Of a stretch of 64,000 nucleotides of DNA, positions 1 to 64,000 are shown piece after piece. The position numbers and the translations under genes are program-made. The notes under the pieces were generated by a model. The model was not told where the DNA came from. It saw only the letters and a program-made list of their open reading frames with translations, and made no database searches. The DNA is from a virus, in IMG/VR virus record IMGVR_UViG_3300032236_001259, positions 1-64,000 of that record. One strand, 5' to 3'. Every line of letters begins with the position of its first letter. Position 1 is the first letter of the stretch.

Positions 1-14
1 AGTAGTTCTTTCAT
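1..14 (-). CDS. Start of another copy of the alanine-rich Imm-5-like paralog family (cut by window edge)
   Basis: Reading leftwards, an ATG at 14-12 opens codons for MKELL, the N-terminus shared by the other family members. The six bases separating it from the stop of the next gene equal the gap between the other tandem copies (453-458, 3278-3283, 11122-11127). Only five codons are inside the window, so its variable region cannot be seen. Confidence 0.7.
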
Positions 15-20
15 AACTTT

Positions 21-452
21 TTATTTTACATTCCAAACTTCGATTGGTAAGTATTTTCTACAGATGTCTGCTGTTAGTTTTAAGTTTGTTTCATAAGCAG
101 GATTAGCAGCAACATAAGCAGCAGCATTAGCAGAAGCAACAGCAAAATAATAAGCAGCAGCAGCCCAAGCAGTAGCATCCAATTCTTCTTTGCTAATCTT
201 ACCCTCACCAAAAGCGATAGCAGCATCGACAGCTTTAATACTTCTCTCATCAGTCATTAGATGTCTCACGGTGTTAGCACAGTGTCCTTTAGCTAGAGTT
301 AACAGTTGTAGATCGTCTGGGTTGGTTTTTTTGAATAGCCACAACAACCAATCACCTCTGTGACAGGTATTATAAACATCTTCCCAAGACTTATCAGCTG
401 CCCATTCTGTTGCTTCTTCACAAGCACTTAATTCGATTAGTAGTTCTTTCAT
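21..452 (-). CDS. Alanine-rich Imm-5-like paralog, copy 1
   Basis: This 143-residue protein shows the architecture of the whole family. Residues 1 to about 90 are conserved, with the landmarks ACEEATEWA, TCHRGDWLLWLF, LAKGHCANTVRHLM, DERS and AIAFGEGK. An alanine-rich helical stretch follows (here about 25 residues, among the shortest), then a conserved tail, KLTADICRKYLPIE. From memory, the head plus alanine-rich helices resemble a widespread family annotated 'putative immunity protein' (Imm-5-like). The biochemical role of that family is not established, so no function is claimed. There is no signal peptide or membrane segment. It is the middle of three head-to-tail copies at the left window edge, so it is probably co-transcribed with them. 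Confidence 0.85.
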   Translation of the reverse strand: MKELLIELSACEEATEWAADKSWEDVYNTCHRGDWLLWLFKKTNPDDLQLLTLAKGHCANTVRHLMTDERSIKAVDAAIAFGEGKISKEELDATAWAAAAYYFAVASANAAAYVAANPAYETNLKLTADICRKYLPIEVWNVK

Positions 453-458
453 AACTTT

Positions 459-905
459 TTATTTTATATTCCAGATTTCGATTGGTAGATACTTTCTACA
501 AATATCTGCAGTTAGCTTTTGATTTGATTCATAAGCACTATTATAAGCATCAGCATAAGCAACCTGAGCAGCAGCATAAGCAGCCCAAGCAGCAGCATGG
601 GCAGCATCAGCAGCAGTAGACCAAGCAGCATCCAATTCTTCTCTAGTAATCTTTCCTTCTCCGAAAGCGATAGCTGCATCGACAGCTCTTAAGCTTCTTT
701 CGTCTTTCATTAGATGTCTGACTGTATTAGCACAGTGACCTTTAGCTAGAGTTAGAAGCTGTAAATCCTTTGGATTAGTTTTTTGAAATAACCATAATAA
801 CCAGTCACCTCTGTGACAAGTTGTATAAATTTCTTCCCATGATTTATCAACTGCCCATTCTGTTGCTGCTTCGCAAGCAGCTAGTTTAATTAGTAGTTCT
901 TTCAT
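459..905 (-). CDS. Alanine-rich Imm-5-like paralog, copy 2
   Basis: A 148-residue family member whose first 90 residues are nearly identical to copy 1. The alanine-rich middle differs, with the pattern STAADAAHAAAWAAYAAA. The string AAWSTAADAAHAAAWAA also appears in copy 4, which points to exchange of variable blocks between copies. It starts inside the stop region of the 902-1108 gene and leaves a six-base gap to copy 1, so the three form one leftward unit. Function unknown. Confidence 0.85.
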   Translation of the reverse strand: MKELLIKLAACEAATEWAVDKSWEEIYTTCHRGDWLLWLFQKTNPKDLQLLTLAKGHCANTVRHLMKDERSLRAVDAAIAFGEGKITREELDAAWSTAADAAHAAAWAAYAAAQVAYADAYNSAYESNQKLTADICRKYLPIEIWNIK

Positions 906-1108
906 CTTATTACTGCTTTGTTGTTTTCGATGATAATCTCATTTGCAAATCCCCTCATGACTATGAAAGGCTGTGTCTTGTTCCATTTAGTTTCACAAGG
1001 AACCTGACATTCTATGTTATCTACCACCGTGCACTTACCTTCGAAGTGTACAGACATTTTATTGAATTTCTTATAGTAGTGATAGAAAAATCTTCGTTTC
1101 TTTTTCAT
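902..1108 (-). CDS. Small conserved phage protein of unknown function
   Basis: 68 residues. A very basic start (MKKKRRFF) is followed by a compact part with two cysteines (ECQVPC) and a hydrophobic C-terminal end. A second methionine at residue 18 (MSVHFEGK) could be the true start, because the first 17 residues look like a poorly conserved basic extension. The end overlaps the start of paralog copy 2 and the beginning overlaps the stop of the next upstream gene, typical of tightly packed early phage operons. No recognisable fold. Confidence 0.65.
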   Translation of the reverse strand: MKKKRRFFYHYYKKFNKMSVHFEGKCTVVDNIECQVPCETKWNKTQPFIVMRGFANEIIIENNKAVIR

Positions 1109-1359
1109 AATTCATTTTTATTGACTGAAATGATATCATCTTTACATAAGGACTCAACCCAATCGGTTTCATTAATTAACATAATATCATCTTCACTTAA
1201 AGCGTCTACCCATTCTTTTGAACATTCGTCTAAATGGATACCACTATTCTCATCATAAATTCTACGATATATCTTTTGAAATTTTTCATTGTACATCGGA
1301 TAAACCATTTTTGTATCTGTGTTGATTACACATCCTACAGAATTTAATTTTAGTATCAT
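1105..1359 (-). CDS. Small acidic protein of unknown function
   Basis: 84 residues, acidic, with a repeated DDI(M/I)(L/S)(I/V)N element near the C-terminus (DDIMLINETD, DDIISVNKNE) that suggests an internal duplication. No membrane segment or known motif. It sits in the leftward early block with four-base overlap to the downstream gene. An A/T run precedes the ATG, as for most genes here. Confidence 0.65.
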   Translation of the reverse strand: MILKLNSVGCVINTDTKMVYPMYNEKFQKIYRRIYDENSGIHLDECSKEWVDALSEDDIMLINETDWVESLCKDDIISVNKNEL

Positions 1360-1388
1360 AGTTTTAATTTTTAATTTTTTACAAATTT

Positions 1389-1859
1389 TTACCAGCTAGA
1401 TCTATAGTAATAATCGGTTGATATAATATTTTTCTCTTTATCAGACAAGATATTTTCAAATATTTCTATTGACCTTTTCACATCATTAAAATACCACTCA
1501 TCATATTCTACCGTTCCGAAAAAGAATCCTTCCTGAGATGGTAACAATTCTTCTGCCTTTGAATTATCGTTATCTATTACTTTTAGTATACTGAGAATTT
1601 TCTTTATACTATCTATACTAACATAATATTCTTCACAATCGTCTTCTCCTTTTTGTACATTATCAACAAACCATTTGTGTAAAGCATTGAACTTTCTCCA
1701 GTACCCAACATCTTCAATTAAATATGATATGTTAGATACATTAACTCCATCTAAAGGTTTTTCATCCTTTGTTACAGTAATTAAGGTTCTTTCTTCTGGG
1801 GCAGTATGATCCCAGTTTTTTACATAAATTCTCTTAGTTAAATACATGTCTAGTCCCAT
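1389..1859 (-). CDS. Conserved phage protein of the MGLDMYL type
   Basis: 156 residues beginning MGLDMYLTKR, with VGYWRK followed by HKWFVDNVQ, then LLPSQEGFFFG and YDEWYF. I recognise this as a protein widespread in phages and prophages that starts MGLDMYL and carries YWRKxNxxHxWF. Its function has not been established to my knowledge. The protein looks complete and soluble. It belongs to the leftward early block and is separated from its neighbours by short A/T-rich gaps. Confidence 0.8.
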   Translation of the reverse strand: MGLDMYLTKRIYVKNWDHTAPEERTLITVTKDEKPLDGVNVSNISYLIEDVGYWRKFNALHKWFVDNVQKGEDDCEEYYVSIDSIKKILSILKVIDNDNSKAEELLPSQEGFFFGTVEYDEWYFNDVKRSIEIFENILSDKEKNIISTDYYYRSSW

Positions 1860-1898
1860 AGTTGTAATTTTTATTGGTTAAAAAAGATTTCAATATAA

Positions 1899-2210
1899 TT
1901 ATTTTTTATTATGTATACTATCATATGATTCGAATTGTACTAAATGTACAGGTGCAGTGCTGTTGATACGACTTGGATCGGGGTCGGATAATTTGTTAGC
2001 TCTTTTCTTTTTCTGTTCTTCCTTGTCCTTTAATCTATCTAATATAGATAGGTAAAGCCCATAGAAGATCATTGTAGGAAGCATAATTGAAAACGCTACT
2101 TTTATTACTACCCAAATAATCTGCGGATAAATAATCGCGAGGATTCCCGATACGAGCGCGACTAGAATTATGGAAAATGCTATGAGCGCTGCTTTAATTT
2201 TAATGTTCAT
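1899..2210 (-). CDS. Small membrane protein with two transmembrane helices
   Basis: 103 residues. Hydrophobic segments at about 7-30 and 34-57 are consistent with two transmembrane helices, followed by a basic and polar cytoplasmic tail rich in K, D and S. This is typical of early phage membrane proteins that alter the host envelope, but nothing in the sequence points to a specific job. It sits two bases from the end of the next gene upstream. Confidence 0.7.
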   Translation of the reverse strand: MNIKIKAALIAFSIILVALVSGILAIIYPQIIWVVIKVAFSIMLPTMIFYGLYLSILDRLKDKEEQKKKRANKLSDPDPSRINSTAPVHLVQFESYDSIHNKK

Positions 2211-2211
2211 A

Positions 2212-2457
2212 CTATCTGTATTTTCTTATTAGTTTAAAAATTTTAGTTATATCCGTAAGCTCCATCTTTTTGCCGGGTTTTAATGGGAGAAACGCAACGG
2301 TGAATCCGTGATCACCGAGATAATAATCTTCTTCCCGTATTCTATTACCGTTTACCGCATCAATATAAATCCATGGATAATTACCACCAAATTTAATATC
2401 AATGTTTAACTTAATCATTCTTCTCCTAAAATCATCTAATGCTTTTGTGTCTGCCAT
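2212..2457 (-). CDS. Small conserved phage protein
   Basis: 81 residues, basic. The patterns FRRRMIKLNIDIKF, GNYPWIYID and GHGFT-like GDHGFTVAFLPL resemble small Bacteroidota phage proteins that adopt an alpha/beta fold, but I cannot name a family. It is packed against the downstream membrane protein with a one-base gap, so the two are probably translationally linked. Confidence 0.7.
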   Translation of the reverse strand: MADTKALDDFRRRMIKLNIDIKFGGNYPWIYIDAVNGNRIREEDYYLGDHGFTVAFLPLKPGKKMELTDITKIFKLIRKYR

Positions 2458-2467
2458 AATTTATTTT

Positions 2468-2683
2468 TTAAAGAAATAATAGAAAGGGAGTTGTTGGTTC
2501 AATATTGTAAAGACCTACATACATATTTTTTAAATCAGACCAAGTACCATACCTTAAGTCCACCACATGCTCGATTTTAGATAGCTCCTTCTCTACCCCT
2601 TCACTAATGATTGGAAACTTTGCTTTGTACTTTTCTATAGCTAGTAATAGCTCTGGTCTTGCTTTTTCTAATAACGTTGACAT
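2468..2683 (-). CDS. Small protein of unknown function
   Basis: 71 residues, mostly helical in appearance (LLEKARPELLLAIEKYKAKFP). The start is preceded by an A/T run and by TGTATATTTA, a weak match to a -7 box at about 2700-2710. The short gap 2684-2740 separates it from the copy 3 paralog and may hold its promoter. No family recognised. Confidence 0.65.
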   Translation of the reverse strand: MSTLLEKARPELLLAIEKYKAKFPIISEGVEKELSKIEHVVDLRYGTWSDLKNMYVGLYNIEPTTPFLLFL

Positions 2684-2740
2684 AACTTTTAATTTAATAA
2701 TTAAATATACAAAATTTATTTCGACAATAAATGAAAATCA

Positions 2741-3277
2741 TTATTTTACATTCCAAATTTCCATTGGTAGATACTTTCTACAAATATCTGCAGTTAGTTT
2801 TTGGTGTGCTTCATAAACACTACCATAAACAGCAGGAGCAGCACCAGCAGCACCAGCAGCACCAGCAGCACCAGCAGCACCAGCAGCACCAGCAGCAACA
2901 GAAGCAGCACGAGCAGCAGCATCAGCAGCAGCATAAGTAGCAGTATAAGCAGCAGTATAAGCAGCAGTATAAGAAGCAGCATCAGCAGCACAAGCAGCAG
3001 CATCCAACTCTTCTCTACTAATCTTACCCTCTCCAAATGCGATAGCAGCATCGACAGCCCTAACGCTTCTTTCATCCTTCATTAGATGTCTGACTGTATT
3101 AGCACAGTGACCCTTGGCTAGTGTTAGACGTTGCAGATCATAGGGGTTAGTTTTTTGAAATAGCCACAACAGCCAGTCACCTCGATGACAAGTTGTATAG
3201 ATATCTTCCCATGACTTATCAGATGCCCAATCTGTTGCTGCTTTGCAAGCATTTAGTTTAATTAGTAGTTCTTTCAT
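2741..3277 (-). CDS. Alanine-rich Imm-5-like paralog, copy 3 (tandem-repeat expanded)
   Basis: 178 residues with the family head and tail. The middle is expanded by a (GAA)n peptide repeat, written Gly-Ala-Ala, encoded by a perfect 9-bp DNA repeat (2837-2890), followed by a YTAAYTAAYTA stretch. The regularity suggests very recent slipped-strand or unequal recombination. Long leucine-rich and serine-rich frames over the same bases are by-products of the GCA/GCN repeat. Copy 4 lies immediately upstream with a six-base gap. Confidence 0.85.
   Translation of the reverse strand: MKELLIKLNACKAATDWASDKSWEDIYTTCHRGDWLLWLFQKTNPYDLQRLTLAKGHCANTVRHLMKDERSVRAVDAAIAFGEGKISREELDAAACAADAASYTAAYTAAYTATYAAADAAARAASVAAGAAGAAGAAGAAGAAGAAPAVYGSVYEAHQKLTADICRKYLPMEIWNVK
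2837..2890. repeat. Six perfect 9-bp tandem repeats (AGCAGCACC) inside paralog copy 3
   Basis: The unit AGCAGCACC is repeated six times without a mismatch and continues on either side in imperfect form. On the coding strand it encodes Gly-Ala-Ala. Perfect units of a multiple of three can expand or contract without breaking the reading frame. Confidence 0.95.
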
Positions 3278-3283
3278 GACTTT

Positions 3284-3841
3284 TTATTTTACATTCCAAA
3301 TTTCCATTGGTAAATACTTTCTACAAATATCTGCAGTTAGCTTTTGGTTTGCTTCATAAGCAATATCATCAGCAACAGCAGCAGCCCAAGCAGCAGCATG
3401 GGCAGCATCAGCAGCAGTAGACCAAGCAGCATCAGCAGCAGTACTATCAGCAGCAGCCCAAGCAGCATAATAATTAGTACGAGTAGCAGCACGAACATCA
3501 GCAGCACAAGCAGTAACAGCATCAGCAGCAGCACGAGCAGCATCAGAAGCAGCAGTAGCAGCTGCATCCAATTCTTCTTTAGTAATCTTACCCTCACCAA
3601 AAGCGATAGCTGAATCAACGGCTTTAATACTTCTTTCGTCTTTCATTAGATGCCTGACTGTATTAGCGCAATGACCCTTAGCTAGTGTTAGAAGCTGTAA
3701 ATTATCAGGGTTAGTTCTTTGAAATAACCATAGTGTCCAGTCACCTCTGTGACAAGTTGCATAGACTTCTTCCCAAGATTTATCAACTGCCCATTCTGTT
3801 GCTTCTTCGCAAGCAGCTAGTTTAATTAGTAGTTCTTTCAT
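3284..3841 (-). CDS. Alanine-rich Imm-5-like paralog, copy 4
   Basis: 185 residues. The variable alanine-rich part is long (about 75 residues) and includes blocks shared with copy 2 (WSTAADAAHAAAWAA) next to blocks found nowhere else here (VTACAADVRAATRTNYY). It ends AYEANQKLTADICRKYLP, identical to several other copies. Head-to-tail with copy 3. Confidence 0.85.
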   Translation of the reverse strand: MKELLIKLAACEEATEWAVDKSWEEVYATCHRGDWTLWLFQRTNPDNLQLLTLAKGHCANTVRHLMKDERSIKAVDSAIAFGEGKITKEELDAAATAASDAARAAADAVTACAADVRAATRTNYYAAWAAADSTAADAAWSTAADAAHAAAWAAAVADDIAYEANQKLTADICRKYLPMEIWNVK

Positions 3842-3892
3842 AACTTTTGTTTTTGTATTAACTAAAAAGATTGAACATAAAACTTCAGTCTT

Positions 3893-4186
3893 CTATTTTT
3901 TAATTTTTGATTTAATCCATTCTATTATTTTATTAGAAAAATAAGAAGTGGTTAATTCATTTAAGTAATCATCTATGTTGTAAAAGGCCTCTGTCTCATT
4001 TTTCTCAATATTTATCGATGCTCTTTGCAATTCCTTTGCTCCGCTCTGATCGCTGGACCTACGAGATCCTTTAGAAAAATCCCATTCCTTATTTATGATG
4101 GTTACTTCTTTACCATTTATTTCAATAGTGATAATACCACCTGCGGCGTATTCGCCAATTTTAAATGTTTTTGTGAATTTTGCCAT
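3893..4186 (-). CDS. Small phage protein of unknown function
   Basis: 97 residues. The N-terminal half looks beta-rich (FTKTFKIGEYAAGGIITIEINGKEVTIINKEW); the C-terminal half is helical and ends in lysines. The segment SKGSRRSSDQSGAKEL is polar and flexible. No family recognised. It is a single gene in the leftward block with short non-coding flanks. Confidence 0.7.
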   Translation of the reverse strand: MAKFTKTFKIGEYAAGGIITIEINGKEVTIINKEWDFSKGSRRSSDQSGAKELQRASINIEKNETEAFYNIDDYLNELTTSYFSNKIIEWIKSKIKK

Positions 4187-4205
4187 GATTTTTTTTTAAT
4201 TAGAA

Positions 4206-4490
4206 TTATATAAATCTTTTTGCTAGTTCTACAACAATGTCTGCTTCTTTTGTAGTAAGCTGATCGTAGTTGTTAATCAATTTGTGGATAGCTTTTTCAA
4301 ATTCTTGTGCATCGAATCCTCGGTTACCAGTTTCAAGTATAATATCACGTAGATCTGGATCTTCATCTGATCGTAATAAATCAAGCATTTCTATTTTATC
4401 GTCTGAGTCCATTTCATCGTAAAACGCTTCTACTGAGATGTCTACGTCTACGTCTACCCATACTTCTTCTTGTTTTGAAAATGTTGGCAT
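4206..4490 (-). CDS. Acidic phage protein of unknown function
   Basis: 94 residues, strongly acidic in the first half (VDVDVDISVEAFYDEMDSDDKIEMLDLL), then helical. The acidic N-terminus with a repeated VDVD strand may mimic nucleic acid or bind metal, but that is speculation. No membrane segment. It is followed after a short A/T-rich gap by the 3893-4186 gene. Confidence 0.7.
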   Translation of the reverse strand: MPTFSKQEEVWVDVDVDISVEAFYDEMDSDDKIEMLDLLRSDEDPDLRDIILETGNRGFDAQEFEKAIHKLINNYDQLTTKEADIVVELAKRFI

Positions 4491-4519
4491 AATTATTTGG
4501 GTTTAAATATTTTTTATTA

Positions 4520-4771
4520 TTATTCAGTTTGTGTATTAAAATACGTTTCAAACTCTTTTCCAGCTTTAGGATTAACTTCGTTCAGATGATCCAATGAAAG
4601 TTCATACCTACCCAGTTCTGCCTTTGTATTAAAAATCTCATCATTCAAACTATCAATATAGTTTTGCTTAACGATAACGTTTAATTCATCTTTCGTGTAA
4701 ATGCTTTTATCTACAATAATATAACCTAGTAAAACTAATGAGATAACTAGCAAGAAAATTTTTGTTTTCAT
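4520..4771 (-). CDS. Membrane-anchored small protein
   Basis: 83 residues. An N-terminal hydrophobic segment (residues 4-21) is a signal anchor, followed by a polar, probably coiled-coil region facing the periplasm (LNDEIFNTKAELGRYELSLDHLNE). The sequence TATATTCG, close to the Bacteroidota -7 box TAnnTTTG, lies about 35 bases upstream of the ATG on the coding strand, so a promoter may begin this sub-operon. Function unknown. Confidence 0.7.
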   Translation of the reverse strand: MKTKIFLLVISLVLLGYIIVDKSIYTKDELNVIVKQNYIDSLNDEIFNTKAELGRYELSLDHLNEVNPKAGKEFETYFNTQTE

Positions 4772-4834
4772 AATTTAAATTTTATTTTGTTATTGTTTAT
4801 TAAATGCGAATATAATAAAATTATTAATAAAATT

Positions 4835-5008
4835 TTATCCCTTATTGAAGAATGATAAAGCTTTATTAATTAAATGTATTTGAGCTTCGAACCCTTCATC
4901 GGACTTATCCCATTCACCGTCTAATGCCATTTCGGCATCTGTCTTTAAAGTAATTAAAGTGTTTTGTATTTCTACAAGTTCTTCTAATGATGGTACTTCT
5001 ATTTTCAT
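4835..5008 (-). CDS. Small acidic helical protein (57 residues)
   Basis: An uninterrupted frame from an ATG at 5008-5006 to TAA at 4837-4835 encodes 57 residues beginning MKIEVPSLEELVEIQ and ending LSFFNKG. Biased acidic/hydrophobic spacing indicates an all-helical protein. It starts seven bases after the stop of the upstream hydrolase gene and keeps the local A/T-rich start context, so it is probably real. Function unknown. Confidence 0.65.
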   Translation of the reverse strand: MKIEVPSLEELVEIQNTLITLKTDAEMALDGEWDKSDEGFEAQIHLINKALSFFNKG

Positions 5009-5014
5009 GATTTT

Positions 5015-5527
5015 TTATTTTGATCTTTTATGATGTTTTTTAGAATGTTGTTTATGGACGGGTTCTACTTCCGGCATATCCAATCTAGAGATAATATCTT
5101 TTAATTGGTTAGAATAACTTGAACCCACTTCACTGTATACCATATCGAGGTATCTATAATATTGTTCTCTACTAGTCGGAATTATGCTCTCCCTGGTTGA
5201 TTGCATCAGATAGTAATCTATAACGGACATCCTCCAATTGGGATAATGGCTATACCCATTGATGGTTGTATCCGAAGTAGTTACCCTTGTATAGATGTGT
5301 TTCATCCCAAAAAGATTATTGTTAGTAATGTAGTTATAGGATTTAAACCATCCGGTTTCTAGTATCGCCTGAGCCACCACAATATCTTTATGTTTAAATG
5401 GTAATGCCCATACAGTTTTTATTAGTTCGTCTACTGATACTGAATCTGTGCTAACTTGTCTTTGTGTTATTTGTTTACTTGAACATATCCAAGGGATAAA
5501 TAAAAATAATAATATTAGATTTTTCAT
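5015..5527 (-). CDS. Secreted glucosaminidase-like peptidoglycan hydrolase
   Basis: 170 residues from the ATG at 5527; a TTG two codons upstream is less likely. Residues 3-15 form a signal peptide ending near a cysteine (PWICSSK), possibly a lipoprotein site. The body matches the FlgJ/Bax type of N-acetylglucosaminidase: AQAILETGWF with catalytic Glu about 57, NNNLFGMK at 69-76, and a YPNWRMSVIDYY segment. The C-terminus is rich in His and Lys. It would cleave cell-wall glycan from the periplasm. Its place in the early leftward block, far from the GH19 endolysin, suggests a role other than final lysis, or a second lysin. The family call is made by motif; the substrate is inferred. Confidence 0.75.
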   Translation of the reverse strand: MKNLILLFLFIPWICSSKQITQRQVSTDSVSVDELIKTVWALPFKHKDIVVAQAILETGWFKSYNYITNNNLFGMKHIYTRVTTSDTTINGYSHYPNWRMSVIDYYLMQSTRESIIPTSREQYYRYLDMVYSEVGSSYSNQLKDIISRLDMPEVEPVHKQHSKKHHKRSK

Positions 5528-5599
5528 AATCAAATTTTGTTTTAAAACTTTTGTTTACGAATATATAAATTGTTTCCTAATTATTGATATTAGTTTTAG

Positions 5600-5636
5600 C
5601 AAGCAACTTGATTTTTTAGGAAACACAAAGGAATAA
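5600..5636 (-). promoter_or_regulatory. Repeated intergenic element A (copy 1 of 3)
   Basis: On the leftward strand this reads CCTTTGTGTTTC, two bases, AAAAAATCAAGTTGC. Near-identical elements occur at 16262-16292 and 21160-21187, each in an intergenic gap. It precedes the secreted hydrolase gene by about 75 bases and follows a terminator hairpin, so it is placed like a promoter or 5' regulatory element. TATATTCG lies between it and the ATG. Confidence 0.5.
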
Positions 5637-5639
5637 AAA

Positions 5640-5662
5640 GAGCGGGACTATTAATCCCGCTC
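5640..5662 (-). terminator. Intrinsic terminator after the 5751-6035 gene
   Basis: GAGCGGGA and TCCCGCTC form a perfect 8-bp stem with a 7-base loop. On the leftward strand the stem is followed by CTTTTTATT, a U-rich tract. It ends leftward transcription ahead of the hydrolase gene. Confidence 0.75.
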
Positions 5663-5731
5663 CTCCAGTTTTTCTAGGTAGTTTATGATGTGACTAGAAA
5701 CACATCCTCATAACGGCTTACTACATGCCTC

Positions 5732-5751
5732 GTACAAGTATATGCTTGTAC
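5732..5751 (-). terminator. Hairpin at the stop codon of the 5751-6035 gene
   Basis: GTACAAG, a 6-base loop and CTTGTAC form a perfect 7-bp stem touching the TAG stop. There is no good U-tract, so it may protect the 3' end of the mRNA or only assist the terminator at 5640-5662. Confidence 0.45.
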
Positions 5752-6035
5752 TAATCAAATACTCTGCTGATTGTTTGATCAAGAGGATTGAATTCTACCT
5801 GATTTGTGCTGCGATAAATACCTGGTTCAAAAACCATTCTATCGTGTTCATCATGGGTTAAGATACCCATGTCTTTAAGCATGAATTTGATAGCGTCACC
5901 ATCTTGTTCAAACTCAATACCAGCGTCGCTTTTGATTACGTGCTTTATCATCTGTCCGGTGGTAGCGCTAAGATGCTCTCCTTCCCCAAGGCACAGTGTT
6001 TTTACTTTTTTTGTTTTTGTCTTTTTATTTGCCAT
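5751..6035 (-). CDS. Small basic-start phage protein of unknown function
   Basis: 94 residues starting MANKKTKTKKVK, then a compact domain with GEGEHLSATTGQMIKHV and VFEPGIYRSTNQVEFNPL. The lysine-rich start could bind nucleic acid. It is flanked downstream by two hairpins and is the last gene of its transcription unit. No family recognised. Confidence 0.7.
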   Translation of the reverse strand: MANKKTKTKKVKTLCLGEGEHLSATTGQMIKHVIKSDAGIEFEQDGDAIKFMLKDMGILTHDEHDRMVFEPGIYRSTNQVEFNPLDQTISRVFD

Positions 6036-6105
6036 AACTATTGGTTGTTCAGATAACCCTGTCCCCGCTTTTATATATATAAATATTTACAAAGATAAGA
6101 ATTTT

Positions 6106-6852
6106 TTAAGTCTCAGAATACATTAAATTCAGATACTGATCTTTTGTTAAATGATATGGCGTAGTACTCACAGAGTCCTTAGATTCTTTAGCTACGATTA
6201 TATCACCTTGACGATATATACGTTCTGGATTTGTTATGTCAATTCTTATAGTCCATGCAATTGCTTTGATTGCATCATATACCTTCTCATTATCTGAAGA
6301 CCACATAAAACCAGATACTAAAGCAGCTTCTTCCGGAACGTATATCCAATATTCTCTATCTGTGGATGTACATCTACATCTTACTGCAATGTAATTTAAT
6401 CTTGGTCTAGTTTGCCATCTTGATAAATCCGATGTACTAAATAATTTCATTGGATCTATTTTGTATAATTCATACTCATCTTCAAATTCGTGTACCCAGT
6501 GATTATTGTTTTCATCCCATCTATTTCTCTTTTTACTAATAACTTTCCTATCAAGAAGTACAGGATCTAGATTCTTAAAAATCTTTTCTACCCCGATGCA
6601 ATCAAATAATACTCTTCGTCTCTCAGCATTCTTTTCATTGAAAGCTTCTTCTATTGTTATGGGAATAATTTCTTCCCACATATCTTTTACAAATTCTCCA
6701 AAATCATTAAGGTATTGTGTTTTAATCACACCTCTTCTAAAGTGTTCGTAAGATGGATATTTTGTTTTCCACAACTTCAATGCTTCATTTAAGGTCATAT
6801 TACCCATGCCTGATACTGAATATGAAGCATTTACATAATCAAATTTTTTCAT
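6106..6852 (-). CDS. Unknown phage protein (248 residues)
   Basis: A soluble protein beginning MKKFDYVNASYSVSG. It has a helical first half (LNEALKLWKTKYPSYEHFRRGV), a segment rich in charged residues and tryptophan (WDENNNHWVHEFEDEYE), and a C-terminal part with CRCTSTDREYWIYVP and IRIDITNPERIYRQGDIIV. It looks intact and uses the same codons as its neighbours. I do not recognise the family. It is one of three larger unknown genes in a row (6106-7953). Confidence 0.7.
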   Translation of the reverse strand: MKKFDYVNASYSVSGMGNMTLNEALKLWKTKYPSYEHFRRGVIKTQYLNDFGEFVKDMWEEIIPITIEEAFNEKNAERRRVLFDCIGVEKIFKNLDPVLLDRKVISKKRNRWDENNNHWVHEFEDEYELYKIDPMKLFSTSDLSRWQTRPRLNYIAVRCRCTSTDREYWIYVPEEAALVSGFMWSSDNEKVYDAIKAIAWTIRIDITNPERIYRQGDIIVAKESKDSVSTTPYHLTKDQYLNLMYSET

Positions 6853-6881
6853 AATTTAATTTTTTGTTTAATAAAAATTAT

Positions 6882-7577
6882 TTATAAATCATCTTCCAAT
6901 TCGATGTATACATCTTTGTAATTAGATACTTCATAAGTACAATCAATAGATTTTATATATCCAATTCTATAATCACCTTCTTCTTTAAATGTATTGAATA
7001 AGATATTATACTCACCATGTATGTTACGCAGATTATCTATTCCCTCCAAAGAAAAATGAGATGTAACTAAATTTACTATTTCATCGTAAATATATTTTTT
7101 CAATGTTTCTTCTGTATCAGAGTGCAAGTCTACTATAGGACCATTGTTTACCACCAACCTAACATCAACTGAGTCAATATCATATTCTTCCCAAGCATAA
7201 TTTGTGTTGATATCTATATTTAAAGAATCAAACCATAATTCTTTTGATATCTTTAAAGGTATCTTACAATCTATATTACGACTTTCATCCTGATAATAAT
7301 CATCATCACCTATAAAAGCATTCTTAGCAGGATCATAAAAAACTTTTCCAGTAGTACTAAATTCTCCAGCAAAGCTACCATACTCCATGTAGTCAGCTAC
7401 AAAAGCGCATAGTTTATTACCATACTCATCATCATAACCTAAATCACCGTTGTCTATGTGAGCGTAATAACATCCGCTATCATTTCCCCCCTCCCAAGAT
7501 ACGGTTATCTCTTTACCCTCAGATGAAAGTTTTTTAAGCCATTCATTCAATGAAAGTTTTTTAGTTTTCTCACTCAT
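6882..7577 (-). CDS. Unknown acidic phage protein (231 residues)
   Basis: Begins MSEKTKKLSLNEWLKKL and is strongly acidic through the rest. Features seen are VSWEGGNDSGCYYAHID, several aspartate-rich loops (GDDDYYQDESR) and a long beta-rich C-terminal part. The SWEGGNDSG segment recalls small bacterial proteins with a beta-sandwich, but I cannot assign one. It overlaps the start of the 7570-7953 gene by eight bases and is probably translationally coupled to it. Confidence 0.7.
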   Translation of the reverse strand: MSEKTKKLSLNEWLKKLSSEGKEITVSWEGGNDSGCYYAHIDNGDLGYDDEYGNKLCAFVADYMEYGSFAGEFSTTGKVFYDPAKNAFIGDDDYYQDESRNIDCKIPLKISKELWFDSLNIDINTNYAWEEYDIDSVDVRLVVNNGPIVDLHSDTEETLKKYIYDEIVNLVTSHFSLEGIDNLRNIHGEYNILFNTFKEEGDYRIGYIKSIDCTYEVSNYKDVYIELEDDL

Positions 7578-7953
7578 GTGTTTGTTCTTTTAATTGTGAA
7601 GATTCAATTTCTTTTATTATTTTTCGTGTCTCATCAGACTTCATCATCCATGGTTGTGCTTGAAGATTTTTTAACCATTCCTCAAGTGTCGGGATAAACC
7701 CACAATCTTCCAAGATATGATGATAAGCTATCTGTCTTACTTCAACCATCTTACCATCGGAGTTAGTAATATAATCCCCGAATACCTGTTCTGCCAGAAG
7801 CATCCCAAAAGAATTGTGAAGAATGCATCGATGTTTAAAGTTAGGCAGATGCCCTTTTGTTGAATCGAACCATCTATGGATCTCGATATAGTCTTTGATT
7901 TCTCCTCCGTATTTCTTTACGGAACTTCGAGCGTGTAATAATGGTGTACCCAT
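7570..7953 (-). CDS. DUF6915-like conserved phage protein
   Basis: 127 residues with the order seen in the family I know as DUF6915: an N-terminal HARSSVKKYGG, DYIEIHRWFDSTKG, FKHRCILHNSFGMLLAEQVFG, VEVRQIAYHHILEDCGFIP and a final QPWMM. Conserved histidines, aspartates and arginines suggest metal binding or catalysis, but no activity is known to me. The gene is complete and sits in an operon with the two unknown genes downstream. Confidence 0.75.
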   Translation of the reverse strand: MGTPLLHARSSVKKYGGEIKDYIEIHRWFDSTKGHLPNFKHRCILHNSFGMLLAEQVFGDYITNSDGKMVEVRQIAYHHILEDCGFIPTLEEWLKNLQAQPWMMKSDETRKIIKEIESSQLKEQTHE

Positions 7954-7977
7954 TGTTTTGATTTTTAGAATTAAAAA

Positions 7978-8286
7978 TTATTTAAAATAGATAATGATCT
8001 TATCATTCTGTATTAGAACTTTTTTAGAGCTGAACTCCAAAGTTATATCTTTTGGAAATTCTATAGACTTAGATTTTATTTCTTTGTCTATAGTTTTTGT
8101 ATGTTTCCTAGCTACTCCCATTTCTCTTCTTACATTTAAATATTTTGCGGCAACTCCAGTGATGGGTCTCTTTAGAACTTTAGAAAGATAAGCAATGTTT
8201 TCCTCATGGCTTTTCTTATTTGTTGCAACTCTTTTTAAAATTTCTATTTCTTTTTCTGAATAGAATCTGATTGTTTTGTTTGGCAT
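7978..8286 (-). CDS. Probable helix-turn-helix (SANT/Myb-like) DNA-binding protein
   Basis: 102 residues. The first 60 show a helical domain with the spacing of a SANT/Myb-like or phage HTH module (FYSEKEIEILKRVA, ENIAYLSKVLKRP, VAAKYLNVRRE), basic in the last helix. The rest is lysine-rich and ends in beta strands. A regulator of phage genes is likely, but the target is unknown. It lies in the leftward block next to genes without known function. Confidence 0.6.
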   Translation of the reverse strand: MPNKTIRFYSEKEIEILKRVATNKKSHEENIAYLSKVLKRPITGVAAKYLNVRREMGVARKHTKTIDKEIKSKSIEFPKDITLEFSSKKVLIQNDKIIIYFK

Positions 8287-8304
8287 GTTTTTTTATTTTT
8301 AATG

Positions 8305-8862
8305 TTAACTAATTTTTGCTATCATCATCATGGGACACGTATCAAAGTAATTCACTCTGATATATTTTCCGAACGTTCCTTTGATTACAAAATGATGTAA
8401 CGGAGAATCCTTCTCAATCTCTTGTATAATTTTCTCCGACCTACATTTAAAAAATTCATTTATGGTTTCATTAGAACCCACACCTCTAACACAGAAAGTC
8501 ATAACAAATCTTTCGTTTTTAAACTTCCTTATATAATCGTAGCTTTTATGGATTGTACTAAAGAAATCGAAATCGTAAACAGAATTCTTATTTGTTTCAG
8601 CTGAAAGGATATCACCAAACTTATAATTAGTTTTAGTATCATTATCTGATTCTAGTTTTAAACTAGATAGCTGATGTAGCATAACGCTATTACTGTTTTC
8701 CCAAATTTCTATATCAATAAATTTATTGGTTTTACACCAACTTAGATACTGATTGATATCTGGCCCAGCCAGACCGACGATGCCCGTATCTTTGAAAAAA
8801 GAAAATATAAATTCTCTGGCCATCTTCTTTTTTAAAGCACCTTCGTAAGTTTGTTTTTTCAT
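8305..8862 (-). CDS. Unknown phage protein (185 residues)
   Basis: A soluble protein with basic start MKKQTYEGALKKKMAREF, a middle part with KTNYKFGDILSAET, and a C-terminal half with FVMTFCVRGVGSNETINEF and HHFVIKGTFGKYIRVNYFDTCPMMM. No membrane segment and no motif I can assign. The upstream gap contains only A/T-rich sequence. Confidence 0.65.
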   Translation of the reverse strand: MKKQTYEGALKKKMAREFIFSFFKDTGIVGLAGPDINQYLSWCKTNKFIDIEIWENSNSVMLHQLSSLKLESDNDTKTNYKFGDILSAETNKNSVYDFDFFSTIHKSYDYIRKFKNERFVMTFCVRGVGSNETINEFFKCRSEKIIQEIEKDSPLHHFVIKGTFGKYIRVNYFDTCPMMMIAKIS

Positions 8863-8877
8863 TTATTATATTTTAGG

Positions 8878-9219
8878 TTAAGAAGCTAAAGGATTTTCGT
8901 AATGTATAATCATGAACGGGCTGAGATCTATAATTTCAAACCATGAATTTAATTTTATCTCACAATTATCAATGGATCTATTCCGATTACTATAATGTTT
9001 ATTCGATATTTCAGATATAATTCGATGAATAACATATTTTATACTATGGCTATTCATAGCTCTATAAAAGAATCTACCATCTTTAGTTTTAATTGCTAAT
9101 TTAAAATCGTGGAAATATAAAATAGTGTTTCTTTTTTTATCTACCTTAACTTTTATTTCATAATTTCCAAATGATTTTGATTCTTTAAAAGCTTTTAAAC
9201 CTTTTGTTATTTCATTCAT
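8878..9219 (-). CDS. Small basic phage protein of unknown function
   Basis: 113 residues if translation starts at the ATG at 9219 (MNEITKGLKAF). An upstream ATG at 9288 would add 23 residues but would overlap the preceding gene by 55 bases and add a basic tail of low complexity, so the internal start is preferred. The protein is mixed alpha/beta with many lysines and one cysteine. Function unknown. Confidence 0.6.
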   Translation of the reverse strand: MNEITKGLKAFKESKSFGNYEIKVKVDKKRNTILYFHDFKLAIKTKDGRFFYRAMNSHSIKYVIHRIISEISNKHYSNRNRSIDNCEIKLNSWFEIIDLSPFMIIHYENPLAS

Positions 9220-9233
9220 GATATAATAATTTT

Positions 9234-9512
9234 TTAATTTATTTTTAATTTTTTGTATATAGATTTCATCCCGTAAATCATTAAACATTTTTGTCTACAA
9301 CATCCATCATATATAACATATCTCCATGTACTATCAGAAGTTTTTACATGCCTACGTTTAACACTATCCCATCTTGTGTTATGAATATAGATTCTTAAAC
9401 TTCTATTACAACATATACATTTCGCTCTTTCTTTAACCGGTGGTACTGGTAAAGGATTATTTATATTACTCACTGTTAACAGTTTAATTAACATTTCATC
9501 ATTTTTTTTCAT
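9234..9512 (-). CDS. Cysteine-rich, probably zinc-binding small protein
   Basis: 92 residues. Cysteine pairs CICC and CCRQKC about 35 residues apart, with basic surroundings (KRRHVK), suggest a treble-clef or zinc-ribbon fold that could bind DNA or RNA. TAAAATTCG, close to the -7 box, lies about 30 bases upstream of the ATG on the coding strand, so this may be the first gene of a unit. No family recognised. Confidence 0.65.
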   Translation of the reverse strand: MKKNDEMLIKLLTVSNINNPLPVPPVKERAKCICCNRSLRIYIHNTRWDSVKRRHVKTSDSTWRYVIYDGCCRQKCLMIYGMKSIYKKLKIN

Positions 9513-9564
9513 AACTATTTATTTTATTGTAAACACGAATTTTATGGCAAGAACATTATAAATT

Positions 9565-9831
9565 TTATTTGATGTTTTTTATATTTTTTCTTAGGTTATA
9601 TTTTCTGATCAAAGTATACATTGTTTTTTCTGATATACCTGTGACGATACTAGTTTGAGTCCTAGTCCATTTTTTTTCATTAAAACATTTTTCTAATGTT
9701 CTAACTATCATTCTCTCAATATTCAAATCCTCATTTTCTATTGGTACTATATTAGGGAATTTAATATTTAATTTCTCAATACCAATCTGTCTGAGTTTTT
9801 TTGGTTTATTTACTTTTAAAATACTATACAT
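9565..9831 (-). CDS. Fis-type helix-turn-helix DNA-binding protein
   Basis: 88 residues. The C-terminal part matches the Fis/NtrC HTH pattern: RTLEKCFNEKKWTRTQTSIVTGISEKTMYTLIRKYNL, written here as its landmarks RTLEKCF, TQTSIVTGIS and TMYTLIRKYNL. The N-terminus is basic. It is probably a transcription regulator of early genes. It overlaps the 9824-10018 gene by eight bases. Confidence 0.7.
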   Translation of the reverse strand: MYSILKVNKPKKLRQIGIEKLNIKFPNIVPIENEDLNIERMIVRTLEKCFNEKKWTRTQTSIVTGISEKTMYTLIRKYNLRKNIKNIK

Positions 9832-10018
9832 ATTTTTTTGTATTTAATTTTTTAAAGTCATAGTTTTCCATCAAATCTAACTCTCTTGAATTTATATTTC
9901 TATCTTGAGTGTTATGAATAGATATTGCCCTACTACTTACTTTAAATTCATTTAACCATTGTTCTTCATTGATAGGATTATCAGGATAAACTGATTTTTG
10001 AATTTTAAGATTTTCCAT
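9824..10018 (-). CDS. Small protein of unknown function
   Basis: 64 residues, polar, with no recognisable motif (MENLKIQKSVYPDNP, RNINSRELDLMENY). Its stop overlaps the start of the Fis-type regulator, so the two are probably co-translated and it may be a partner of that protein. That is inference from position only. Confidence 0.55.
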   Translation of the reverse strand: MENLKIQKSVYPDNPINEEQWLNEFKVSSRAISIHNTQDRNINSRELDLMENYDFKKLNTKKYV

Positions 10019-10025
10019 GATTCAA

Positions 10026-10607
10026 TTATTTTTGTATGTTCCAAATTTCAATTGGTAGATATTTTCGGCAAATGTCTGCTGTTAATTTTTGGTTTTCTTT
10101 ATAAGTACTACAATAAGCAACAGCAGCATCATAAACAATAGCACTAGCAGCAGCAGCGTCAGCAGAAGCAGCCCAAGCAGCAGCACCAGCAGCACCAGCA
10201 GCATAAGCAGCAGAATAAGCAGCAGCAGCAGCAGTAACAGCACGAGCGGCACCATTAGAAGCATAATAAGCAGCACGAGCGGCACCATCAGCAGCATCCC
10301 AAGAAGCACGACCAGCAGCACCACAAGCAGCGTCCAATTCTTCTCTACTAATCTTACCTTCTCCAAAAGCAATGGCTGCATCGACAGCTTTTAAGCTTCT
10401 TTCGTCTTTCATTAAGTGCCGAACCGTGTTAGCGCAGTGACCTTTTGCTAAAGTTAGAAGCTGTATATCTTCGGGATTAGTTCTTTGGAATAGCCACAAC
10501 GGCCAGTCACCTCTATTACAAGTAGAGTAAGCCTCCTCCCATGACTTGCCAGTTGCCCAGTATTTTGCATCTTCGCAAGCATTTAGTTTCTCTAATAGTT
10601 CTTTCAT
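10026..10607 (-). CDS. Alanine-rich Imm-5-like paralog, copy 5
   Basis: 193 residues, with the longest variable region of the standard copies (about 95 residues of Ala with Ser, Gly, Tyr and Asp). The head is the most divergent: CEDAKYWATGKSWEEAYSTCNRGDWPLWLF, landmarks CEDAKYWATGK and TCNRGDWPLW. The tail ends EIWNIQK rather than NVK. First of three consecutive copies running leftwards (10026-11547). Confidence 0.85.
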   Translation of the reverse strand: MKELLEKLNACEDAKYWATGKSWEEAYSTCNRGDWPLWLFQRTNPEDIQLLTLAKGHCANTVRHLMKDERSLKAVDAAIAFGEGKISREELDAACGAAGRASWDAADGAARAAYYASNGAARAVTAAAAAYSAAYAAGAAGAAAWAASADAAAASAIVYDAAVAYCSTYKENQKLTADICRKYLPIEIWNIQK

Positions 10608-10617
10608 TTTATTAAAT

Positions 10618-11121
10618 TTAAAGATTTATATTCCAGATTTTAATTGGCAAATACTTTCTACAGATGTCTGCTGTTAGCTTTTGGTTTCCTTCTTCAGCAG
10701 CACTAGCATAATAAGCGGCAGCAGCAGCATCATAACCATCAGCAGCATAATAAGCAGCAGAAGCAGCATCACGAGCAGCAGCCCCAGCAGCAGACCAAGC
10801 ATAAGCAGCATAATCGGCAGCACGAGCAGCAGCAGCAGCAGCAATCTTTAATTCTTTTCTACTAATCCTACCTTCACCAAATGCTATTGCGGCATCAACG
10901 GCTTTTAAACTTCTTTCATCTGTCATTAGATGTCTAACTGTGTTAGCGCAGTGACCTTTAGCTAGTGTTAGAAGCTGTATATCTTTTGGATTAGTTCTTA
11001 CAAATAACCACAGCGACCAGTCGCCTCTGTGACAAGTTGCGTATGCTTCTTCCCAGGATTTATCTCCTACCCAGTCTGTTGCTTCTTCGCAAGCAGCTAG
11101 TTTAATTAGTAGTTCTTTCAT
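10618..11121 (-). CDS. Alanine-rich Imm-5-like paralog, copy 6
   Basis: 167 residues. The variable part is rich in AA(D/A)YAA units and the tail reads KIWNINL. In the head, the usual ELDA segment that precedes the variable part is ELKIAA, so the boundary of the alanine-rich part is shifted. It is separated by ten bases from copy 5 and six from copy 7. Confidence 0.85.
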   Translation of the reverse strand: MKELLIKLAACEEATDWVGDKSWEEAYATCHRGDWSLWLFVRTNPKDIQLLTLAKGHCANTVRHLMTDERSLKAVDAAIAFGEGRISRKELKIAAAAAARAADYAAYAWSAAGAAARDAASAAYYAADGYDAAAAAYYASAAEEGNQKLTADICRKYLPIKIWNINL

Positions 11122-11127
11122 AACTTT

Positions 11128-11547
11128 TTATTTTACATTCCAAATTTCGATTGGTAGATATTTTCTACAGATGTCAGCAATTAGTTTTTGGTTTGCTTCC
11201 CAAGCAGCAGCAGCAGCCCAAGCAGCAACAGCAGCATCAGCAGCTGCATAAGCAGCACGAACAGCAGCATCATCCAATTCTTCTCTACTAATCCTACCTT
11301 CCCCAAACGCGATAGCAGCATCAACAGCTTTAATGCTTCTCTCGTCCGTCATTAAATGTCTTACCGTGTTAGCACAGTGACCTTTTGCTAAGGTTAGAAG
11401 CTGTATATCTTCGGGATTGGTTCTTTTAAATAGCCATAACAACCAATCGCCTCGATGACAAGTAGAGTAAATTTCTTCCCATGACTTGTCAGCTGCCCAG
11501 TCTGTTGCTTCTTCGCAAGCATTTAGTTTAATTAGTAGTTCTTTCAT
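11128..11547 (-). CDS. Alanine-rich Imm-5-like paralog, copy 7 (shortest)
   Basis: 139 residues from the ATG at 11547, which matches the MKELLIKL start of the other copies. A longer open frame from further upstream would overlap the 11558-11806 gene and lacks family similarity. The alanine-rich middle is only about 25 residues, and the tail has KLIADICRKY where others have KLTADICRKY. Confidence 0.85.
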   Translation of the reverse strand: MKELLIKLNACEEATDWAADKSWEEIYSTCHRGDWLLWLFKRTNPEDIQLLTLAKGHCANTVRHLMTDERSIKAVDAAIAFGEGRISREELDDAAVRAAYAAADAAVAAWAAAAAWEANQKLIADICRKYLPIEIWNVK

Positions 11548-11557
11548 GATTATCAAT

Positions 11558-11806
11558 TTAGTTGGAATTAGGAGAGAATAATTTTTCTCTTTCTTTAAAC
11601 AGCTCATAATTTTTTTCCATATCTTTCGCTTTATTAATATCACCATCTGTAATTTTATTTATAATGTACATGTGAGCATACATTAAAATTTCATTTTCTT
11701 TTTCCTCGTCGGGTATAAGAATGTGATCATCGATAGCTTCTTTTAATCTAGTTAAAATATCTTCTCTTGACATTGATGCGGACATCAGTAAAAATAATTG
11801 ATCCAT
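11558..11806 (-). CDS. Small helical protein of unknown function
   Basis: 82 residues beginning MDQLFLLMSASMSREDIL. Mostly helical and acidic in the middle (IPDEEKENEILMY), with a C-terminal charged helix (AKDMEKNYELFKEREKLF). It is the first gene downstream of the MoxR/VWA terminator and upstream of three paralog copies. No family recognised. Confidence 0.65.
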   Translation of the reverse strand: MDQLFLLMSASMSREDILTRLKEAIDDHILIPDEEKENEILMYAHMYIINKITDGDINKAKDMEKNYELFKEREKLFSPNSN

Positions 11807-11827
11807 CTTTTTTGTTTTTAATTGTTA

Positions 11828-11855
11828 TAAAAAAGCCCCGCCAATAGGCAGGGCT
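11828..11855 (-). terminator. Intrinsic terminator after the VWA gene
   Basis: On the leftward strand AGCCCTGCC, a 4-base loop and GGCGGGGCT form a 9-bp stem with one G-T pair, followed by TTTTTTAT. It lies 18 bases past the stop at 11874 and should end the ATPase-VWA transcript. Confidence 0.85.
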
Positions 11856-11873
11856 AAAATTGATATCGAAAAG

Positions 11874-13208
11874 TTAATCTTGAAACTCGGATTTGACTAC
11901 TCGATTAAGTAAATCAGATACACTCTTTGGCAATTGATTCATATCGTTAATTACTATATGGTAATTATATATATTTGCCATTGCATTATAAGCTAAGCCA
12001 ATTCCAACTGTTACAAAACTATCTCTTTTACATTTTTCAATTATTCTTTTTAGATCTTTAATGGCTGAATCACCACCATAATTCTCACCAGATGGTTCTC
12101 CATCACTGATAACTATAAAAAGAATATTATCATCAGTAAAAGATCTTATCTTTTCGTGAATAGATTCTATTACAGGTCCGTCATAGTTTTGCTGCCATTC
12201 ACCCTGATCTTGATTATCAATTGTATATTCAAATACTTGATTGTATTTGTCATGATAAATTCTTATTTCAGGATCGTAATCTCCACTATGACCATAAATA
12301 TAAATCTTATCCTGAGGAAGTATTTCACTGAATGCTTTGTACAATATCTTCATCAGCTCATATTGATGTGTATCATAACTGCCCTGCATAGAACCGCTTT
12401 CATCTGCTAGTATGCAAACACTAAAAGGTCTAGTAGTTTGCCTTTTTTCTACTCGAAAATATACATGAGAGTTACCAGCGGGTACTTCTGCTATCTTATT
12501 CACATTCAATTTACCAGACTTGAGATTTTCTATCTTATCTTTTTCAGGATCAAAATTAATATCTAACATTTTAACTAAGTGACTAGCTCTAGTTGTTTCA
12601 TGTTGGCTATACACAGTTGGATTAGAATTTTTATTTTTAACCTTAAATGTAGTATTAGCTTTTAACTCACCCGAAACAGACTCAGATCTACCGTAAACGT
12701 AAAATCTTTTCTTAGTCTTAGATAATTCATCTTCAGCCTTCTCTTTATTTCTATCATCTTTATGAGATGTGTTATCAGATCCGATGTCGCCTTTATCAGA
12801 TTTATCATCAGGTATATTTATCCAAAAATCAGTATTACAAATAACATCTTCATAATTCTTAAAAAGATTTTTTAGTTCATTTTCAATATCAATGATTTTA
12901 TTTAATGCATTTTCAACTGATGAACTATTGATATTTAATGTTTTTGTCTTTTTACCTAAAAATGATTTACCTTCTCCTATACTATGATCACAAAGAAAAA
13001 TATTAATTATTTCTTTTGATTTGTTAATCGATAAGAGAAATATCTTAATCAGCTTTTCATTATTGTAATAACTAAGAGGACTAATATATCCTTTTCTGTT
13101 TTTCCAATTAACATTATATGATGTTCTTATTTCTGGATGGTCATATAATACTTTTTCATAACCTCCAAAATAACTATTCTCCCAATTTGATACACTGAAA
13201 TATTTCAT
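11874..13208 (-). CDS. VWA-domain protein (CobT-like partner of a MoxR ATPase)
   Basis: 444 residues. Residues from about 260 to the end form a von Willebrand A domain with the MIDAS metal site DESGS at 269-273 and ISDGEPSG with Asp about 369. The N-terminal 150 residues are of unknown fold and are joined by a charged linker (DDKSDKGDIGSDN, then NKEKAEDELSK), the layout of CobT-type VWA proteins. It starts six bases after the stop of the MoxR-type ATPase. In known MoxR-VWA pairs the ATPase remodels or activates a target through the VWA protein. Which target this phage pair has cannot be read from the sequence. Both genes look intact. Confidence 0.85.
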   Translation of the reverse strand: MKYFSVSNWENSYFGGYEKVLYDHPEIRTSYNVNWKNRKGYISPLSYYNNEKLIKIFLLSINKSKEIINIFLCDHSIGEGKSFLGKKTKTLNINSSSVENALNKIIDIENELKNLFKNYEDVICNTDFWINIPDDKSDKGDIGSDNTSHKDDRNKEKAEDELSKTKKRFYVYGRSESVSGELKANTTFKVKNKNSNPTVYSQHETTRASHLVKMLDINFDPEKDKIENLKSGKLNVNKIAEVPAGNSHVYFRVEKRQTTRPFSVCILADESGSMQGSYDTHQYELMKILYKAFSEILPQDKIYIYGHSGDYDPEIRIYHDKYNQVFEYTIDNQDQGEWQQNYDGPVIESIHEKIRSFTDDNILFIVISDGEPSGENYGGDSAIKDLKRIIEKCKRDSFVTVGIGLAYNAMANIYNYHIVINDMNQLPKSVSDLLNRVVKSEFQD

Positions 13209-13214
13209 TGAAAA

Positions 13215-14174
13215 TTATTTAGCGGTTTCTAGAATATTTTCTAAAGATTTCATACCATCAGTTCCTCCGATACCTTTGCATATAGTATAGAAACTATCAT
13301 ACAAAGTAAAACCATCGTCAACCAATTCTGAGATCATTTTTAGATGTCTTATAGATAGATTAAAACTGATATTGAAACTATTGTGAGCTTCATTTATCTT
13401 GTTATACACATCTATCATTTTATCTAATACTACAGATAGTATATCAGGAGTATGAATTTTAATTGCTTCTTTAACCTGACTGCTTTCTAACGGATCAATC
13501 TCTATAATCATAAATCTATCCATCAAAGCGCGGTCTAACTTGTGAGTACCAGTATACTGACCTCCAAGATTAGCAGTAGCAATGAATACACATTTCTCGT
13601 GGATCTTAATCGGAGTAACATCATCAAAGCAATATTCCATAGGTAACTCTCTTCTAAAATCTAAGCAGGGGAATAATAAGTTATTCGCAGTGGCTGAGGC
13701 TCTAGACAATTCATCTAAAAGAATAATACCTGGTTGGGAAATAACTTCACTAAATCTGCTCTTTACAAATCTAGAAGTAGTTTTACCATCTTCCATTTTA
13801 ATAACGTGTGTTCCGATCAAACTCATAATAGGATCACTCATAGTTCCCATATCAAAGATTGTTAAAGGAAGATTAAGTTCATCGGCTACATTAGCTATCA
13901 ACTCAGTCTTACCAACTCCAGTTGGTCCGAGTAATAAAGTGTTAACATTTCTCTTAATGTTACGCTCTAGTATGGCATAATTACCGGTACTAACTTTAAA
14001 ATAACCATTCAAAGTTTTGAAATCTTCTTTCGTGGATAATGAAGGCCTAGATTTCTTTCTTGGAGATACTGATTTTCTTTTTTCAGCCAAGACTCCGAAT
14101 GTTTCGGAAACTTTAACGACATCTTCTTCTGATACTAAAGTGTTTAATACTTCTTTTTTTGTTGTTGCTAACAT
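13215..14174 (-). CDS. MoxR/CobS-type AAA+ ATPase
   Basis: 319 residues. Walker A GPTGVGKT at 83-90, Walker B ILLDE at about 151-155, sensor-1 FIATAN at about 197-202 and the arginine-finger region RALMDRF at about 215-221 are all present, so the enzyme should be an active ATPase. The family is AAA_5 (MoxR, CobS, dynein-related). A charged N-terminal arm of 50 residues (SPRKKSRPS) precedes the ATPase core. It forms a two-gene operon with the VWA protein. CobS/CobT insert cobalt, and MoxR pairs act as chaperones or metal-insertion helpers. Nothing here indicates cobalamin metabolism, so a chaperone-like role is more likely. Confidence 0.9.
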   Translation of the reverse strand: MLATTKKEVLNTLVSEEDVVKVSETFGVLAEKRKSVSPRKKSRPSLSTKEDFKTLNGYFKVSTGNYAILERNIKRNVNTLLLGPTGVGKTELIANVADELNLPLTIFDMGTMSDPIMSLIGTHVIKMEDGKTTSRFVKSRFSEVISQPGIILLDELSRASATANNLLFPCLDFRRELPMEYCFDDVTPIKIHEKCVFIATANLGGQYTGTHKLDRALMDRFMIIEIDPLESSQVKEAIKIHTPDILSVVLDKMIDVYNKINEAHNSFNISFNLSIRHLKMISELVDDGFTLYDSFYTICKGIGGTDGMKSLENILETAK

Positions 14175-14216
14175 GTTTTTTAGTTTTAAATATTAATAAA
14201 AAATGATTGAAAAATT

Positions 14217-14242
14217 AAAAAGCCCTATCATTTGACAGGGCT
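14217..14242 (-). terminator. Intrinsic terminator after the 14253-14474 gene
   Basis: On the leftward strand AAGCCCTGTCA and TGATAGGGCTT pair around a short loop, followed by TTTTAATTTTT. It separates the small 14253-14474 gene from the ATPase operon. Confidence 0.75.
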
Positions 14243-14252
14243 TAAGATGTGA

Positions 14253-14474
14253 TTAGATAAGTTCTTGAAGTCGCAAGATTTCATTTCGTATTTGAGATTT
14301 AGAACTTCGTGTTGCTGGACTATTAAATTTTAAACTCTTACCTTCAGCGTTGGTAACAGTGATATTAAATCCCGAAGGATCTTCGTTAATTTCTTTGATT
14401 AACGTTTGAACATTCTCGATTGGAGAATTGAATGAGTGGGTAGCATCGCTACGTTTAACCGTAAGAATTGACAT
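14253..14474 (-). CDS. Small protein of unknown function
   Basis: 73 residues, MSILTVKRSDATHSF to LRLQELI. A small alpha/beta protein with a polar loop (PATRSSKSQ). It has its own terminator. Its upstream region is shared with the divergent 14550-15662 gene, so the 75-base gap 14475-14549 holds promoters for both directions. Confidence 0.65.
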   Translation of the reverse strand: MSILTVKRSDATHSFNSPIENVQTLIKEINEDPSGFNITVTNAEGKSLKFNSPATRSSKSQIRNEILRLQELI

Positions 14475-14525
14475 ATATTATTGGTTTAAAAATGACTAAA
14501 TTGGTATTTTTATTTATAAATTATA

Positions 14526-14540
14526 GATATTTATATATAA
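14526..14540 (+). promoter_or_regulatory. Late-promoter-like motif upstream of 14550
   Basis: GATATTTATATATAA lies 9 bases before the ATG. The same motif precedes many genes of the right-hand late block and here marks an isolated rightward gene inside the early block. Confidence 0.5.
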
Positions 14541-14549
14541 ATTATTGAT

Positions 14550-15662
14550 ATGGTATCTTACAAACAGCAATTATTTATCTCCCTTATAGATGATATAACT
14601 CTCAATGAATCTTACTCATACAATGGTAAGATTAGTTTATTAGAATTATTATTAGAAGTAGCTATGGATGATTCCATGGCAAAAAAACTAATAGATACTA
14701 AGAAAAGAAATAGCATATATTATCAAGGTGATGATAAAATTAAGAAAGGTTGGCATGCCATAGAACCAATAAGATTAGCGACTAAAGAAGATGGTGCCAA
14801 ATATTTATATGGATACGACGTGCCTAAAGATGGTAGTAAACCTGAGTTACAATATTTCAAGTTAGATAAAATTGTTAACTGGAATATTCTTGGTAATAAG
14901 AATGCCGATTTAGCTAAAGAATATAACGAAAAAATACAAAAGTTTTTTGATAACCCTAAGATTCCTGTAGAAAGAAAAGAGAAATATAAAGAAAAATTAC
15001 AGAAGCTAGGTATTAAAGTTAAGAACTTCTTTAAGAAAGCAGCGGTTGGAACTGCTATGGTAGGCTCTTTGATGATGCCTTTTAAAAGTGATATTAAAAC
15101 TTTTTTGCGTAAACAATATCCAAATGTAGCTGAATTATATTCTACTAGAAATTTATCGACAAGTGATTTTAAAGATTCCCAGATTAAAGCTATAGGAACG
15201 GTGATACATAATGCTATTCAAAGAAATCATAAAAAAAATAAAGGATCGACCGAATATGTAGATTACCCTGAAGAAGTATCTAAATTTGTTACGCACAAAG
15301 AATATGACAAATTAGATTACGTGATGAAACAAGTAGGTTCAAATCCTTATTTAATGGTTGGTACAACTTTAGGGCGGTTCAAATATACTTTACAGAAAGA
15401 TGGTTCATATTTAGTTACAGATATATATGACTTCTCTAAATCTCCTAAAATAAAAACAACCAAAGATGATGTGAAAGATCTAATATATCCCCTAGCATTG
15501 CGGAAGATAATGAAAGATAATAATGTAGGTTATTATAAAGCTATAAGACACATGGCATATCTAGAACATCCGGATTCAGCCCCTGATTCTTCTAAATCTC
15601 ATATAGCTATAATCGTTCCCGGTTCATATGTAACTGGTACCGAAGGCGGTGGAGTTTCATAG
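14550..15662 (+). CDS. Probable packaged (internal) protein with WYL-like N-terminal part
   Basis: 370 residues and the only rightward gene in the first 23 kb. The N-terminus, with FISLIDDITLNES and ISLLELLLEV, matches the hydrophobic helix plus (L/I)xE pattern shared by the 57-63 kb proteins. Residues about 50-115 (NSIYYQG, KKGWHAIEPIRL, YFKLDKIVNW) resemble a WYL-like beta domain seen in other phage proteins. A hydrophobic stretch near residue 165 (AAVGTAMVGSLMM) is followed by an unassigned C-terminal domain. The preceding late-type motif suggests late expression. Its 3' end overlaps the convergent 15607-15975 gene by 56 bases, as if this gene had been inserted into the early block. Confidence 0.65.
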   Translation: MVSYKQQLFISLIDDITLNESYSYNGKISLLELLLEVAMDDSMAKKLIDTKKRNSIYYQGDDKIKKGWHAIEPIRLATKEDGAKYLYGYDVPKDGSKPELQYFKLDKIVNWNILGNKNADLAKEYNEKIQKFFDNPKIPVERKEKYKEKLQKLGIKVKNFFKKAAVGTAMVGSLMMPFKSDIKTFLRKQYPNVAELYSTRNLSTSDFKDSQIKAIGTVIHNAIQRNHKKNKGSTEYVDYPEEVSKFVTHKEYDKLDYVMKQVGSNPYLMVGTTLGRFKYTLQKDGSYLVTDIYDFSKSPKIKTTKDDVKDLIYPLALRKIMKDNNVGYYKAIRHMAYLEHPDSAPDSSKSHIAIIVPGSYVTGTEGGGVS

Positions 15663-15975
15663 TTTGACCGATAAACAGAACAAAGAATAGTAATATTAGA
15701 TACGGTTGTAATATAACGAATAGATATATATTAATCTCTTCGTATGACATCCCGCATTTCTTTGCGTAGTATAGCATACAATCGCAACACCATAAAAAGA
15801 ATTCATTATTTTTATTACTAACACTTGGTAGTTTATTGAATAATTCCTCTGAATTTTTATAGTTATGCTTTAAGTAATAATGAATGTTTTCCGATTGACT
15901 TGTATTTTTATGAACAATTGCACATAAGTATAATACAAATACTAAAGAAATTATAATAAATAATATTCTTTTCAT
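15607..15975 (-). CDS. Membrane protein with a possibly altered C-terminus
   Basis: 122 residues. Transmembrane segments at about 4-20 and 85-103 flank a cysteine-bearing region (WCCDCMLYYAKKCGM). The last 18 codons run antisense to the end of the 14550-15662 gene and give a basic tail (LHRLRYQLHMNRERL) unlike the rest, so the original stop may have been lost when the rightward gene arrived. Function unknown. Confidence 0.6.
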   Translation of the reverse strand: MKRILFIIISLVFVLYLCAIVHKNTSQSENIHYYLKHNYKNSEELFNKLPSVSNKNNEFFLWCCDCMLYYAKKCGMSYEEINIYLFVILQPYLILLFFVLFIGQTMKLHRLRYQLHMNRERL

Positions 15976-15981
15976 AATTTT

Positions 15982-16209
15982 TTATTTAACTTTTTCTAAT
16001 ATTAAATATCTATCAAGATCGTTAGACGATAAAACGGTGTCACCGGCCCGGTAAGAAGAATCTAATTTCACAACCTCTACCTCAGATGAAGTATAAGTAT
16101 CATATGTTAGACTAGAAACTTTTATTTTCTTAACTCTAAAATTTACATCTCTTGATGAACAAGATACTAATAATATTAACGGTGATACTAATAAAATTAA
16201 TTTTTTCAT
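15982..16209 (-). CDS. Small lipoprotein
   Basis: 75 residues from the ATG at 16209 (MKKLILLVSPLILLVSCSS); an ATG six codons upstream would add MSKNKK. The hydrophobic run ending LVSC is a clear lipoprotein signal (lipobox LVSC). The mature part is short and beta-rich. It is likely anchored in the inner or outer membrane, and lipoproteins made early can act in superinfection exclusion, but there is no direct evidence for that here. Confidence 0.7.
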   Translation of the reverse strand: MKKLILLVSPLILLVSCSSRDVNFRVKKIKVSSLTYDTYTSSEVEVVKLDSSYRAGDTVLSSNDLDRYLILEKVK

Positions 16210-16261
16210 TTTTTTATTTTTAGACAATGATAAATTATAATCGCATTTTTATTTGCAGATA

Positions 16262-16292
16262 ATTTTTACAGGCAACTTCGATTTTTTGCGAA
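16262..16292 (-). promoter_or_regulatory. Repeated intergenic element A (copy 2 of 3)
   Basis: On the leftward strand it reads TCCTCTGTGTTTCGC followed by AAAAAATCGAAGTTGC, matching the elements at 5600-5636 and 21160-21187. It lies upstream of the lipoprotein gene in an otherwise empty gap. Confidence 0.5.
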
Positions 16293-16306
16293 ACACAGAG
16301 GACTTT

Positions 16307-16603
16307 TTATTCCGCTGATAGTTCCCAGATATCCATATCATCCAACAAGGGCTCAGATAAATTTAAATGATCTACAATAAATGCTCCCAGTTTAATTTGT
16401 GTTTCTTCTTCTCTTAGATCAGGATTCCCAATTTTCCTAACGATGTCTTTAGTTTCCAAACCTAGTACTCTTCGGCAAAATTTAATATCCTGTCCCAGAT
16501 AAAACTTTTTTACTTCACCGCTTTGTTTGGTGTATTCTAAATTCCATTTAAACTCTGAGAAGTCACCATGATTGATTTCATTAAATGTTACTTTTACTTT
16601 CAT
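16307..16603 (-). CDS. Small conserved phage protein
   Basis: 98 residues. A beta-rich first half (VKVTFNEINHGDFSEFKWNLEY) is followed by helices with KFCRRVLGLETKDIV. Soluble. No family named. It ends next to the repeated element A, so it is probably the last gene of its unit. Confidence 0.65.
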   Translation of the reverse strand: MKVKVTFNEINHGDFSEFKWNLEYTKQSGEVKKFYLGQDIKFCRRVLGLETKDIVRKIGNPDLREEETQIKLGAFIVDHLNLSEPLLDDMDIWELSAE

Positions 16604-16613
16604 TTTATTGTTT

Positions 16614-16856
16614 TTATTTGTTAAAGTATTTTATTAAAGAATTTCTTAAAGAAACAAAGACAACGGCAATACCTACCATAATCATTGCAGCTATTCCAAT
16701 TGGGGGTATTAGAAGCGTAACTCTAGTTACTTTAATTAACTTATTATACTTAATATCTGATTTTTCAAAAATGATTTCATTGAAAGAAAATGCAAAGATA
16801 AAGTTTACAATTACAAAAAGAATTATACTAATGATAATCCATGATAATGATAACAT
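16614..16856 (-). CDS. Small membrane protein
   Basis: 80 residues. Two hydrophobic segments, about 3-27 and 44-68, indicate two membrane helices with short polar ends. It is separated by three bases from another membrane protein upstream, and the two are probably made together. No homology recognised. Confidence 0.65.
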   Translation of the reverse strand: MLSLSWIIISIILFVIVNFIFAFSFNEIIFEKSDIKYNKLIKVTRVTLLIPPIGIAAMIMVGIAVVFVSLRNSLIKYFNK

Positions 16857-16859
16857 ATA

Positions 16860-17123
16860 CTATTTGTTTTTTGATTGGTTAATAATATCGTTTGGTTCAT
16901 CCTTCAGTTCTTTAATGTGTAAAAACACAATACCCAATAAAGATAATAGTCCACATAATGCGGTCTTCCATAGTAAGGAATATTTAATATTCAATACTAA
17001 ATGTATTACTGCTATTATGACGGCTTCTATAAAACTGTAGGCTAGAATTAGCAACGTGCAGATAAGAGAAATAACAAAGAGAATAATTAGTATTGCCCTA
17101 AGTGTTGATAAAAAATTTCTCAT
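16860..17123 (-). CDS. Small membrane protein
   Basis: 87 residues with at least two, possibly three, hydrophobic helices (about 5-28, 31-45, 51-68) and a polar lysine-rich end. It is part of a run of small membrane genes (16614-17749). No specific function can be read. Confidence 0.65.
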   Translation of the reverse strand: MRNFLSTLRAILIILFVISLICTLLILAYSFIEAVIIAVIHLVLNIKYSLLWKTALCGLLSLLGIVFLHIKELKDEPNDIINQSKNK

Positions 17124-17305
17124 GGTGTGGTATTTTTAGGATGAACAAAACCCGTCTTATCATAAAGCTCAGCTAGCTTTAGATAAAAATAAGAATTCAT
17201 AATATCTTGATATTCCGATTCGGGTGATACGCTCTTTATTTTATCAATAATAGCATGCGCTTCCTTTTGTAGATCTTCGGCGATCAACGTTACATTTTGA
17301 TTCAT
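17120..17305 (-). CDS. Small helical protein of unknown function
   Basis: 61 residues, MNQNVTLIAEDLQKEA to FVHPKNTTP. It is an acidic and helical soluble protein. The stop overlaps the start of the downstream membrane protein by four bases (ATG inside the stop region), a sign of translational coupling. Confidence 0.6.
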   Translation of the reverse strand: MNQNVTLIAEDLQKEAHAIIDKIKSVSPESEYQDIMNSYFYLKLAELYDKTGFVHPKNTTP

Positions 17306-17316
17306 ATATTTCTAAT

Positions 17317-17511
17317 TTAAGTTTTTGTTTCTTTCCACATTTGAAATATCTCCTCGGAAGTTTTTACGTTTTCGATAGAAGAATTATATTCCTCTCTGAA
17401 ATAAAATTGAGCAAAGTCAATCATGTCCTCTTTGGTGTAGGATTTTGGGTCTTCCGATTTTTCTTTGAACAGACCGTAATCACGAAGGTGTATTGGTAAT
17501 TCAAATCCCAT
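17317..17511 (-). CDS. Small protein of unknown function
   Basis: 64 residues beginning MGFELPIHLRDYGLF. Helical C-terminus with aromatic residues (DFAQFYFREEYN). No family recognised; same leftward run as its neighbours. Confidence 0.6.
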   Translation of the reverse strand: MGFELPIHLRDYGLFKEKSEDPKSYTKEDMIDFAQFYFREEYNSSIENVKTSEEIFQMWKETKT

Positions 17512-17527
17512 AACTTTTTTTTAACTG

Positions 17528-17749
17528 TTATTCTAAATTTCTTTTAGCAAAAGCATGTCCATCCATAAAAGCTTCTGCAAGTTTATTATCAATATAAGAT
17601 TTTATCATCCAGTAGCTTGCTAGATAACCAATGATCGCTACCCAATATAAAATTATATATAGAGTAGTTGAATGTTCTTGTTTCATTGCGGACATAAATA
17701 AAATAATAGTTGTAAGTATTGATACAACTATTCCTAATACTATTTTCAT
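17528..17749 (-). CDS. Small membrane protein
   Basis: 73 residues with two membrane helices (about 2-20 and 29-49) and a short charged C-terminus containing AFMDGHAFAKRN. The 19611-19937 protein has the same order of hydrophobic helices followed by a polar tail, but I see no clear sequence similarity between them. Overlaps the upstream gene by four bases. Confidence 0.65.
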   Translation of the reverse strand: MKIVLGIVVSILTTIILFMSAMKQEHSTTLYIILYWVAIIGYLASYWMIKSYIDNKLAEAFMDGHAFAKRNLE

Positions 17750-18033
17750 AATTTACTGATTAGATATTTAATAAATTTGATTCTTTCTTGTTTTCCTTTG
17801 TTGTCCATAGTCCACCAATAAGAGTATCCTTTATAAGCCTTGGACCAATAGAACTTAGAAAATATCGTAGGCTTATTGCTTTGAAAGTACTTACTAGCAT
17901 CTTTGTATTGCTCTTTGGTTATTTCTGATTCAGAGAAAAGATACTTTAAAGTCATGCAGATGGATAGACTTAAATGAATCTGATCGTTTTCTATTCTATG
18001 AAGAACTTCTTCAAATATTTCTTTTCTGGTCAT
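17746..18033 (-). CDS. Conserved phage protein of unknown function
   Basis: 95 residues with the order HLSLSICMTLKYLF, SEITKEQYKDASKYF and SYWWTMDNKGKQERIKFIKYLI (landmarks YWW and RIKFIKYLI). I recall this pattern, a cysteine helix followed by a YWW motif and a final hydrophobic helix, from many small phage proteins without known role. Overlaps the neighbours at both ends. Confidence 0.7.
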   Translation of the reverse strand: MTRKEIFEEVLHRIENDQIHLSLSICMTLKYLFSESEITKEQYKDASKYFQSNKPTIFSKFYWSKAYKGYSYWWTMDNKGKQERIKFIKYLISKL

Positions 18034-18217
18034 GTGTTTTTATTTTATTTAAAATGTCCGTTATCTCTTTGTAGTTTCCCATTGCTACAATGGGAGGCTT
18101 TAATTTATTGAAATGTCTATGACATATCATATCATAGTTCTTTGTTAAATAGTATTTCTTATTAAGAGTATCGGATAAATACAGAATAGGTTTTATACAG
18201 TACTTACAATTCTCCAT
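18011..18217 (-). CDS. Small cysteine/histidine protein, possible zinc binder
   Basis: 68 residues. CKYC near the N-terminus and CHRHF near residue 32 could bind one zinc ion. The rest is basic. Its end overlaps the next gene by 23 bases. No family recognised, so the metal site is only a suggestion. Confidence 0.6.
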   Translation of the reverse strand: MENCKYCIKPILYLSDTLNKKYYLTKNYDMICHRHFNKLKPPIVAMGNYKEITDILNKIKTHDQKRNI

Positions 18218-18223
18218 ATTGTT

Positions 18224-18493
18224 TTAAGGTTTTTGATTAATAATATCTTTTGCTTGATCTAATGTCATTTCACTTTGTAAAAAGTCTCGACATGCTTTTA
18301 GAAGCTCAACTGAACTTTCATCAGACAGAACCACGTCTGAGTCAATCCATTTTGATATGACAGCGGTGATCTTTATTTTTACCATTTGCATGGTAGTACT
18401 TTCATCTTCTTTCATTATTAATTCTAGAAGTTGTAGTGCAGCTTCTCTTTGAACTAATGCTGTTTTAAGATCATCTAGTGATTCGATACTCAT
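18224..18493 (-). CDS. Small helical protein, paralog of the 20574-20852 product
   Basis: 89 residues. LQLLELIMKED, ISKWIDSD, LLKACRDFLQS and TLDQAKDIIN line up with the same positions in the 20574-20852 protein, so the two arose by duplication. All-helical and soluble. Function unknown. It overlaps the upstream gene by four bases. Confidence 0.65.
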   Translation of the reverse strand: MSIESLDDLKTALVQREAALQLLELIMKEDESTTMQMVKIKITAVISKWIDSDVVLSDESSVELLKACRDFLQSEMTLDQAKDIINQKP

Positions 18494-18906
18494 TTTTTTA
18501 TGTTTTTGTTGTTAAGAATTTTTATTAAATCCCATTTATTTATTGATCGAAGATACATTTCTTCTGACCAATCGAAAGAAGGGGTTTCTTTAAACCTGAG
18601 ATAGCTTACAGCATCTCTTATATTATTATCATCCGACAATAGAACTACCAATCCCTCCATTTTTTTAAATTCAAATCTATTAAAACATATACCAGGTTCT
18701 ACAGTTCCATCTTGAAATTCTATGTTGCATAGAAATCCACCGTCACGTAGGGCGGAAGATAATGCTTCACCGTTAGCGTTACAAATATCGTATCCGTGTC
18801 TTTTTTCAGCTTCTCCGTGTAAATAAAAGTAAGGGGCTCTATATCCCTTTATGACAGCATGATCTGAATTAATTGGGACAGCGTAAAATGTACTTTCTGA
18901 AAACAT
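18490..18906 (-). CDS. Unknown phage protein (138 residues)
   Basis: The preferred start is the ATG at 18906 (MFSESTFYAVPINSD); the longer frame begins with TTG and would run into paralog copy 8. The first half is beta-rich with GDICNANGE-like DICNANGEALSSALRDGGF, the second half is helical. Intact. No family recognised. Confidence 0.65.
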   Translation of the reverse strand: MFSESTFYAVPINSDHAVIKGYRAPYFYLHGEAEKRHGYDICNANGEALSSALRDGGFLCNIEFQDGTVEPGICFNRFEFKKMEGLVVLLSDDNNIRDAVSYLRFKETPSFDWSEEMYLRSINKWDLIKILNNKNIKK

Positions 18907-18917
18907 GATTTTTAAAT

Positions 18918-19436
18918 TTAAAGTTTTACATTCCAAATTTCAATTGGTAGATATTTTCTACAGATGTCTGCTGTTAGTTTTAAGTTTGCTTCATAAGCAA
19001 TATCATCAGCAGCACCAGCAGCATAAGCAGCAGCATAAGCAGCATTAGCAGCAGCGTAACCATCAAAAGTATCAGCACCAGCAGCCCAAGCAGCAGCACC
19101 AGCATAATAATCAGCATGAGCAACAGCACGAGCAGCATCAAGAGCCTCCTTAGCAACAGCATCCAATTCTTCTATAGTAATCTTACCCTCTCCAAATGCG
19201 ATAGCAGCATCAACAGCTTTTAAACTTCTTTCATCTGTCATTAGATGTCTAACAGTATTAGCGCAATGACCCTTAGCTAATTTTAGAAGTTGCAAATCGC
19301 CTTTATTAGTTTTTGCAAATAACCATAATAACCAGTCACCTCTATTACAAGTAGAGTAGTTTTCTTCCCATGACTTGTCAGCTGCCCAGTCTGTTGCTTC
19401 TTTGCAAGCACCTAGTTTGATTAGTAGTTCTTTCAT
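18918..19436 (-). CDS. Alanine-rich Imm-5-like paralog, copy 8
   Basis: 172 residues from the ATG at 19436. The alanine-rich part (about 70 residues) contains several Tyr and Asp (HADYYAGAAAWAAGAD). The head has TNKGDLQLLKLAKGH where others have TNP-DLQLLTLAKGH. It stands alone, not in tandem, between a 45-residue lipoprotein gene and an unrelated gene. Confidence 0.85.
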   Translation of the reverse strand: MKELLIKLGACKEATDWAADKSWEENYSTCNRGDWLLWLFAKTNKGDLQLLKLAKGHCANTVRHLMTDERSLKAVDAAIAFGEGKITIEELDAVAKEALDAARAVAHADYYAGAAAWAAGADTFDGYAAANAAYAAAYAAGAADDIAYEANLKLTADICRKYLPIEIWNVKL

Positions 19437-19450
19437 AACTTTTATTTCTT

Positions 19451-19588
19451 TTAATAACTGATTCGTTTTCCTACATAACATCCTTTACGGTGTTCTTTGT
19501 ATTTGAATCCATAAACGCTTTTACTGTACTCACTCATGCAAGAACCAAACATTACACATACGATTGACAATAATAGTAACTTTTTCAT
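19451..19588 (-). CDS. Very small lipoprotein (45 residues)
   Basis: ATG at 19588 to TAA at 19451 encodes 45 residues. The N-terminus MKKLLLLSIVCVMFGSC is a complete lipoprotein signal (lipobox FGSC), and the mature part has many basic and aromatic residues (YGFKYKEHRKGCYVGKR). Such tiny lipoproteins are common in phages. It may also be an outer-membrane spanin-like or exclusion protein; the sequence does not decide. Confidence 0.65.
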   Translation of the reverse strand: MKKLLLLSIVCVMFGSCMSEYSKSVYGFKYKEHRKGCYVGKRISY

Positions 19589-19610
19589 TTGATTTTTATT
19601 TAGATATTAA

Positions 19611-19937
19611 TTAATCAGTTGTTACATTTTTGATTACGCTATCCCATAACTCTGCCTTAGCAGCATTCAGTTGAGAGTCTGTAGACAATTTTGTTACATA
19701 GACACCCTCGTTGTATCCAATATCAAAACCGACGGTGTAACCTTCCTGCCTAATACAATCACTGTAAATACAGATACTCTGATACGTAAATAAAAATCCC
19801 ATCAAAGAGATAAAAGAAAGAAATATAAGTTTCTCTTTAGTATATTCAGTAAAGAAAAGAATATAAACTATAGTAGCGATAGTAACTACTAGATAAAAGA
19901 AACTTAAGAATAAATAAACATACTTTTTCATAATCAT
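19611..19937 (-). CDS. Membrane protein with a polar C-terminal domain
   Basis: 108 residues. Hydrophobic segments about 4-30 and 36-54, then a polar domain with GYTVGFDIGYNEGVYVTK. A second ATG two codons into the frame is an equally good start. Upstream, the gap to the tRNA-like element is only 17 bases, so it may be transcribed from a promoter beyond that element. Confidence 0.65.
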   Translation of the reverse strand: MIMKKYVYLFLSFFYLVVTIATIVYILFFTEYTKEKLIFLSFISLMGFLFTYQSICIYSDCIRQEGYTVGFDIGYNEGVYVTKLSTDSQLNAAKAELWDSVIKNVTTD

Positions 19938-19954
19938 TAATTTTTATATTAAGT

Positions 19955-20041
19955 AGTCAGGACAGGATTTGAACCTGTATATATCGTTCCTCTTTTCTGT
20001 GTTTTCTTGAGACGATAGCCGTACCATTCCGCCACCTGACT
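19955..20041 (-). tRNA. tRNA-like gene, Leu(CAA)-type with an enlarged anticodon arm
   Basis: On the leftward strand a perfect 7-bp acceptor stem (AGTCAGG with CCTGACT) and a perfect T arm (ACAGG, TTCAAAT, CCTGT) are clear, and the D region TGGCGGAATGGTA is tRNA-like. The anticodon stem ATCGT/ACGAT encloses 24 bases instead of 7. Its first seven, CTCAAGA, form a normal loop with anticodon CAA; the other 17 look like an insertion. The variable region is only about four bases, unlike normal leucine tRNAs. It may be a tRNA with a short insertion, a decoy or a decaying gene. Confidence 0.6.
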
Positions 20042-20046
20042 GTTGT

Positions 20047-20214
20047 TTAGTCTTTCCAAGTAATAATCATCTTGTCAGGAGATTTTTCCAACATTTCCAT
20101 AGGATTGTTCCACACCATTTTAATACTAGGTGATGTAAGTTCTCCATTTGGACATTGAACTACTAATGGTAGTTTTCTCTTGTCTTCGCTTATCCTTTGA
20201 AGTTCTTTAATCGG
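20047..20214 (-). CDS. Small conserved phage protein lacking a normal start codon
   Basis: A frame open from 20214 to TAA at 20047 encodes SEDKRKLPLVVQC followed by PNGELTSPSIKMVWNNP and ending KMIITWKD. It reads like a real protein and has protein-like composition. It has no ATG, GTG or TTG near its expected start. An ATA sits where the stop of the preceding gene (GGATAA) would overlap a start, giving ATA-AGC-GAA. Either ATA is used, or expression depends on frameshifting or re-initiation from the upstream gene, or the start was lost. Confidence 0.5.
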   Translation of the reverse strand, partial: PIKELQRISEDKRKLPLVVQCPNGELTSPSIKMVWNNPMEMLEKSPDKMIITWKD

Positions 20215-20516
20215 TTATAGAACATTTCAACAAATTCAGATGCTTCTCTTTCGTCGTGTCCAAGAATTATAGATGATTCTCTAGTATAATCTTTTAAATC
20301 TTGCACTAAATTAATCATATGCTCTTTTTCTATTTCAGCTTGCCATTTAGAAAATTCAATTAACATTTCTGTAGCATCTTCAGTATCTATTTTACCTGTG
20401 TTGCCCAATTCATATTCTGAGATAATTTTTTCAGCAGCAGCACGGTGAATAACTTTAACAGCTGCGCTAGCATTATCGGTAGCGGCAGAGCTCAAACCAA
20501 TCAACGATTTGTTCAT
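20190..20516 (-). CDS. Small helical phage protein
   Basis: 108 residues. The N-terminus is rich in small residues (SSAATDNASAAVKVIHRAAAEKI), then charged helices with HDEREASEFVEMFYNRLKNF. Soluble. No family recognised. Its end overlaps the start-less frame at 20047-20214, and the pair may be read by a coupled mechanism. Confidence 0.65.
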   Translation of the reverse strand: MNKSLIGLSSAATDNASAAVKVIHRAAAEKIISEYELGNTGKIDTEDATEMLIEFSKWQAEIEKEHMINLVQDLKDYTRESSIILGHDEREASEFVEMFYNRLKNFKG

Positions 20517-20573
20517 AACTAAAATAATTTAAAGATTAATATTAATAAAGAAGAAATATAAAAGAAGAAACAA

Positions 20574-20852
20574 TCATAAAGAAGAATTATTATTAGAATC
20601 ACTATCAGAATTATTCAAAAGATCATTAGCAGTATCAAGAGCAATAAAGCTTTCCATAAATACATTACAAGCATCTAGCATATCCGCCATCGGTTCATCT
20701 ACATAAGGTGCTATATAATTATCTTCATTCCATTTATGAACACACATTATGATTCTCTTCTGAATCTCTTCAAGAGGAATATCGGAATCCTCTCTGATTA
20801 TAAGTTCTAATAAACCAATAGCAAGTACTCTTTGGATTTCAATAATAGACAT
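20574..20852 (-). CDS. Small helical protein, paralog of the 18224-18493 product
   Basis: 92 residues. It aligns with the 18224-18493 protein over LLELIIRED, CVHKWNED, MLDACNVFMES and ALDTANDLL, with a serine/asparagine tail added. It is the last protein gene before the long non-coding segment. Function unknown. Confidence 0.65.
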   Translation of the reverse strand: MSIIEIQRVLAIGLLELIIREDSDIPLEEIQKRIIMCVHKWNEDNYIAPYVDEPMADMLDACNVFMESFIALDTANDLLNNSDSDSNNNSSL

Positions 20853-21061
20853 GTTATATTGTTTTAAAGTGTGGTAAAGAAATATAAGAAAGTATATAAA
20901 GAACGTGTTTATGTATCCGTGGTGTAATAAGGGCAGCGTGGTAAAATGTGGTAAATTGTGGAATATAATGTCTGTTTGTAATAGAATGTGGTGGAGGCGA
21001 AACGAGCAACGAAGTTGCGAGTTGAGACGCTAATCTGCGTTTTACGTTCATCTTTCACAAA

Positions 21062-21077
21062 CGTTTCACGTGGAACA
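21062..21077. promoter_or_regulatory. parS-like site 1
   Basis: CGTTTCACGTGGAACA matches the bacterial parS consensus TGTTTCACGTGAAACA at 14 of 16 positions, keeping the core CACGTG. parS is bound by ParB, a CTP-dependent clamp that organises chromosome segregation. No parA or parB gene is seen in this window. Confidence 0.5.
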
Positions 21078-21159
21078 ATTATATAATTTATATTCACAAA
21101 CTATTCGTCGATAAAATTTGTTCGTTCGTCGATAAATACGAACCGTTTTTTAATAACAA

Positions 21160-21187
21160 AATAGATTTTTTCAGAAACACACAGGAA
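21160..21187 (-). promoter_or_regulatory. Repeated intergenic element A (copy 3 of 3)
   Basis: On the leftward strand it reads TTCCTGTGTGTTTCTGAAAA followed by AATC, matching the TGTGTTTC-NN-AAAAAATC core of the elements at 5600-5636 and 16262-16292. The AAGTTGC extension is missing here. Confidence 0.45.
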
Positions 21188-21235
21188 TGTTTGGACCGTT
21201 CTCAAACGATACAAAAACATCATAAAAACACATTT

Positions 21236-21251
21236 TGTTTAACGTGAAACT
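21236..21251. promoter_or_regulatory. parS-like site 2
   Basis: TGTTTAACGTGAAACT matches the parS consensus at 14 of 16 positions, with mismatches at position 6 and at the last base. It lies about 175 bases from site 1. Position 6 falls in the core, so ParB binding may be weaker than at site 1. Confidence 0.4.
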
Positions 21252-21284
21252 AAAAAAGCCCGGGAATTTTGATTTATCGTTAAA

Positions 21285-21315
21285 CAAAAAGCCCCGAAGT
21301 AGACACTTCAGGGCT
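21285..21315 (-). terminator. Strong intrinsic terminator of the non-coding RNA region
   Basis: On the leftward strand AGCCCTGAAGT, loop GTCT and ACTTCGGGGCT form an 11-bp stem with one G-T pair, followed directly by TTTTTGTTT. It lies 25 bases past the tRNA-like element at 21341-21427 and defines the 3' end of a leftward transcript. Confidence 0.9.
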
Positions 21316-21340
21316 AACAATTGCTAATCCCAAAACTAGC

Positions 21341-21427
21341 AGGGAAAGCGGGATTCGAACCCGCTACCCGTTTTATATCAGTGGAGCATACCAATATATC
21401 ACAAACCTCTCCTTTAGAGTTTTCCCT
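21341..21427 (-). tRNA. tRNA-like gene with an over-long central helix
   Basis: On the leftward strand the 7-bp acceptor stem (AGGGAAA with TTTCCCT) and the T arm (GCGGG, TTCGAAT, CCCGC) are perfect, and the 3' end reads GCTA, close to CCA. A CTCT/AGAG D stem with loop AAAGG can form. The centre folds as a 9-bp helix TATATTGGT/ACTGATATA around loop ATGCTCC, anticodon GCT (serine) if read normally. GTTT and AAAC can extend it. A normal anticodon stem has 5 bp, and no long variable arm typical of serine tRNA is seen. The identity is therefore uncertain. Confidence 0.6.
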
Positions 21428-22048
21428 TACCACCCATATTAAAAAACACTGAATAGTAAAATGTAATCATGGCAACAGTAAGTTTATTTTTAAGGTTCAT
21501 CAATTCACTATCTATGGATATTATAGCAAAGCTCTCCCTTATTTATCCTTCTTACGGGAATTAACCGGTATAGCCATTTGTCCGGTTGTGTATTTGATTA
21601 CATTTACATCTCTATTATTATTGCGTACATATCAGCGGAGACGTACCCGCTTAACACATTCTACATTATAGGCAGAACCCAGTCTGGTCCTATTAGAGGT
21701 AGGAAGATTTATCGCTTTACTGCTTTGCCGACTTAAAGCGTGACAAGTTACTACGGCTTTTAGAGCATCTCGCTACCACGCGAGACTCTGCAGTTTATTC
21801 CTCTGACTCTACGAATTGCTACGAAGGCTGAGACAATATGATACTTCAAAGGACTCATTCGGATATACTAAGGCTTTGGCTTTGCTGTTGTCAGCATTAC
21901 CCACACAATACCTGCCTGTTCTTCCGAGACAAATCTTCTTTTGCCCTTATACCTCTCATACCATGAAGGCACATCAAGCTCTATCCGTGAACAGTTGACG
22001 GCTACTAACAGACCCGTTATCTGGGTGTAACTTAATACACCCCCTCAC

Positions 22049-22064
22049 GTCCGGCTTATCGGAC
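22049..22064 (-). promoter_or_regulatory. Hairpin with hexaloop ATAAGC (GTCCG stem)
   Basis: Leftward strand: GTCCG, ATAAGC, CGGAC. The stem is unrelated in sequence to the promoter-associated hairpins at 22857, 22931 and 23033, but the six-base loop is identical. Confidence 0.6.
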
Positions 22065-22122
22065 ATCCACGCACTTGGCTGGTTTCACTTACACTCAAAG
22101 AACTGGGATGAATAACAGCAAT

Positions 22123-22138
22123 ACACGCTTATGTGTAC
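22123..22138 (-). promoter_or_regulatory. Hairpin with hexaloop ATAAGC (TACAC stem)
   Basis: Leftward strand: TACAC, ATAAGC, GTGTA. A second occurrence of the conserved loop inside the non-coding RNA region, 59 bases from the GTCCG hairpin, again with a different stem. Confidence 0.6.
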
Positions 22139-22153
22139 GTCTGTAACTTATTC

Positions 22154-22201
22154 GTTCTTAGCCCACGACTCGAACGTGGCGTGTCCCATCTGATGCTAAG
22201 A
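22154..22201 (-). ncRNA. tRNA-like acceptor/T-arm minihelix without D and anticodon arms
   Basis: Leftward strand: TCTTAGC and GCTAAGA form a perfect 7-bp acceptor stem; the T arm CCACG, TTCGAGT, CGTGG is perfect; only 15 bases separate the first acceptor strand from the T arm. Alternatively TCTTA/TGGGA could be an anticodon stem of a tRNA whose 5' half is missing. It sits directly between the 22234-22791 gene and the candidate large RNA, in the same transcript orientation. Confidence 0.55.
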
Positions 22202-22233
22202 TTTGAAATATGGATACGGCGGCGGGTTAATAA

Positions 22234-22791
22234 TTAATTGTTTAATAACGCTTTTGCTTTCTTCTGCTCTATGCGGCGAACCTTCGCAGCCTCCGCGTTG
22301 AGAGCAATACGAGCCTCTAACTGCTCATTGAATACACTTGATTTTGCGTCCTCTCTAACGAAGCGTGAAGCATATCTAACATTTCTCAACTGTGCTTTAG
22401 CCTGTGCAGCTATCTGTTCAGTAGTGAATGCTGTTTGATCTTTGAACACGCCGTTCTTATCAGTCGACTTCATAAACTCCAATGCTGCATCCTTATCAGA
22501 CATAGCAAAGTTTGACATGATGGTTTCACGTATGATACCAAAATCCAATCGGAAGTTAAGAAAGTCCTGTGAACATAACTTCTTTGCCAATGCTGTTGGT
22601 AATTCAAAATCCCCGATGGTTACCTTTGGTGCATCATACTGTGAATTCATTACACCGAATGCGAAATGTAAAACTACACCGATTGCTCTCTTTAACGTTT
22701 CACCTTCAAACGTTTCTTCTATCGGTTTAATGAATATCGCTTTCTTACTAGATGAAAAATCATTCTCAATCTTAATAGATACTGTTTTCAT
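22234..22791 (-). CDS. Unknown basic helical protein behind three tandem promoters
   Basis: 185 residues. Beta-rich N-terminal part (VSIKIENDFSSSKKAIFIKP), a middle with VTIGDFELPTALAKKLC, and a long basic, alanine-rich C-terminal helix (LEARIALNAEAAKVRRIEQKKAKALL) that could bind nucleic acid, written here as landmarks. Its base composition is visibly less AT-rich than its neighbours, as in highly expressed genes. It is the first and only protein gene of a leftward unit that begins at the promoters 22882-23067 and runs into the non-coding RNA. It may act with that RNA. No family recognised. Confidence 0.75.
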   Translation of the reverse strand: MKTVSIKIENDFSSSKKAIFIKPIEETFEGETLKRAIGVVLHFAFGVMNSQYDAPKVTIGDFELPTALAKKLCSQDFLNFRLDFGIIRETIMSNFAMSDKDAALEFMKSTDKNGVFKDQTAFTTEQIAAQAKAQLRNVRYASRFVREDAKSSVFNEQLEARIALNAEAAKVRRIEQKKAKALLNN

Positions 22792-22856
22792 AACTTTAAA
22801 TGGTTGTTATGCCACCGTATGCCATATTTCAAAGAACTTATCTATACTCATGTGTT

Positions 22857-22906
22857 GTTAGGGCTTATCCTAACCGCACAACAAAGATAAAGGTACATTC
22901 TGTTAA
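22857..22906 (-). promoter_or_regulatory. Tandem promoter module 1 with 5' hairpin
   Basis: Leftward strand: TTAACAGAATGTACC, then the -7 box TATCTTTG (22889-22882, fitting TAnnTTTG), 7 bases, then the hairpin GTTAGG-ATAAGC-CCTAAC. The start site should fall just before the hairpin, so the mRNA would begin with it. Confidence 0.7.
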
Positions 22907-22930
22907 CGTGGTGTTAATTTCATTCTCACT

Positions 22931-22980
22931 GTTAGGGCTTATCCTAACCGCAAAACAAAGATAAGGGTACATTCTGTTAA
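22931..22980 (-). promoter_or_regulatory. Tandem promoter module 2 with 5' hairpin
   Basis: Same layout as module 1: TTAACAGAATGTACCC, -7 box TATCTTTG at 22963-22956, 7 bases, hairpin GTTAGG-ATAAGC-CCTAAC at 22931-22948. Nearly identical to module 1 over 50 bases while the sequence between modules is unrelated. Confidence 0.7.
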
Positions 22981-23032
22981 CACTATGTTAAAACCTAAAA
23001 AGAACTAAATGTTAAACAAAGGTTAAAATTTG

Positions 23033-23084
23033 GTAGGGGGCTTATCCCCGACCGCAAAACAAAGATAAGGGTACATTTTGTTAA
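23033..23084 (-). promoter_or_regulatory. Tandem promoter module 3 with compensated hairpin
   Basis: TTAACAAAATGTACCC, -7 box TATCTTTG at 23067-23060, 7 bases, then GTCGGGG-ATAAGC-CCCCTAC. Compared with modules 1 and 2, both strands of the stem changed together (TAGG/CCTA to GGGG/CCCC) while the loop stayed the same, which supports selection for the RNA or cruciform structure. Confidence 0.7.
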
Positions 23085-23099
23085 TAAAAAGTTAAGACT

Positions 23100-23384
23100 T
23101 TTTGTACCTACGAAAACCGTCGTAGGCTGGGGATAGCGCAGCTTACTCTTCCTATCGCGCCCCATTTTACAGCCATCCTCAATATATACATATATACGCC
23201 CCCCGCTACGCTCCCCCACATATTCGCTCCCATACTCGCCTCCCCATACTCACCCCATACTCACCCACTACAAAGCCACACCGTGCCCCCACATTGCGAT
23301 CCCCGTTTCACCTACACACTTTTTTACCTTTAAAAAGCACAACCCCCCTATAAAAAATTTCCAAAAATTTTACGCCCCTATTGG
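23100..23384. other. Non-coding C-rich / G-rich strand-asymmetric segment
   Basis: No credible gene. The rightward strand is rich in C runs with repeated CCATACTC units (23229-23270), so the leftward strand has GGG runs separated by TGAGTAT and could form a G-quadruplex. It also contains a CCTACG/CGTAGG inverted repeat at 23106-23126. A replication origin, packaging site or transcription-roadblock function is possible; the sequence does not decide. Confidence 0.45.
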
Positions 23385-23400
23385 AATATTTATAATAAAT
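23385..23400 (+). promoter_or_regulatory. Late-promoter-like motif upstream of 23452
   Basis: AATATTTATAATAAAT, a variant of the ATATTTATATA motif, 51 bases before the TTG start of the rightward gene. Confidence 0.4.
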
Positions 23401-23451
23401 CGGTGTATACAGATCGAATTTTATATAATACAAATTATTAAAATACAGACA

Positions 23452-23820
23452 TTGAGTGATCTTTTAAGCATAGATTGGTACTATCAGTCGCCTATTGACT
23501 TGGAGCATAAACAATATGTACTATTAGGGTATTTACAGAAAGTGGACAAATCTTTCATGGAGAAGAAGCTATCTCCACATCTGATGCATCTGCATAAGAT
23601 AATCTACGAGCTTAATAAGTTTGAATCTGATATTAGCTCCTTCGTAAGAGCCCTGGAAAAGAACAGATATATTCATTTCACGGATCACTCTTTAAAAGGA
23701 ATCGACAACAGCCATATAGAAACTATACGGTCTGTCGTCGATTTTAGTGTTCCTCAATTGAAAACTAGGATGGACCTAGGTTATAATATCCTTACTAAGA
23801 ACAATCAGTTTTTGTACTGA
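23452..23820 (+). CDS. Conserved T4-type phage protein of unknown function
   Basis: 122 residues read from a TTG codon; no ATG is available upstream in frame. Landmarks are DWYYQSPIDLEHKQYVLLGYLQ, split as SPIDLEHKQYVLLGYLQ, KKLSPHLMHL, and a C-terminal VPQLKTRMDLGYNIL with final LY. I recall similar proteins in large marine myoviruses, where they have no assigned role. It is a lone rightward gene with a late-type motif upstream, and its 3' end overlaps the convergent next gene by 26 bases. Confidence 0.7.
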   Translation: MSDLLSIDWYYQSPIDLEHKQYVLLGYLQKVDKSFMEKKLSPHLMHLHKIIYELNKFESDISSFVRALEKNRYIHFTDHSLKGIDNSHIETIRSVVDFSVPQLKTRMDLGYNILTKNNQFLY

Positions 23821-23983
23821 GCTCTTTTCTTATATTGGCTAGCTCTTCCCTCTTTTCGTGGTACTCGTCGCCTTGGGTGGCCTTGTGGCCCCTGATGTTG
23901 GCTATAGTGATTTCGTATTCTAATTCGCATATGCGCCTAACTCTGGGGTCGGTGGACAATATCCACCATGAACTATTACTCAT
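23795..23983 (-). CDS. Small charged helical protein
   Basis: 62 residues, highly charged and helical (RRICELEYEITIANI, YHEKREELANIRKEL). Overlaps the end of the rightward 23452 gene and, at its start, the end of the next leftward gene by eight bases, so it is coupled to the RNA-repair operon upstream. No family recognised. Confidence 0.6.
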   Translation of the reverse strand: MSNSSWWILSTDPRVRRICELEYEITIANIRGHKATQGDEYHEKREELANIRKELSTKTDCS

Positions 23984-24224
23984 GCTTAGTCTGTTTTATC
24001 TCTATCGTTATGCCGGCAGAGCCGGATGATATTCGGTACGAATTGTACCGGTTATCGTTAATCCAACCATAGTCTCTAAATCGGAATATAATGGCTAATT
24101 TGCCCTCGAAAATGCCATAGATGGCATTATCTGCGTAATCTATAGTTGGGTGCGTTATTAGGCCTAATTTCCATGAATTTATGAACTCTTCTTCTAACTC
24201 TTCTGGTCTAATAAATATTAACAT
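23976..24224 (-). CDS. Small protein of unknown function, downstream of the RNA ligase
   Basis: 82 residues, alpha/beta, beginning MLIFIRPEELEEEFI, with FEGKLAIIFRFRDYGW in the middle. It lies two bases from the ligase stop, so it belongs to the same transcript and may have a related role. No motif recognised. Confidence 0.6.
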   Translation of the reverse strand: MLIFIRPEELEEEFINSWKLGLITHPTIDYADNAIYGIFEGKLAIIFRFRDYGWINDNRYNSYRISSGSAGITIEIKQTKHE

Positions 24225-24226
24225 AT

Positions 24227-25372
24227 CTAGTGGCTGTCGCCCACGTCTTTTTTCTCTGAATAAATACTGTAGTCGGGGTTTATTACCTTGGCTACCTTTG
24301 ATCTCTCCCCGGTGTGGTGCTTGATCACTATACCCTCTTCCGGTATCTTGGTGCCTGGGATGAAGTTATTCATCACAAATATGTCCTGTATAAACTGATT
24401 CCATTCTCCATAATAGAGTACTTTCACGTAGGGTAACTCAAGGATAATCTCGATTATAATCTTAGACATCGTAGGTGCTTCGTATTCACCGTTAATTTTA
24501 ACGTCAAACCCCGCAAACTTAATATCTTTCAAACCATAGTCGTAGTTTTTTTGAATGCCCGCACCGTATATCTCTCCGTATAGTATTAATCCCTGGCCGA
24601 TTACGGAAACCGATTCTCTACGGACCGCTTTCCACAGCTTTTCTTCGATCTTGTATTTGTCGGCTATTTCGTACCACACATTTGTGTCGTAAAACCCCTG
24701 TGAGTCCGAGCCCTTCTCTACGTTGTGAGATCCAACCACAAATTCGTATTCGCTCCAATACCAAGATTCGGGTAAAAAATTAAACTTCTTGCTCACAAAT
24801 ATTTTTATTCTGTCTAGCAAAGAGACTTTCTTCTTTTTGACTATACCGTACCTTGCGTTGGTACCGTGGATCTTACGAGTGATCTCAACCTCGTCCTCTT
24901 CGGTAAAAATTCCTGGAACATTCTTTATGTTCGGGAATTTGTAATAGATATGGAAGTTGGGATTCTCATCGTATCGAACTTTCTTACCTGAAGCTAGCTG
25001 AATTTGTTTTGCTGGTGGCTCGTATTTGAACACGCCTAATATATTCATCACATCGCTGCCTTCTTTTAGTTTGTTGTTATTGCCGTAACTAAAAGGGATA
25101 ATCAGACACTCTGAATATACGCCTTTTAATTTTATGGTTCTAACTCTGTTACCGCTCCTTAAATAATTAGTAACGTCTAGATCTTCTGCTAGCTTTTGAG
25201 GTATGACAGCGTCAGTGGTTGCACATATAACTAAGTCTCCGGCTTGGTAATTACCCTTCTGAGTTATACAGTTCCATCCGTTGATGACTGCGAGTTCTAT
25301 TTTGTCTGCACCTTCTATTGGTTTTATTTCTTTTATTTCTGCTACGAAGCAGCAACTGTTTTGATTTTCCAT
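24227..25372 (-). CDS. RNA ligase of the DraRnl (Rnl5) type
   Basis: 381 residues. A nucleotidyltransferase core follows an N-terminal OB-like domain of about 120 residues. Motif I is RKIHGTNAR with the nucleophilic Lys167; motif III ILYGEIYG at about 263-270, motif IV EEGIVIKH at about 345-352 and motif V VAKVINP at about 360-366 are all present. The N-terminal OB domain is the mark of the Deinococcus DraRnl family, which seals 3'-OH/5'-phosphate nicks in RNA-containing duplexes using ATP. It lies upstream of small genes and downstream of a kinase and a phosphoesterase, forming an RNA-repair cassette. Family call firm; substrate inferred. Confidence 0.85.
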   Translation of the reverse strand: MENQNSCCFVAEIKEIKPIEGADKIELAVINGWNCITQKGNYQAGDLVICATTDAVIPQKLAEDLDVTNYLRSGNRVRTIKLKGVYSECLIIPFSYGNNNKLKEGSDVMNILGVFKYEPPAKQIQLASGKKVRYDENPNFHIYYKFPNIKNVPGIFTEEDEVEITRKIHGTNARYGIVKKKKVSLLDRIKIFVSKKFNFLPESWYWSEYEFVVGSHNVEKGSDSQGFYDTNVWYEIADKYKIEEKLWKAVRRESVSVIGQGLILYGEIYGAGIQKNYDYGLKDIKFAGFDVKINGEYEAPTMSKIIIEIILELPYVKVLYYGEWNQFIQDIFVMNNFIPGTKIPEEGIVIKHHTGERSKVAKVINPDYSIYSEKKDVGDSH

Positions 25373-25435
25373 TTTTAAAAGTTTATTCTGATAATATTTG
25401 GATTGATGCCGTATTAATCTTTTTTAATTGTTTTT

Positions 25436-25837
25436 TCACAAAGATACTTCAAAGCGATTTTTCATTTTGTATAGGGTATCTTCAGGCACTCCGTGAATAT
25501 TAATACCACTGTGTCTGTTCTCTACAATGACACTGAACACTCTGTATCCATACTGCTCTGCTAATTTGTAATAGGCTTCCATCTCCCATTCTTGTGTAAA
25601 CGTATTAGATACCACGATATTAGGAATTGCTAACGAATTCATTCTTCTTTCAACTTCGTTTCTGCACCATTCGTGCGCTTGTCTTAACTTTGTAGCATCG
25701 AAATTATAGTTGCCGTCTGTGTCGTAAAAGAATTTATCCGCTTCACATATAGCGCTCTCTTCTGAGACGATGTGCGCTAATGAGCTCTTACCGCTTCCAG
25801 GCAATCCCCTCAATATTATTAAATTTTTAGTATTCAT
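25436..25837 (-). CDS. Polynucleotide 5'-kinase-like P-loop kinase
   Basis: 133 residues. P-loop GLPGSGKSS at 11-19, CEADKFFYD with the putative base Asp34, then AHEWCRNEVERRM and VVSNTFTQEWEM, as in the kinase domain of T4 polynucleotide kinase and related AAA_33 kinases. It is about the size of the kinase domain alone; the phosphatase domain is missing. Its role would be to add a 5' phosphate to cleaved RNA for the ligase. It overlaps the phosphoesterase gene by four bases, so the two are translated together. Confidence 0.8.
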   Translation of the reverse strand: MNTKNLIILRGLPGSGKSSLAHIVSEESAICEADKFFYDTDGNYNFDATKLRQAHEWCRNEVERRMNSLAIPNIVVSNTFTQEWEMEAYYKLAEQYGYRVFSVIVENRHSGINIHGVPEDTLYKMKNRFEVSL

Positions 25838-26424
25838 CGCACGTTTGTTTTTTCGTTGTGGTGATCGACAAAAGCTATTTCTCTCTTGTCTAAGATATTT
25901 TTAACTTCGGCGAATTTGAAAGGCCTATACTCTCCAAACAATCTATATGCGTTATCCACTCCTACGTCCATGCTCTTACCCCAAGGACTATGTTCTGCAG
26001 ACGCGTGAGAGTGACCGTAGAGGTGCCAATAACCTTTGTGACTGCCTTCCCATATTCTGTGAGAATAGTGCGACATGAATATGTGTTGATTTTCTACAGT
26101 TACGTTTAGCGTATCGCCTGTAAAAGTAAAGTGATCTTTGTACAATTGTTGTTTTGGATCGTGGTTACCTTTGATCCAAAATAAATTCTTACATACAATT
26201 CTCGCTCTCCAATCAGGAGTCAAATCATGTCCACCGAAACAAAAATCACCCAAAAAGAATAAATTATCGTCCTGTCCCACCATATTATTTATATTGTTCA
26301 ACAGAGTATCATTCATCTTTTGAACAGAATCAAAAGTCCTGTATCCAGACTTCCACTTGCTAGTCTTACTACTCGCAATATTAGCGTGATTTAGGTGTAG
26401 ATCTGAGGTGAAAAATGTATTCAT
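25834..26424 (-). CDS. Calcineurin-like metallophosphoesterase
   Basis: 196 residues with all metal ligands of the family: SDLHLNH (Asp8, His10), LGDFCFGG (Asp60), KGNHDP (Asn87, His88), MSHYSHR (His119) and YGHSHAS (His138, His140). Phage and bacterial members remove phosphates or open 2',3'-cyclic phosphates. Next to a kinase and an RNA ligase, it could play the end-healing part that the phosphatase domain plays in T4 Pnkp and the central domain plays in bacterial Pnkp. The substrate is inferred from context. First gene of the cassette. Confidence 0.8.
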   Translation of the reverse strand: MNTFFTSDLHLNHANIASSKTSKWKSGYRTFDSVQKMNDTLLNNINNMVGQDDNLFFLGDFCFGGHDLTPDWRARIVCKNLFWIKGNHDPKQQLYKDHFTFTGDTLNVTVENQHIFMSHYSHRIWEGSHKGYWHLYGHSHASAEHSPWGKSMDVGVDNAYRLFGEYRPFKFAEVKNILDKREIAFVDHHNEKTNVR

Positions 26425-26500
26425 GTTATTTAATTTAAAAAGTAAAGATATAAATAATATTTTGACTTTTCAAACTTTTTTATTGCTTTTTATTTTCGGG

Positions 26501-26890
26501 CTAGGAAATATTGTGACCGCTGGTCGGCAAATCTCTATTATCTATTAAATCCGACACTCTGAGCCCCATTGTATAGCTTTTATAGTTTATGATCTGAAAA
26601 ACTTCTAAATTGTCGTAGTACCAATCAATGATGGCGTTTTTTGGTTGTTCTGTGTTTATGTCCAACACTATGTCACTAAAATTAAAGTAAAAATCACTTA
26701 CTGTGACTATACCACCCACTTCATTTCCTACCCACCCAATAAATTCCATTTCCTGCTTTTCGCAAAACATATCGACGTATTCTTGACACGCAGATTCGTA
26801 TTTCTTTTTTAATTGTTCAATCTTTTTCATTTTGACGTATTCTTGACACGCAGATTCGTATTTCTTTTTTAATTGTTCAATCTTTTTCAT
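26501..26890 (-). CDS. Unknown protein with a duplicated N-terminus
   Basis: 129 residues. The first 20 residues (MKKIEQLKKKYESACQEYVK) are repeated almost exactly as residues 21-40, because of a 60-bp tandem DNA duplication. Either methionine could be the start; the second (26830) gives a 109-residue protein that is probably the original form. The remainder is alpha/beta (WVGNEVGGIVTVSDFYF). No family recognised. Confidence 0.6.
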   Translation of the reverse strand: MKKIEQLKKKYESACQEYVKMKKIEQLKKKYESACQEYVDMFCEKQEMEFIGWVGNEVGGIVTVSDFYFNFSDIVLDINTEQPKNAIIDWYYDNLEVFQIINYKSYTMGLRVSDLIDNRDLPTSGHNIS

Positions 26891-26891
26891 T
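26774..26891. repeat. Perfect 58-bp tandem duplication (period 60)
   Basis: Bases 26774-26831 and 26834-26891 are identical. The unit covers the start codon and first 19 codons of the 26501-26890 gene, so both the gene start and its translation-initiation region are doubled. Confidence 0.95.
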
Positions 26892-26900
26892 GTGTGTCTT

Positions 26901-27986
26901 TTAATTACTTAGTGGTGCTTTAATCGCGGGGTGTGATTGATAATTTTCTAATGCAAAAAAGTCAGGTTTGAATTCATCTATTTTTTCTGCAAATGGTATG
27001 TTTACATCGTTTAAATACCAATACTCATCTTTACATAATAATTTAGGTAAATCAAATGGAAATCTACTTAATTGTTCTTTAGCTTGTTCAATATGATTAT
27101 TATACAAATGAACATCACCTAAGTTACCAATTAATTCTTCAGGAACCATATTTACTTCCTTAGCAATAATCTCAAGTAGCAAACCGTAGGATGCTATGTT
27201 GAATGGTAATCCTAAGAATGTATCCACTGAACGTTGGTTCCACATTAATGAGATTGCTCTGCGAGGTATTCCAAATCCATTATACTCAGCATTCCAATCA
27301 CCACTAAAAGGCCATACATCACAAACATAACCTCTATCTTCAAATATTTTTTTCCTCTCATCTAAACTCAACTCTCTCGTATAAACTTGAAATCCATAAT
27401 GACAAGGTGGTAATACCATTTGGTCTATCTCACCTACATTCCAAGCATTAACCATTAAACGTCTTGAGTCTGGATTTGTTTTTAGTGCAGTAATTAAAAA
27501 GTCTATTTGGTCAAATTGTGATTGGTAAAATTCATCATGACCTAACCATTTCCTCCATTGTGCACCATAAATCGGACCTAAATCACCCCACTTTTTAGCA
27601 AACTTATCATCTGTTTTGATTTTATCTATGAATTGATCCTTAGGTAAATTATAATCAGGATGATGTGCCATTGCATTATTTAATTCGATTTCACGCTTAG
27701 TTATTTTTTGATAATTAACGTACGCATCTCCATCCCAAATATGACAATCGTTATCAACTAAGTATTTGATATTAGTATCACCTCGTAAGAACCATAATAG
27801 CTCTGTTACGATACCTTTGAAGTACATCTTCTTTGTGGTAAGAAGAGGAAAACCTTCAGACATCTTGTGTCTGATCTGTCTACCAAACACTGATAGAGTA
27901 CCCGTACCGGTTCTGTCTCGTTTTTGAATACCGTTATCAAGAATGTCTTGAAGTAGGTCTGTGTATGTTTTATCTAAATTATTCAT
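26901..27986 (-). CDS. thyA: Thymidylate synthase
   Basis: 361 residues, complete ThyA: RDRTGTGTLSVFG at 23-35, FPLLTTKK at 46-53, RRLMVNAWN at 175-183, catalytic Cys195 in PPCHYGFQ, and NIASYGLL at 263-270 then GDVHLYNNH. It converts dUMP to dTMP with methylene-tetrahydrofolate and raises the thymidine supply for phage DNA. A segment of about 40 residues (203-243) between the cysteine motif and RAISLMWNQRS is longer than in E. coli ThyA; other phage and bacterial enzymes also vary here. It is upstream of paralog copy 9 in a leftward pair of genes. Confidence 0.95.
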   Translation of the reverse strand: MNNLDKTYTDLLQDILDNGIQKRDRTGTGTLSVFGRQIRHKMSEGFPLLTTKKMYFKGIVTELLWFLRGDTNIKYLVDNDCHIWDGDAYVNYQKITKREIELNNAMAHHPDYNLPKDQFIDKIKTDDKFAKKWGDLGPIYGAQWRKWLGHDEFYQSQFDQIDFLITALKTNPDSRRLMVNAWNVGEIDQMVLPPCHYGFQVYTRELSLDERKKIFEDRGYVCDVWPFSGDWNAEYNGFGIPRRAISLMWNQRSVDTFLGLPFNIASYGLLLEIIAKEVNMVPEELIGNLGDVHLYNNHIEQAKEQLSRFPFDLPKLLCKDEYWYLNDVNIPFAEKIDEFKPDFFALENYQSHPAIKAPLSN

Positions 27987-27992
27987 GACTTT

Positions 27993-28583
27993 TTATTTTA
28001 CATTCCAAATTTCTATTGGTAAGTATTTTCTACAGATGTCTGCTGTTAGCTTTTGATTTGATTCATAAGCAGCCAAAGCACCCTCAACATCCTCAGCATC
28101 AGCATTGGCAGACCAAGCAGCAGCACAAGCAGTATGAGCAGCCCAATTAGCAGCACGAGCAGCATCATAAGCAGCAGCATCAGCATCAGCAGCATTAGCA
28201 TCAGCAGCATTAGCAGCCGAACAAGCAGCATCAGCACCCCAAGCAGCAGCATCCAATTCTTCTATAGTAATCTTCCCCTCACCAAAAGCGATAGCAGCAT
28301 CGACAGCTTTTAAGCTTCTTTCGTCTGTCATTATATGTCTAACAGTATTTGCACAGTGACCCTTAGCTAGTGTTAACAGTTGTAGATCCTTTGGATTAGT
28401 TTTTGCAAATAGCCACAATAACCAATCTCCTCGATGACAGGTAGAGTAGACTTCTTCCCATGACTTATCAGCTACCCAGTCTTTTGCTTCTTCACAAGCA
28501 TTTAGCTTAACTAAAAGAAGTTGAAATCTTTTTACTTTGTAAAAACGATATGCTCGTTTGAGCAGATTTAGTATTGTTTTCAT
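27993..28583 (-). CDS. Alanine-rich Imm-5-like paralog, copy 9 (with N-terminal extension)
   Basis: 196 residues. Instead of MKELLIKL it begins MKTILNLLKRAYRFYKVKRF followed by QLLLVKLNACEEA, an added basic amphipathic stretch of about 18 residues. The variable part holds many AAD and ADA units with Asn. It lies far from the other copies, just ahead of thyA, so the family has moved around the genome by itself. Confidence 0.85.
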   Translation of the reverse strand: MKTILNLLKRAYRFYKVKRFQLLLVKLNACEEAKDWVADKSWEEVYSTCHRGDWLLWLFAKTNPKDLQLLTLAKGHCANTVRHIMTDERSLKAVDAAIAFGEGKITIEELDAAAWGADAACSAANAADANAADADAAAYDAARAANWAAHTACAAAWSANADAEDVEGALAAYESNQKLTADICRKYLPIEIWNVK

Positions 28584-28609
28584 AACTTTTATTTAATTTA
28601 AAATTTTTT

Positions 28610-28621
28610 GATATTTATATC
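28610..28621 (+). promoter_or_regulatory. Late-promoter-like motif upstream of 28637
   Basis: GATATTTATATC, 15 bases before the ATG of an isolated rightward gene. Confidence 0.45.
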
Positions 28622-28636
28622 TATAAAAATAGAATT

Positions 28637-28885
28637 ATGTCAATAGTAGATTTAAAATCTCAATTATCGAATAATAATCAGTCATATCCTAATATCGACT
28701 TAAGTAAGCTAAATTCTAATTTGGATAATTTTACAACTTCATATCCAAGTGTTAATATAGCTAATTTAAATTCAAATATACCCCATAATGTTCCAATATT
28801 TAATGATGCCTTAGATTTATCTAAAATTGTTACAAAATTGGAAAAACAAGGGACATCTATAAAACCTTTTGGAAAAATTCAGTAA
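28637..28885 (+). CDS. Small rightward protein with internal repeats
   Basis: 82 residues. LKSQLSNNNQSYPNIDLSKL, LNSNLDNFTTSYPSVNIANL and LNSNIPHNVPIFNDALDLSKI are successive variants of one unit of about 22 residues ending (I/L)(D/N)(L/I)(S/A)(K/N)L. This points to a small repeat protein, perhaps a virion or tail component. It is a rightward gene in a leftward neighbourhood, preceded by the late-type motif. Function unknown. Confidence 0.6.
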   Translation: MSIVDLKSQLSNNNQSYPNIDLSKLNSNLDNFTTSYPSVNIANLNSNIPHNVPIFNDALDLSKIVTKLEKQGTSIKPFGKIQ

Positions 28886-28888
28886 GTA

Positions 28889-29017
28889 CTATCGCCCTTG
28901 GCCTCTATAGTTGCGTTCTTTTTTATCGCTTCTATTATAGACTTTTTTTGCCTTTCCGTTTTTCTTTTTTCCGAAAGTTACTTTCCTGCTATCATTTGAT
29001 CCTTTATCTTTTGCCAT
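28889..29017 (-). CDS. Tiny basic protein (42 residues)
   Basis: ATG at 29017 to TAG at 28889: MAKDKGSNDSRKVTFGKKKN and a lysine/arginine-rich remainder ending YRGQGR. Such short, disordered, basic proteins are common in Bacteroidota phages and could bind nucleic acid. Convergent with the 28637 gene, whose stop it almost touches. Confidence 0.6.
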   Translation of the reverse strand: MAKDKGSNDSRKVTFGKKKNGKAKKVYNRSDKKERNYRGQGR

Positions 29018-29032
29018 GTTATAATTAGAATT

Positions 29033-29296
29033 TTAAATTAAAATATTTATTTCTGAAATATATGTTGATTTCGGTTTAACTCCTACTATTCTTCTTACCT
29101 CTTTTCCGTCTTTTTCTATAATTATCTGAGGCACTGATCTGATATTATATTGCTCTGCAATTGAGGAATTTTGATCAATATCTATCGTTGAAAATGATGC
29201 ATTTTTGCTGAATTCTTCTGATAATTCATTGAAAGTGGGTGCTAAAATCTTACAAGGTTGGCACCATGATGCGGTAAAACGTATTATTTTAATCAT
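29033..29296 (-). CDS. Thioredoxin
   Basis: 87 residues. The redox motif WCQPC (Cys12, Cys15) is in place, with FTASW before it and the cis-proline segment RSVPQIII further on. It is a minimal thioredoxin, shorter than the cellular form. Phage thioredoxins may reduce ribonucleotide reductase or folding intermediates; no partner is seen here. Overlaps the upstream gene by eight bases. Confidence 0.9.
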   Translation of the reverse strand: MIKIIRFTASWCQPCKILAPTFNELSEEFSKNASFSTIDIDQNSSIAEQYNIRSVPQIIIEKDGKEVRRIVGVKPKSTYISEINILI

Positions 29297-29564
29297 TTTT
29301 ATGTATTTTTTGATAGTTTTTAAGTAAATTTAATAGATTTTCCATCATTTCTATGTCATTTTTTAGTTCAGGATTGATGATTTCTAATGAATTTTCAGTT
29401 TCTTCTATATAACCTTCTATGGTTTCTTCATCAATATCTTCAAAATCTGATTCAAGAAACTCATACCAAACACATTCAACCAGATCCATTGTGAAGTTTT
29501 TTAACTCAATTTCTTCTAATTTATCTACTAAATCGCTTATTTCTTGTTGAAAATCTGTATTCAT
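29289..29564 (-). CDS. Acidic helical protein of unknown function
   Basis: 91 residues, very acidic (ESDFEDIDEETIEGYIEETE), all-helical. It is coupled to the thioredoxin gene by overlap and lies one base from the nuclease-like gene upstream. No family recognised. Confidence 0.65.
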   Translation of the reverse strand: MNTDFQQEISDLVDKLEEIELKNFTMDLVECVWYEFLESDFEDIDEETIEGYIEETENSLEIINPELKNDIEMMENLLNLLKNYQKIHKND

Positions 29565-29565
29565 T

Positions 29566-30045
29566 TTATATGTTTTTATATTTTTTACCTAATTCTTCTA
29601 TTATTTTTATAGCTTCGTAAGAATCGATCTCAAATCCTTCTCTTTTATTATTTACTCTTTTTCCTTGATTTTCTAAATAATTATGAATTTCTTTTTCTAA
29701 TAATGGACCATTAGGACATTTATAAACAAAAACCGGATACCATGGTGTTATAACTCCAGTAGATGAATTTATTTGTCTACATCTTTCGTATACCGTTTTT
29801 CTAGTATAACCTATTTTACAAATTCCCGGCAGTCCGGGATTTACCAAAATATAAATATAATGTGGCTTATAAATACCATAAGTAGGATCTAACCAGGATT
29901 CTCCATAATAAATGACTTCTTCCCATTTTTCATCAATAGGTTTTAAACTGAATGCCTTTACCTGATCCATATTGTATGTAAAATCTTTTTCGGGATCCAA
30001 TTTTCTATAAAATTTGGTTTCCTCTTCTAAAATTCTGTTTATCAT
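29566..30045 (-). CDS. GIY-YIG-like (T5orf172/MUG113-type) protein
   Basis: 159 residues. From residue 63: YIYILVN, then CKIGYTRKTVYERCRQIN and PVFVYKCPNGPLLEKEIH, matching the T5orf172/MUG113 branch of GIY-YIG nucleases (two-strand start YIYI, then KIGYT, then an Arg, then a Glu-bearing helix, then EGFEID). The N-terminal 60 residues are not recognised. The likely activity is DNA or RNA cleavage, but the target is unknown. Confidence 0.75.
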   Translation of the reverse strand: MINRILEEETKFYRKLDPEKDFTYNMDQVKAFSLKPIDEKWEEVIYYGESWLDPTYGIYKPHYIYILVNPGLPGICKIGYTRKTVYERCRQINSSTGVITPWYPVFVYKCPNGPLLEKEIHNYLENQGKRVNNKREGFEIDSYEAIKIIEELGKKYKNI

Positions 30046-30086
30046 AAAGCAAAAGTAAAAATTAATTTTAAATCTGCAAATTTATT

Positions 30087-30650
30087 TTAACCATTTAACA
30101 ACAAATCTCTATATCGATAATAAAATTTATCTAGTAGAACATCTTTTAGATGTTCAAAACTCTTCTCTTTATGTAAAAAAGGAGCTTCTTTTACTACTAC
30201 TGCCATCTCATTTGGAGATGTCACTTCAATCAATCCTGCATAAGCAGGAATCATTGATGTAGTCAATAATCCTTTAGGAGCAGCATAAAAGAATTTATTA
30301 GGTTTTTTTATAAAATCTAAAGGATCGTTAGATTCTAAAAGTTGATGTTTATCTACTTTGTTGAAGTCGTCTTTAAAGTCACCCCTGGTGACCTTCACTT
30401 CGACTTCATACACATATCCGCTTTCTGAAACTGAGAAAAAATCACTTTCCCATTTGTATATATAAGCATTATTTATAACATATTTGTGGTTGATATATCT
30501 AAGCTGAAGAGAGCTTATGATGTCTTTAGAATTTAATTCATCTATTGATTTAACTGAAGAAATATTCTTAACTGATTTTTTCTTCTTATGGGTGGGTTTT
30601 ACTATATTTGAGTCTTTAAGAGACTTAAAATCTATTAACAAATCAGACAT
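30087..30650 (-). CDS. PD-(D/E)XK nuclease-like protein
   Basis: 187 residues. After a basic N-terminus, residues about 66-90 read KWESDFFSVSESGYV then YEVEVKVTRGDF: an acidic residue, a beta hairpin and an ExK pair (Glu84, Lys86) as in PD-(D/E)XK nucleases. PNKFFYAAPKGLL and IPAYAGLIEV continue the fold seen in MmcB/VRR-type DNA repair nucleases. First gene of the leftward block at the transcription switch. Confidence 0.65.
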   Translation of the reverse strand: MSDLLIDFKSLKDSNIVKPTHKKKKSVKNISSVKSIDELNSKDIISSLQLRYINHKYVINNAYIYKWESDFFSVSESGYVYEVEVKVTRGDFKDDFNKVDKHQLLESNDPLDFIKKPNKFFYAAPKGLLTTSMIPAYAGLIEVTSPNEMAVVVKEAPFLHKEKSFEHLKDVLLDKFYYRYRDLLLNG

Positions 30651-30742
30651 AACATAAAATTTTTTGTAAAAATATTAAAAATAATTTGGATTGTATTATA
30701 TTTTCTTTTATTTTTGTAATGTTAATTCATTATAAAAGTATA

Positions 30743-30756
30743 TCGCGTATACGCGA
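30743..30756. promoter_or_regulatory. Perfect 14-bp palindrome TCGCGTATACGCGA
   Basis: A GC-rich palindrome in very AT-rich sequence at the divergent switch, as expected for a dimeric protein operator or a nucleation site for DNA melting. Confidence 0.55.
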
Positions 30757-30764
30757 CAACACTA

Positions 30765-30833
<69 letters not shown>

Positions 30834-30845
30834 GATATTTATATA
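30834..30845 (+). promoter_or_regulatory. Late-promoter-like motif at the start of the rightward block
   Basis: GATATTTATATA, 47 bases before the ATG at 30893, directly after the TAAC repeats. Confidence 0.5.
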
Positions 30846-30892
30846 CTAATAATCAACTATATATAAACATATAATCAACTAATAATAAATAT

Positions 30893-31093
30893 ATGAAAAA
30901 TAAAGAGTTAGCTCTTAATAAGCTAGAGCAAGTAGAAGGAGCGGTAAATAATTTGAAATCTTCCGCGTATAGAGGACAATACGATGATCTTGAACAAAGA
31001 TTTGAAAGAGTTACGAATCTTTTAGAAGATCTTCGTAATCTAATCAGTATAGAAAAAGAACAATTTTTAACAGGCCCTCATCAAGGGTTATAA
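30893..31093 (+). CDS. Small helical phage protein
   Basis: 66 residues, coiled-coil-like (ALNKLEQVEGAVNNLK, DDLEQRFERVTNLLEDLRNLIS), ending GPHQGL. First gene of the rightward block. Similar short helical proteins occur near late regulators in other large myoviruses, without assigned function. Confidence 0.65.
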   Translation: MKNKELALNKLEQVEGAVNNLKSSAYRGQYDDLEQRFERVTNLLEDLRNLISIEKEQFLTGPHQGL

Positions 31094-31108
31094 AAAAAAC
31101 AAATAGTT

Positions 31109-31801
31109 ATGAAAGCAGAACAATTACAACAAAACTTTGAAACTTTAATTGATTTTATCAATCAAAAATTTACTGGGAAAAGAAAAGAAAAACTATTAGA
31201 TCTTTATGATAAATTAGCTGATAGAATTGCTACTGCACCGGCATCATCTAAAAAACAATATCATAATGCATTTCCGGGAGGATATGTTTTACACGTTTTG
31301 AATGTTATTTCAGCTACGGAAAAAATATCTAATCTATGGAAAGAATTAGGTCTAGAATTAGATTTTTCAGATGAAGAAATGTATTTCTCAGCATTAAATC
31401 ATGATCTAGGAAAGATTGGAAGTTTAGAGGAAGATTATTATATTCCTTGTACTGAAGAGTGGCAAAAGAAAAAAGGTCAGTTATATGTAACTAATCCCGA
31501 ACTTCAATTTATGAAAGTTTCTGAACGATCAATATTCATACTTCAACAACATGGAATTTCTATTTCAGAGAAAGAATATTTAAGTATTAAACTCCATGAT
31601 GGTCTATATGAGGAAGGAAATAAATCTTATTTCATATCTTTTAACGAAGGTTACGAATTAAAAACTTATTTGCCTTATATCTTACATCAGGCAGATCTTT
31701 TATGTTCTAAGATAGAATCAAAAAAAAGCGACAAACAGGTTAAAAATATAGAGATAGTAAAAACTAATAGTAAAGCTTTAAATAAATTTTTAAATGAATA
31801 G
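31109..31801 (+). CDS. HD-domain phosphohydrolase-like protein
   Basis: 230 residues. GGYVLHVLNV (His62) and ALNHDLGKIG (His98, Asp99) are the metal ligands of the HD superfamily, with further helices to the end. HD proteins remove phosphates from nucleotides or signalling molecules. T4-type phages often carry one near the late sigma gene, but its substrate is not known to me. It overlaps the next gene by eight bases. Confidence 0.75.
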   Translation: MKAEQLQQNFETLIDFINQKFTGKRKEKLLDLYDKLADRIATAPASSKKQYHNAFPGGYVLHVLNVISATEKISNLWKELGLELDFSDEEMYFSALNHDLGKIGSLEEDYYIPCTEEWQKKKGQLYVTNPELQFMKVSERSIFILQQHGISISEKEYLSIKLHDGLYEEGNKSYFISFNEGYELKTYLPYILHQADLLCSKIESKKSDKQVKNIEIVKTNSKALNKFLNE

Positions 31802-32105
31802 TATGTTAATAGTTAATATTTTATTTTTTATAGCACTCGTAGCAGCTGCATTTGTGATTAAAAATCTACTTAAAAAAGTTGAAATGTATGAAGACGATAT
31901 TCAACTTAAAGATGAGTTTTTAACTAAGTTTAAAACTATGGTGGGCACATCTTCAGAAAAAATGTACGAGTTAGATCAAAAAGGAGTTTTTGAATCAGAC
32001 GACGAGATAGGATTTATTTTCCAAGATATTAAAAATATATCTATGGGATTGAATGCTTACTTTCAGAATTATATGAAAGAAGAAGATACCAATAAGAAAA
32101 AATAA
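31794..32105 (+). CDS. Membrane-anchored helical protein
   Basis: 103 residues. Transmembrane segment about 5-23, then a charged helix and the stretch ELDQKGVFESDDEIGFIF, which I recall from proteins encoded next to gp55-like genes in marine T4-type phages. Two start codons (31794 and 31803) are possible. Function unknown; the location suggests co-expression with the sigma factor. Confidence 0.65.
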   Translation: MNSMLIVNILFFIALVAAAFVIKNLLKKVEMYEDDIQLKDEFLTKFKTMVGTSSEKMYELDQKGVFESDDEIGFIFQDIKNISMGLNAYFQNYMKEEDTNKKK

Positions 32106-32171
32106 TTAGTTACGTTAAAAAATAAACAGTTATGTATAAAATAATCAATAATAAAATTATAAGCAGAGTGT

Positions 32172-32927
32172 ATGCCGAGAAAGAAAAAATTAGAATCAGT
32201 TTTTGATGAAGAGATTTATACAAAGAATGGAAAATTAAGAAAACGTAAAAAAAAGAAATCAAGAGAGTATTTTGATAAATCTACAGAAGATGCTATTGTC
32301 GCGTACTTAGCTTCTTCCGATGAAGCTGAGCGTAATTTTCTTTACAATGAAAAAATCGATCATAGCTTTTACAAATTAGCCGAAAACATCATCCACACAT
32401 TTAAGTTCTATTATACAGAACTAGACAACGTTGAAGATTTAAAACACGAAGTTGTCACTTTCCTTTTAGAAAAATTACATAGGTACGATCAGTCAAAAGG
32501 TAAAGCTTATTCGTATTTTGGTACGATAGCTAAAAGATATCTAATAGTTTACAACGAAACTAATTTCAAAAAATTAAAAGCAAAAGCTGAATTAGAAGAA
32601 GTAGATGAAGATAGAAGAATAGTATCAGATTTATTAAGTAAAGACGATGCTAGTGAACTAACTTCATTTATAGATTCGTATGTAAAATATGTTGAAGAAC
32701 ATATGGAAAGATTATTCGTATCGGAGAATGAACAGACTATTGTTATAGCTATAATGGAAATATTCAAAAGAAGAGAGAATCTAGAAGTATTCAATAAACA
32801 GCATTTTTACTTCTTTATAAGGGAGATCACCGGCCAATCGACACCGAACATCACCAAAGTAGTTAAAGAGCTTAAAAAGGTCTATAAACACCTTATGAAC
32901 GTTATGTATCTGGAAGGTGAAATATAA
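32172..32927 (+). CDS. gp55-like sigma factor for late transcription
   Basis: 251 residues. A lysine-rich start (MPRKKKLES, KLRKRKKKKSRE) is followed by a sigma-region-2-like helical domain: ENIIHTFKFYY, NVEDLKHEVVTFLLEKL, YDQSKGKAYSYFGTIAKRYLI. This order (helix, E-D-L-x-x-E, L, then F/Y-x-P-or-S-x-x-F-x-Y) is that of T4 gp55. It would direct host RNA polymerase to late promoters, probably the ATATTTATATA sites found before many rightward genes. The C-terminal third (about 170-251) is helical and basic. In T4 the late system also needs gp33 and the sliding clamp gp45; candidates for gp33 are nearby, gp45 is not seen here. Confidence 0.8.
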   Translation: MPRKKKLESVFDEEIYTKNGKLRKRKKKKSREYFDKSTEDAIVAYLASSDEAERNFLYNEKIDHSFYKLAENIIHTFKFYYTELDNVEDLKHEVVTFLLEKLHRYDQSKGKAYSYFGTIAKRYLIVYNETNFKKLKAKAELEEVDEDRRIVSDLLSKDDASELTSFIDSYVKYVEEHMERLFVSENEQTIVIAIMEIFKRRENLEVFNKQHFYFFIREITGQSTPNITKVVKELKKVYKHLMNVMYLEGEI

Positions 32928-32938
32928 ATTGCTTAAAA

Positions 32939-32950
32939 CTATATTTATTA
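32939..32950 (+). promoter_or_regulatory. Late-promoter-like motif upstream of 32963
   Basis: CTATATTTATTA, a variant of the motif, 12 bases before the ATG. Confidence 0.4.
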
Positions 32951-32962
32951 AAAAGGATAAAA

Positions 32963-33331
32963 ATGGCAGAATTTGATCAAATAATTTTTGGTAAAAAGAA
33001 GTTTTCAGACGTACTACAGGAGATTTACACTAGATCTACTACTAAAGAAAAGCAGATTACGGAGCTAATTGAGCAATTAAAAGAGCTTATTCAAAATACC
33101 GGAGATGCGGTAATGATGGTTCCGCTTATAGCGAGTTATATGGATTTGAATCTAAAAAATGACGATTCATTAATCAAAATGGCAGCTATTGTACAAAAAG
33201 CCATGACTAGAGGTAAAGAAACGGGTGATTTTCTTTTACCAGATAATGAAAAAGAAGAATTATTAAGGTTAGCTCAAGAAGCTACCGCTGAAAAATCTAT
33301 TTCTAAAAATATAAAGTTACCATCAGCTTAA
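32963..33331 (+). CDS. Small acidic helical protein next to the late sigma gene
   Basis: 122 residues, all-helical with a hydrophobic middle (GDAVMMVPLIASYMDLNLK) and an acidic/polar end. Position directly after the gp55-like gene makes a late coactivator role (T4 gp33-like) worth testing, but no sequence similarity to gp33 is visible to me. It ends with a one-base overlap into the hub gene. Confidence 0.6.
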   Translation: MAEFDQIIFGKKKFSDVLQEIYTRSTTKEKQITELIEQLKELIQNTGDAVMMVPLIASYMDLNLKNDDSLIKMAAIVQKAMTRGKETGDFLLPDNEKEELLRLAQEATAEKSISKNIKLPSA

Positions 33332-34914
33332 TGGGTGAAAATTCAATTAAAGTCGGAACAGCGGCCATGTTCTCTGATAATTCATTCGACCTTCGATCAT
33401 TTGAAGGGGGTATACATGATTCTATCATAGCTAGAGTTACATTTATTCTTTTGGATGATAGCGATCAAGTTAGATTTAATTCATACGGTGGATGGAAAGC
33501 TTTAGGAACAATAGAATGCGTTCCTTATTTAAATGATTCGAAAACAACTACTAAAATAGTTGCAAAACCAATGAATGGACATTTTAGCAAATACCCAGTG
33601 TTAAATGAATTAGTTCTTATAAAGAAAGCGGTTAGTTATATATCTCAAGGTGGTCAAAACAATTATAATCCAGATTATTATTATACAGATATAATACATA
33701 CATGGAATGCCATAGAGCATAATGCTACACCTGATTCTAACTTACTTTCATCTACTATAGAAAATACAACTACTTACTCCGATTCAACTATAGGTCATAC
33801 TGCAAAAAACAATATTCAAAATTCTGTATCTATAACTGGACAATTTAATGAAAAAGGAAAAACTAGAAAATTAATATCACTCCCAGGAGATGTGACAATA
33901 CAAGGTAGATCAGGACACAGTATAAGATTTGGTTCATCTATTGATGGTTTTAATAGTCCAATAAAAGGAAATGATAGATCTCCATTAATAATGATCTCAA
34001 ATAATCAACATGAGAGAGATAATAGTAACCCATCATTTGAAGATATCAATAAAGATGGGTCTTCATTATATATATTAAATGGTCATGATATAGGATTTGA
34101 AATTTCAAGTTTAAATTTTGATTCTCATAATATGGTTATTAATGATAGTGTTAAAAGTAATTATATCGTTCCGACTAATCCTTCGGAAGTTCCTTTTACA
34201 CAATCTCCTACTAAAACTGACAGTGTTGTAAATAAAGATAAAGATTCGGTTCCATCTAATTTTCCTGTTTCTAATTCGACACCAACTAAAAATACTAATA
34301 ATACAGACGATGATTTAGAAGAACTTCCAGCAAATGAGAGTCTTTTACCATTTGTTAAAGAAACAGAAAAAGATATAGTTAATATAAATAATACTTATAA
34401 CGATTTTGATAATAACACCATACCTGATTCTAAATCAGTAGTTAATAACATATCTAGCACTAAACTTATTTTTAATAAAGTTCCATTTGAAATACAACAG
34501 AATAAGACATACTGCTTAGTTGCTTGCATATCTATGCTATTAAGAAGTTTAAATATATCGAATGTAAATCAAGATAAAATAGGTTCATTAACAGATAAAA
34601 CAGGAAATTTGAATTTATTTGATGTAGGAAAAGTCTATAATTTATCATTTAAAAAAATTCCAATTAGCGGTGGAATTAAAGGATACCAGACTATATCTGA
34701 AAAATTGATATCTAATAATTCTCCTTTTATTTTAGAGAGAAAATCAATTGAACATCCTGATCTAGATAGTAAAAGTCATTTTGTGGTTGTTGTCGGTATC
34801 GATAGTGACGGCTCAATCATTACAAGAGATCCTAGAGGAAAAAATTTTAGTAATTATAAATTAAATGTATCAGATCTGAAACCTTCAGGTGGTACAATAA
34901 GAATATTTAAATAA
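33331..34914 (+). CDS. gp5-like baseplate hub/spike protein with a C39-like cysteine peptidase domain
   Basis: 527 residues. Residues 1-270 resemble gp5/OB-fold hub proteins: RVTFILLDDSDQ, GGWKALGTIECVP, then a beta-helix-like region (PGDVTIQGRSGHSIRFGSS). A long Ser/Thr/Asn linker (about 275-375) leads to a domain from 378 to the end with FEIQQNKTYCLVACISMLL (Cys395 the nucleophile), SHFVVVVGID (His483) and TRDPRG (Asp500), the C39-like peptidase order. T4 gp5 carries a lysozyme domain to digest the wall; here a peptidase takes that place. It would act on wall peptides or envelope proteins during entry. All catalytic residues are present. The start has a one-base overlap with the previous gene. 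Confidence 0.75.
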   Translation: MGENSIKVGTAAMFSDNSFDLRSFEGGIHDSIIARVTFILLDDSDQVRFNSYGGWKALGTIECVPYLNDSKTTTKIVAKPMNGHFSKYPVLNELVLIKKAVSYISQGGQNNYNPDYYYTDIIHTWNAIEHNATPDSNLLSSTIENTTTYSDSTIGHTAKNNIQNSVSITGQFNEKGKTRKLISLPGDVTIQGRSGHSIRFGSSIDGFNSPIKGNDRSPLIMISNNQHERDNSNPSFEDINKDGSSLYILNGHDIGFEISSLNFDSHNMVINDSVKSNYIVPTNPSEVPFTQSPTKTDSVVNKDKDSVPSNFPVSNSTPTKNTNNTDDDLEELPANESLLPFVKETEKDIVNINNTYNDFDNNTIPDSKSVVNNISSTKLIFNKVPFEIQQNKTYCLVACISMLLRSLNISNVNQDKIGSLTDKTGNLNLFDVGKVYNLSFKKIPISGGIKGYQTISEKLISNNSPFILERKSIEHPDLDSKSHFVVVVGIDSDGSIITRDPRGKNFSNYKLNVSDLKPSGGTIRIFK

Positions 34915-35384
34915 TGACATTTAAACAGTTTAATTCATATGACAAAAATTATGTCATATTAACTTCAGATAGAATAGTCATCAATAGCAAAGGTGAAAAT
35001 ATATTTTTAGCGGCTAAACATGATATAGCTCTATCTGCTGTCGGGAGTGTGCATATAGATATTGGTATTTCTGGAAAACAAGATGCAAATAAAAATGTAT
35101 TTGTTGTTAATTCTCCTAATATACAATTTGGATTGCCTCAAAAAGGTACAAACGAGCATGTAGCTAAGGCTGAATCTGTTGTAAATTTTATAGCTGATAT
35201 ATCTTCTATATTAAGTCTTTTTAGCAATCTATTAGAATCGGCACAAGCTATTGGTATGGGAACAGCTTCTGTACCCTCTGTAAACGCAGCTGGTAGCTAT
35301 TTAAAAGGAGAGATAAATAGAATAAATAAAAAATATGGAACAGAGTCTTCGCCTATTATTTCATCAATAACAAAAACCATATAA
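34914..35384 (+). CDS. Baseplate spike-associated protein
   Basis: 156 residues. The first half (ILTSDRIVINSKGENIFLAAKHDIALSAVGSVHID) has the repeated VxI/DIxxxA pattern of a beta-helix, as in the gp5 C-terminal spike. The second half is hydrophobic and helical. It overlaps the hub gene by one base. A spike tip or hub partner is likely; assignment by position and pattern only. Confidence 0.65.
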   Translation: MTFKQFNSYDKNYVILTSDRIVINSKGENIFLAAKHDIALSAVGSVHIDIGISGKQDANKNVFVVNSPNIQFGLPQKGTNEHVAKAESVVNFIADISSILSLFSNLLESAQAIGMGTASVPSVNAAGSYLKGEINRINKKYGTESSPIISSITKTI

Positions 35385-36385
35385 TGGCATTAAATGAAGA
35401 TAACATAAGTTCTATCAGACATACTAAAAATCAAAATATCAATGATATTACTAATGCTGCAACAGTTGGAGAATCTTTAAATAATAGCACTTCAAATAAT
35501 GTTAATTATTCGAATTCAAATGTAGCAAAAGTAAATAGCACAAGTAATCTAGTTACAGATTTGAATCAGAACGTAACTACTGCTGTATCTGATCCTTTTG
35601 GTTCTGCTATTAATTTAGCTATAAATAAGATTAATAAATTAGTACCAATTATAGAAAGTAAGATTGATACTTTAGAACAGGATATAATAAAAAAATCAGA
35701 TAGTAAAGGTAGAGTTACTATTCAGGGAAACACTATAGTTATTACTGTAACTAAAGAAGATCAGTCTCAAGCTATTGCTTTAGAATCTAAAATTAGTACA
35801 TCTGTAAATTCTATCAAAAATACAATAGTAAACTTGAAGAATTTATTAACTGTGTTTTCTTCAATAAATACCGCAATAAGTATTTTTACTACAATAATAT
35901 CATTTCAAGAAAGTGCTATTATGTTAAATCCGGTTACTGGGCCTACCTACAATATACTAAAAAAAGGTATAAAAATTATCTTTTTAAAAGAAATGGTAAG
36001 TGCTTATAGTGTGTTTTTGAAATCTCAAATTGAAGCGAATCAGAAAATTTTAGATAATTTAATCAATAAATTTTCCAATTTAAACATAACTATTAAAATC
36101 TCAGATCAAGCCAATATTGGTAGCTATATAAATGAAAGTCAAGCTCAATCTTTACTAGCAGACGACCTATTAAATACCGGTACTGGACAGCAAAATATTA
36201 AAAATATAACTTCAGATTACAATAATTATGTATTAAAAGTAGAAAAATACGGATCAAAAGAGATAATAGGGCGCGCATATGATAGAAATACTGGATTAAT
36301 CGCGGCGGAAACCGCTCCAAGTTTGGTATCAACCCCAGATCAACTCATAAATGAGTTAAAAACTATTTTAAACATACGATCATAA
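35384..36385 (+). CDS. Unknown structural protein with coiled coil
   Basis: 333 residues. Polar Ser/Asn-rich start, coiled coils at about 80-105 (NLAINKINKLVPIIESKIDTLEQD) and about 130-175, a hydrophobic patch (FTTIISFQESAIMLNPV) and a C-terminal part with VEKYGSKEIIGRAYDRNTGLIA. Flanked by spike and wedge genes, so it is probably a hub or tail-tube-attached structural protein. It cannot be named. Confidence 0.65.
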   Translation: MALNEDNISSIRHTKNQNINDITNAATVGESLNNSTSNNVNYSNSNVAKVNSTSNLVTDLNQNVTTAVSDPFGSAINLAINKINKLVPIIESKIDTLEQDIIKKSDSKGRVTIQGNTIVITVTKEDQSQAIALESKISTSVNSIKNTIVNLKNLLTVFSSINTAISIFTTIISFQESAIMLNPVTGPTYNILKKGIKIIFLKEMVSAYSVFLKSQIEANQKILDNLINKFSNLNITIKISDQANIGSYINESQAQSLLADDLLNTGTGQQNIKNITSDYNNYVLKVEKYGSKEIIGRAYDRNTGLIAAETAPSLVSTPDQLINELKTILNIRS

Positions 36386-36398
36386 ATTTTATAACCTA

Positions 36399-36409
36399 AT
36401 ATTTATATA
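36399..36409 (+). promoter_or_regulatory. Late-promoter-like motif upstream of 36414
   Basis: ATATTTATATA, ending 4 bases before the ATG. If this is the -10 element, the transcript would start at or inside the gene, giving little or no leader. Confidence 0.45.
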
Positions 36410-36413
36410 AAAT

Positions 36414-36827
36414 ATGAAACAAGAAGAATTACTGCTTTTTAATGAGCTTATAAAGGAAACAGTAAGAGCAACTGTCAAAGAAATTATTAAAGAAGAACTT
36501 TCTGATAATTTAAGAAAGGATATAAGAGATGTTAAATTGCTTTTAGCAAAATCTATTAAAGAATCGGTTGCTTTAAGAGAAAGTGGAGGTAATAACTACC
36601 AACCGATAGACAGATCTGAATTAAAAAATAAGATTAGGGAAGCAGTAGCAGGAGACGAATTTAGAGATTTGATGACTACTAAAAAAAGATCACCTATTCC
36701 TATGATGTCTCAGGAAACCGCAGTAAATGTTTCATTGAATGGCACATTACCTGATTTTGATGCTCCGATACCATTTATAAAAAAAGATAGCATAGCTTGG
36801 AAAGAGATGCAAGAAAAATTAATGTAA
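36414..36827 (+). CDS. Unknown helical structural protein
   Basis: 137 residues. N-terminal amphipathic helices (MKQEELLLFNELIKETV, AIVKEIIKEELS) then a basic and proline-bearing middle (TTKKRSPIPMMS) and an Asp/Pro-rich end. Its N-terminus resembles the (L/I)xE-ending helices of the 57-63 kb proteins. Located between hub and wedge genes. Function unknown. Confidence 0.65.
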   Translation: MKQEELLLFNELIKETVRATVKEIIKEELSDNLRKDIRDVKLLLAKSIKESVALRESGGNNYQPIDRSELKNKIREAVAGDEFRDLMTTKKRSPIPMMSQETAVNVSLNGTLPDFDAPIPFIKKDSIAWKEMQEKLM

Positions 36828-36828
36828 A

Positions 36829-37227
36829 ATGGCTAGTAGAGTTCAATATAATATTAATACATTAGATCTGGGTAAAACTAAAGGCATGGGAATAAAATTG
36901 CCTTTTAACAGATATAATATATTTGATATTAACTATACTACAACAGATCAAATAAAGAGCAATTTATTGAACTTTATGTTGACTAATAAGGGAGAAAGAC
37001 TATTTAATCCAAATTTTGGAGCAGATATTAGGAATCTTTTATTTGAACCAAATACGGATTTAAGTGAGTTTCAGGCATCATTAATAACTAATATTTCTAA
37101 TAATTTTCCATCAATAACAATAAATTCATTGAATATTATCCCAGATATTGATAATAGTAATGTAAAATTTATTTTGAATTATAGTGTAAATAACCAACAA
37201 GATAGTTTAGTAATACAGATAACATAA
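36829..37227 (+). CDS. 25: gp25-like baseplate wedge protein
   Basis: 132 residues. KGMGIKLPFNRYNIFDINYTT, LNFMLTNKGERLFNPNFGADIRNLLFEP and a C-terminal beta sheet follow the gp25/GPW family (landmarks LTNKGERLFNP and FGADI). gp25 is a wedge component that contacts the sheath and starts its assembly. The same gene precedes gp6 in T4-type genomes, as here. It overlaps gp6 by one base. Confidence 0.85.
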   Translation: MASRVQYNINTLDLGKTKGMGIKLPFNRYNIFDINYTTTDQIKSNLLNFMLTNKGERLFNPNFGADIRNLLFEPNTDLSEFQASLITNISNNFPSITINSLNIIPDIDNSNVKFILNYSVNNQQDSLVIQIT

Positions 37228-39119
37228 TGAATCAAGTTGATATAAAATATATAAATAAAGATTTTTCTAGTTTTAAAGAAGCTTTAATAAACTACGCTAA
37301 AAATTATTTCCCTAATACGTACAACGATTTTAGCGATAGTAACCCAGGTAATATGTTTATTGAAATGGCATCATATGTAGGTGATGTCTTGTCTTTTTAT
37401 ATCGATAAACAGACACAAGAAAATTTCCTATTATACGCTCAAGACAAACAGAATCTTATTTCTATGGCGTATGCATTGGGATATACTCCGAAAGTTACTT
37501 CTACAGCAATTGTATCATTAGATGTTTATCAACAGATTCCCGCTGCTATAAGCGGTGGAATTGCAACTCCAGATTTCAACTATGCATTGGTTATAGGGAA
37601 AGAGACTATGATAAAATCATTGACAAATTCTAATGTTGTATTTGTAACAGAAGATATTGTTGATTTTAGTTTTTCATCTTCGGCTGACCCCACTACCGTT
37701 AGTGTATATCAAATTAATAACATAACAAATCAACCTGACTATTATCTATTAAAAAAGAGCGTTCAAGCAATAGCTGGAACAATAAAGACTGCGACATTTA
37801 CATTTGGGAATCCAATTAAATTTAATTCAGTAACATTACCAGATACTAATGTTGTTGAAATTTTAAATATAACTGATAGTAATGGTGATAAATGGTATGA
37901 AGTACCTTATTTAGCGCAATCTACAGTATTTGAACAGGTTCAGAATAATGAATTAAATGATCCTTTTCTTTCTCAATATTCGGATAGTACGCCTTATTTA
38001 CTTAAATTATTGAAGGTATCTAAGAGGTTTATCACTCGATTTAACCCAGATAATACTTTATCAATAGAATTTGGTTCAGGAGTCGTATCAGGGCCGGATG
38101 AAGAAATAATCCCTAATTCGAATAATGTTGGTATGGGAATAGCTAATTCCATTACAAAATTAACAACAGCATTCGATCCTTCTAACTTTTTATACACACA
38201 GGATTACGGTTTAGCACCATCTAATACTACATTAACTGTAAATTATTTAGTAGGAGGCGGTGTTCAAACAAATGTTCCTTCTAATACTATAAGTCAAATA
38301 TATCAAATTACATCTACTCCAGTAACGTTAAATCCTACTGCTTTAAATCAAAATTTGATTAGTTATGTTCTAGGAACTGTTAGCTTTAATAATCCTCAAC
38401 CTTCATCTGGAGGAGGAAGTGGAGATTCTGATGAAGATATAAGATTAAAAACCATAGCTAATTTTCCTACTCAATTGCGTAATGTAACCAAAGAGGATTA
38501 TATAATACGTGCTTTGAGCATGCCGGCAAAATTTGGAACTATAGCTAAAGCCTATATTGTTCAAGATCTGGCTCTCAGTAATGCTCCAAATGATTTGCAG
38601 GATTATGTCAGCAATAATCCCTTTGCATTGAGTTTATATATTTTATCTTATGATGCTAATAAAAGACTAACAAATTCTTCTCTAGCAATTAAAGAAAATT
38701 TAAGAAATTATCTTTCTGAATATAGAATGATAACTGATGCTGTAAATATAAAAGACGCTTATTATATCAATATTGGTGTTAATTTTGATATAATAGTCCT
38801 CCCTTCGTATAATAGTAGAGAAGTATTAGCTTCAGCTCTTTCTGCAGTTCAAGATTACTTTAATATTGATAAATGGCAGATAAATCAACCTATTATTATA
38901 TCAGATATTTATAACACGATATCACAAATTAAAGGTGTTCAAAGCGTAAAAACAATTAATATAATAAACAAATATGGTTCCGGAACTGATTATTCTATTT
39001 ACGGATATGACATTCAAGGAGCCACGATGAATAATATAATTTATCCAAGTTTAGATCCGTCTATATTTGAGGTTAGATACCCAAATACGGATATATACGG
39101 AAGAGTAGTTACTTATTAA
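37227..39119 (+). CDS. 6: gp6-like baseplate wedge protein
   Basis: 630 residues, close to T4 gp6 (660). N-terminal DFSSFKEALINYAKNYFPN, SDSNPGNMFIEMASYVGDVL and AYALGYTPKV are typical, followed by the baseplate J-like core with GGGSGDSDEDIRLKTIANF and a C-terminal part with KAYIVQD and beta strands. gp6 forms the iris-like ring that triggers sheath contraction. Complete. Confidence 0.85.
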   Translation: MNQVDIKYINKDFSSFKEALINYAKNYFPNTYNDFSDSNPGNMFIEMASYVGDVLSFYIDKQTQENFLLYAQDKQNLISMAYALGYTPKVTSTAIVSLDVYQQIPAAISGGIATPDFNYALVIGKETMIKSLTNSNVVFVTEDIVDFSFSSSADPTTVSVYQINNITNQPDYYLLKKSVQAIAGTIKTATFTFGNPIKFNSVTLPDTNVVEILNITDSNGDKWYEVPYLAQSTVFEQVQNNELNDPFLSQYSDSTPYLLKLLKVSKRFITRFNPDNTLSIEFGSGVVSGPDEEIIPNSNNVGMGIANSITKLTTAFDPSNFLYTQDYGLAPSNTTLTVNYLVGGGVQTNVPSNTISQIYQITSTPVTLNPTALNQNLISYVLGTVSFNNPQPSSGGGSGDSDEDIRLKTIANFPTQLRNVTKEDYIIRALSMPAKFGTIAKAYIVQDLALSNAPNDLQDYVSNNPFALSLYILSYDANKRLTNSSLAIKENLRNYLSEYRMITDAVNIKDAYYINIGVNFDIIVLPSYNSREVLASALSAVQDYFNIDKWQINQPIIISDIYNTISQIKGVQSVKTINIINKYGSGTDYSIYGYDIQGATMNNIIYPSLDPSIFEVRYPNTDIYGRVVTY

Positions 39120-39129
39120 AATTAAAAAT

Positions 39130-39732
39130 ATGTTAAAATTAGAATCTTTAAAAGGACATGTTCCTGATAGCGTTATCGCTCAAATTTCAGGAATTCAAGA
39201 CAAATTTGAAATCAATTCACCTTTGCGTTTAGCTCATTTTTTAGCACAATGTGGACATGAATCTGGTAATTTTAAATTAGTAAATGAAAATTTAAATTAC
39301 GGTGCAAAAGGGCTCCGCGGTATTTTTTCTAAATATTTCCCAGATGACGCAAAAGCTGCAGCATATGAGCGTAAACCTGAAAAAATTGCTAATTTAGTTT
39401 ACGGAAATAGAATGGGAAATGGCCCAGAAGCAAGCGGTGATGGTTGGAAATTCCACGGACGTGGCTTTATTCAGCTTACTGGACATGACAATTATAAAGC
39501 TTTTTCTGATTCAATCGGAGAAGATTGTGTTGCTAACCCAGATTTAGTTGCTACTAAATATCCATTGGCTTCGGCAGCATGGTTTTTCCATAAAAACGGT
39601 TTACATAAATTAGCTGATGGTGGTGCTACAGATGCTGTTGTAACTACTATTACTAAAAGAGTAAATGGCGGAACTATCGGATTGGAGCAAAGAATAAAAG
39701 AATTTAAAAATTTCAATAATTTATTATCTTAA
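39130..39732 (+). CDS. GH19-family endolysin (chitinase/lysozyme type)
   Basis: 200 residues. Catalytic Glu44 in HFLAQCGHESGNF, then NLNYGAKGLRGIFSKYF, YGNRMGN and the substrate-binding WKFHGRGFIQLTGHDNY, all of glycoside hydrolase family 19. It cleaves peptidoglycan glycan. No signal peptide, so a holin or another route is needed to reach the wall. It is less AT-biased at some codons than its neighbours, which hints at separate ancestry. Lies between gp6 and an HNH gene. Confidence 0.9.
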   Translation: MLKLESLKGHVPDSVIAQISGIQDKFEINSPLRLAHFLAQCGHESGNFKLVNENLNYGAKGLRGIFSKYFPDDAKAAAYERKPEKIANLVYGNRMGNGPEASGDGWKFHGRGFIQLTGHDNYKAFSDSIGEDCVANPDLVATKYPLASAAWFFHKNGLHKLADGGATDAVVTTITKRVNGGTIGLEQRIKEFKNFNNLLS

Positions 39733-40445
39733 TGGATTATCAAAAACAATATGATAATTTGATAAAATCTAGATTTATTTTAAAAGATCAAAGATATCAA
39801 GAAAAAAAAGAGGGTATATATTATGAGGGTCATCATATATTACCTAAAGCAAAAGGAGGTGGTGGTACTAGCTCTAGAGGATTAAAACATCATAATATCG
39901 TTCTTTTAACAGCTCGCGAGCATTTTTTGGCTCACTGGTTATTATGGAGAATACATAGAGATAGATCGTCAGCTTTATCTTTTCATAAGATGTTGTCTAC
40001 CAATAAAAATCAAAATCGTATAATTTCATCTAGAGGATACGAGGAGGCTCGATTGGCTTTTTCTGAAACTAATAAAGGTAATCAGTATGGAAAAGGAAAA
40101 ACTAGATTTGTTACCGAAGAAGAAAAACAACATCATTCTAATTTGATGAAAGGTCGTTATATCGGTGATAAAAATCCATTTTACGGTAAATTTCATACTT
40201 TGGAGACTAAAGAAAAGATTTCTATTTCCCGTAAAAATATGAAAAATGAACAGATATCTACATATAAAGGAATAAGAGTTGTTATTAAAGATGGAATAAT
40301 TATTGGTGAATTTAAAAATTCTAAAGAAGTAGCTGAATTTATTGGTTGTTCTATTCCAAATGTAAGACACGTATTAAGTGGCAGTCAAAAAACCGCTAAG
40401 GGGTATATAATTATGTATAAAAATAAAATAAATGGCTGTATATAA
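39732..40445 (+). CDS. Free-standing HNH homing endonuclease
   Basis: 237 residues. HHILPKAKGGG, then LKHHNIVLLTAREHFLAHWLL are the HNH zinc/metal finger; GDKNPFYGKFHTLETKEKIS is a NUMOD3 DNA-binding motif, and a C-terminal helix-turn-helix-like module (FKNSKEVAEFIGCSIPNVRHVLSG) follows. Such genes insert between phage genes and spread by cutting genomes that lack them. It starts on the stop of the endolysin gene and overlaps the following structural gene by 14 bases, showing exact insertion between two late genes. Confidence 0.9.
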   Translation: MDYQKQYDNLIKSRFILKDQRYQEKKEGIYYEGHHILPKAKGGGGTSSRGLKHHNIVLLTAREHFLAHWLLWRIHRDRSSALSFHKMLSTNKNQNRIISSRGYEEARLAFSETNKGNQYGKGKTRFVTEEEKQHHSNLMKGRYIGDKNPFYGKFHTLETKEKISISRKNMKNEQISTYKGIRVVIKDGIIIGEFKNSKEVAEFIGCSIPNVRHVLSGSQKTAKGYIIMYKNKINGCI

Positions 40446-41556
40446 AATATTTGCTGAAAAAGATACTACCCTATACTCAGATTATAATAGTTTAAATTCT
40501 GGGATGGATCCTATTTTAGAATTGTCTAAGAATGCAAGTTTATTGTATGCTACACAATCCTCAGCGGATAGGATACTTATAAAATTTTCAGACGCTGATA
40601 TAAATTATACATTGAATAATTATATATCGAATAGATATTTTAATGCATCATTAAAATTATATTTAGCCAATGCCACAGGATTACCAACTGGTTATACAAT
40701 AGAAGCAAAACCTATTTATGGACCATGGGATATGGGGACGGGAAGATATGCTGACCGCCCCATAACAACAGATGGTGCTTCTTGGGTTTATAGAGGACCT
40801 TCTTCTACTTATTTTGAAAATATATCCTTTACAGGATCTTGGATAGTATCGGCATTTCCTGCAGGAGTTACAGCATCGTTTACATCGATTAATCCGGGTG
40901 GAGGGAATTGGTATACAGCCTCCGCTTCCACTCAGTCGTTTAATATTTATGCGAATAAAGATATAAACATAGATGTTAGTAATATCATTTATATGTATGT
41001 AAGCCAATCTATTCCAAATGATGGCATACTATTAAAAACTGCTGATAATTTAGAATTTAACCCAGCATACAACTATACTTTAAATTATTTTTCAAGAGAT
41101 ACAAATACTATTTATGCTCCAGTATTGGAATTTAAATGGGATGATTCTTCTTTTAATCCTACGGGAAGTGCCATATCACCGGTTACGTCTCAAGATATAA
41201 GAGTATCTTTATCTAATAATAAGGGTGAATTTAATGAAAATGAAATCTATAGGTTTAGATTGAATGTAAGAGATCAATTTCCTGTAAGATTTTTTAATAC
41301 TTCTTCATTATATACCAATTCATTATATTTACCAAGTTCATCTTATTATGCCATAAAAGATGTTAAATCGGATACAACAGTTGTTGATTTCGATTATAAT
41401 TATACTAAGATAAGCGCGGATAATAAAGGTAATTATTTTGACATATATATGAACGGGTTAGAACCGGAAAGATATTATAAATTATTAATAAAAACAGTCA
41501 TCAGCGGATCAACATTGGTTTTTGATAATGAATACTTTTTTAAAGTTTTAGAATAA
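40432..41556 (+). CDS. Baseplate/tail structural protein
   Basis: 374 residues. A DNRLxxxF-like N-terminus (FAEKDTTLYSDYNSLNSG, ILELSKNA) is followed by beta-rich domains with many Ser, Tyr and Gly. I recall similar proteins after gp6 in Bacteroidota and marine myoviruses, in the place of T4 gp7/gp8 wedge proteins, without clear homology to them. Start overlaps the HNH gene. Confidence 0.65.
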   Translation: MAVYKIFAEKDTTLYSDYNSLNSGMDPILELSKNASLLYATQSSADRILIKFSDADINYTLNNYISNRYFNASLKLYLANATGLPTGYTIEAKPIYGPWDMGTGRYADRPITTDGASWVYRGPSSTYFENISFTGSWIVSAFPAGVTASFTSINPGGGNWYTASASTQSFNIYANKDINIDVSNIIYMYVSQSIPNDGILLKTADNLEFNPAYNYTLNYFSRDTNTIYAPVLEFKWDDSSFNPTGSAISPVTSQDIRVSLSNNKGEFNENEIYRFRLNVRDQFPVRFFNTSSLYTNSLYLPSSSYYAIKDVKSDTTVVDFDYNYTKISADNKGNYFDIYMNGLEPERYYKLLIKTVISGSTLVFDNEYFFKVLE

Positions 41557-41897
41557 TGGCTGAAATAGTTCAAATACAAAGAAAAATTTTTGGTAAGAAT
41601 ACATTTAAAAATGTTGTTGATATAAATTTTAATCAACTAATACCAAAAGAATCTACTGCTGCGGTACAACCACCAGCTACAGTTGAAACATTTTTTCAAG
41701 ATTACAATACATTATTTTATGATATTCCTGCTAGTGGTTCTAATAATTCACATTTAGAACTGATTAATAAAAGTAGTGATTATCTAGGAATAAGTTTTAT
41801 AGATTTACAAAATGAAATAAATAATTTAAGATCAGAGAATGTGGCTTTAAAAAATCAAATTTATACGTTGACAAACCCAAGTACAGGTAGTATATGA
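41556..41897 (+). CDS. Small structural protein with C-terminal coiled coil
   Basis: 113 residues ending in FIDLQNEINNLRSENVALKNQIY, a coiled coil suited to trimeric assembly. The N-terminal half (IQRKIFGKNTFKNVVDINFNQL) is of unknown fold. Overlaps the next gene by four bases and may be its assembly partner. Confidence 0.65.
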   Translation: MAEIVQIQRKIFGKNTFKNVVDINFNQLIPKESTAAVQPPATVETFFQDYNTLFYDIPASGSNNSHLELINKSSDYLGISFIDLQNEINNLRSENVALKNQIYTLTNPSTGSI

Positions 41898-44800
41898 TTC
41901 TTTCAGAAAATTTAATAAATACAAATTTAAGTAAATACGATGTTCTAGACGAAGCTTTAATAGCTTCTAAAGAATTTGTAAGAATATTTGGATTACCTCA
42001 AGATTACGTAGAAGCCCATTTATATTCTAGTGATGGAAGACTTCTAGATTCTAATTATAATTTTACAGGGTATACCATACCGGGGAATCTTAAAGGTGAG
42101 ACAACTACTACCACAGAACAATTATCATTTACTCCGGGAAATTATATTGAAAGTTTGGGGTATATAGTTGGAACATATGATATCCAATTTAATATATTAA
42201 GAAAGCAGATTTTCAATACTAATCAGCCTATATTTTTTATAAAAGAAATTTCTTCTGATAGGACTGAATTAGTTATTATTTCTAATGATATATCTAGCGC
42301 AGATGTTGAAAATGGCGTATTGAATTTCATAAATGAAATGCAATCTTCTCCTTACTATAAGGATTTTTTATTGAATTTCGGAGATGATAAATTAGTTAAT
42401 GCGGTTAATATTGCATTAGATAAAAATACAGATCCGTATAATATTCTTGTAAAATTATATAATCCTCTTCCTTCTGAATTTAGTCTTAAATCAACATTAT
42501 GGTTTGTTGAAGAGTTATCTACACCAATTGTTTTTCAGGTAGAGTTATTTCCAGCTATAAAAGAAAATCCAGTACCTAAATTAAGATCTGCTAATTTTGA
42601 TATAAATGTTGATCAGAATTCTATAAAACCATCAAATTATTATAATTCGGTACAATTATTATCTAATAATTCCTTGTCTTCATATAGAGAATTATTAAAT
42701 TCTTTAAATAATCCAGGTATTCAAATCAATGTTGATTACAGTGATTATTCTAATTTTATACATTTTTCTTCGGCAAAACAGAGATTAATAAATTTTTATT
42801 ATAAAGTTAAAAAAATAGAAACGTATAATAGTGATATAGCTTCTATAAAGTCTATACCTAACTATAATGTATCTGTTAATACTAGTCAAAGTGCTTATAA
42901 TTTAGAACAAAATATAAATAATATCATACAAAATTTCGATGGTTATGAAAATTATTTGTATTTTAATTCAGGATCTAGCGCATGGCCAAAATCTAATTCT
43001 TTACCTCCTTATACTCTTTATAGTTCAACTTCTACACAAGTAATAAATTGGTTAGGATCAGATGATTACAATTCTAATAATTACGGTGGTCAATTATATT
43101 CTGCTTCTTTCTATGATAGACAGAATCCTGATAATTTAGTTTATACTGTACCTGAATTTATAATAGAGGACATTTCAAATGAACAATATGCATTGTTTTT
43201 AGAAATGATAGGACAGCATTTTGATAACATTTGGATTTATATAAAGACTATAACTGATCAATATAATACGGCAAATAGTACATCTCAAGGTATATCTAAA
43301 GACCTGGTTTACTATGCTTTAAGATCATTGGGTATTAAGATTTATAATTCTAAATCCGATGATAATATTTTTAAATATTTAATAGGATCCAGCGTTAGTG
43401 GAAGTTATATTCTTTCTGGTTCACAGTATGAAACATTAATAAGTGCATCTGTTTTAGCTGTACCTGGGCAAGATATACAAAAAGAACAACTAAAAAGGAT
43501 TTATCATAATTTGCCTTTATTGTTAAAATCAAAAGGTACTGCTAATGGTATTAGGGCATTAATAAATACATTTGGTATTCCGTCATCTATTTTAGATATC
43601 AATGAATTTGGAGGATCTGATAAGACCAATAAAAACATTGAATATACCTATGATAGATTTTCATATGCATTATATAACTCTGGTTCAAATATATCAGTAG
43701 GATGGTATCCTCAATATGATTATACATCATCCTCTTATACAACATATGCTCCAGACAGCATAGAATTAAGATTTAATCCCGATAAATCTACTTATTATAC
43801 AACTCAATCTATTTTTGAATTATCTCCTAGTGGTTCTACTAATAGAAACATGGGTGTATTAATAAAACCAGATACAACAAAAGGTTTTCCTTATAGTATA
43901 GTAACTACTTATTTATCAGGATCTGCTGGATTTGCAACATCAAGTTTAAGTGCTCCTCTTTATTATACATCATCTACAGGAGAAATGTATTGGTGGAACA
44001 TCATGGTATCCAGGAATTCTCATTATAATTTAAGTCAGACTGGTTCAAATCAATCGTATATTACTTATGTTAAAAATAGAGTTGATACTAGAATAGGTCA
44101 TCAATTGTCTTCTAGTATTAATATAATCGGATCTACCAGTTCTAGTTATAACTTAGCTTGGAATAGTTTTAGTCAGTCATTATATGTTGGGGGTTCAGGT
44201 AAATCTAATTTAGGGGATTTTAAATCCAATTACAGTTTCCAAGGTAAACTTCAAGAATTTAGATTATGGTATAGCCCATTAAGTGAATCTGCTTTTAATT
44301 ATCATACTTTAAATCCTATATCTATAGAAGGAAATACACCGAGTGTAAACTATTCTTATCTTGATTATAGGTTCCCATTAGGTAATGATTTATATACTTA
44401 TAATCATTATTCAAACGCTACTGTAAATTCTTATGATGATAATTATAAATTAAGATTAAATTCAAATGGAATAGCCATACATACTGCTAGTTTCAGCGGA
44501 TTTCCGAATAAAAACAACTATGTTTATAATGAAGAAGAATATGTAACTGATTCTCCTAATTCGGTATATTCTAATAATGTCAATCAAAAGGTTAGAATTA
44601 TCAGTAATTTTATAACTGGTAGCGCATTATCTCCTTTTATCAGATTAGAAGATGATAGTAAAAATGATCTTACAAAAGATTTACATTATGCGGATGTTTC
44701 TTTTTCTCCTCAAAATCAAATTAATAATGATATTATTGCTGAATACGGAGGAACTGTAGATATTGATAATTTAATAGGAGATCCTAGAGATAGCTATAAA

Positions 44801-47227
44801 TCATCATACCCTACTTTAATATCTCAAAATCAACAATATTATTCTAAATTTCTTAATAGATATAATTTAAAAGATTTTATAAAATTAATCCAATATTTTG
44901 ATAATTCTTTATTTAAGATGGTATCAGATTTTGTTCCAGCGAGAACAAATCTACAAACTGGATTAACCATAAAATCTCCGATCTTAGAAAGACCGAAAGC
45001 AAAAATCGGTTATGTTGAACCAACTATTAATTATAACTATTTTAGTAGTGAAATACCTATTCATAACGTAGCTTCAGGTGATAGTAATTATACAAGTAGC
45101 TATAGTGATGGTAGAGATTTTTATAATGGTGAACTTAGTGGTTCTCTTATAAATATTCATAATGAAATTCTATATAAAAATTACAATAAATACTTATATT
45201 TTACCTCTAGTTTAAATACTAATTTATTTGAACATTCTGATTTTAACGTAACATTGAATAATGTATCAGCGAGCGCTGTTTCTAAAATATTTAAAGCTAT
45301 CAATATATATCAACCTGGAGTTTTAGAAGATGTTGAAATACAAGATTCTTTATATTCGGATCCTATATTTACTAGACCTAGATATACCGGTGTTAAATCT
45401 ACAAGCAAATCGTATAATATTTACACACCAGGTGATAGCTCATATGGACAAAATGCTGCGATAGATTATAACACTACTCAATTTGCATGGATTAATCAGG
45501 TAGCAGATCATAATTTAGATTTTTATGATAAAACAAAAGTAAATATTAAATTTTTAATTGATGCTTCTGGTTCTACAAGAGAATTATCAAGGAAAAATGA
45601 TAATCTTTTTGCTGTTCAAAATATATTTAAAAACGGAGATTCGGGTAGCATTTCATTATTAGATCCTTATAATCCATCAAATCAGATATCATTAGAAGGA
45701 GAAAAAATAATTTGGCAAAGTGGTATAAACTATTCACCTTTATTATTCAGGGAATCTAATGAACCTCTTTATTATAATTACACATCATCTATAATTACTC
45801 CAGCTTATCCAACTTTAACTGCTACGCAGACAAGTGATTGGGAATACTCGACTATTATATATTCAGATGGAAATCCAGGACAATATAATAGACAAATAGA
45901 TCTTGATATCGGATTAACACCTAAAGGATACAATTTAACATATGGGATAAATCAATTATCATCTGGTCAATTCGCATTGACTCATCTGTCTCCTTTTAGT
46001 AGCTGGCAGTATGCTTCACCTTCACAAGTTGGAGCAATAAATAATGGTTCTACTGTTAGTTCGACACATGGTGATAGTCTTACTGAAGTAATAAATTTAT
46101 CTGATACTAATCAATTTGTTTATAAAGTTAATCCAAGTTATCTGAATTTTTCAGATTCCATAATTACGGATGATACAATTAGTAAATATACACAAGTTTC
46201 AGATGGTTCCTGGGCTTATATTGTTCCGAGAAATTCTTCGCATTATAACATTGATATAAATATACCGTTTAATATAAGCATTGATGAATCACGTGCCGAC
46301 GGTGCAACTGTTATTCAAGCGATAGCAGTATTAGAAAAAAGTACGGATACTGGAAATACCTGGAGTTATCTTGAACAATCTACTTTTTCACATGTTGAAA
46401 AAGGATCTTTAGGACAACAAGGGTGGGATCCTCATGTTAGTATGATATTTTTAGATGGCAATTCTTTTAATGGTGGAAATGACTCTCCTTTAAGGGTATA
46501 TTGTACAATATCTCTAAGCGATCAAACTTTTAATGCAGGTGATTGTATAAGGGTTAGTTTCTTCATAATAAGAAGAAGGAATTTTTTACCTACAGATTAT
46601 GTTAATACTGCTAGAATATCTTTTAAAAATAGATTTTCATATCCTCCTACAGAAAATATATTATCTGGTACTTTTAGTATTACTGATAATAATCCAAGCG
46701 ATGTTGTTTATAATGTAAATACTGGTTCCGTTTATACAGACTCGTCAGTATTTACTGTTACAGGAACTAATAATAATATTTTACAATTAACAAGTAATGC
46801 CACAACAATTCTTTGGAATAAAGTTGTATTTGTACCAAAAGAACCGCAAAGTGAATTATATTCATCTGTTAAATATCCTTTTTATGTTCATCCTGGAGAC
46901 ATTATAAGACTGGAAAATTATTATACTTATAATCCTACTATTTATAACGTATTATCAGTTAATAATGTAGCGGGTTTAATTCAAATAGAATTAGATAAAT
47001 CCATACCTACGAATATAATAAATTTGGGAGTATCGTCTAGATTTGCTATTTTTAGAAAAGAAAACGATGAAACAAATATTTATTTTTCTTTTATTAAAAT
47101 TAATGGGTCTACTTCTTCCGGTATTATCATACCATGGAATTTGGATAAAGACATAAAAAATAATGTATCAAACATAATAGGACCGTTGAAACCTAAACTT
47201 CTTTCAACTGTTCTTACAATAACATAA
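41894..47227 (+). CDS. Giant tail/baseplate protein with a LamG-like domain
   Basis: 1777 residues, the largest product here. The N-terminus (DEALIASKEFVRIFGLPQDYVEAHLYSSDG) and the segment LLKSKGTANGIRALINTFGIPSSILDINEFGG (given as KGTANGIRALINTFGIPSS and ILDINEFGG) match a family of long baseplate-linked proteins in marine phages. About 590-820 looks like a concanavalin/LamG fold (YVGGSGKSNL, GKLQEFRLWYSPLS), a carbohydrate-binding domain. The remaining 950 residues are beta-rich, Ser/Tyr/Asn-rich modules. Position after gp6 suggests a gp7-like wedge spine that also carries receptor-binding domains. Confidence 0.7.
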   Translation: MILSENLINTNLSKYDVLDEALIASKEFVRIFGLPQDYVEAHLYSSDGRLLDSNYNFTGYTIPGNLKGETTTTTEQLSFTPGNYIESLGYIVGTYDIQFNILRKQIFNTNQPIFFIKEISSDRTELVIISNDISSADVENGVLNFINEMQSSPYYKDFLLNFGDDKLVNAVNIALDKNTDPYNILVKLYNPLPSEFSLKSTLWFVEELSTPIVFQVELFPAIKENPVPKLRSANFDINVDQNSIKPSNYYNSVQLLSNNSLSSYRELLNSLNNPGIQINVDYSDYSNFIHFSSAKQRLINFYYKVKKIETYNSDIASIKSIPNYNVSVNTSQSAYNLEQNINNIIQNFDGYENYLYFNSGSSAWPKSNSLPPYTLYSSTSTQVINWLGSDDYNSNNYGGQLYSASFYDRQNPDNLVYTVPEFIIEDISNEQYALFLEMIGQHFDNIWIYIKTITDQYNTANSTSQGISKDLVYYALRSLGIKIYNSKSDDNIFKYLIGSSVSGSYILSGSQYETLISASVLAVPGQDIQKEQLKRIYHNLPLLLKSKGTANGIRALINTFGIPSSILDINEFGGSDKTNKNIEYTYDRFSYALYNSGSNISVGWYPQYDYTSSSYTTYAPDSIELRFNPDKSTYYTTQSIFELSPSGSTNRNMGVLIKPDTTKGFPYSIVTTYLSGSAGFATSSLSAPLYYTSSTGEMYWWNIMVSRNSHYNLSQTGSNQSYITYVKNRVDTRIGHQLSSSINIIGSTSSSYNLAWNSFSQSLYVGGSGKSNLGDFKSNYSFQGKLQEFRLWYSPLSESAFNYHTLNPISIEGNTPSVNYSYLDYRFPLGNDLYTYNHYSNATVNSYDDNYKLRLNSNGIAIHTASFSGFPNKNNYVYNEEEYVTDSPNSVYSNNVNQKVRIISNFITGSALSPFIRLEDDSKNDLTKDLHYADVSFSPQNQINNDIIAEYGGTVDIDNLIGDPRDSYKSSYPTLISQNQQYYSKFLNRYNLKDFIKLIQYFDNSLFKMVSDFVPARTNLQTGLTIKSPILERPKAKIGYVEPTINYNYFSSEIPIHNVASGDSNYTSSYSDGRDFYNGELSGSLINIHNEILYKNYNKYLYFTSSLNTNLFEHSDFNVTLNNVSASAVSKIFKAINIYQPGVLEDVEIQDSLYSDPIFTRPRYTGVKSTSKSYNIYTPGDSSYGQNAAIDYNTTQFAWINQVADHNLDFYDKTKVNIKFLIDASGSTRELSRKNDNLFAVQNIFKNGDSGSISLLDPYNPSNQISLEGEKIIWQSGINYSPLLFRESNEPLYYNYTSSIITPAYPTLTATQTSDWEYSTIIYSDGNPGQYNRQIDLDIGLTPKGYNLTYGINQLSSGQFALTHLSPFSSWQYASPSQVGAINNGSTVSSTHGDSLTEVINLSDTNQFVYKVNPSYLNFSDSIITDDTISKYTQVSDGSWAYIVPRNSSHYNIDINIPFNISIDESRADGATVIQAIAVLEKSTDTGNTWSYLEQSTFSHVEKGSLGQQGWDPHVSMIFLDGNSFNGGNDSPLRVYCTISLSDQTFNAGDCIRVSFFIIRRRNFLPTDYVNTARISFKNRFSYPPTENILSGTFSITDNNPSDVVYNVNTGSVYTDSSVFTVTGTNNNILQLTSNATTILWNKVVFVPKEPQSELYSSVKYPFYVHPGDIIRLENYYTYNPTIYNVLSVNNVAGLIQIELDKSIPTNIINLGVSSRFAIFRKENDETNIYFSFIKINGSTSSGIIIPWNLDKDIKNNVSNIIGPLKPKLLSTVLTIT

Positions 47228-47242
47228 AAAGTTAAAAATTTA

Positions 47243-47253
47243 ATATTTATATA
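47243..47253 (+). promoter_or_regulatory. Late-promoter-like motif upstream of 47270
   Basis: ATATTTATATA, 16 bases before the ATG, in the only sizeable gap between tail genes. Confidence 0.5.
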
Positions 47254-47269
47254 TACAAAATAGTAAAAA

Positions 47270-47929
47270 ATGGGATTTTTAGATAACACAGTAGTGACAA
47301 TCGACGCCGTATTAACCAAAAAAGGCCGCGAATTATTGGCAAGAAATGATGGTTCTTTTCAAATTACTCAATTTGCTCTAGCAGATGATGAGATAGATTA
47401 TACTCTTTATAATCCATCGCATCCGTCAGGCTCTGCTTTTTATGGAGAATCTATAGAAAATATGCCATTATTAGAAGCGTTCCCAGATGAAAATCAAATA
47501 ATGAGGTATAAATTGATAACTTTACCTATAGGAACAAGTAAATTACCAGTAATTAATGTCGGATATAATAGTATCTCATTAAAACAAGCTGCTTCTTTAG
47601 TTATCACTCCTCAAACGTTAAATTATCTTGGAGCTAGTTCTACATTTGAACCAAGTGGATATACTGTTACTATTGGAGATGCTAGGTTACTAGGAACATT
47701 TACCGGTATAGGTATAGATACAAGTAACATAAATACATCTGACTTAACTACAGTATCTGGAACACAGATAAGTAAAACAGTTATTGGTACATCATTCACA
47801 TTGGTAGGAACTACTGTTAATACTTTGTTTGGCACAAGCCTTACAACTTTAAGCACTACTATAACAGTTCAAGGACGTGATTCAGGTGCTAGAATTACAA
47901 TTCCATTTAATTTAACTAAGAATCAATAA
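47270..47929 (+). CDS. Tail structural protein
   Basis: 219 residues. MGFLDNTVVTIDAVLTKKGRELL and ITQFALADDEIDYTLYNPSHPSG (landmarks TKKGRELLARN and FALADDEIDYTLYN) belong to a family I recall in marine T4-type phages next to tail fibre genes. The C-terminal half is a Thr-rich beta domain (GTSFTLVGTTVNTLFGTS). Probably attaches fibres or forms part of them. Confidence 0.7.
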   Translation: MGFLDNTVVTIDAVLTKKGRELLARNDGSFQITQFALADDEIDYTLYNPSHPSGSAFYGESIENMPLLEAFPDENQIMRYKLITLPIGTSKLPVINVGYNSISLKQAASLVITPQTLNYLGASSTFEPSGYTVTIGDARLLGTFTGIGIDTSNINTSDLTTVSGTQISKTVIGTSFTLVGTTVNTLFGTSLTTLSTTITVQGRDSGARITIPFNLTKNQ

Positions 47930-47940
47930 AAAATTAAAAA

Positions 47941-48987
47941 ATGTCATTTGTACAATTTGCTCAGGATGATTTGGTGGTAAGTACACAGTTAATAACAGCT
48001 CCTTTATGGTCAGGTAATTCATATACACTATCTGGTTCATTTTATACTTCAAGTGCCCAAGAAACTTCAATTAGTGGTAAAACATATTTAAATGTTTATA
48101 ACTTACCTATTAATAGTTCTGGGTCAGCTACTCAATTTTCTGTAGCTTATGGTCATATTTCAGGTAGTGGATCTGCTTTATTTAATGCTCTAGTTAATGA
48201 AAAAAGCCCTACTAGAGATGTATATGGACAGTTTAGAAATTTAGTCTACGGAAATGATGGTGCACATGAAGGACCGTTTAATTTTGGTGGCAGTAATGGT
48301 CTTTCAAGAGATATTTTTGTAATCAATGTAAATAGATCAAGATATAAAGAAAGTATCAATCCTGGTACATGGCAGTTGCAATTAAAAAATGGTTCAAATA
48401 TTATCAACTTAACAGATGATAGTAATACCAATTCTACTACTACAAATTTTATTGGTAGTAATATTTACTATAACATTGTTAGTGGTTCTTTAGGATATAC
48501 ATATAATAGCACATCTGTTCAAACAAATAGTGGTAGCTACGGATTGTTTTTTCCTAATATGGGATTAATAATTTTAAATCCAAGAGCATTAAGTTTATCT
48601 ACCGCTAATGGTGGTATCGGATTATCAGTTGATGAAACAGCAGCTACATCTTATACTGCCGGGTATAATATAAATAACTCCACTTTATTTACAGTTATAT
48701 CTGCAAGTAGCGCAGGTTTCTCAGCTAATAGCAGAGAAACGGTATCTTCAACATATTTCTTTGTTAACGCAAAAAGTACTCAATTAAACTATACAACGAA
48801 TCCATCTATTACAGATAGTAATGGTAATTTATTATTTCCAGTTTTAGTTAATAATCCCCAGACATATCCAACAACTGTTGGATTATACAACAATAATGGT
48901 GATCTATTAGCTGTTGGTAAATTAAGCAAACCATTAGCAAAAGACTTTACAAAACAATTAACTTGTAGAGTTAAATTGGAATTCTAA
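47941..48987 (+). CDS. Tail structural protein, paralog of its neighbours
   Basis: 348 residues. The start (FAQDDLVVSTQLITAPLWSGN) and the end (TYPTTVGLYNNNGDLLAVGKLSKP) frame a beta-rich body. The last 50 residues recur as a separate gene at 52860. TTVGLYN-D-LLAV-KLS-P looks like a conserved attachment or trimerisation module. Function inferred from neighbours. Confidence 0.7.
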   Translation: MSFVQFAQDDLVVSTQLITAPLWSGNSYTLSGSFYTSSAQETSISGKTYLNVYNLPINSSGSATQFSVAYGHISGSGSALFNALVNEKSPTRDVYGQFRNLVYGNDGAHEGPFNFGGSNGLSRDIFVINVNRSRYKESINPGTWQLQLKNGSNIINLTDDSNTNSTTTNFIGSNIYYNIVSGSLGYTYNSTSVQTNSGSYGLFFPNMGLIILNPRALSLSTANGGIGLSVDETAATSYTAGYNINNSTLFTVISASSAGFSANSRETVSSTYFFVNAKSTQLNYTTNPSITDSNGNLLFPVLVNNPQTYPTTVGLYNNNGDLLAVGKLSKPLAKDFTKQLTCRVKLEF

Positions 48988-49004
48988 ATAGTTTATGATA
49001 AATC

Positions 49005-50438
49005 ATGTCAGCATATAAAAGGATAAATAATTCAGACGTCATAGTAAGTCCATATATAGCCAATAAGCAATGGAACTTCAAAGCGTGTGAGTTTTCCCAA
49101 AACGCTATTCAAATATATTTTGGTACCAATTTAACGAGTTCATTTTCTATAGATAATGATCCGATATCAAATGGTTTTTATGAAAGACTGGTTTATGATT
49201 CCATGAATCACCTTTATTACCAAAATTTTAGTGGATCTCTATTAAATAATAATTTAAATTTACAATCTAATAATTACCAAAGTTCTAGCATTTATAGACT
49301 TTCCGGTTCTTATTATGATTATAGTAAAACGGGGTATATATCTAAATATTTTCCTACCAGTTCAAATAGTCAAATAACTGTAGTTTCTATACCAAAAAGT
49401 TTATTTGGAACTGCAGTAGATCCTGGTACATTTAATTTAACTTTTCCCACTACTAGTATATCAGATGACGGTAACCAAAATTTATATGATACGGCCAGCG
49501 TTTTAGTTGGTAATATATTTTATGAACACGGTATAGCTGTAATAGGTCACCCTGATTTTCAGGGATTATTTCCTAAACCACCTTTAGCGGTAAATAATAC
49601 TTTAGTAGTCACCAACAATAATCTTTCTCAATCTATTAATATTGTAAATAACGATATAAATAGAAGCGGAACCCTACTTACATCTTCCATTCAATTATCA
49701 GGAAGTACTGATCAAATACCATATTGGAATAATAATGGAGATGGTACTTTAACTGTTAATACAGTTAATCCTGGAACATATGAAATCTATTACACAATAC
49801 AATCTTATATAAGTGGTTCTTGTCCATTATATTTGAAAAGCAATTTAGCTAAAGTTAAAGTTTTGGTAAATCGCCCTACAACGACGACTACTACAACTAC
49901 TACTACTAGTACAACAACTACTACGACTACTTTAGCTCCGACAAGTACAACTACTACGACGACTACAACTACAGCGGCGCCAACAAGTACAACAACTACT
50001 AGTACAACAACTACTACGACTACTTTAGCTCCGACAACTACTACTAGTACAACAACAACAACTACTACGTTACCGGCTAATTATAATATAACTATTGTTG
50101 ATAGAATAGCTTCTAATAATAGTAATGTTTCCGGAGCAATCGGATATAGTACTGATAAAGGATCTACATGGACATATCTTACAGGAACATTTGGATATAA
50201 TGCTAACTATATTACAGGTTCAGGTGGCGGTTTAACAATACCATATAGTAGTTCATTGTGGATAGCGGTTGTGGACGCAACTTATTCAAATGTAACATTT
50301 GATGCTAATACTTATCCTGTAAATCATTATACTGGATATTGCGGAACAAGAGTTCCAGTTAAAATAAATGCAGTAACTTCAAGTCTAAAAATATATGTAA
50401 ATATAGATGATACTTCAGGTGTATTAAGCAGTTGTTAA
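49005..50438 (+). CDS. Tail protein with a threonine-rich, mucin-like linker
   Basis: 477 residues. Residues 1-285 form a beta-rich body related in style to the 47941 protein. About 290-355 is nearly pure threonine with a few Ser, Pro, Ala and Leu (blocks such as TTTTLAPTS, TTAAPTS). The last 120 residues form a separate domain (YNITIVDRIASNNSNVSG to DDTSGVLSSC) that may bind a receptor. Threonine/proline linkers of this type are typical O-glycosylation targets, and three glycosyltransferase genes follow directly. Confidence 0.7.
   Translation: MSAYKRINNSDVIVSPYIANKQWNFKACEFSQNAIQIYFGTNLTSSFSIDNDPISNGFYERLVYDSMNHLYYQNFSGSLLNNNLNLQSNNYQSSSIYRLSGSYYDYSKTGYISKYFPTSSNSQITVVSIPKSLFGTAVDPGTFNLTFPTTSISDDGNQNLYDTASVLVGNIFYEHGIAVIGHPDFQGLFPKPPLAVNNTLVVTNNNLSQSINIVNNDINRSGTLLTSSIQLSGSTDQIPYWNNNGDGTLTVNTVNPGTYEIYYTIQSYISGSCPLYLKSNLAKVKVLVNRPTTTTTTTTTTSTTTTTTTLAPTSTTTTTTTTTAAPTSTTTTSTTTTTTTLAPTTTTSTTTTTTTLPANYNITIVDRIASNNSNVSGAIGYSTDKGSTWTYLTGTFGYNANYITGSGGGLTIPYSSSLWIAVVDATYSNVTFDANTYPVNHYTGYCGTRVPVKINAVTSSLKIYVNIDDTSGVLSSC
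49875..50070. repeat. Low-complexity threonine-codon repeat (ACN)n
   Basis: ACA/ACT/ACG codons alternate in imperfect repeats of about 60 to 80 bases, each ending in TTTAGCTCCGACAA-like codons for LAPT. The repeat keeps its frame and could change length by recombination. Confidence 0.85.
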
Positions 50439-50459
50439 AAATATAATAAATAATATGTT

Positions 50460-51419
50460 ATGAAAAATTTACGTTATGTTTGCGTTCAACCACGCATAAA
50501 ATATTATGCTTGGCAAGTAGAAGTTATGATAAATAACTTTATTAAAAACGGAATCAATCCAAATAACATGGATATTCTTGTTGGTTATAATCCAAATGAC
50601 GGTACTTCATCACCGGAAAATGTAGAAATTTGGAATAAACTAGCTTCGCATTACAACTATGTTCGTTTTTTCTTTTATCAAGATACGAGACAAGATCCTC
50701 AATATATTTCGTCTTTACGACCTAATATTTTAAAACAACATTTTAAGGCATATCCTGAATTACAAACAGAAGTTATATTCTATCACGATTGTGATATATT
50801 ATTCACTAATAAAATTGATTTTAGTGAATTTTTAAATGATGATATATGGTATTTAAGCGATACGAATTCATATATTAATTACGATTATATAAAATCTAAA
50901 GGTTTTGATGTGTATGATAAAATGTGTAAAATAGTAGAAATTGATCCTCTAATTCCAAAATTAATGAATCCTAATTCAGGTGGTGCTCAATACCTAATGA
51001 AAAACGTAAATGAAATGTTTTGGGATAAAGTAGAACACGATAGTGAACAATTATTCTATCAAATTACGCAATTGAATAATGAAAAGATAGAAAACGATCC
51101 TACATATCATGAACTTCAAATTTGGTGTGCTGATATGTGGGCCGTATTATGGAATGGTTGGTTACACGGCCATGAAACTAAAGTTATACCTGAAATGAAT
51201 TTTAGTTGGGCCACTGATTCTATTGATATATGGAATCAAAAACCAATTTATCATAATGCAGGTATTACCGAAAATGATGTTTCTAATGGTATGTTTTATA
51301 AATCACTGTATATAAATGAATTTCCATATAACTTAGATGTAAATTGGAATAAAACAAAAAATTGTTATAACTACGTTAAAGAAATACAAGAAACCGAAAA
51401 AATATCATGTCTAATTTAA
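50460..51419 (+). CDS. Glycosyltransferase-like protein (GT-A fold)
   Basis: 319 residues. YVCVQPRIKYYAWQVEVMINNF, then VIFYHDCDILF with a DCD (DxD) metal motif at 110-112, NPNSGGAQYLM and a C-terminal HNAGI segment. The arrangement recalls GT-A enzymes such as hydroxyproline arabinosyltransferases, where DCD lies in the same place. It would transfer a sugar from a nucleotide-sugar donor; the acceptor is unknown. It overlaps the next glycosyltransferase gene by 13 bases. Confidence 0.75.
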   Translation: MKNLRYVCVQPRIKYYAWQVEVMINNFIKNGINPNNMDILVGYNPNDGTSSPENVEIWNKLASHYNYVRFFFYQDTRQDPQYISSLRPNILKQHFKAYPELQTEVIFYHDCDILFTNKIDFSEFLNDDIWYLSDTNSYINYDYIKSKGFDVYDKMCKIVEIDPLIPKLMNPNSGGAQYLMKNVNEMFWDKVEHDSEQLFYQITQLNNEKIENDPTYHELQIWCADMWAVLWNGWLHGHETKVIPEMNFSWATDSIDIWNQKPIYHNAGITENDVSNGMFYKSLYINEFPYNLDVNWNKTKNCYNYVKEIQETEKISCLI

Positions 51420-52069
51420 AAGTAGTAATTAACAATAGAAATAGACTTTCAACCACTAAAAAATTAGTTGAGGATTTATTAGATAGAAATACAAATTTTA
51501 TCTGGATAATAGATAATGATTCTACTTATCCGCCTCTTCTAGATTGGTATAATAAAATACCAAAAGAAGTTTCAGTATTTAAATATTATAACGTAGGTCA
51601 TTTAGCTTTATTTTCTACCGGATTAATAAATAGTATAGAAGAAGAATGGTGCTTTTATACTGACTCTGATATTGAGTTAAATCCTAAAATGCCAGTCGAT
51701 TACCAGCAGCAAATGTTAGATATTGCAATACAATTAAACTGTAAAAAAATTGGTTTAGCTCTAAGCGTATCTGATATTCCTGATCATTATAGATTTAAAC
51801 AGCAAGTTCTAAGAAATGAAGATAAATGGTGGCAGGAAGAAGTTTCACCTAATATTTTTAAAGCGGATACAGACACAACTTTTAGTTTAATTAAAAAAGT
51901 AGATCAATTTCAAAGTTATAGAATAGCCGGAGATTTTACATGTAAACATATACCATGGTATTTTAATATTGATAATTTAGATGAAGAAGAAACATATTAC
52001 TTAAATAATTGTGAAGACCATTTAGTTACACAATATAGTAAACAGCATAAGTATAAAAAAGAAATGTAA
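51407..52069 (+). CDS. Glycosyltransferase, GT-A family 2-like
   Basis: 220 residues. The start (LKVVINNRNRLSTTKKLVEDLL) and IIDNDST, then YTDSDIEL with DSD at 86-88, are GT2-type. The protein is shorter than average GT2 enzymes but contains the donor and metal sites. Middle gene of three transferases. One-base overlap with the next. Confidence 0.75.
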   Translation: MSNLKVVINNRNRLSTTKKLVEDLLDRNTNFIWIIDNDSTYPPLLDWYNKIPKEVSVFKYYNVGHLALFSTGLINSIEEEWCFYTDSDIELNPKMPVDYQQQMLDIAIQLNCKKIGLALSVSDIPDHYRFKQQVLRNEDKWWQEEVSPNIFKADTDTTFSLIKKVDQFQSYRIAGDFTCKHIPWYFNIDNLDEEETYYLNNCEDHLVTQYSKQHKYKKEM

Positions 52070-52863
52070 TGAAAAAAGTTAGTTTTGTATGCACAACGTA
52101 TAGACGTTTCTCATGCGTTCAAAGAATATTGTCTCAATATTATGCTCAAACATATCCTAATAAAGAATTAATAATATTTAATACCGATGAAGACTATCCT
52201 TATAAATTAGGATTCGGTGATCCCAATATCATTGTTGTAAATAATAATATTAACTATCAAACAGCATCTGAATATGAAAATAGAGGCCAAATATGTAGAG
52301 ATGCTATAACTCACGCTACAGGTGATTATTTTATGCTGGGAGACGATGATGACATTTATTTGCCATGGCACATACAGCAAGCTGTAGATGGAATAGAAGC
52401 AAATGGTAAAGATGCATGGAAGCCAGAAATGAGTTTCTTTGCTAATCAGAAAGAAGTGAAAATGGTAATGAATACCTTAGAAGCATCGGTTATCGTAAAA
52501 ATGGACAGAATACGTCAAATTGGATTTAGATCCGATTTAACGGGATACGAGGGTTTAAGTTGGTATACCAAACTAAGAGATGAAAATCAATTAGATGAAC
52601 ACAATAAAAATTATGTTCCGTCATATTGTTTCAATTGGTCGGATCCACATGAGATATCAGGACATAAACAAAGCGGAGACATAAATAATCCTAATAATTT
52701 TGAAAATCATAAAGCAGCATCGCAAGATTATGTTAAAGGTTTATTGAAATATAAGAGTTTAGGTGACACATATAACAAATATTATGATTACTTACGTCAT
52801 CATAAAGACGAGTTTAATCAAGAATATTATGAAAAATACGCTATTCAATATTTATATACATGA
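52069..52863 (+). CDS. Glycosyltransferase family 2
   Basis: 264 residues. FVCTTYRRFSCVQRILSQYYAQTYP and ELIIFNTDED, then YFMLGDDDDIYLPWHI (DDDD at 92-95) are typical of GT2. It resembles the common glycosyltransferase placed in lipopolysaccharide and teichoic-acid clusters, but here it follows tail genes. It overlaps the 52860 gene by four bases, so the transferases are in one operon with tail proteins. Confidence 0.85.
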   Translation: MKKVSFVCTTYRRFSCVQRILSQYYAQTYPNKELIIFNTDEDYPYKLGFGDPNIIVVNNNINYQTASEYENRGQICRDAITHATGDYFMLGDDDDIYLPWHIQQAVDGIEANGKDAWKPEMSFFANQKEVKMVMNTLEASVIVKMDRIRQIGFRSDLTGYEGLSWYTKLRDENQLDEHNKNYVPSYCFNWSDPHEISGHKQSGDINNPNNFENHKAASQDYVKGLLKYKSLGDTYNKYYDYLRHHKDEFNQEYYEKYAIQYLYT

Positions 52864-53159
52864 GTCAAAGTTCAGATTTTTCATTATCGTTTAAAAATAA
52901 ACATTTAATTTACGAAAGAACAGTTAAATGTACTATAAAAGATCATGAGATGGGTTTTAGTTATAATCCATCATTACAGGTATCAAGCAGCAGTGCTCAA
53001 TTATTTGGATATGCTACCGGTTCGTCTTTTATGCCTTATGCGACTACAGTTGGATTATACAATGATGCAAATCAATTACTCGCAGTAGCCAAGTTTAGTC
53101 AACCTTTACCGATTTCTAGTAAAACGGATACGAATATTATTATAAGAATGGATATTTAA
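52860..53159 (+). CDS. Small tail-associated protein, detached C-terminal module
   Basis: 99 residues. The second half (YATTVGLYNDANQLLAVAKFSQPLP) repeats the C-terminus of the 47941-48987 protein (TTVGLYNNNGDLLAVGKLSKPL). It appears to be that module alone with a new N-terminus (SDFSLSFKNKHLIYE). It may cap or attach the same structure. Starts inside the stop of the preceding gene (ATGA). Confidence 0.7.
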   Translation: MSQSSDFSLSFKNKHLIYERTVKCTIKDHEMGFSYNPSLQVSSSSAQLFGYATGSSFMPYATTVGLYNDANQLLAVAKFSQPLPISSKTDTNIIIRMDI

Positions 53160-53164
53160 AAATT

Positions 53165-53599
53165 ATGTGGTTATATCAAAATCAAGTTATCGAAAATATC
53201 GAACAGTTTCCTAAAGAAACATTCGGTTTCATTTACAGGATTACTCGTATTTCTGATGGGAAATTTTATATCGGACGTAAAAATTTATATTCAGAAAGAA
53301 CAAAAGCTTTGACAAAAAAAGAATTGTCTGAGCATACCGGTAAAGGTAAAAAGCCTACTAAAAAGAAAGTCATCGCAGAAAGCGATTGGGACTCGTATTT
53401 TGGATCCGAACCCAATCTGAAGGAGTGTGTTAAGGAACTAGGAAAAGAGGCCTTTAAAAGGGAGATATTGCAGTTATGTAACCATAAGAAACAAATGACG
53501 TACCAAGAACTCAGGTATCAGATTATAGAAGGATGTTTGGAATCTGAAAATTGCTGGAATAATAATATTTTAGGTAAATTTTGGAAAAAAGATATTTAA
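53165..53599 (+). CDS. GIY-YIG-like endonuclease domain protein
   Basis: 144 residues. GFIYRITRISDGKFYIGRKN (GFIYRIT at 21-27, FYIGRK) starts a GIY-YIG domain; DWDSYFGSEP follows, and REILQLC and ELRYQIIEG at the end. The basic middle (KGKKPTKKKV) may bind DNA. T4-type phages carry many such enzymes, free-standing or as packaging helpers. A homing function is possible, but there are no extra DNA-binding modules. Confidence 0.75.
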   Translation: MWLYQNQVIENIEQFPKETFGFIYRITRISDGKFYIGRKNLYSERTKALTKKELSEHTGKGKKPTKKKVIAESDWDSYFGSEPNLKECVKELGKEAFKREILQLCNHKKQMTYQELRYQIIEGCLESENCWNNNILGKFWKKDI

Positions 53600-53602
53600 T
53601 TA

Positions 53603-53610
53603 TATCTTTG
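53603..53610 (+). promoter_or_regulatory. Host-type -7 box TATCTTTG directly before the primase ATG
   Basis: The same TATCTTTG as in the tandem promoters at 22.9-23.1 kb, ending 4 bases before the ATG at 53615. If used, the primase mRNA would be leaderless. It may also be a chance match within the previous gene's end. Confidence 0.35.
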
Positions 53611-53614
53611 CTCA

Positions 53615-54559
53615 ATGAGTAATATTTTATCTGGATTCTTAGATACTATTTTAGGACCTTCTGAAAAAGGTTCCTCTAATAACATGAAATACAGATGCAT
53701 TAATCCATCTTGTCCATCTCATGATAAGAACAAAAAGAAATTAGAAATTCAGATAGAAACGGATAGTGAAGGTAATAATCCTTATAATTGTTGGGTATGT
53801 GGTCAAATTAAAGGTAAAACAATACGGTCTTTATTATGGAAAATAAAAGCACCTAAAGAAAAATTCGATCAGTTATCAAAAATAATAGTTAAATCAAATT
53901 TTGAAGATCAAGATGTTACTACGTTTAATGGTGTTCTACCACCAGAATATAAATTTCTTTTGGACGTTAAGCCAAATGATATTCTAGCTAAGCATGCTAA
54001 ATTATACTTAAAGAAAAGAGGAATAACTGAAGATGATATTATAAAATATCAAATAGGTTATTGTGAAGAGGGAAATTATGCAGAACGCATTATATTACCT
54101 TCCTACGATTCTAAAGGTAATATTGATTTCTTTGTGGGTCGTTCTTTTGATCCGGAAATAAAACTTAAATACAAATATCCTCAAGCATCTAGAGATATTA
54201 TTCCTTTTGAAATGTTTATAAATTGGAACGTTCCTATTGTTTTATGCGAAGGTGGATTTGATATGTTAGCTATAAAAAGAAATGTGATTCCTCTTTTGGG
54301 AAAGTCTATAACTCCTAAATTAATGAAAAAATTAATAGAATCAAAGATAAAAAAGGTGTATATTGCACTCGATGATGATGCCATAACTATGGCATTAAAA
54401 CATTGTGAGACTTTAATGGCCATGGGTAAAAAGGTATTTTTAGTAGAAATGAATCAAAAAGATCCTTCTGAAATGGGATTTGAAGCTTTTTTAGAATTAA
54501 TACAAAAAACAGAACCATTGACTCAAACTAGATTATTAACATATAAACTATCATTATAA
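53615..54559 (+). CDS. DNA primase (zinc ribbon plus TOPRIM)
   Basis: 314 residues. Zinc ribbon with Cys28, Cys33, Cys59, Cys62 (CINPSC, CWVC), then a TOPRIM domain: CEGGFDMLAI with Glu212 and ALDDDAITM with Asp253-255. It makes RNA primers for lagging-strand synthesis. No helicase domain is present, as in T4 gp61. It is placed among late genes rather than in a replication cluster, and a host-type -7 box lies just upstream. One-base overlap with the next gene. Confidence 0.85.
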   Translation: MSNILSGFLDTILGPSEKGSSNNMKYRCINPSCPSHDKNKKKLEIQIETDSEGNNPYNCWVCGQIKGKTIRSLLWKIKAPKEKFDQLSKIIVKSNFEDQDVTTFNGVLPPEYKFLLDVKPNDILAKHAKLYLKKRGITEDDIIKYQIGYCEEGNYAERIILPSYDSKGNIDFFVGRSFDPEIKLKYKYPQASRDIIPFEMFINWNVPIVLCEGGFDMLAIKRNVIPLLGKSITPKLMKKLIESKIKKVYIALDDDAITMALKHCETLMAMGKKVFLVEMNQKDPSEMGFEAFLELIQKTEPLTQTRLLTYKLSL

Positions 54560-55107
54560 TGGAAAATCCGTCTAATTTTCTGATTCAACTGAACGAAGCT
54601 CAGTATCAGACCCCAGACCTTTCAAAGAAAGGTGTAGTAAATGCAGCAAATAAAATCTATGTAGGTTTAATGGATGAAGGTATGTCGGCACTTGACGTGG
54701 CGACCATGATCAAATTCGTTGAGGAAACTGGTAAACAATTAAAAGAAATTACAGATGATAATGGTAAAAATTCTTTTGTTGATCTAGTTCGAGAAGAAAT
54801 TATTAAAAATTCAAATGATGGTAAATCTTGTACTACTAAGTATGGTACTAAATTTGAACTTTTTGAAGCTGGTTCTAAATTTGATTTTGCTTCTTGTGGG
54901 GATCCTATCTGGAATCGTTTAAATACTGAAATGGAAACTTTAAAAGCCAAGATGAAAGAGCGGGAGTCTTTCTTAAAAACAATCAAGAAATCTACAAAAA
55001 TGAACATAATAGATCCCGACACTCAAGAATATTTTGAAGATCATACAATATACGAAGCGGTAAAAAGTTCTACATCTACGTATAAACAAACATTGATTAC
55101 CGGATAG
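54559..55107 (+). CDS. Conserved phage protein of unknown function
   Basis: 182 residues. N-terminal FLIQLNEAQ (an LNE site), then YGTKFELFEAGSKFDFASCGDPIWNRL and a long helix LKAKMKERESFLKTI, ending YKQTLITG. Proteins with the same C-terminal pattern are common in temperate phages next to recombination genes; their role is not known to me. It is next to the primase, so replication or recombination is possible. Confidence 0.65.
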   Translation: MENPSNFLIQLNEAQYQTPDLSKKGVVNAANKIYVGLMDEGMSALDVATMIKFVEETGKQLKEITDDNGKNSFVDLVREEIIKNSNDGKSCTTKYGTKFELFEAGSKFDFASCGDPIWNRLNTEMETLKAKMKERESFLKTIKKSTKMNIIDPDTQEYFEDHTIYEAVKSSTSTYKQTLITG

Positions 55108-55109
55108 CA

Positions 55110-55123
55110 GATATTTATATACG
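55110..55123 (+). promoter_or_regulatory. Late-promoter-like motif upstream of 55137
   Basis: GATATTTATATACG, 13 bases before the ATG of the long multidomain gene. Confidence 0.5.
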
Positions 55124-55136
55124 TATTTAAATTATT

Positions 55137-57761
55137 ATGTATAAAAAATTCCCTTGCTATTACCCAGGCGATTTTAACCCGCCTACTAAATTTCATATTA
55201 ATACTGTCGAATGGTTGTTAAATAGACCTGAGATAGGGCATGTTTATGTAGTCCTAGGTAATCACGATAAAAACCAATTATATCAGGATAAAAAGGCGAA
55301 ATTATGGGAAATGCTAATAAAATCGTCTTTTTCTCCTAATGTATCTGTAATAAAATCAGTTAAACACCATCAGATAAAGGAGATAAAAAACCATATTGGA
55401 AAGAAAAAAGAAACTCCTTTTTATATTGCATTAGACGAAGGATTAGCAAAAAGTCTAGAATTGCAAAAACATTTTGATGAATTTCCAAATTATTCAATGG
55501 AAATCATACCTTCTCAATTTAAGAAATCATCTGATAGCATGATTAAAGCCGTTGTAGATGATGATAAAAGAAAAGTAAAATCTCTATTACCAGACACTTT
55601 TAATGATCAAAGTGTTAAAGATTATATTGAGATTTTGAAGAATCAGGATGATCCCGAATCACCTCAAGAACGCTCCCCATATATTGATTACAAACAAAAA
55701 TATATAAATAAATTTAACGACGGATTCTGGAGTAATGTTTTTGAACACGTGGCAAATAGCATTTCTATAAACGAATCATTAGACGAAGACATAAAAGCAG
55801 GAACTTTTACAGCATATCATAGAACTCAGATAGATGATCCAAAAAAGTTTAATCTAGGATTTAAAACGGGTGGAGGTGCTGGGGCCATGTATGGCCCAGG
55901 TATATATTTAACTTATGAATTAAAAGATCAGTTGAAAGATGGAATGAAAGCATATGGTCCAACCATAGTAGAATATGAAATAAAAAATAATAATAAGTTT
56001 TTAATATTTGATAAAGATCAAGCTAAAAAAGTATTTGGTAGCGATATATCTTTAATAGGTCAATTGAAAAAAATATTGAGTGGAAATTTTTTAAAATTTT
56101 ATAAAGATAATAAAGAAGAAATAGATAAATTGAATAGTTTGTTTAGAGGAAATAAATATGATTATAGTTCTGAAATAGCTTATCCTATATCAAAAATACC
56201 CAACATAGAAAAATATGTAGATGGTATGATATTTACTGGAAGACAAGATGCTAGAGTTCTAGCTTTATATAATACTAATATAGGTAATCCTATTAGATAT
56301 AGCAAGGACGATGCTAAGTCTTGGAATAGCATGAAAAATAAATCTTCCTATAAAATAGGAAGAGACGAGAGAGGCGATTCAAAAAAGTTAAATTTTTTGA
56401 ATATCGCTAATAGAGGAGATTTTAAAGATTTATCAAATGAAGAAAAGAAAAAATATGTAGAAAAAATAATAGAAAAGGGCTATGTCTTACCCGACAAACA
56501 ATTCGAATATGTACCAGACGATTTAAAGAAAAAATATATAGAAAGAGTAATAGAAAATGGCTATCCCTTACCCGACAAACAATTCGAATATGCATCAGAC
56601 GATCTAAAGAAAAAATATGTAGAAAAAAGAATAGAAAATGGCAATCCCTTACCCGACAAAGAATTCGAATATGCATCAGACAATTTAAAGAAAAAATATA
56701 TAGAAAGAGTAATAGAAAAGGGCTATGGCTTATCCGACAAACAATTCAAATATGCATCCGACGATCTAAAGAAATATTATATAGAAAAAAGAATAGAAAA
56801 TGGCTATGAATTATCCGACAAACAATTCTATTCTTTATCAGACGATCTAAAGAAAAAATATGTAGAAAAAAGAATAGAAAATGGCTATCCCTTACCCGAC
56901 AAACAATTCGAATATGTACCAGACGATCTAAAGAAAAAATATGTAGAAAAAATAATAGAAAGGGGCTATGTCTTATTCGACAAACAATTCGAATATGTAC
57001 CAGACGATTTAAAGAAAAAATATATAGAAAGAGTAATAGAAAATGGCTATCCCTTACCCGACAAACAATTCGAATATGTACCAGACGATCTAAAGAAAAA
57101 ATATATAGAAAGAGTAATAGAAAATGGCAATCCCTTACCCGACAAACAAAAAGAATGGGCTGAGAAACATAATATAGAATTAAACGAATCGTTTAATTTC
57201 TCACAAATTTCAGATGATGAGAAAAAATTGATGTATAAGATATTTAGCGATGCTTATAAAGCAACTACAGGTACATCTTGGGATGAAGAAAAATTCATGA
57301 GTAGAGCTAAGAATTGGGATTTTTATGGTGACGAAAAAGGGTATGTTGCAGTAAGAAGACAGTATTCAGGATATTCAAAATTAGTAGGTGTAGCAGGTAA
57401 TTCTAAAAGTATATTAAATGGTCTTAATGAATTGGAGAAAGAAAACATACCAGTATGGGGTATGGTTTCTAAAGAAATACAAAAAATCATGAATAAAAAA
57501 GGTTATAAAACTCCAAATGCAATAGTTATGAATGTACTATTAAGGTTAATACCGAAAAGTGTATTTGGTGGAGCTGATTATAAGATAAATCTTGATGGTA
57601 GTATAACTTTAGATTACGAAGATACTGGAAAAGCTACTAAATATTTTGTAGGAAATGATAGATATTTTGATGAATTGAAAAAACAAATAGCATCAGGTGC
57701 GCTAGATAAAATAGAAGGTATTAATAAAAAAACAATAGAAAATATAAAAAATTTCTTTTAA
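55137..57761 (+). CDS. Multidomain protein: nucleotidyltransferase-like, ART-like, 27-residue repeats, C-terminal domain
   Basis: 874 residues. (1) About 1-190: a nucleotidyltransferase fold with YPGDFNPPTKFHINTVEWL and a late KSSDSMIKA motif. (2) About 215-420: an ADP-ribosyltransferase-like domain, TAYHRTQ, GPGIYLTYE, VEYEIKNNN, YVDGMIF and RVLALYN. (3) 437 to about 672: eight full and one partial 27-residue repeats with the pattern KKKY(V/I)E-(R/V)IE-G-L-DKQFEY--DDL. (4) About 690-874: unassigned, with YVAVRRQYSGYSKLVGVAGN. INE-S at 213/214 and LNE-S at 684/685 fall between the parts and look like T4-type prohead-protease sites. This could be a cleaved, injected toxin-like protein similar in role to T4 Alt. 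Domain names are by pattern. Confidence 0.65.
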   Translation: MYKKFPCYYPGDFNPPTKFHINTVEWLLNRPEIGHVYVVLGNHDKNQLYQDKKAKLWEMLIKSSFSPNVSVIKSVKHHQIKEIKNHIGKKKETPFYIALDEGLAKSLELQKHFDEFPNYSMEIIPSQFKKSSDSMIKAVVDDDKRKVKSLLPDTFNDQSVKDYIEILKNQDDPESPQERSPYIDYKQKYINKFNDGFWSNVFEHVANSISINESLDEDIKAGTFTAYHRTQIDDPKKFNLGFKTGGGAGAMYGPGIYLTYELKDQLKDGMKAYGPTIVEYEIKNNNKFLIFDKDQAKKVFGSDISLIGQLKKILSGNFLKFYKDNKEEIDKLNSLFRGNKYDYSSEIAYPISKIPNIEKYVDGMIFTGRQDARVLALYNTNIGNPIRYSKDDAKSWNSMKNKSSYKIGRDERGDSKKLNFLNIANRGDFKDLSNEEKKKYVEKIIEKGYVLPDKQFEYVPDDLKKKYIERVIENGYPLPDKQFEYASDDLKKKYVEKRIENGNPLPDKEFEYASDNLKKKYIERVIEKGYGLSDKQFKYASDDLKKYYIEKRIENGYELSDKQFYSLSDDLKKKYVEKRIENGYPLPDKQFEYVPDDLKKKYVEKIIERGYVLFDKQFEYVPDDLKKKYIERVIENGYPLPDKQFEYVPDDLKKKYIERVIENGNPLPDKQKEWAEKHNIELNESFNFSQISDDEKKLMYKIFSDAYKATTGTSWDEEKFMSRAKNWDFYGDEKGYVAVRRQYSGYSKLVGVAGNSKSILNGLNELEKENIPVWGMVSKEIQKIMNKKGYKTPNAIVMNVLLRLIPKSVFGGADYKINLDGSITLDYEDTGKATKYFVGNDRYFDELKKQIASGALDKIEGINKKTIENIKNFF
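56445..57092 (+). repeat. Eight 81-bp tandem coding repeats
   Basis: Each unit encodes 27 residues; units share long identical DNA runs such as AATTCGAATATG and GACGATCTAAAGAAAAAATA, so the array grew by recent duplication. It is in frame and could vary in number between related phages. Confidence 0.9.
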
Positions 57762-57784
57762 TTAAAAAACTTATAAAATAAAAA

Positions 57785-58381
57785 ATGAAATTTACAGAAT
57801 TATTAAAAGAATTACTATCCGAGTGCGATTGCAATGCTCCAAATTTATCTGAAGGTATGCAATACCATATAGATAATAAAATATCAATATCAGAAAATAT
57901 ATATCGCCCTTCATCTATAAAATATTTTGAGCTTTTTAAAGAAGCCAAAGAACTAAGTAAAAAAGGCCTTATTGAATTAACTGAAGAAGAAAATAAAATG
58001 CTGCTTAATACTGATCTTGGAGAATTCGGAATATACGAAGGAATTAAAGTACCTTTAGATTTCCCTATGAGTCAGGAACAATTGCTAGAGGCTAAAGCAT
58101 CTAAGAAGAAACAACCTGCATTAAATCATCCTCATAGAGGTGGGTCAAAGAAATTCTACGTTTTTGTGCGTAAACCCGGGGGTGGTATTAAGAAAGTTTC
58201 ATTTGGTGATACAACCGGATTGAAGGCTAAAATTAATGATCCAAAGGCTCGTAAATCTTTTGCCGCTAGACATAAATGTGCTCAGGCTAAGGATAAAACC
58301 ATGGCAAACTACTGGAGCTGCAGGCTTCCAAGATATGCAAAAATGTTAGGTATTAAATCAAATTTCACAGGATATTGGTAA
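57785..58381 (+). CDS. Small-protein cluster member with a conserved phage C-terminal domain
   Basis: 198 residues. N-terminal helix MKFTELLKELLSECDC with an LSE site after 13 residues. The C-terminal 75 residues (FYVFVRKPGGGIKKVSFGD, KARKSFAARHKCAQAKDKTMANYWSCRLPRY, given as ARHKCAQAKDK and YWSCRLPRY) are a domain found in many marine myoviruses, with two conserved cysteines that may bind metal. Probably packaged in or attached to the head; the function is unknown. Confidence 0.7.
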   Translation: MKFTELLKELLSECDCNAPNLSEGMQYHIDNKISISENIYRPSSIKYFELFKEAKELSKKGLIELTEEENKMLLNTDLGEFGIYEGIKVPLDFPMSQEQLLEAKASKKKQPALNHPHRGGSKKFYVFVRKPGGGIKKVSFGDTTGLKAKINDPKARKSFAARHKCAQAKDKTMANYWSCRLPRYAKMLGIKSNFTGYW

Positions 58382-58385
58382 TATT

Positions 58386-58802
58386 ATGATAAAGTTAAGT
58401 AAATTATTATTAGAAATAGGAGACAATCCATACAAATTTTCTGCTCCTAGCATAGATGACGATGGAAATATTTTCTATAAATTTAGTACACCAGAACATA
58501 ATTATTCAGTTGCTATTCAAGACAAAGAAGATGATAAATATGAATTGAATTTTAATACAGAAGAGGAAATGGGTGTAAATACTAATGAACAAGTTTCTAT
58601 AAGAGTTCTTTCAACTGTAAAAGCTATTGCATTGGATTTTATAGAAAAAAATTCTCCAGAAGAATTATTATTTAGACCGATTAAAGGAGAAGATAAAAGA
58701 GAAAGAGTTTATAGATTATATATAAATAAAGAGATGCATAATGTTCCAGATTATACTCTAATAGATAAATTTAATCTTTTTAGATTAGTAAAAAATAAAT
58801 GA
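58386..58802 (+). CDS. Small protein with targeting-like N-terminus
   Basis: 138 residues. MIKLSKLLLEIGDN has a hydrophobic helix with LLE after ten residues. The rest is alpha/beta, with beta strands around NYSVAIQDKED. No family recognised. It overlaps the 58799 gene by four bases. Confidence 0.65.
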   Translation: MIKLSKLLLEIGDNPYKFSAPSIDDDGNIFYKFSTPEHNYSVAIQDKEDDKYELNFNTEEEMGVNTNEQVSIRVLSTVKAIALDFIEKNSPEELLFRPIKGEDKRERVYRLYINKEMHNVPDYTLIDKFNLFRLVKNK

Positions 58803-59059
58803 TTAAACCATATACCGAAACATATTCAGATGGTTGGTATGAAAGAGTTTTTAAAGCCGACGTTGAATCAGATGAATTAAAATGGCATAGAGATCAAGAA
58901 GATCGCTATATAGAGCCTGTAGGTTTCACCGATTGGATGATTCAGGTTGAAAATGAATTGCCCATAAAAATACAAGGAACCTTATTTATTGGGAAATACC
59001 TATGGCATCGAGCAATTAAAGGTACCGGAGATTTAAAAATAAGAATTAAAAAGATATGA
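58799..59059 (+). CDS. Cupin-like small protein
   Basis: 86 residues. ELKWHRDQEDRYIEPVGFTDWMIQ and LPIKIQGTLFI, then HRAIKG and final IRIKKI, match a small phage family with a cupin-like beta fold and conserved His/Asp residues (WHRD, HR). Cupins bind metals or sugars; no activity is known for this group. Unlike its neighbours it lacks the hydrophobic N-terminal helix. Confidence 0.65.
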   Translation: MIKPYTETYSDGWYERVFKADVESDELKWHRDQEDRYIEPVGFTDWMIQVENELPIKIQGTLFIGKYLWHRAIKGTGDLKIRIKKI

Positions 59060-59211
59060 TAAAATTTATTGATATAATAAAAGAAATCAAAGATAAAATC
59101 ATAAAATGTAAAAAATGCAAATGGGAATGGAAATTATCCGAGGGTGGTAAAGATCCATATGTTTGTCATAAATGCGGACACGACAATACAAAATATTATA
59201 AAAAACTATGA
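59056..59211 (+). CDS. Tiny zinc-ribbon protein (51 residues)
   Basis: MIKFIDIIKEIKDKIIKC followed by KKCKWEW, and YVCHKCGHDN near the end: two CxxC pairs, residues 18/21 and 37/40, form a complete zinc ribbon. The N-terminus is the same hydrophobic helix with IKE as in the neighbouring genes. It starts inside the stop of the previous gene and ends inside the start of the next (ATGA at both ends), so it is a true gene of this operon. Confidence 0.75.
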   Translation: MIKFIDIIKEIKDKIIKCKKCKWEWKLSEGGKDPYVCHKCGHDNTKYYKKL

Positions 59212-59789
59212 TAAAATTTATTGATTTATTAAGAGAATTAGATGTTAAAGCGTTTGATAATGGTGATGATGAATATAACTATGATGATTATGATAAACAT
59301 CATAAAATAACTCCTGAAACCATTAAAAAAATAAAATCTACAGATAGAATAGTTTTAGGAACTGAGGATAAACTTGATTTTAATAGATCATTTCCACCAT
59401 CAAGAATAGGAAGGAAACCTATAGGTTTATGGTATGGTTTTGGAACTGCATGGATAGATTTTATTAGGGCTGAGATGCCCGAAAGAGAAACACAGCATGT
59501 TTTTAAAATAGAAATAGAATATAATTCAATAGATATAATTGATGTAGATAGAGAAAAAATGTTTTTATGGTTTTCAAAAAGATATAAAGATCCAGAAAAA
59601 GAAGGTAAATATGGTAATCATAAAATAGATTGGCCAGAAGTAACTAAAAAATATAAAGGAATAGAATTCCCAAAGTATTTTGATAAATTTAGATCTGATC
59701 CAGAACACTCGTGGTATAATACATGGGATGTAGAATGCGGTTGCATATGGGATACTTCTATTATAAAAAATGTAATTAAATTACAATAA
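59208..59789 (+). CDS. Possible ART-like effector with targeting-like N-terminus
   Basis: 193 residues. MIKFIDLLRELDVKA shares the helix with LRE. The body has KPIGLWYGFGTAWIDF, then IDWPEVTKKYKGIEFP and WDVECGCIWDTSII. From memory, bacterial proteins with KPxGLW, a KGIE-type segment and W-D-x-x-C-G-C-I-W resemble compact ADP-ribosyltransferase folds, but I could not confirm this. If packaged, it could modify a host protein at the start of infection. Confidence 0.55.
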   Translation: MIKFIDLLRELDVKAFDNGDDEYNYDDYDKHHKITPETIKKIKSTDRIVLGTEDKLDFNRSFPPSRIGRKPIGLWYGFGTAWIDFIRAEMPERETQHVFKIEIEYNSIDIIDVDREKMFLWFSKRYKDPEKEGKYGNHKIDWPEVTKKYKGIEFPKYFDKFRSDPEHSWYNTWDVECGCIWDTSIIKNVIKLQ

Positions 59790-59799
59790 AAACATAGTT

Positions 59800-60375
59800 A
59801 TGGCAGAGACGCTACTGAAAAAAGAATTTAGAGAAAGAGATGTTAACCGTTTAAGAAACATCTTAACCAAAAAACACGGTAATGCTACCGGTATTCAAGT
59901 TGGATATCAAAAGAAAGAAGAAGATTACAAAGAAGGTGATGTTTGGGAAGAAAATGGTAAAATGTGGACTATTAAGAAAGGATTAAAACAGACTGTTACT
60001 AAATTAGATGACATAAAAAAAGCAATTAGAATGCCTTTAGTTTGTCCTAATTGCGGTCATCCTATGAAAAATAGATTGGATAAAAAAATGTATCCAATAC
60101 ATGATATGTGTTTTGATTGTGTTGTGAAAATGGAAACCAAATTGAAGATCGAAGGAAGATACGAAGAGTATGCTAAAAATATGGTTACTAAAAATATCAT
60201 AACATATATCGAAGAAGCTGAACAGTTTATCGATGATTTCATAAAATCAGGAGGACCAACTTATGTTACCGAACAAGGTGATGTTGAAGATTGGGAAGGC
60301 GGAATGGATAAACAAAAAATATCCAATGAAATGAAAAAAGGTTTACAGGAACTAAAAGAAAAGCTAGAAAAATAG
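59800..60375 (+). CDS. Conserved zinc-ribbon protein of T4-type phages
   Basis: 191 residues. The start RERDVNRLRNILTKKHGNATGIQVGYQK and VWEENGKMWTIKKGLKQTVTKLD lead to CPNCGHPM and CFDC, a zinc ribbon, then helices. I recognise this as a protein conserved in cyanophage-like and other marine T4-type phages, role unknown. It lacks the hydrophobic N-terminal helix of its neighbours. A late-type motif follows its stop. Confidence 0.75.
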   Translation: MAETLLKKEFRERDVNRLRNILTKKHGNATGIQVGYQKKEEDYKEGDVWEENGKMWTIKKGLKQTVTKLDDIKKAIRMPLVCPNCGHPMKNRLDKKMYPIHDMCFDCVVKMETKLKIEGRYEEYAKNMVTKNIITYIEEAEQFIDDFIKSGGPTYVTEQGDVEDWEGGMDKQKISNEMKKGLQELKEKLEK

Positions 60376-60385
60376 ATATTTATAG
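60375..60385 (+). promoter_or_regulatory. Late-promoter-like motif upstream of 60410
   Basis: GATATTTATAG, 24 bases before the ATG; overlaps the stop of the zinc-ribbon gene. Confidence 0.45.
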
Positions 60386-60409
60386 ATATAACTTTTTAAA
60401 ATAAATACA

Positions 60410-61072
60410 ATGAACTTAAAGTCTATTCTAAAAAACTCAATTTTAACTGAAGCTAAAGAAATAAAAGCAAAAGTTAAACCGTCTTCTGGTCTTACAAAGA
60501 AGCAAAAATCATCAGTAGCTAAAAAAGCCAAAGCGGGTAAAGATATAGGCCACGGTGGATTTGAAAAATTAGCAAAAAAAGCTGCAAAAGAATACGGTAG
60601 TAAAGAATCCGGTAGAAAAGTAGCCGCTGCAGCAATGTGGAAAAACATTAAAAGAAAGTCTATAAAAGAAAATCATGGCGGTGACTATACCGCTAGCATG
60701 CTAAGACATGAATTGAGCCAGATTATTAGATTATCAGCTTTTATTCACGATCAAATGGAAGACGGAAAAGAAGTTGCTCCATGGATTTTTGATCATTTAA
60801 CTCGCGCAAACGAACTTATTACTCAAGTTGGAACCCATGTAATGGGTGAAGAAGAAAGCGGATCCAGTTCTACATGGGAAGATGAAACTTCTACTCCAGA
60901 AAAAATAATGAAAATCGAGCCTGTATTAGAAAGAAAACTAACAAAATCCGAAAAAAGTAAAGAAGAGGAAATAATAAAAGCAATAGCAAAAAAGAAAGGC
61001 GGTAAAGATAAATTAAAAGGAAAAGATTATGCTATAGCTACAGCTCAAGCTAAAAAATCAGCTAAAAAATAA
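60410..61072 (+). CDS. Lysine-rich protein with targeting-like N-terminus
   Basis: 220 residues. MNLKSILKNSILTEAKE has the helix with LTE after 14 residues. SSGLTKKQKSSVAKKAKAGKD, AKEYGSKESGRKVAAAAMWKN are a lysine-rich region common to marine phage proteins; it can bind DNA. The C-terminal part is acidic then basic (KKKGGKDKLKGKD). One-base overlap with the next gene. Internal head protein is a reasonable guess. Confidence 0.65.
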   Translation: MNLKSILKNSILTEAKEIKAKVKPSSGLTKKQKSSVAKKAKAGKDIGHGGFEKLAKKAAKEYGSKESGRKVAAAAMWKNIKRKSIKENHGGDYTASMLRHELSQIIRLSAFIHDQMEDGKEVAPWIFDHLTRANELITQVGTHVMGEEESGSSSTWEDETSTPEKIMKIEPVLERKLTKSEKSKEEEIIKAIAKKKGGKDKLKGKDYAIATAQAKKSAKK

Positions 61073-61347
61073 TGAAATTTAAAGATATATTAAAAGAAGT
61101 TTTAACTGAAAAAGTAAAAGCTGAAAAATTAAAAACAGGCCAGAAAGTTCCTGGTAAGTATCTTACCAAGGACAAATCGGCAATGAAGAAGGAGATTTCA
61201 AGAGTCAAAAAACTTAAATCAAACGATCCTTCAGCTTATGGCAAATGGGAAGCTGATTATGAAGATAAAGATAAAACTAAAAAGTATAAGACTAAAAAAT
61301 CAGCAGCAACAATAGCATTTCAGAAAAAATATAGTAAAAAGAAATAA
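61072..61347 (+). CDS. Small lysine-rich DUF5872-like protein
   Basis: 91 residues. MKFKDILKEVLTEKVKAEK has the helix with LTE. GKYLTKDKSAMKKEI, DPSAYGKWEADY and KTKKSAATIAFQKKYSKKK are the landmarks of a small family I remember as DUF5872, found in giant viruses and marine phages. Very basic; may coat DNA in the head. Confidence 0.7.
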   Translation: MKFKDILKEVLTEKVKAEKLKTGQKVPGKYLTKDKSAMKKEISRVKKLKSNDPSAYGKWEADYEDKDKTKKYKTKKSAATIAFQKKYSKKK

Positions 61348-61348
61348 A

Positions 61349-61603
61349 ATGGTAAAATTTTCAAAACTTATAGAAAATAAAGAAAAAGAAGAAGCTCATG
61401 TTTCTTTTGAATTTGCCGAAGGTTTTAAACCAGCAAAAAAAGTTCCTAAAGGTGGTGCCATGTGCGCCAACTGTGCTAAATGGAACGATGAAAAAAAAGT
61501 TTGTGAAGGGCCTTATTACATAAAATGGCACGGTAACGGAGAAATACCCGCATCAGCAACAGAATATGTTTGTGTTTGGTGGGTTCCAGAAAAACATAAA
61601 TAA
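61349..61603 (+). CDS. Small cysteine-bearing protein (CANC motif)
   Basis: 84 residues. MVKFSKLIENKEKE starts with the short helix and LIE. MCANCAKWND, CEGPYYIKW and YVCVWW give four cysteines suited to bind a metal or iron-sulfur cluster. I recall phage proteins with MCANC and a C-terminal W pair. Function unknown. Confidence 0.65.
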   Translation: MVKFSKLIENKEKEEAHVSFEFAEGFKPAKKVPKGGAMCANCAKWNDEKKVCEGPYYIKWHGNGEIPASATEYVCVWWVPEKHK

Positions 61604-61719
61604 TGATAAAACATAAACATCACATAATACCTAAACATTCAGGTGGTGATTATATAAAAGGTAGAAATCCAAAATATTCACAAGGAAATATTAATAATTT
61701 AAAACAATATAGAAAATGA
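61603..61719 (+). pseudogene. HNH endonuclease remnant (38 residues)
   Basis: MIKHKHHIIPKHSGGDYIKG keeps the HHIIPKHSGG start of an HNH finger, like HHILPKAKGGG of the 39732 gene, but the second half of the finger and all DNA-binding modules are missing. It overlaps the neighbouring genes at both ends and may still be translated. It is probably what is left of a homing endonuclease. Confidence 0.65.
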
Positions 61720-61994
61720 AATTTATTAATATAATAAAGGAAATATTATTGGAAATAAAAAAAGATTCATCTGTGGATAAAGCAATTGAAAATAAAGCTA
61801 AGAAAACAGGAGTATCAAAGAAAATATTAAAATCCGTATACTCAAGAGGTGCGCATGCTTGGAAATCGGGCCACAGGCCAGGGGTACCTCAACACCAATG
61901 GGCAATGGGAAGAGTCAATTCATTCTTAACAGGAAAGGGTGGAGCTAGAAAAGCCGATTCTGATCTCTGGAAAAAGACCAAAAAGAAAAAATGA
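61716..61994 (+). CDS. Small DUF5824-like protein with targeting-like N-terminus
   Basis: 92 residues. MKFINIIKEILLEIKKD has the helix with LLE. KKTGVSKKILKSVYSRGAHAWK, HRPGVPQHQWAMGRVNSF and GKGGARKADSDLWKK match a small family I remember as DUF5824, widespread in marine phages. It may bind nucleic acid. Overlaps the following gene by four bases. Confidence 0.7.
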   Translation: MKFINIIKEILLEIKKDSSVDKAIENKAKKTGVSKKILKSVYSRGAHAWKSGHRPGVPQHQWAMGRVNSFLTGKGGARKADSDLWKKTKKKK

Positions 61995-62602
61995 CATCAA
62001 TAGAAGTTGCAATTGCGATAGGAACCGCAGTATTATCATCTATAGTTGGACCAATAGCGGTTCATTATGTGACATTGCTTACAGATAAAAAGAAAAAAGA
62101 GACTTTAGATCAGTATATTGAATCAAATGAATTGGTTAATGAAAAAATTGAATCGGTAAGAAATGATATTAATGCTGATAGAATATGGATTCTTCAATTT
62201 CATAACGGAGGTCATTTTTATCCAACTGGAAAGTCTATACAAAAGTTCAGCATGGTATATGAAGTTCTTAGAACTGGAGTGATACCGTGTCAGCACCAAT
62301 TTCAAAACATTCCAGTAAGTTTATTTAGCAAAGGAATAAATACTTTATGTAAAGGTAAAGTAATATGCATCAAAGATACCTCGGTTGAAGAAAAACAATA
62401 TGAAGGTATAACATCAGTTGTACCAGGTGCTAACGTTAAAAGCACATATATTTTTCCAATTTACGATATAAAAAACAATTTCATTGCAATAGTTGGTATA
62501 GATTTTACAGACAAGGTTGTAGATCTTGATATTTCCCAATTAACTGATATCGAAATAGATATATCCGCAATAGGTGGAGTTCTTCACGATTATTTAAGTT
62601 AA
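61991..62602 (+). CDS. Membrane-anchored GAF-like protein
   Basis: 203 residues. Transmembrane segment about 5-28, a linker helix, then a GAF-like sensor fold from 55 on: ADRIWILQFHNGGHFYPTGK and an AIVGIDFTDKVV strand near the end. I recall this protein in many marine myoviruses. It could act at the inner membrane, for example in lysis control, but the ligand is not known. Confidence 0.65.
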   Translation: MTSIEVAIAIGTAVLSSIVGPIAVHYVTLLTDKKKKETLDQYIESNELVNEKIESVRNDINADRIWILQFHNGGHFYPTGKSIQKFSMVYEVLRTGVIPCQHQFQNIPVSLFSKGINTLCKGKVICIKDTSVEEKQYEGITSVVPGANVKSTYIFPIYDIKNNFIAIVGIDFTDKVVDLDISQLTDIEIDISAIGGVLHDYLS

Positions 62603-62610
62603 AAAATTAT

Positions 62611-62624
62611 ATATTTATTTATAT
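62611..62624 (+). promoter_or_regulatory. Late-promoter-like motif touching the 62625 start
   Basis: TATATTTATTTATA immediately before the ATG; a short- or no-leader transcript would result if it is the -10 element. Confidence 0.4.
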
Positions 62625-63191
62625 ATGAAAACTAATTTTTACGAAATATTTAGAGATAAATTGGCTGAAGAGGAAGTAAAAACTCCTATTTATTCTGAAT
62701 CCGATTTAGAAAAAATACTTGATAAACCAAATAATAAGGTAACTAAAGTATTGAATTATTTGATGTCGGGTACTGATAAATTCAATGAGGAATCTAAAAA
62801 AAGATTAAGAGAAGTAATTTCTGATCTACGATGCATTTCATATAAACCTACTACATTTAGAGTTGTTATACCAAATGGTAATTTTTTCGATTTAAAATAC
62901 GATCCTACACCTTTACAATTAAAATATCCAGAAGATTTTAAAGCTAAAGATTACTTTTATGTAACGGTTAGTGGTAAAAAATTTGATTTAGCAAATCAAT
63001 CAGAAATAGATAGTGCTATAGAATATATTAATATTCTTTTAAGAACATCACCGGTGGGTAAACCGCCTGAATCAGAGAAAGAACCTAAAACAGGCCCAGA
63101 AGCTCCGGTAGAAGAACCGGGAGCAGAAAAACCTGAAGGAGAAGAAGCACCAGAAGAAACGCCAGAACAAACACCAGAAGAAACAAAATAA
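62625..63191 (+). CDS. Protein with targeting-like N-terminus and acidic proline tail
   Basis: 188 residues. MKTNFYEIFRDKLAEEE resembles the T4 internal-protein start (MKTYQEF...AE) and has LAE after 15 residues. The middle is helical then beta-rich (FRVVIPNGNFFDLKY). The last 45 residues are Glu/Pro/Thr-rich repeats (EEAPEETPEQTPEETK). A packaged protein or scaffold-core component is likely. Confidence 0.65.
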   Translation: MKTNFYEIFRDKLAEEEVKTPIYSESDLEKILDKPNNKVTKVLNYLMSGTDKFNEESKKRLREVISDLRCISYKPTTFRVVIPNGNFFDLKYDPTPLQLKYPEDFKAKDYFYVTVSGKKFDLANQSEIDSAIEYINILLRTSPVGKPPESEKEPKTGPEAPVEEPGAEKPEGEEAPEETPEQTPEETK

Positions 63192-63625
63192 TGGAATTAG
63201 ATAGATATAAAAAAATTAAGAGAAACGTAGAAATATCAGGGCATAATATAGTGCCTTTTCTTGCTAGTATATGTGATTATTTTGAAAGTAATGGGATAGA
63301 AATATCACCTTTACCCAAAGTAAACATATCTGCAACTGAAGAATATATGACTGATCCTTTTGGAAAAACTGCTTTTTATGATCCTTTAGAAAATTCTATA
63401 ACTTTATTTGTAGCAGGTAGACATATTAAAGATATTTTACGTAGCTTTGCTCACGAACTTATTCATCATAATCAATTTCTTACCGGAATGTTTGATGAAA
63501 GACATTTATCCGGTTTAGATGATCCTAGATATGCCGAAAAAGATGAACATCTTAAAAAAATGGAAGAAGATGCTTATCTTAGAGGTAATATGATGTTTAG
63601 ATCTTGGGAAGATTCTATAAAATAA
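63191..63625 (+). CDS. Zincin-type metalloprotease
   Basis: 144 residues. SFAHELIHHNQFLTG contains HELIH at 88-92, the zinc site of gluzincin/metzincin-like enzymes, and Glu residues downstream (KMEEDAYLRG) can provide the third ligand. It is small, like phage zincins in virion gene clusters, where they may process virion or host proteins. It follows the packaged-protein genes, with one-base overlap. The target is unknown. Confidence 0.75.
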   Translation: MELDRYKKIKRNVEISGHNIVPFLASICDYFESNGIEISPLPKVNISATEEYMTDPFGKTAFYDPLENSITLFVAGRHIKDILRSFAHELIHHNQFLTGMFDERHLSGLDDPRYAEKDEHLKKMEEDAYLRGNMMFRSWEDSIK

Positions 63626-63630
63626 TTTAT

Positions 63631-63984
63631 ATGAAAAAAACAATTATTAAAATAATTTTACTTATTTTTGTCTTAGGTGGTGTTTATTATTTTCTTAATG
63701 TTAATGGATTTTCTTTTAATAAAAAAGAATTTAAACAACAAATTGATAGTTTAAACAGTCAAATAAATTTAAGAGACGACACTATTAAGATGAAAGAACA
63801 AGAAATTAATGTATTTGAAAATGTTATTGAAAATTCACAGAAATCAATAGATAAAAATAATAACAAAATAAATGAGATTCACGAAACCTACAAAATACAA
63901 GTTCAGAACATTGATAGTTATGATGTTCTTAACCTTGAAAAGTTTTTCTCAGATCGTTACGCAGACTCAACAGATACCAAATAA
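63631..63984 (+). CDS. Inner-membrane coiled-coil protein, i-spanin candidate
   Basis: 117 residues from the ATG at 63631; a TTG upstream would add ten residues. Transmembrane segment about 4-22, a long periplasmic coiled coil (FKQQIDSLNSQINLRDDTIKMKE to NKINEIHETYK) and a C-terminal DSYDVLNLEKFFSDRYADS. This is the layout of inner-membrane spanins, which work with an outer-membrane lipoprotein partner in the last step of lysis. The partner would be expected just beyond the window end. Confidence 0.65.
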   Translation: MKKTIIKIILLIFVLGGVYYFLNVNGFSFNKKEFKQQIDSLNSQINLRDDTIKMKEQEINVFENVIENSQKSIDKNNNKINEIHETYKIQVQNIDSYDVLNLEKFFSDRYADSTDTK

Positions 63985-64000
63985 CGATACTGTAAAGATT

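Follow-up and report, generated by a model that had tools for sequence, protein, structure and literature searches.

A candidate large non-coding RNA in a predicted phage transcription unit with the layout of a host rRNA operon

What does the longest gene-free stretch in a compact piece of phage DNA encode, if anything? The question is raised by a 64-kb window (the whole stretch of DNA analysed, part of a 70,939-base IMG/VR virus record) in which long non-coding DNA is scarce and whose longest gene-free stretch lies on the minus strand between a 185-aa gene (end 22234) and a 92-aa gene (start 20852). An earlier note on this DNA had proposed that the region holds a large structured RNA of the GOLLD/ROOL class, or of a new class, enclosed by tRNA-like elements. 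A dedicated leftward non-coding RNA unit with tRNA-like elements at both sides is supported by our analysis, and strong expression is predicted, the unit being probably highly expressed. The analysis adds boxA sites, hairpins with an AUAAGC loop and a leader–trailer helix, all absent from that note. At the level of the sequence the parts and their order are there to be read, and their rrn-like arrangement is well supported. With moderate confidence we take positions 21285 to about 23075 of the minus strand to form a single transcription unit arranged like a host rRNA operon. A fuller reading, to which we give a probability of roughly 40%, would have the large non-coding RNA of this phage belong to a new class and be expressed from an operon copied from that of the host's rRNA, both in its architecture and in its antitermination signals, with its partner protein encoded in the 16S place.

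Promoters, hairpins and boxA signals

Genes for a phage baseplate, a primase and an RNA ligase are present in the window. By RNA ligase (60–68% identity), its closest relatives are large phages known from metagenomes of environmental samples, and several of these carry tRNA islands and a tmRNA. We infer that the host belongs to the Bacteroidota, probably to the Chitinophagaceae. A family of phage tRNA-like elements represented in the window at 19953–20041 (described below) was found in bacteria on 6 contigs from 84,980 genomes, all MAGs, three of the six being labelled Sediminibacterium, Chitinophagaceae and Flavobacterium.

Promoters were called from the –7 boxes (TATCTTTG) in three 62-nt repeats on the minus strand, at 22882–22889 (copy 1, proximal), 22956–22963 (copy 2) and 23060–23067 (copy 3, distal). 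We read these boxes as Bacteroidota-type, taking TAnnTTTG to be the Bacteroidota promoter consensus. The boxes of the three tandem promoters described earlier are thus present, but what the promoters read into first is the 185-aa gene (22234–22791, minus strand), which separates them from the RNA. Just past the predicted start in each promoter repeat lies a hairpin with the loop AUAAGC (22857–22874 in copy 1; 22931–22948 in copy 2; 23036–23049 in copy 3, at the predicted 5′ end of its transcript), and two further hairpins of this kind, also on the minus strand, lie within the RNA body (22121–22138 and 22047–22066). The stems vary while the loop is kept (GTTAGG/CCTAAC, GGGG/CCCC, GTACAC/GTGTAT, ATGTCCG/CGGACGT); four distinct stems with this loop fall within 1.1 kb, against a maximum of two in 60 shuffled strands. 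On the opposite strand of the promoter–hairpin repeat, at 23004–23106 (+), there is a sub-threshold match to the Rfam aspC motif RF04313 (32 bits, cut-off 100, E 0.016), a family that may model a similar promoter–hairpin unit. Used as a homologue finder, the promoter and hairpin pattern gave matches at chance level.

Two of the hairpins are boxB-like in position. The copy-1 hairpin ends 19 nt before a boxA in the leader (GTTCTTTGA, 22829–22837, minus strand), the same word as in host rRNA leaders, and the hairpin at 22121–22138 stands 17 nt before a second copy in the 5′ part of the RNA body (22095–22103, minus strand). The combination of an AUAAGC hairpin and a boxA at a distance of 17 or 19 nt occurs twice in the unit; 4.7 Mb of other loci contain no further instance. 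Counting both strands, the window has three copies of GTTCTTTGA against 0.97 expected, two of them on the minus strand of the unit. The word is identified as boxA because AAGTTCTTTGAAAG lies 145–151 nt before the 16S rRNA in two Chitinophagaceae genomes; AAGTTCTTTGAAA is present in the 16S leaders of two Chitinophagaceae genomes, and the leader of the phage unit carries this host-type boxA. Since the leader boxA of Flavobacterium differs (GTTCATAGACA), the match is limited to hosts of the Chitinophagaceae type, the type to which the presumed host probably belongs. Among relative phages GTTCTTTGA is enriched 5.9-fold in non-coding DNA, with sites 14 nt before or inside tmRNAs, at GOLLD 5′ ends and about 27 nt upstream of tRNA clusters.

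In phage lambda, too, the nut sites bring a boxA and a hairpin together in a transcript leader. There, however, the hairpin does not stand before boxA, whereas in the phage unit it precedes boxA, which is the order of rRNA operons, and no N-like protein was identified. As expected of an rRNA-type antitermination unit, the second hairpin–boxA set precedes the large RNA.

The RNA body and its tRNA-like borders

The candidate non-coding RNA body of about 730 nt (21428–22155, minus strand) is bordered on its 5′ side by a tRNA-like minihelix of 46 nt (22156–22201, minus strand), in which a 7-bp acceptor and a T-arm (CCACG TTCGAGT CGTGG) are separated by 15 nt and the D and anticodon arms are missing. 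On its 3′ side follows an 87-nt tRNA-like element (21341–21427, minus strand) with acceptor AGGGAAA/TTTCCCT, T-arm GCGGG TTCGAAT CCCGC, a D-arm-like hairpin and, at the anticodon position, a long 9-bp hairpin unlike that of a tRNA. Beyond it, on the same strand, come a small hairpin (GCTAGTTTTGGGATTAGC, 21323–21340) and an intrinsic terminator with an 11-bp stem and a T-tract (21285–21315). That tRNA-like pieces lie on either side was confirmed, a T-arm with a 7-bp Watson–Crick acceptor being seen 0 times in 60 shuffled windows, and so was the 11-bp terminator closing the unit, which was located at 21315–21290. ARAGORN accepted neither tRNA-like element as a canonical tRNA cloverleaf.

Minihelices of acceptor and T-arm without D and anticodon arms also occur in relatives, at L093:1065 (–), L025:13462 (+) and L163:558 (+), with 12–19 nt from acceptor to T-arm; two of the three adjoin tRNAs. 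The window element at 19953–20041 (minus strand), called as tRNA-Ser in the window, belongs to a phage-specific tRNA-like family also present in L022, L049, L057, L078, L289, L299, L311 and others. Its members have a near-invariant acceptor (AGTCAGG/CCTGACT), a conserved D-arm (TGGCGGAATTGGTAGACGC) and T-arm (ACAGGTTCGAATCCTGT), and a hypervariable insert that replaces the anticodon arm. We collected 180 distinct elements, most of 60–190 nt, with up to six per contig; 143 were not called as tRNA, and an exact 26-mer of the family is found in at least 120 IMG/VR stretches. The family is a natural ‘tRNA scaffold’ for variable RNAs.

Is the body itself more than spacer? Six-frame read-through translations of 21285–22215 gave no Pfam match above cut-off, in line with the earlier statement that the region has no credible gene, and we rejected a coding or pseudogene reading of the body on finding no gene and no Pfam match in six frames. 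The GC-richness reported earlier is real relative to the window (0.42 vs 0.31) but not distinctive, since the neighbouring genes already reach 0.39–0.40. The many perfect helices stand in part: hairpins of at least 5 bp number 9 against a shuffled mean of 5.0, with 1 of 60 shuffles as good, but those of at least 6 bp number just 2 against 1.2 in shuffles. The whole candidate folds with a z of –3.2, mostly due to the terminator and tRNA-like end; the body alone has a z of –2.6, with an MFE 9 kcal/mol under shuffles, and a z of –1.0 from the second boxA onward. Folding of the body is thus weakly above chance. Elsewhere in the window, the 200-nt windows 23601–23800 (–), 30201–30400 and 5601–5800 (the latter two on both strands) fold better than the RNA body, with z of about –6.9, –5.3 and –4.5.

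Searches for homologues of the body returned none by blastn on phages, only short chance-level matches in a DNA search of 50 relative records, and none by nhmmer --max over the collected loci; six-site back-translated IMG/VR scans and exact motif scans found none for the unit. No Rfam family fits the body. Three GC-rich, gene-free stretches without tRNAs in relatives (L148, L164 and L135) were considered as counterparts and looked unrelated on reading.

These results leave room for an explanation in which the control signals and the tRNA-like remnants are real and the 730 nt between them are functionless, either a decayed tRNA or RNA island or an untranslated tail. A body that folds little better than shuffles would agree with this, the absence of homologues is what a fast-drifting sequence would give, and both tRNA-like elements could be decayed tRNAs, given the tRNA islands of the relatives. 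Such decay has nevertheless left the second hairpin–boxA module and the third AUAAGC hairpin intact inside the body and the terminator and T-arms perfect, and a window as compact as this one has little long non-coding DNA. We regard a functionless spacer as unlikely, although it deserves serious weight, and tentatively take the RNA to be functional and to represent a new class.

A helix around the 185-aa gene

The leader and trailer of the 185-aa gene can pair. The leader strand of this helix (22811–22833, minus strand) begins inside boxA 1 and the trailer strand (22202–22223, minus strand) lies just behind the gene, which is thereby clamped by a helix of 22 pairs that contains a single bulge (–34.2 kcal/mol). 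Among the 83 ORFs of the window, the second-best leader–trailer pairing reaches –14.0 kcal/mol, none of 11,606 control pairings is as strong as that of the 185-aa gene, and the helix is also part of the MFE of the whole transcript. Taken without its boxA context, the repeat does not stand out from the other inverted repeats in the 64-kb window; the case for the helix is its position, not bare inverted-repeat strength. In the host rRNA operons examined (two Chitinophagaceae genomes), the pre-16S leader–trailer helix begins in the TTTGAAA stretch of boxA, another boxA-like word comes after it, and the spacer holds tRNA-Ile and tRNA-Ala. Directly past the trailer strand of the phage unit come the minihelix, then the hairpin and boxA, then the large RNA. 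No comparable boxA clamp helix was found at the GOLLD loci of relatives.

Bacterial rrn operons are described as having two boxB-boxA-boxC sets, one after the promoters and one before the 23S gene, together with leader–trailer helices (PMC10250234). The phage unit resembles them in its tandem promoters, a hairpin followed by boxA, a helix that starts in boxA and encloses the first product, a tRNA-like element, a second hairpin–boxA, a large RNA and a terminator. It differs from them in that the first product is the 185-aa mRNA and that both rRNA and 5S are missing, in its AUAAGC loop, which is absent from the host leaders examined, and in having one clamp helix, a second around the RNA body having been looked for and not found. 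No 16S, 23S or 5S rRNA family match was obtained in the unit, which is hence not an rRNA operon proper.

The 185-aa protein has no family match and no homologue in 50 relative records or by tblastn on phages, and its single-sequence structure model is of low confidence (pLDDT 45), with long C-terminal helices. An orphan gene flanked by inverted repeats would also suit a small mobile element (22202–22833) that landed in an RNA locus, its 22-bp repeats being DNA terminal repeats. One repeat overlaps boxA exactly as in the host pre-16S helices, however, the presence of a G–U pair and a single bulge suits an RNA helix, and we saw neither an obvious target duplication nor any similarity to transposases in the 185-aa protein, which makes a mobile element improbable.

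Known large RNAs and a proposed mechanism

The membership in GOLLD or ROOL suggested in the earlier note was not borne out, as a cmscan of 20850–23300 at E ≤ 10 lists neither. The GOLLD model (RF02032, conserved 3′ region) has no match at E ≤ 10 in the whole of the phage's own record, but scores above cut-off in 11 of 50 relative records (241–292 bits), and profiles built from the 3′ part, the 5′ part and the full length of GOLLDs from 10 relatives gave no match in nhmmer --max at E ≤ 100. In the nearest relative, G001, a strong GOLLD of 252 bits is closely followed by a tRNA. In layout, the GOLLD loci of relatives are the closest match that we found: boxA and the GOLLD 3′ end lie about 880 nt apart, and a tRNA comes next. 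The shared features are a phage-encoded RNA of 0.7–0.9 kb, a boxA at or near its 5′ end and a tRNA or tRNA-like element downstream; the RNA of the phage unit, however, has no sequence or covariance-model match and folds much more weakly. Four GOLLDs of relatives, run under the same protocol, have z of –3.6 to –9.1 and lie 26–36 kcal/mol under shuffles, whereas the body, with the z values given above, lacks such extensive structure.

A GOLLD or ROOL RNA that has diverged very far would fit the common genomic slot, the boxA start, the similar length and the downstream tRNA of nearly all the relatives' GOLLDs, as well as the tRNAs that GOLLD linkers can hold (PMC12286853), but this is very improbable: the GOLLDs of relatives score above 240 bits with RNA ligases about 62–68% identical to that of the window, and yet the RNA is matched neither by the Rfam model nor by the full-length profiles built from 10 relatives. 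ROOL is likewise a large phage RNA near tRNAs (PMC12286853), and differs in the lack of a cmscan match at E ≤ 10.

Among the GOLLDs of relatives (L197–L207, e.g. L140:4686–5101 (–)), the aligned ones start at a host-type boxA, TTCTTT(G/A)A opening 10 of 10, and a tRNA follows shortly downstream in nearly all. This suggests that GOLLD itself uses rRNA-style antitermination and tRNA-type 3′ processing.

The T-arm and 3′ acceptor half of the element at 21341–21427 resemble tmRNA (RF00023; sub-threshold, E 0.001), but this covers 17 of 374 model positions and ARAGORN called no tmRNA at the unit; with no complete model match and tag reading frame, we rejected tmRNA identity. Some phage tmRNAs (L010:2387–2787, L015:2333–2807, L198:102–472 and L201:3030–3410) have unusual, long tag peptides, for example ANVELSTWTFEDAMAFADGEFAMAA and DEKSTMTYDDLMAFVGMDYAVAA.

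Under the preferred reading, an rRNA-operon-like unit, the tandem promoters would give a transcript with a boxB-like hairpin and a host-type boxA in its leader, on which host Nus factors (NusB/S10) may let RNA polymerase read a long untranslated RNA without Rho termination. The calculated leader–trailer helix would clamp the 185-aa gene where an rRNA operon has its 16S rRNA, and RNase III would presumably cut the helix and free the 185-aa mRNA. The minihelix and the second hairpin–boxA would occupy the place of the rRNA-spacer tRNAs and the second antitermination site, and the non-coding RNA of about 730 nt that of 23S rRNA, followed by the tRNA-like element and the strong terminator. The tRNA-like elements are probably cutting sites for RNase P and 3′ nucleases that set the RNA ends. 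On the best reading, the unit releases one mRNA and one orphan stable RNA, the latter likely abundant during infection and filling the slot that GOLLD has in related phages. Our preferred guess is that it captures ribosomes or the co-encoded protein on its AUAAGC hairpins, as a scaffold or as a sink.

If this is true, phages mass-produce a long non-coding RNA by borrowing the rRNA antitermination machinery of the host, which would account for the escape of GOLLD and other untranslated RNAs from Rho termination. A boxA at the 5′ end would then be a sequence handle for large phage RNAs without homologues, and the role of giant phage RNAs would be approachable here via the co-encoded 185-aa protein.

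Elsewhere in the window, the minus strand encodes a small-protein family of nine paralogues (MKELLIKL.ACEEATDWAADKSWEE.Y.TCHRGDW...), at 21–452, 459–905, 2741–3277, 3284–3841, 10026–10607, 10618–11121, 11128–11646, 18918–19481 and 27993–28583; their ends are conserved, and an Ala/Tyr-rich middle varies in length.
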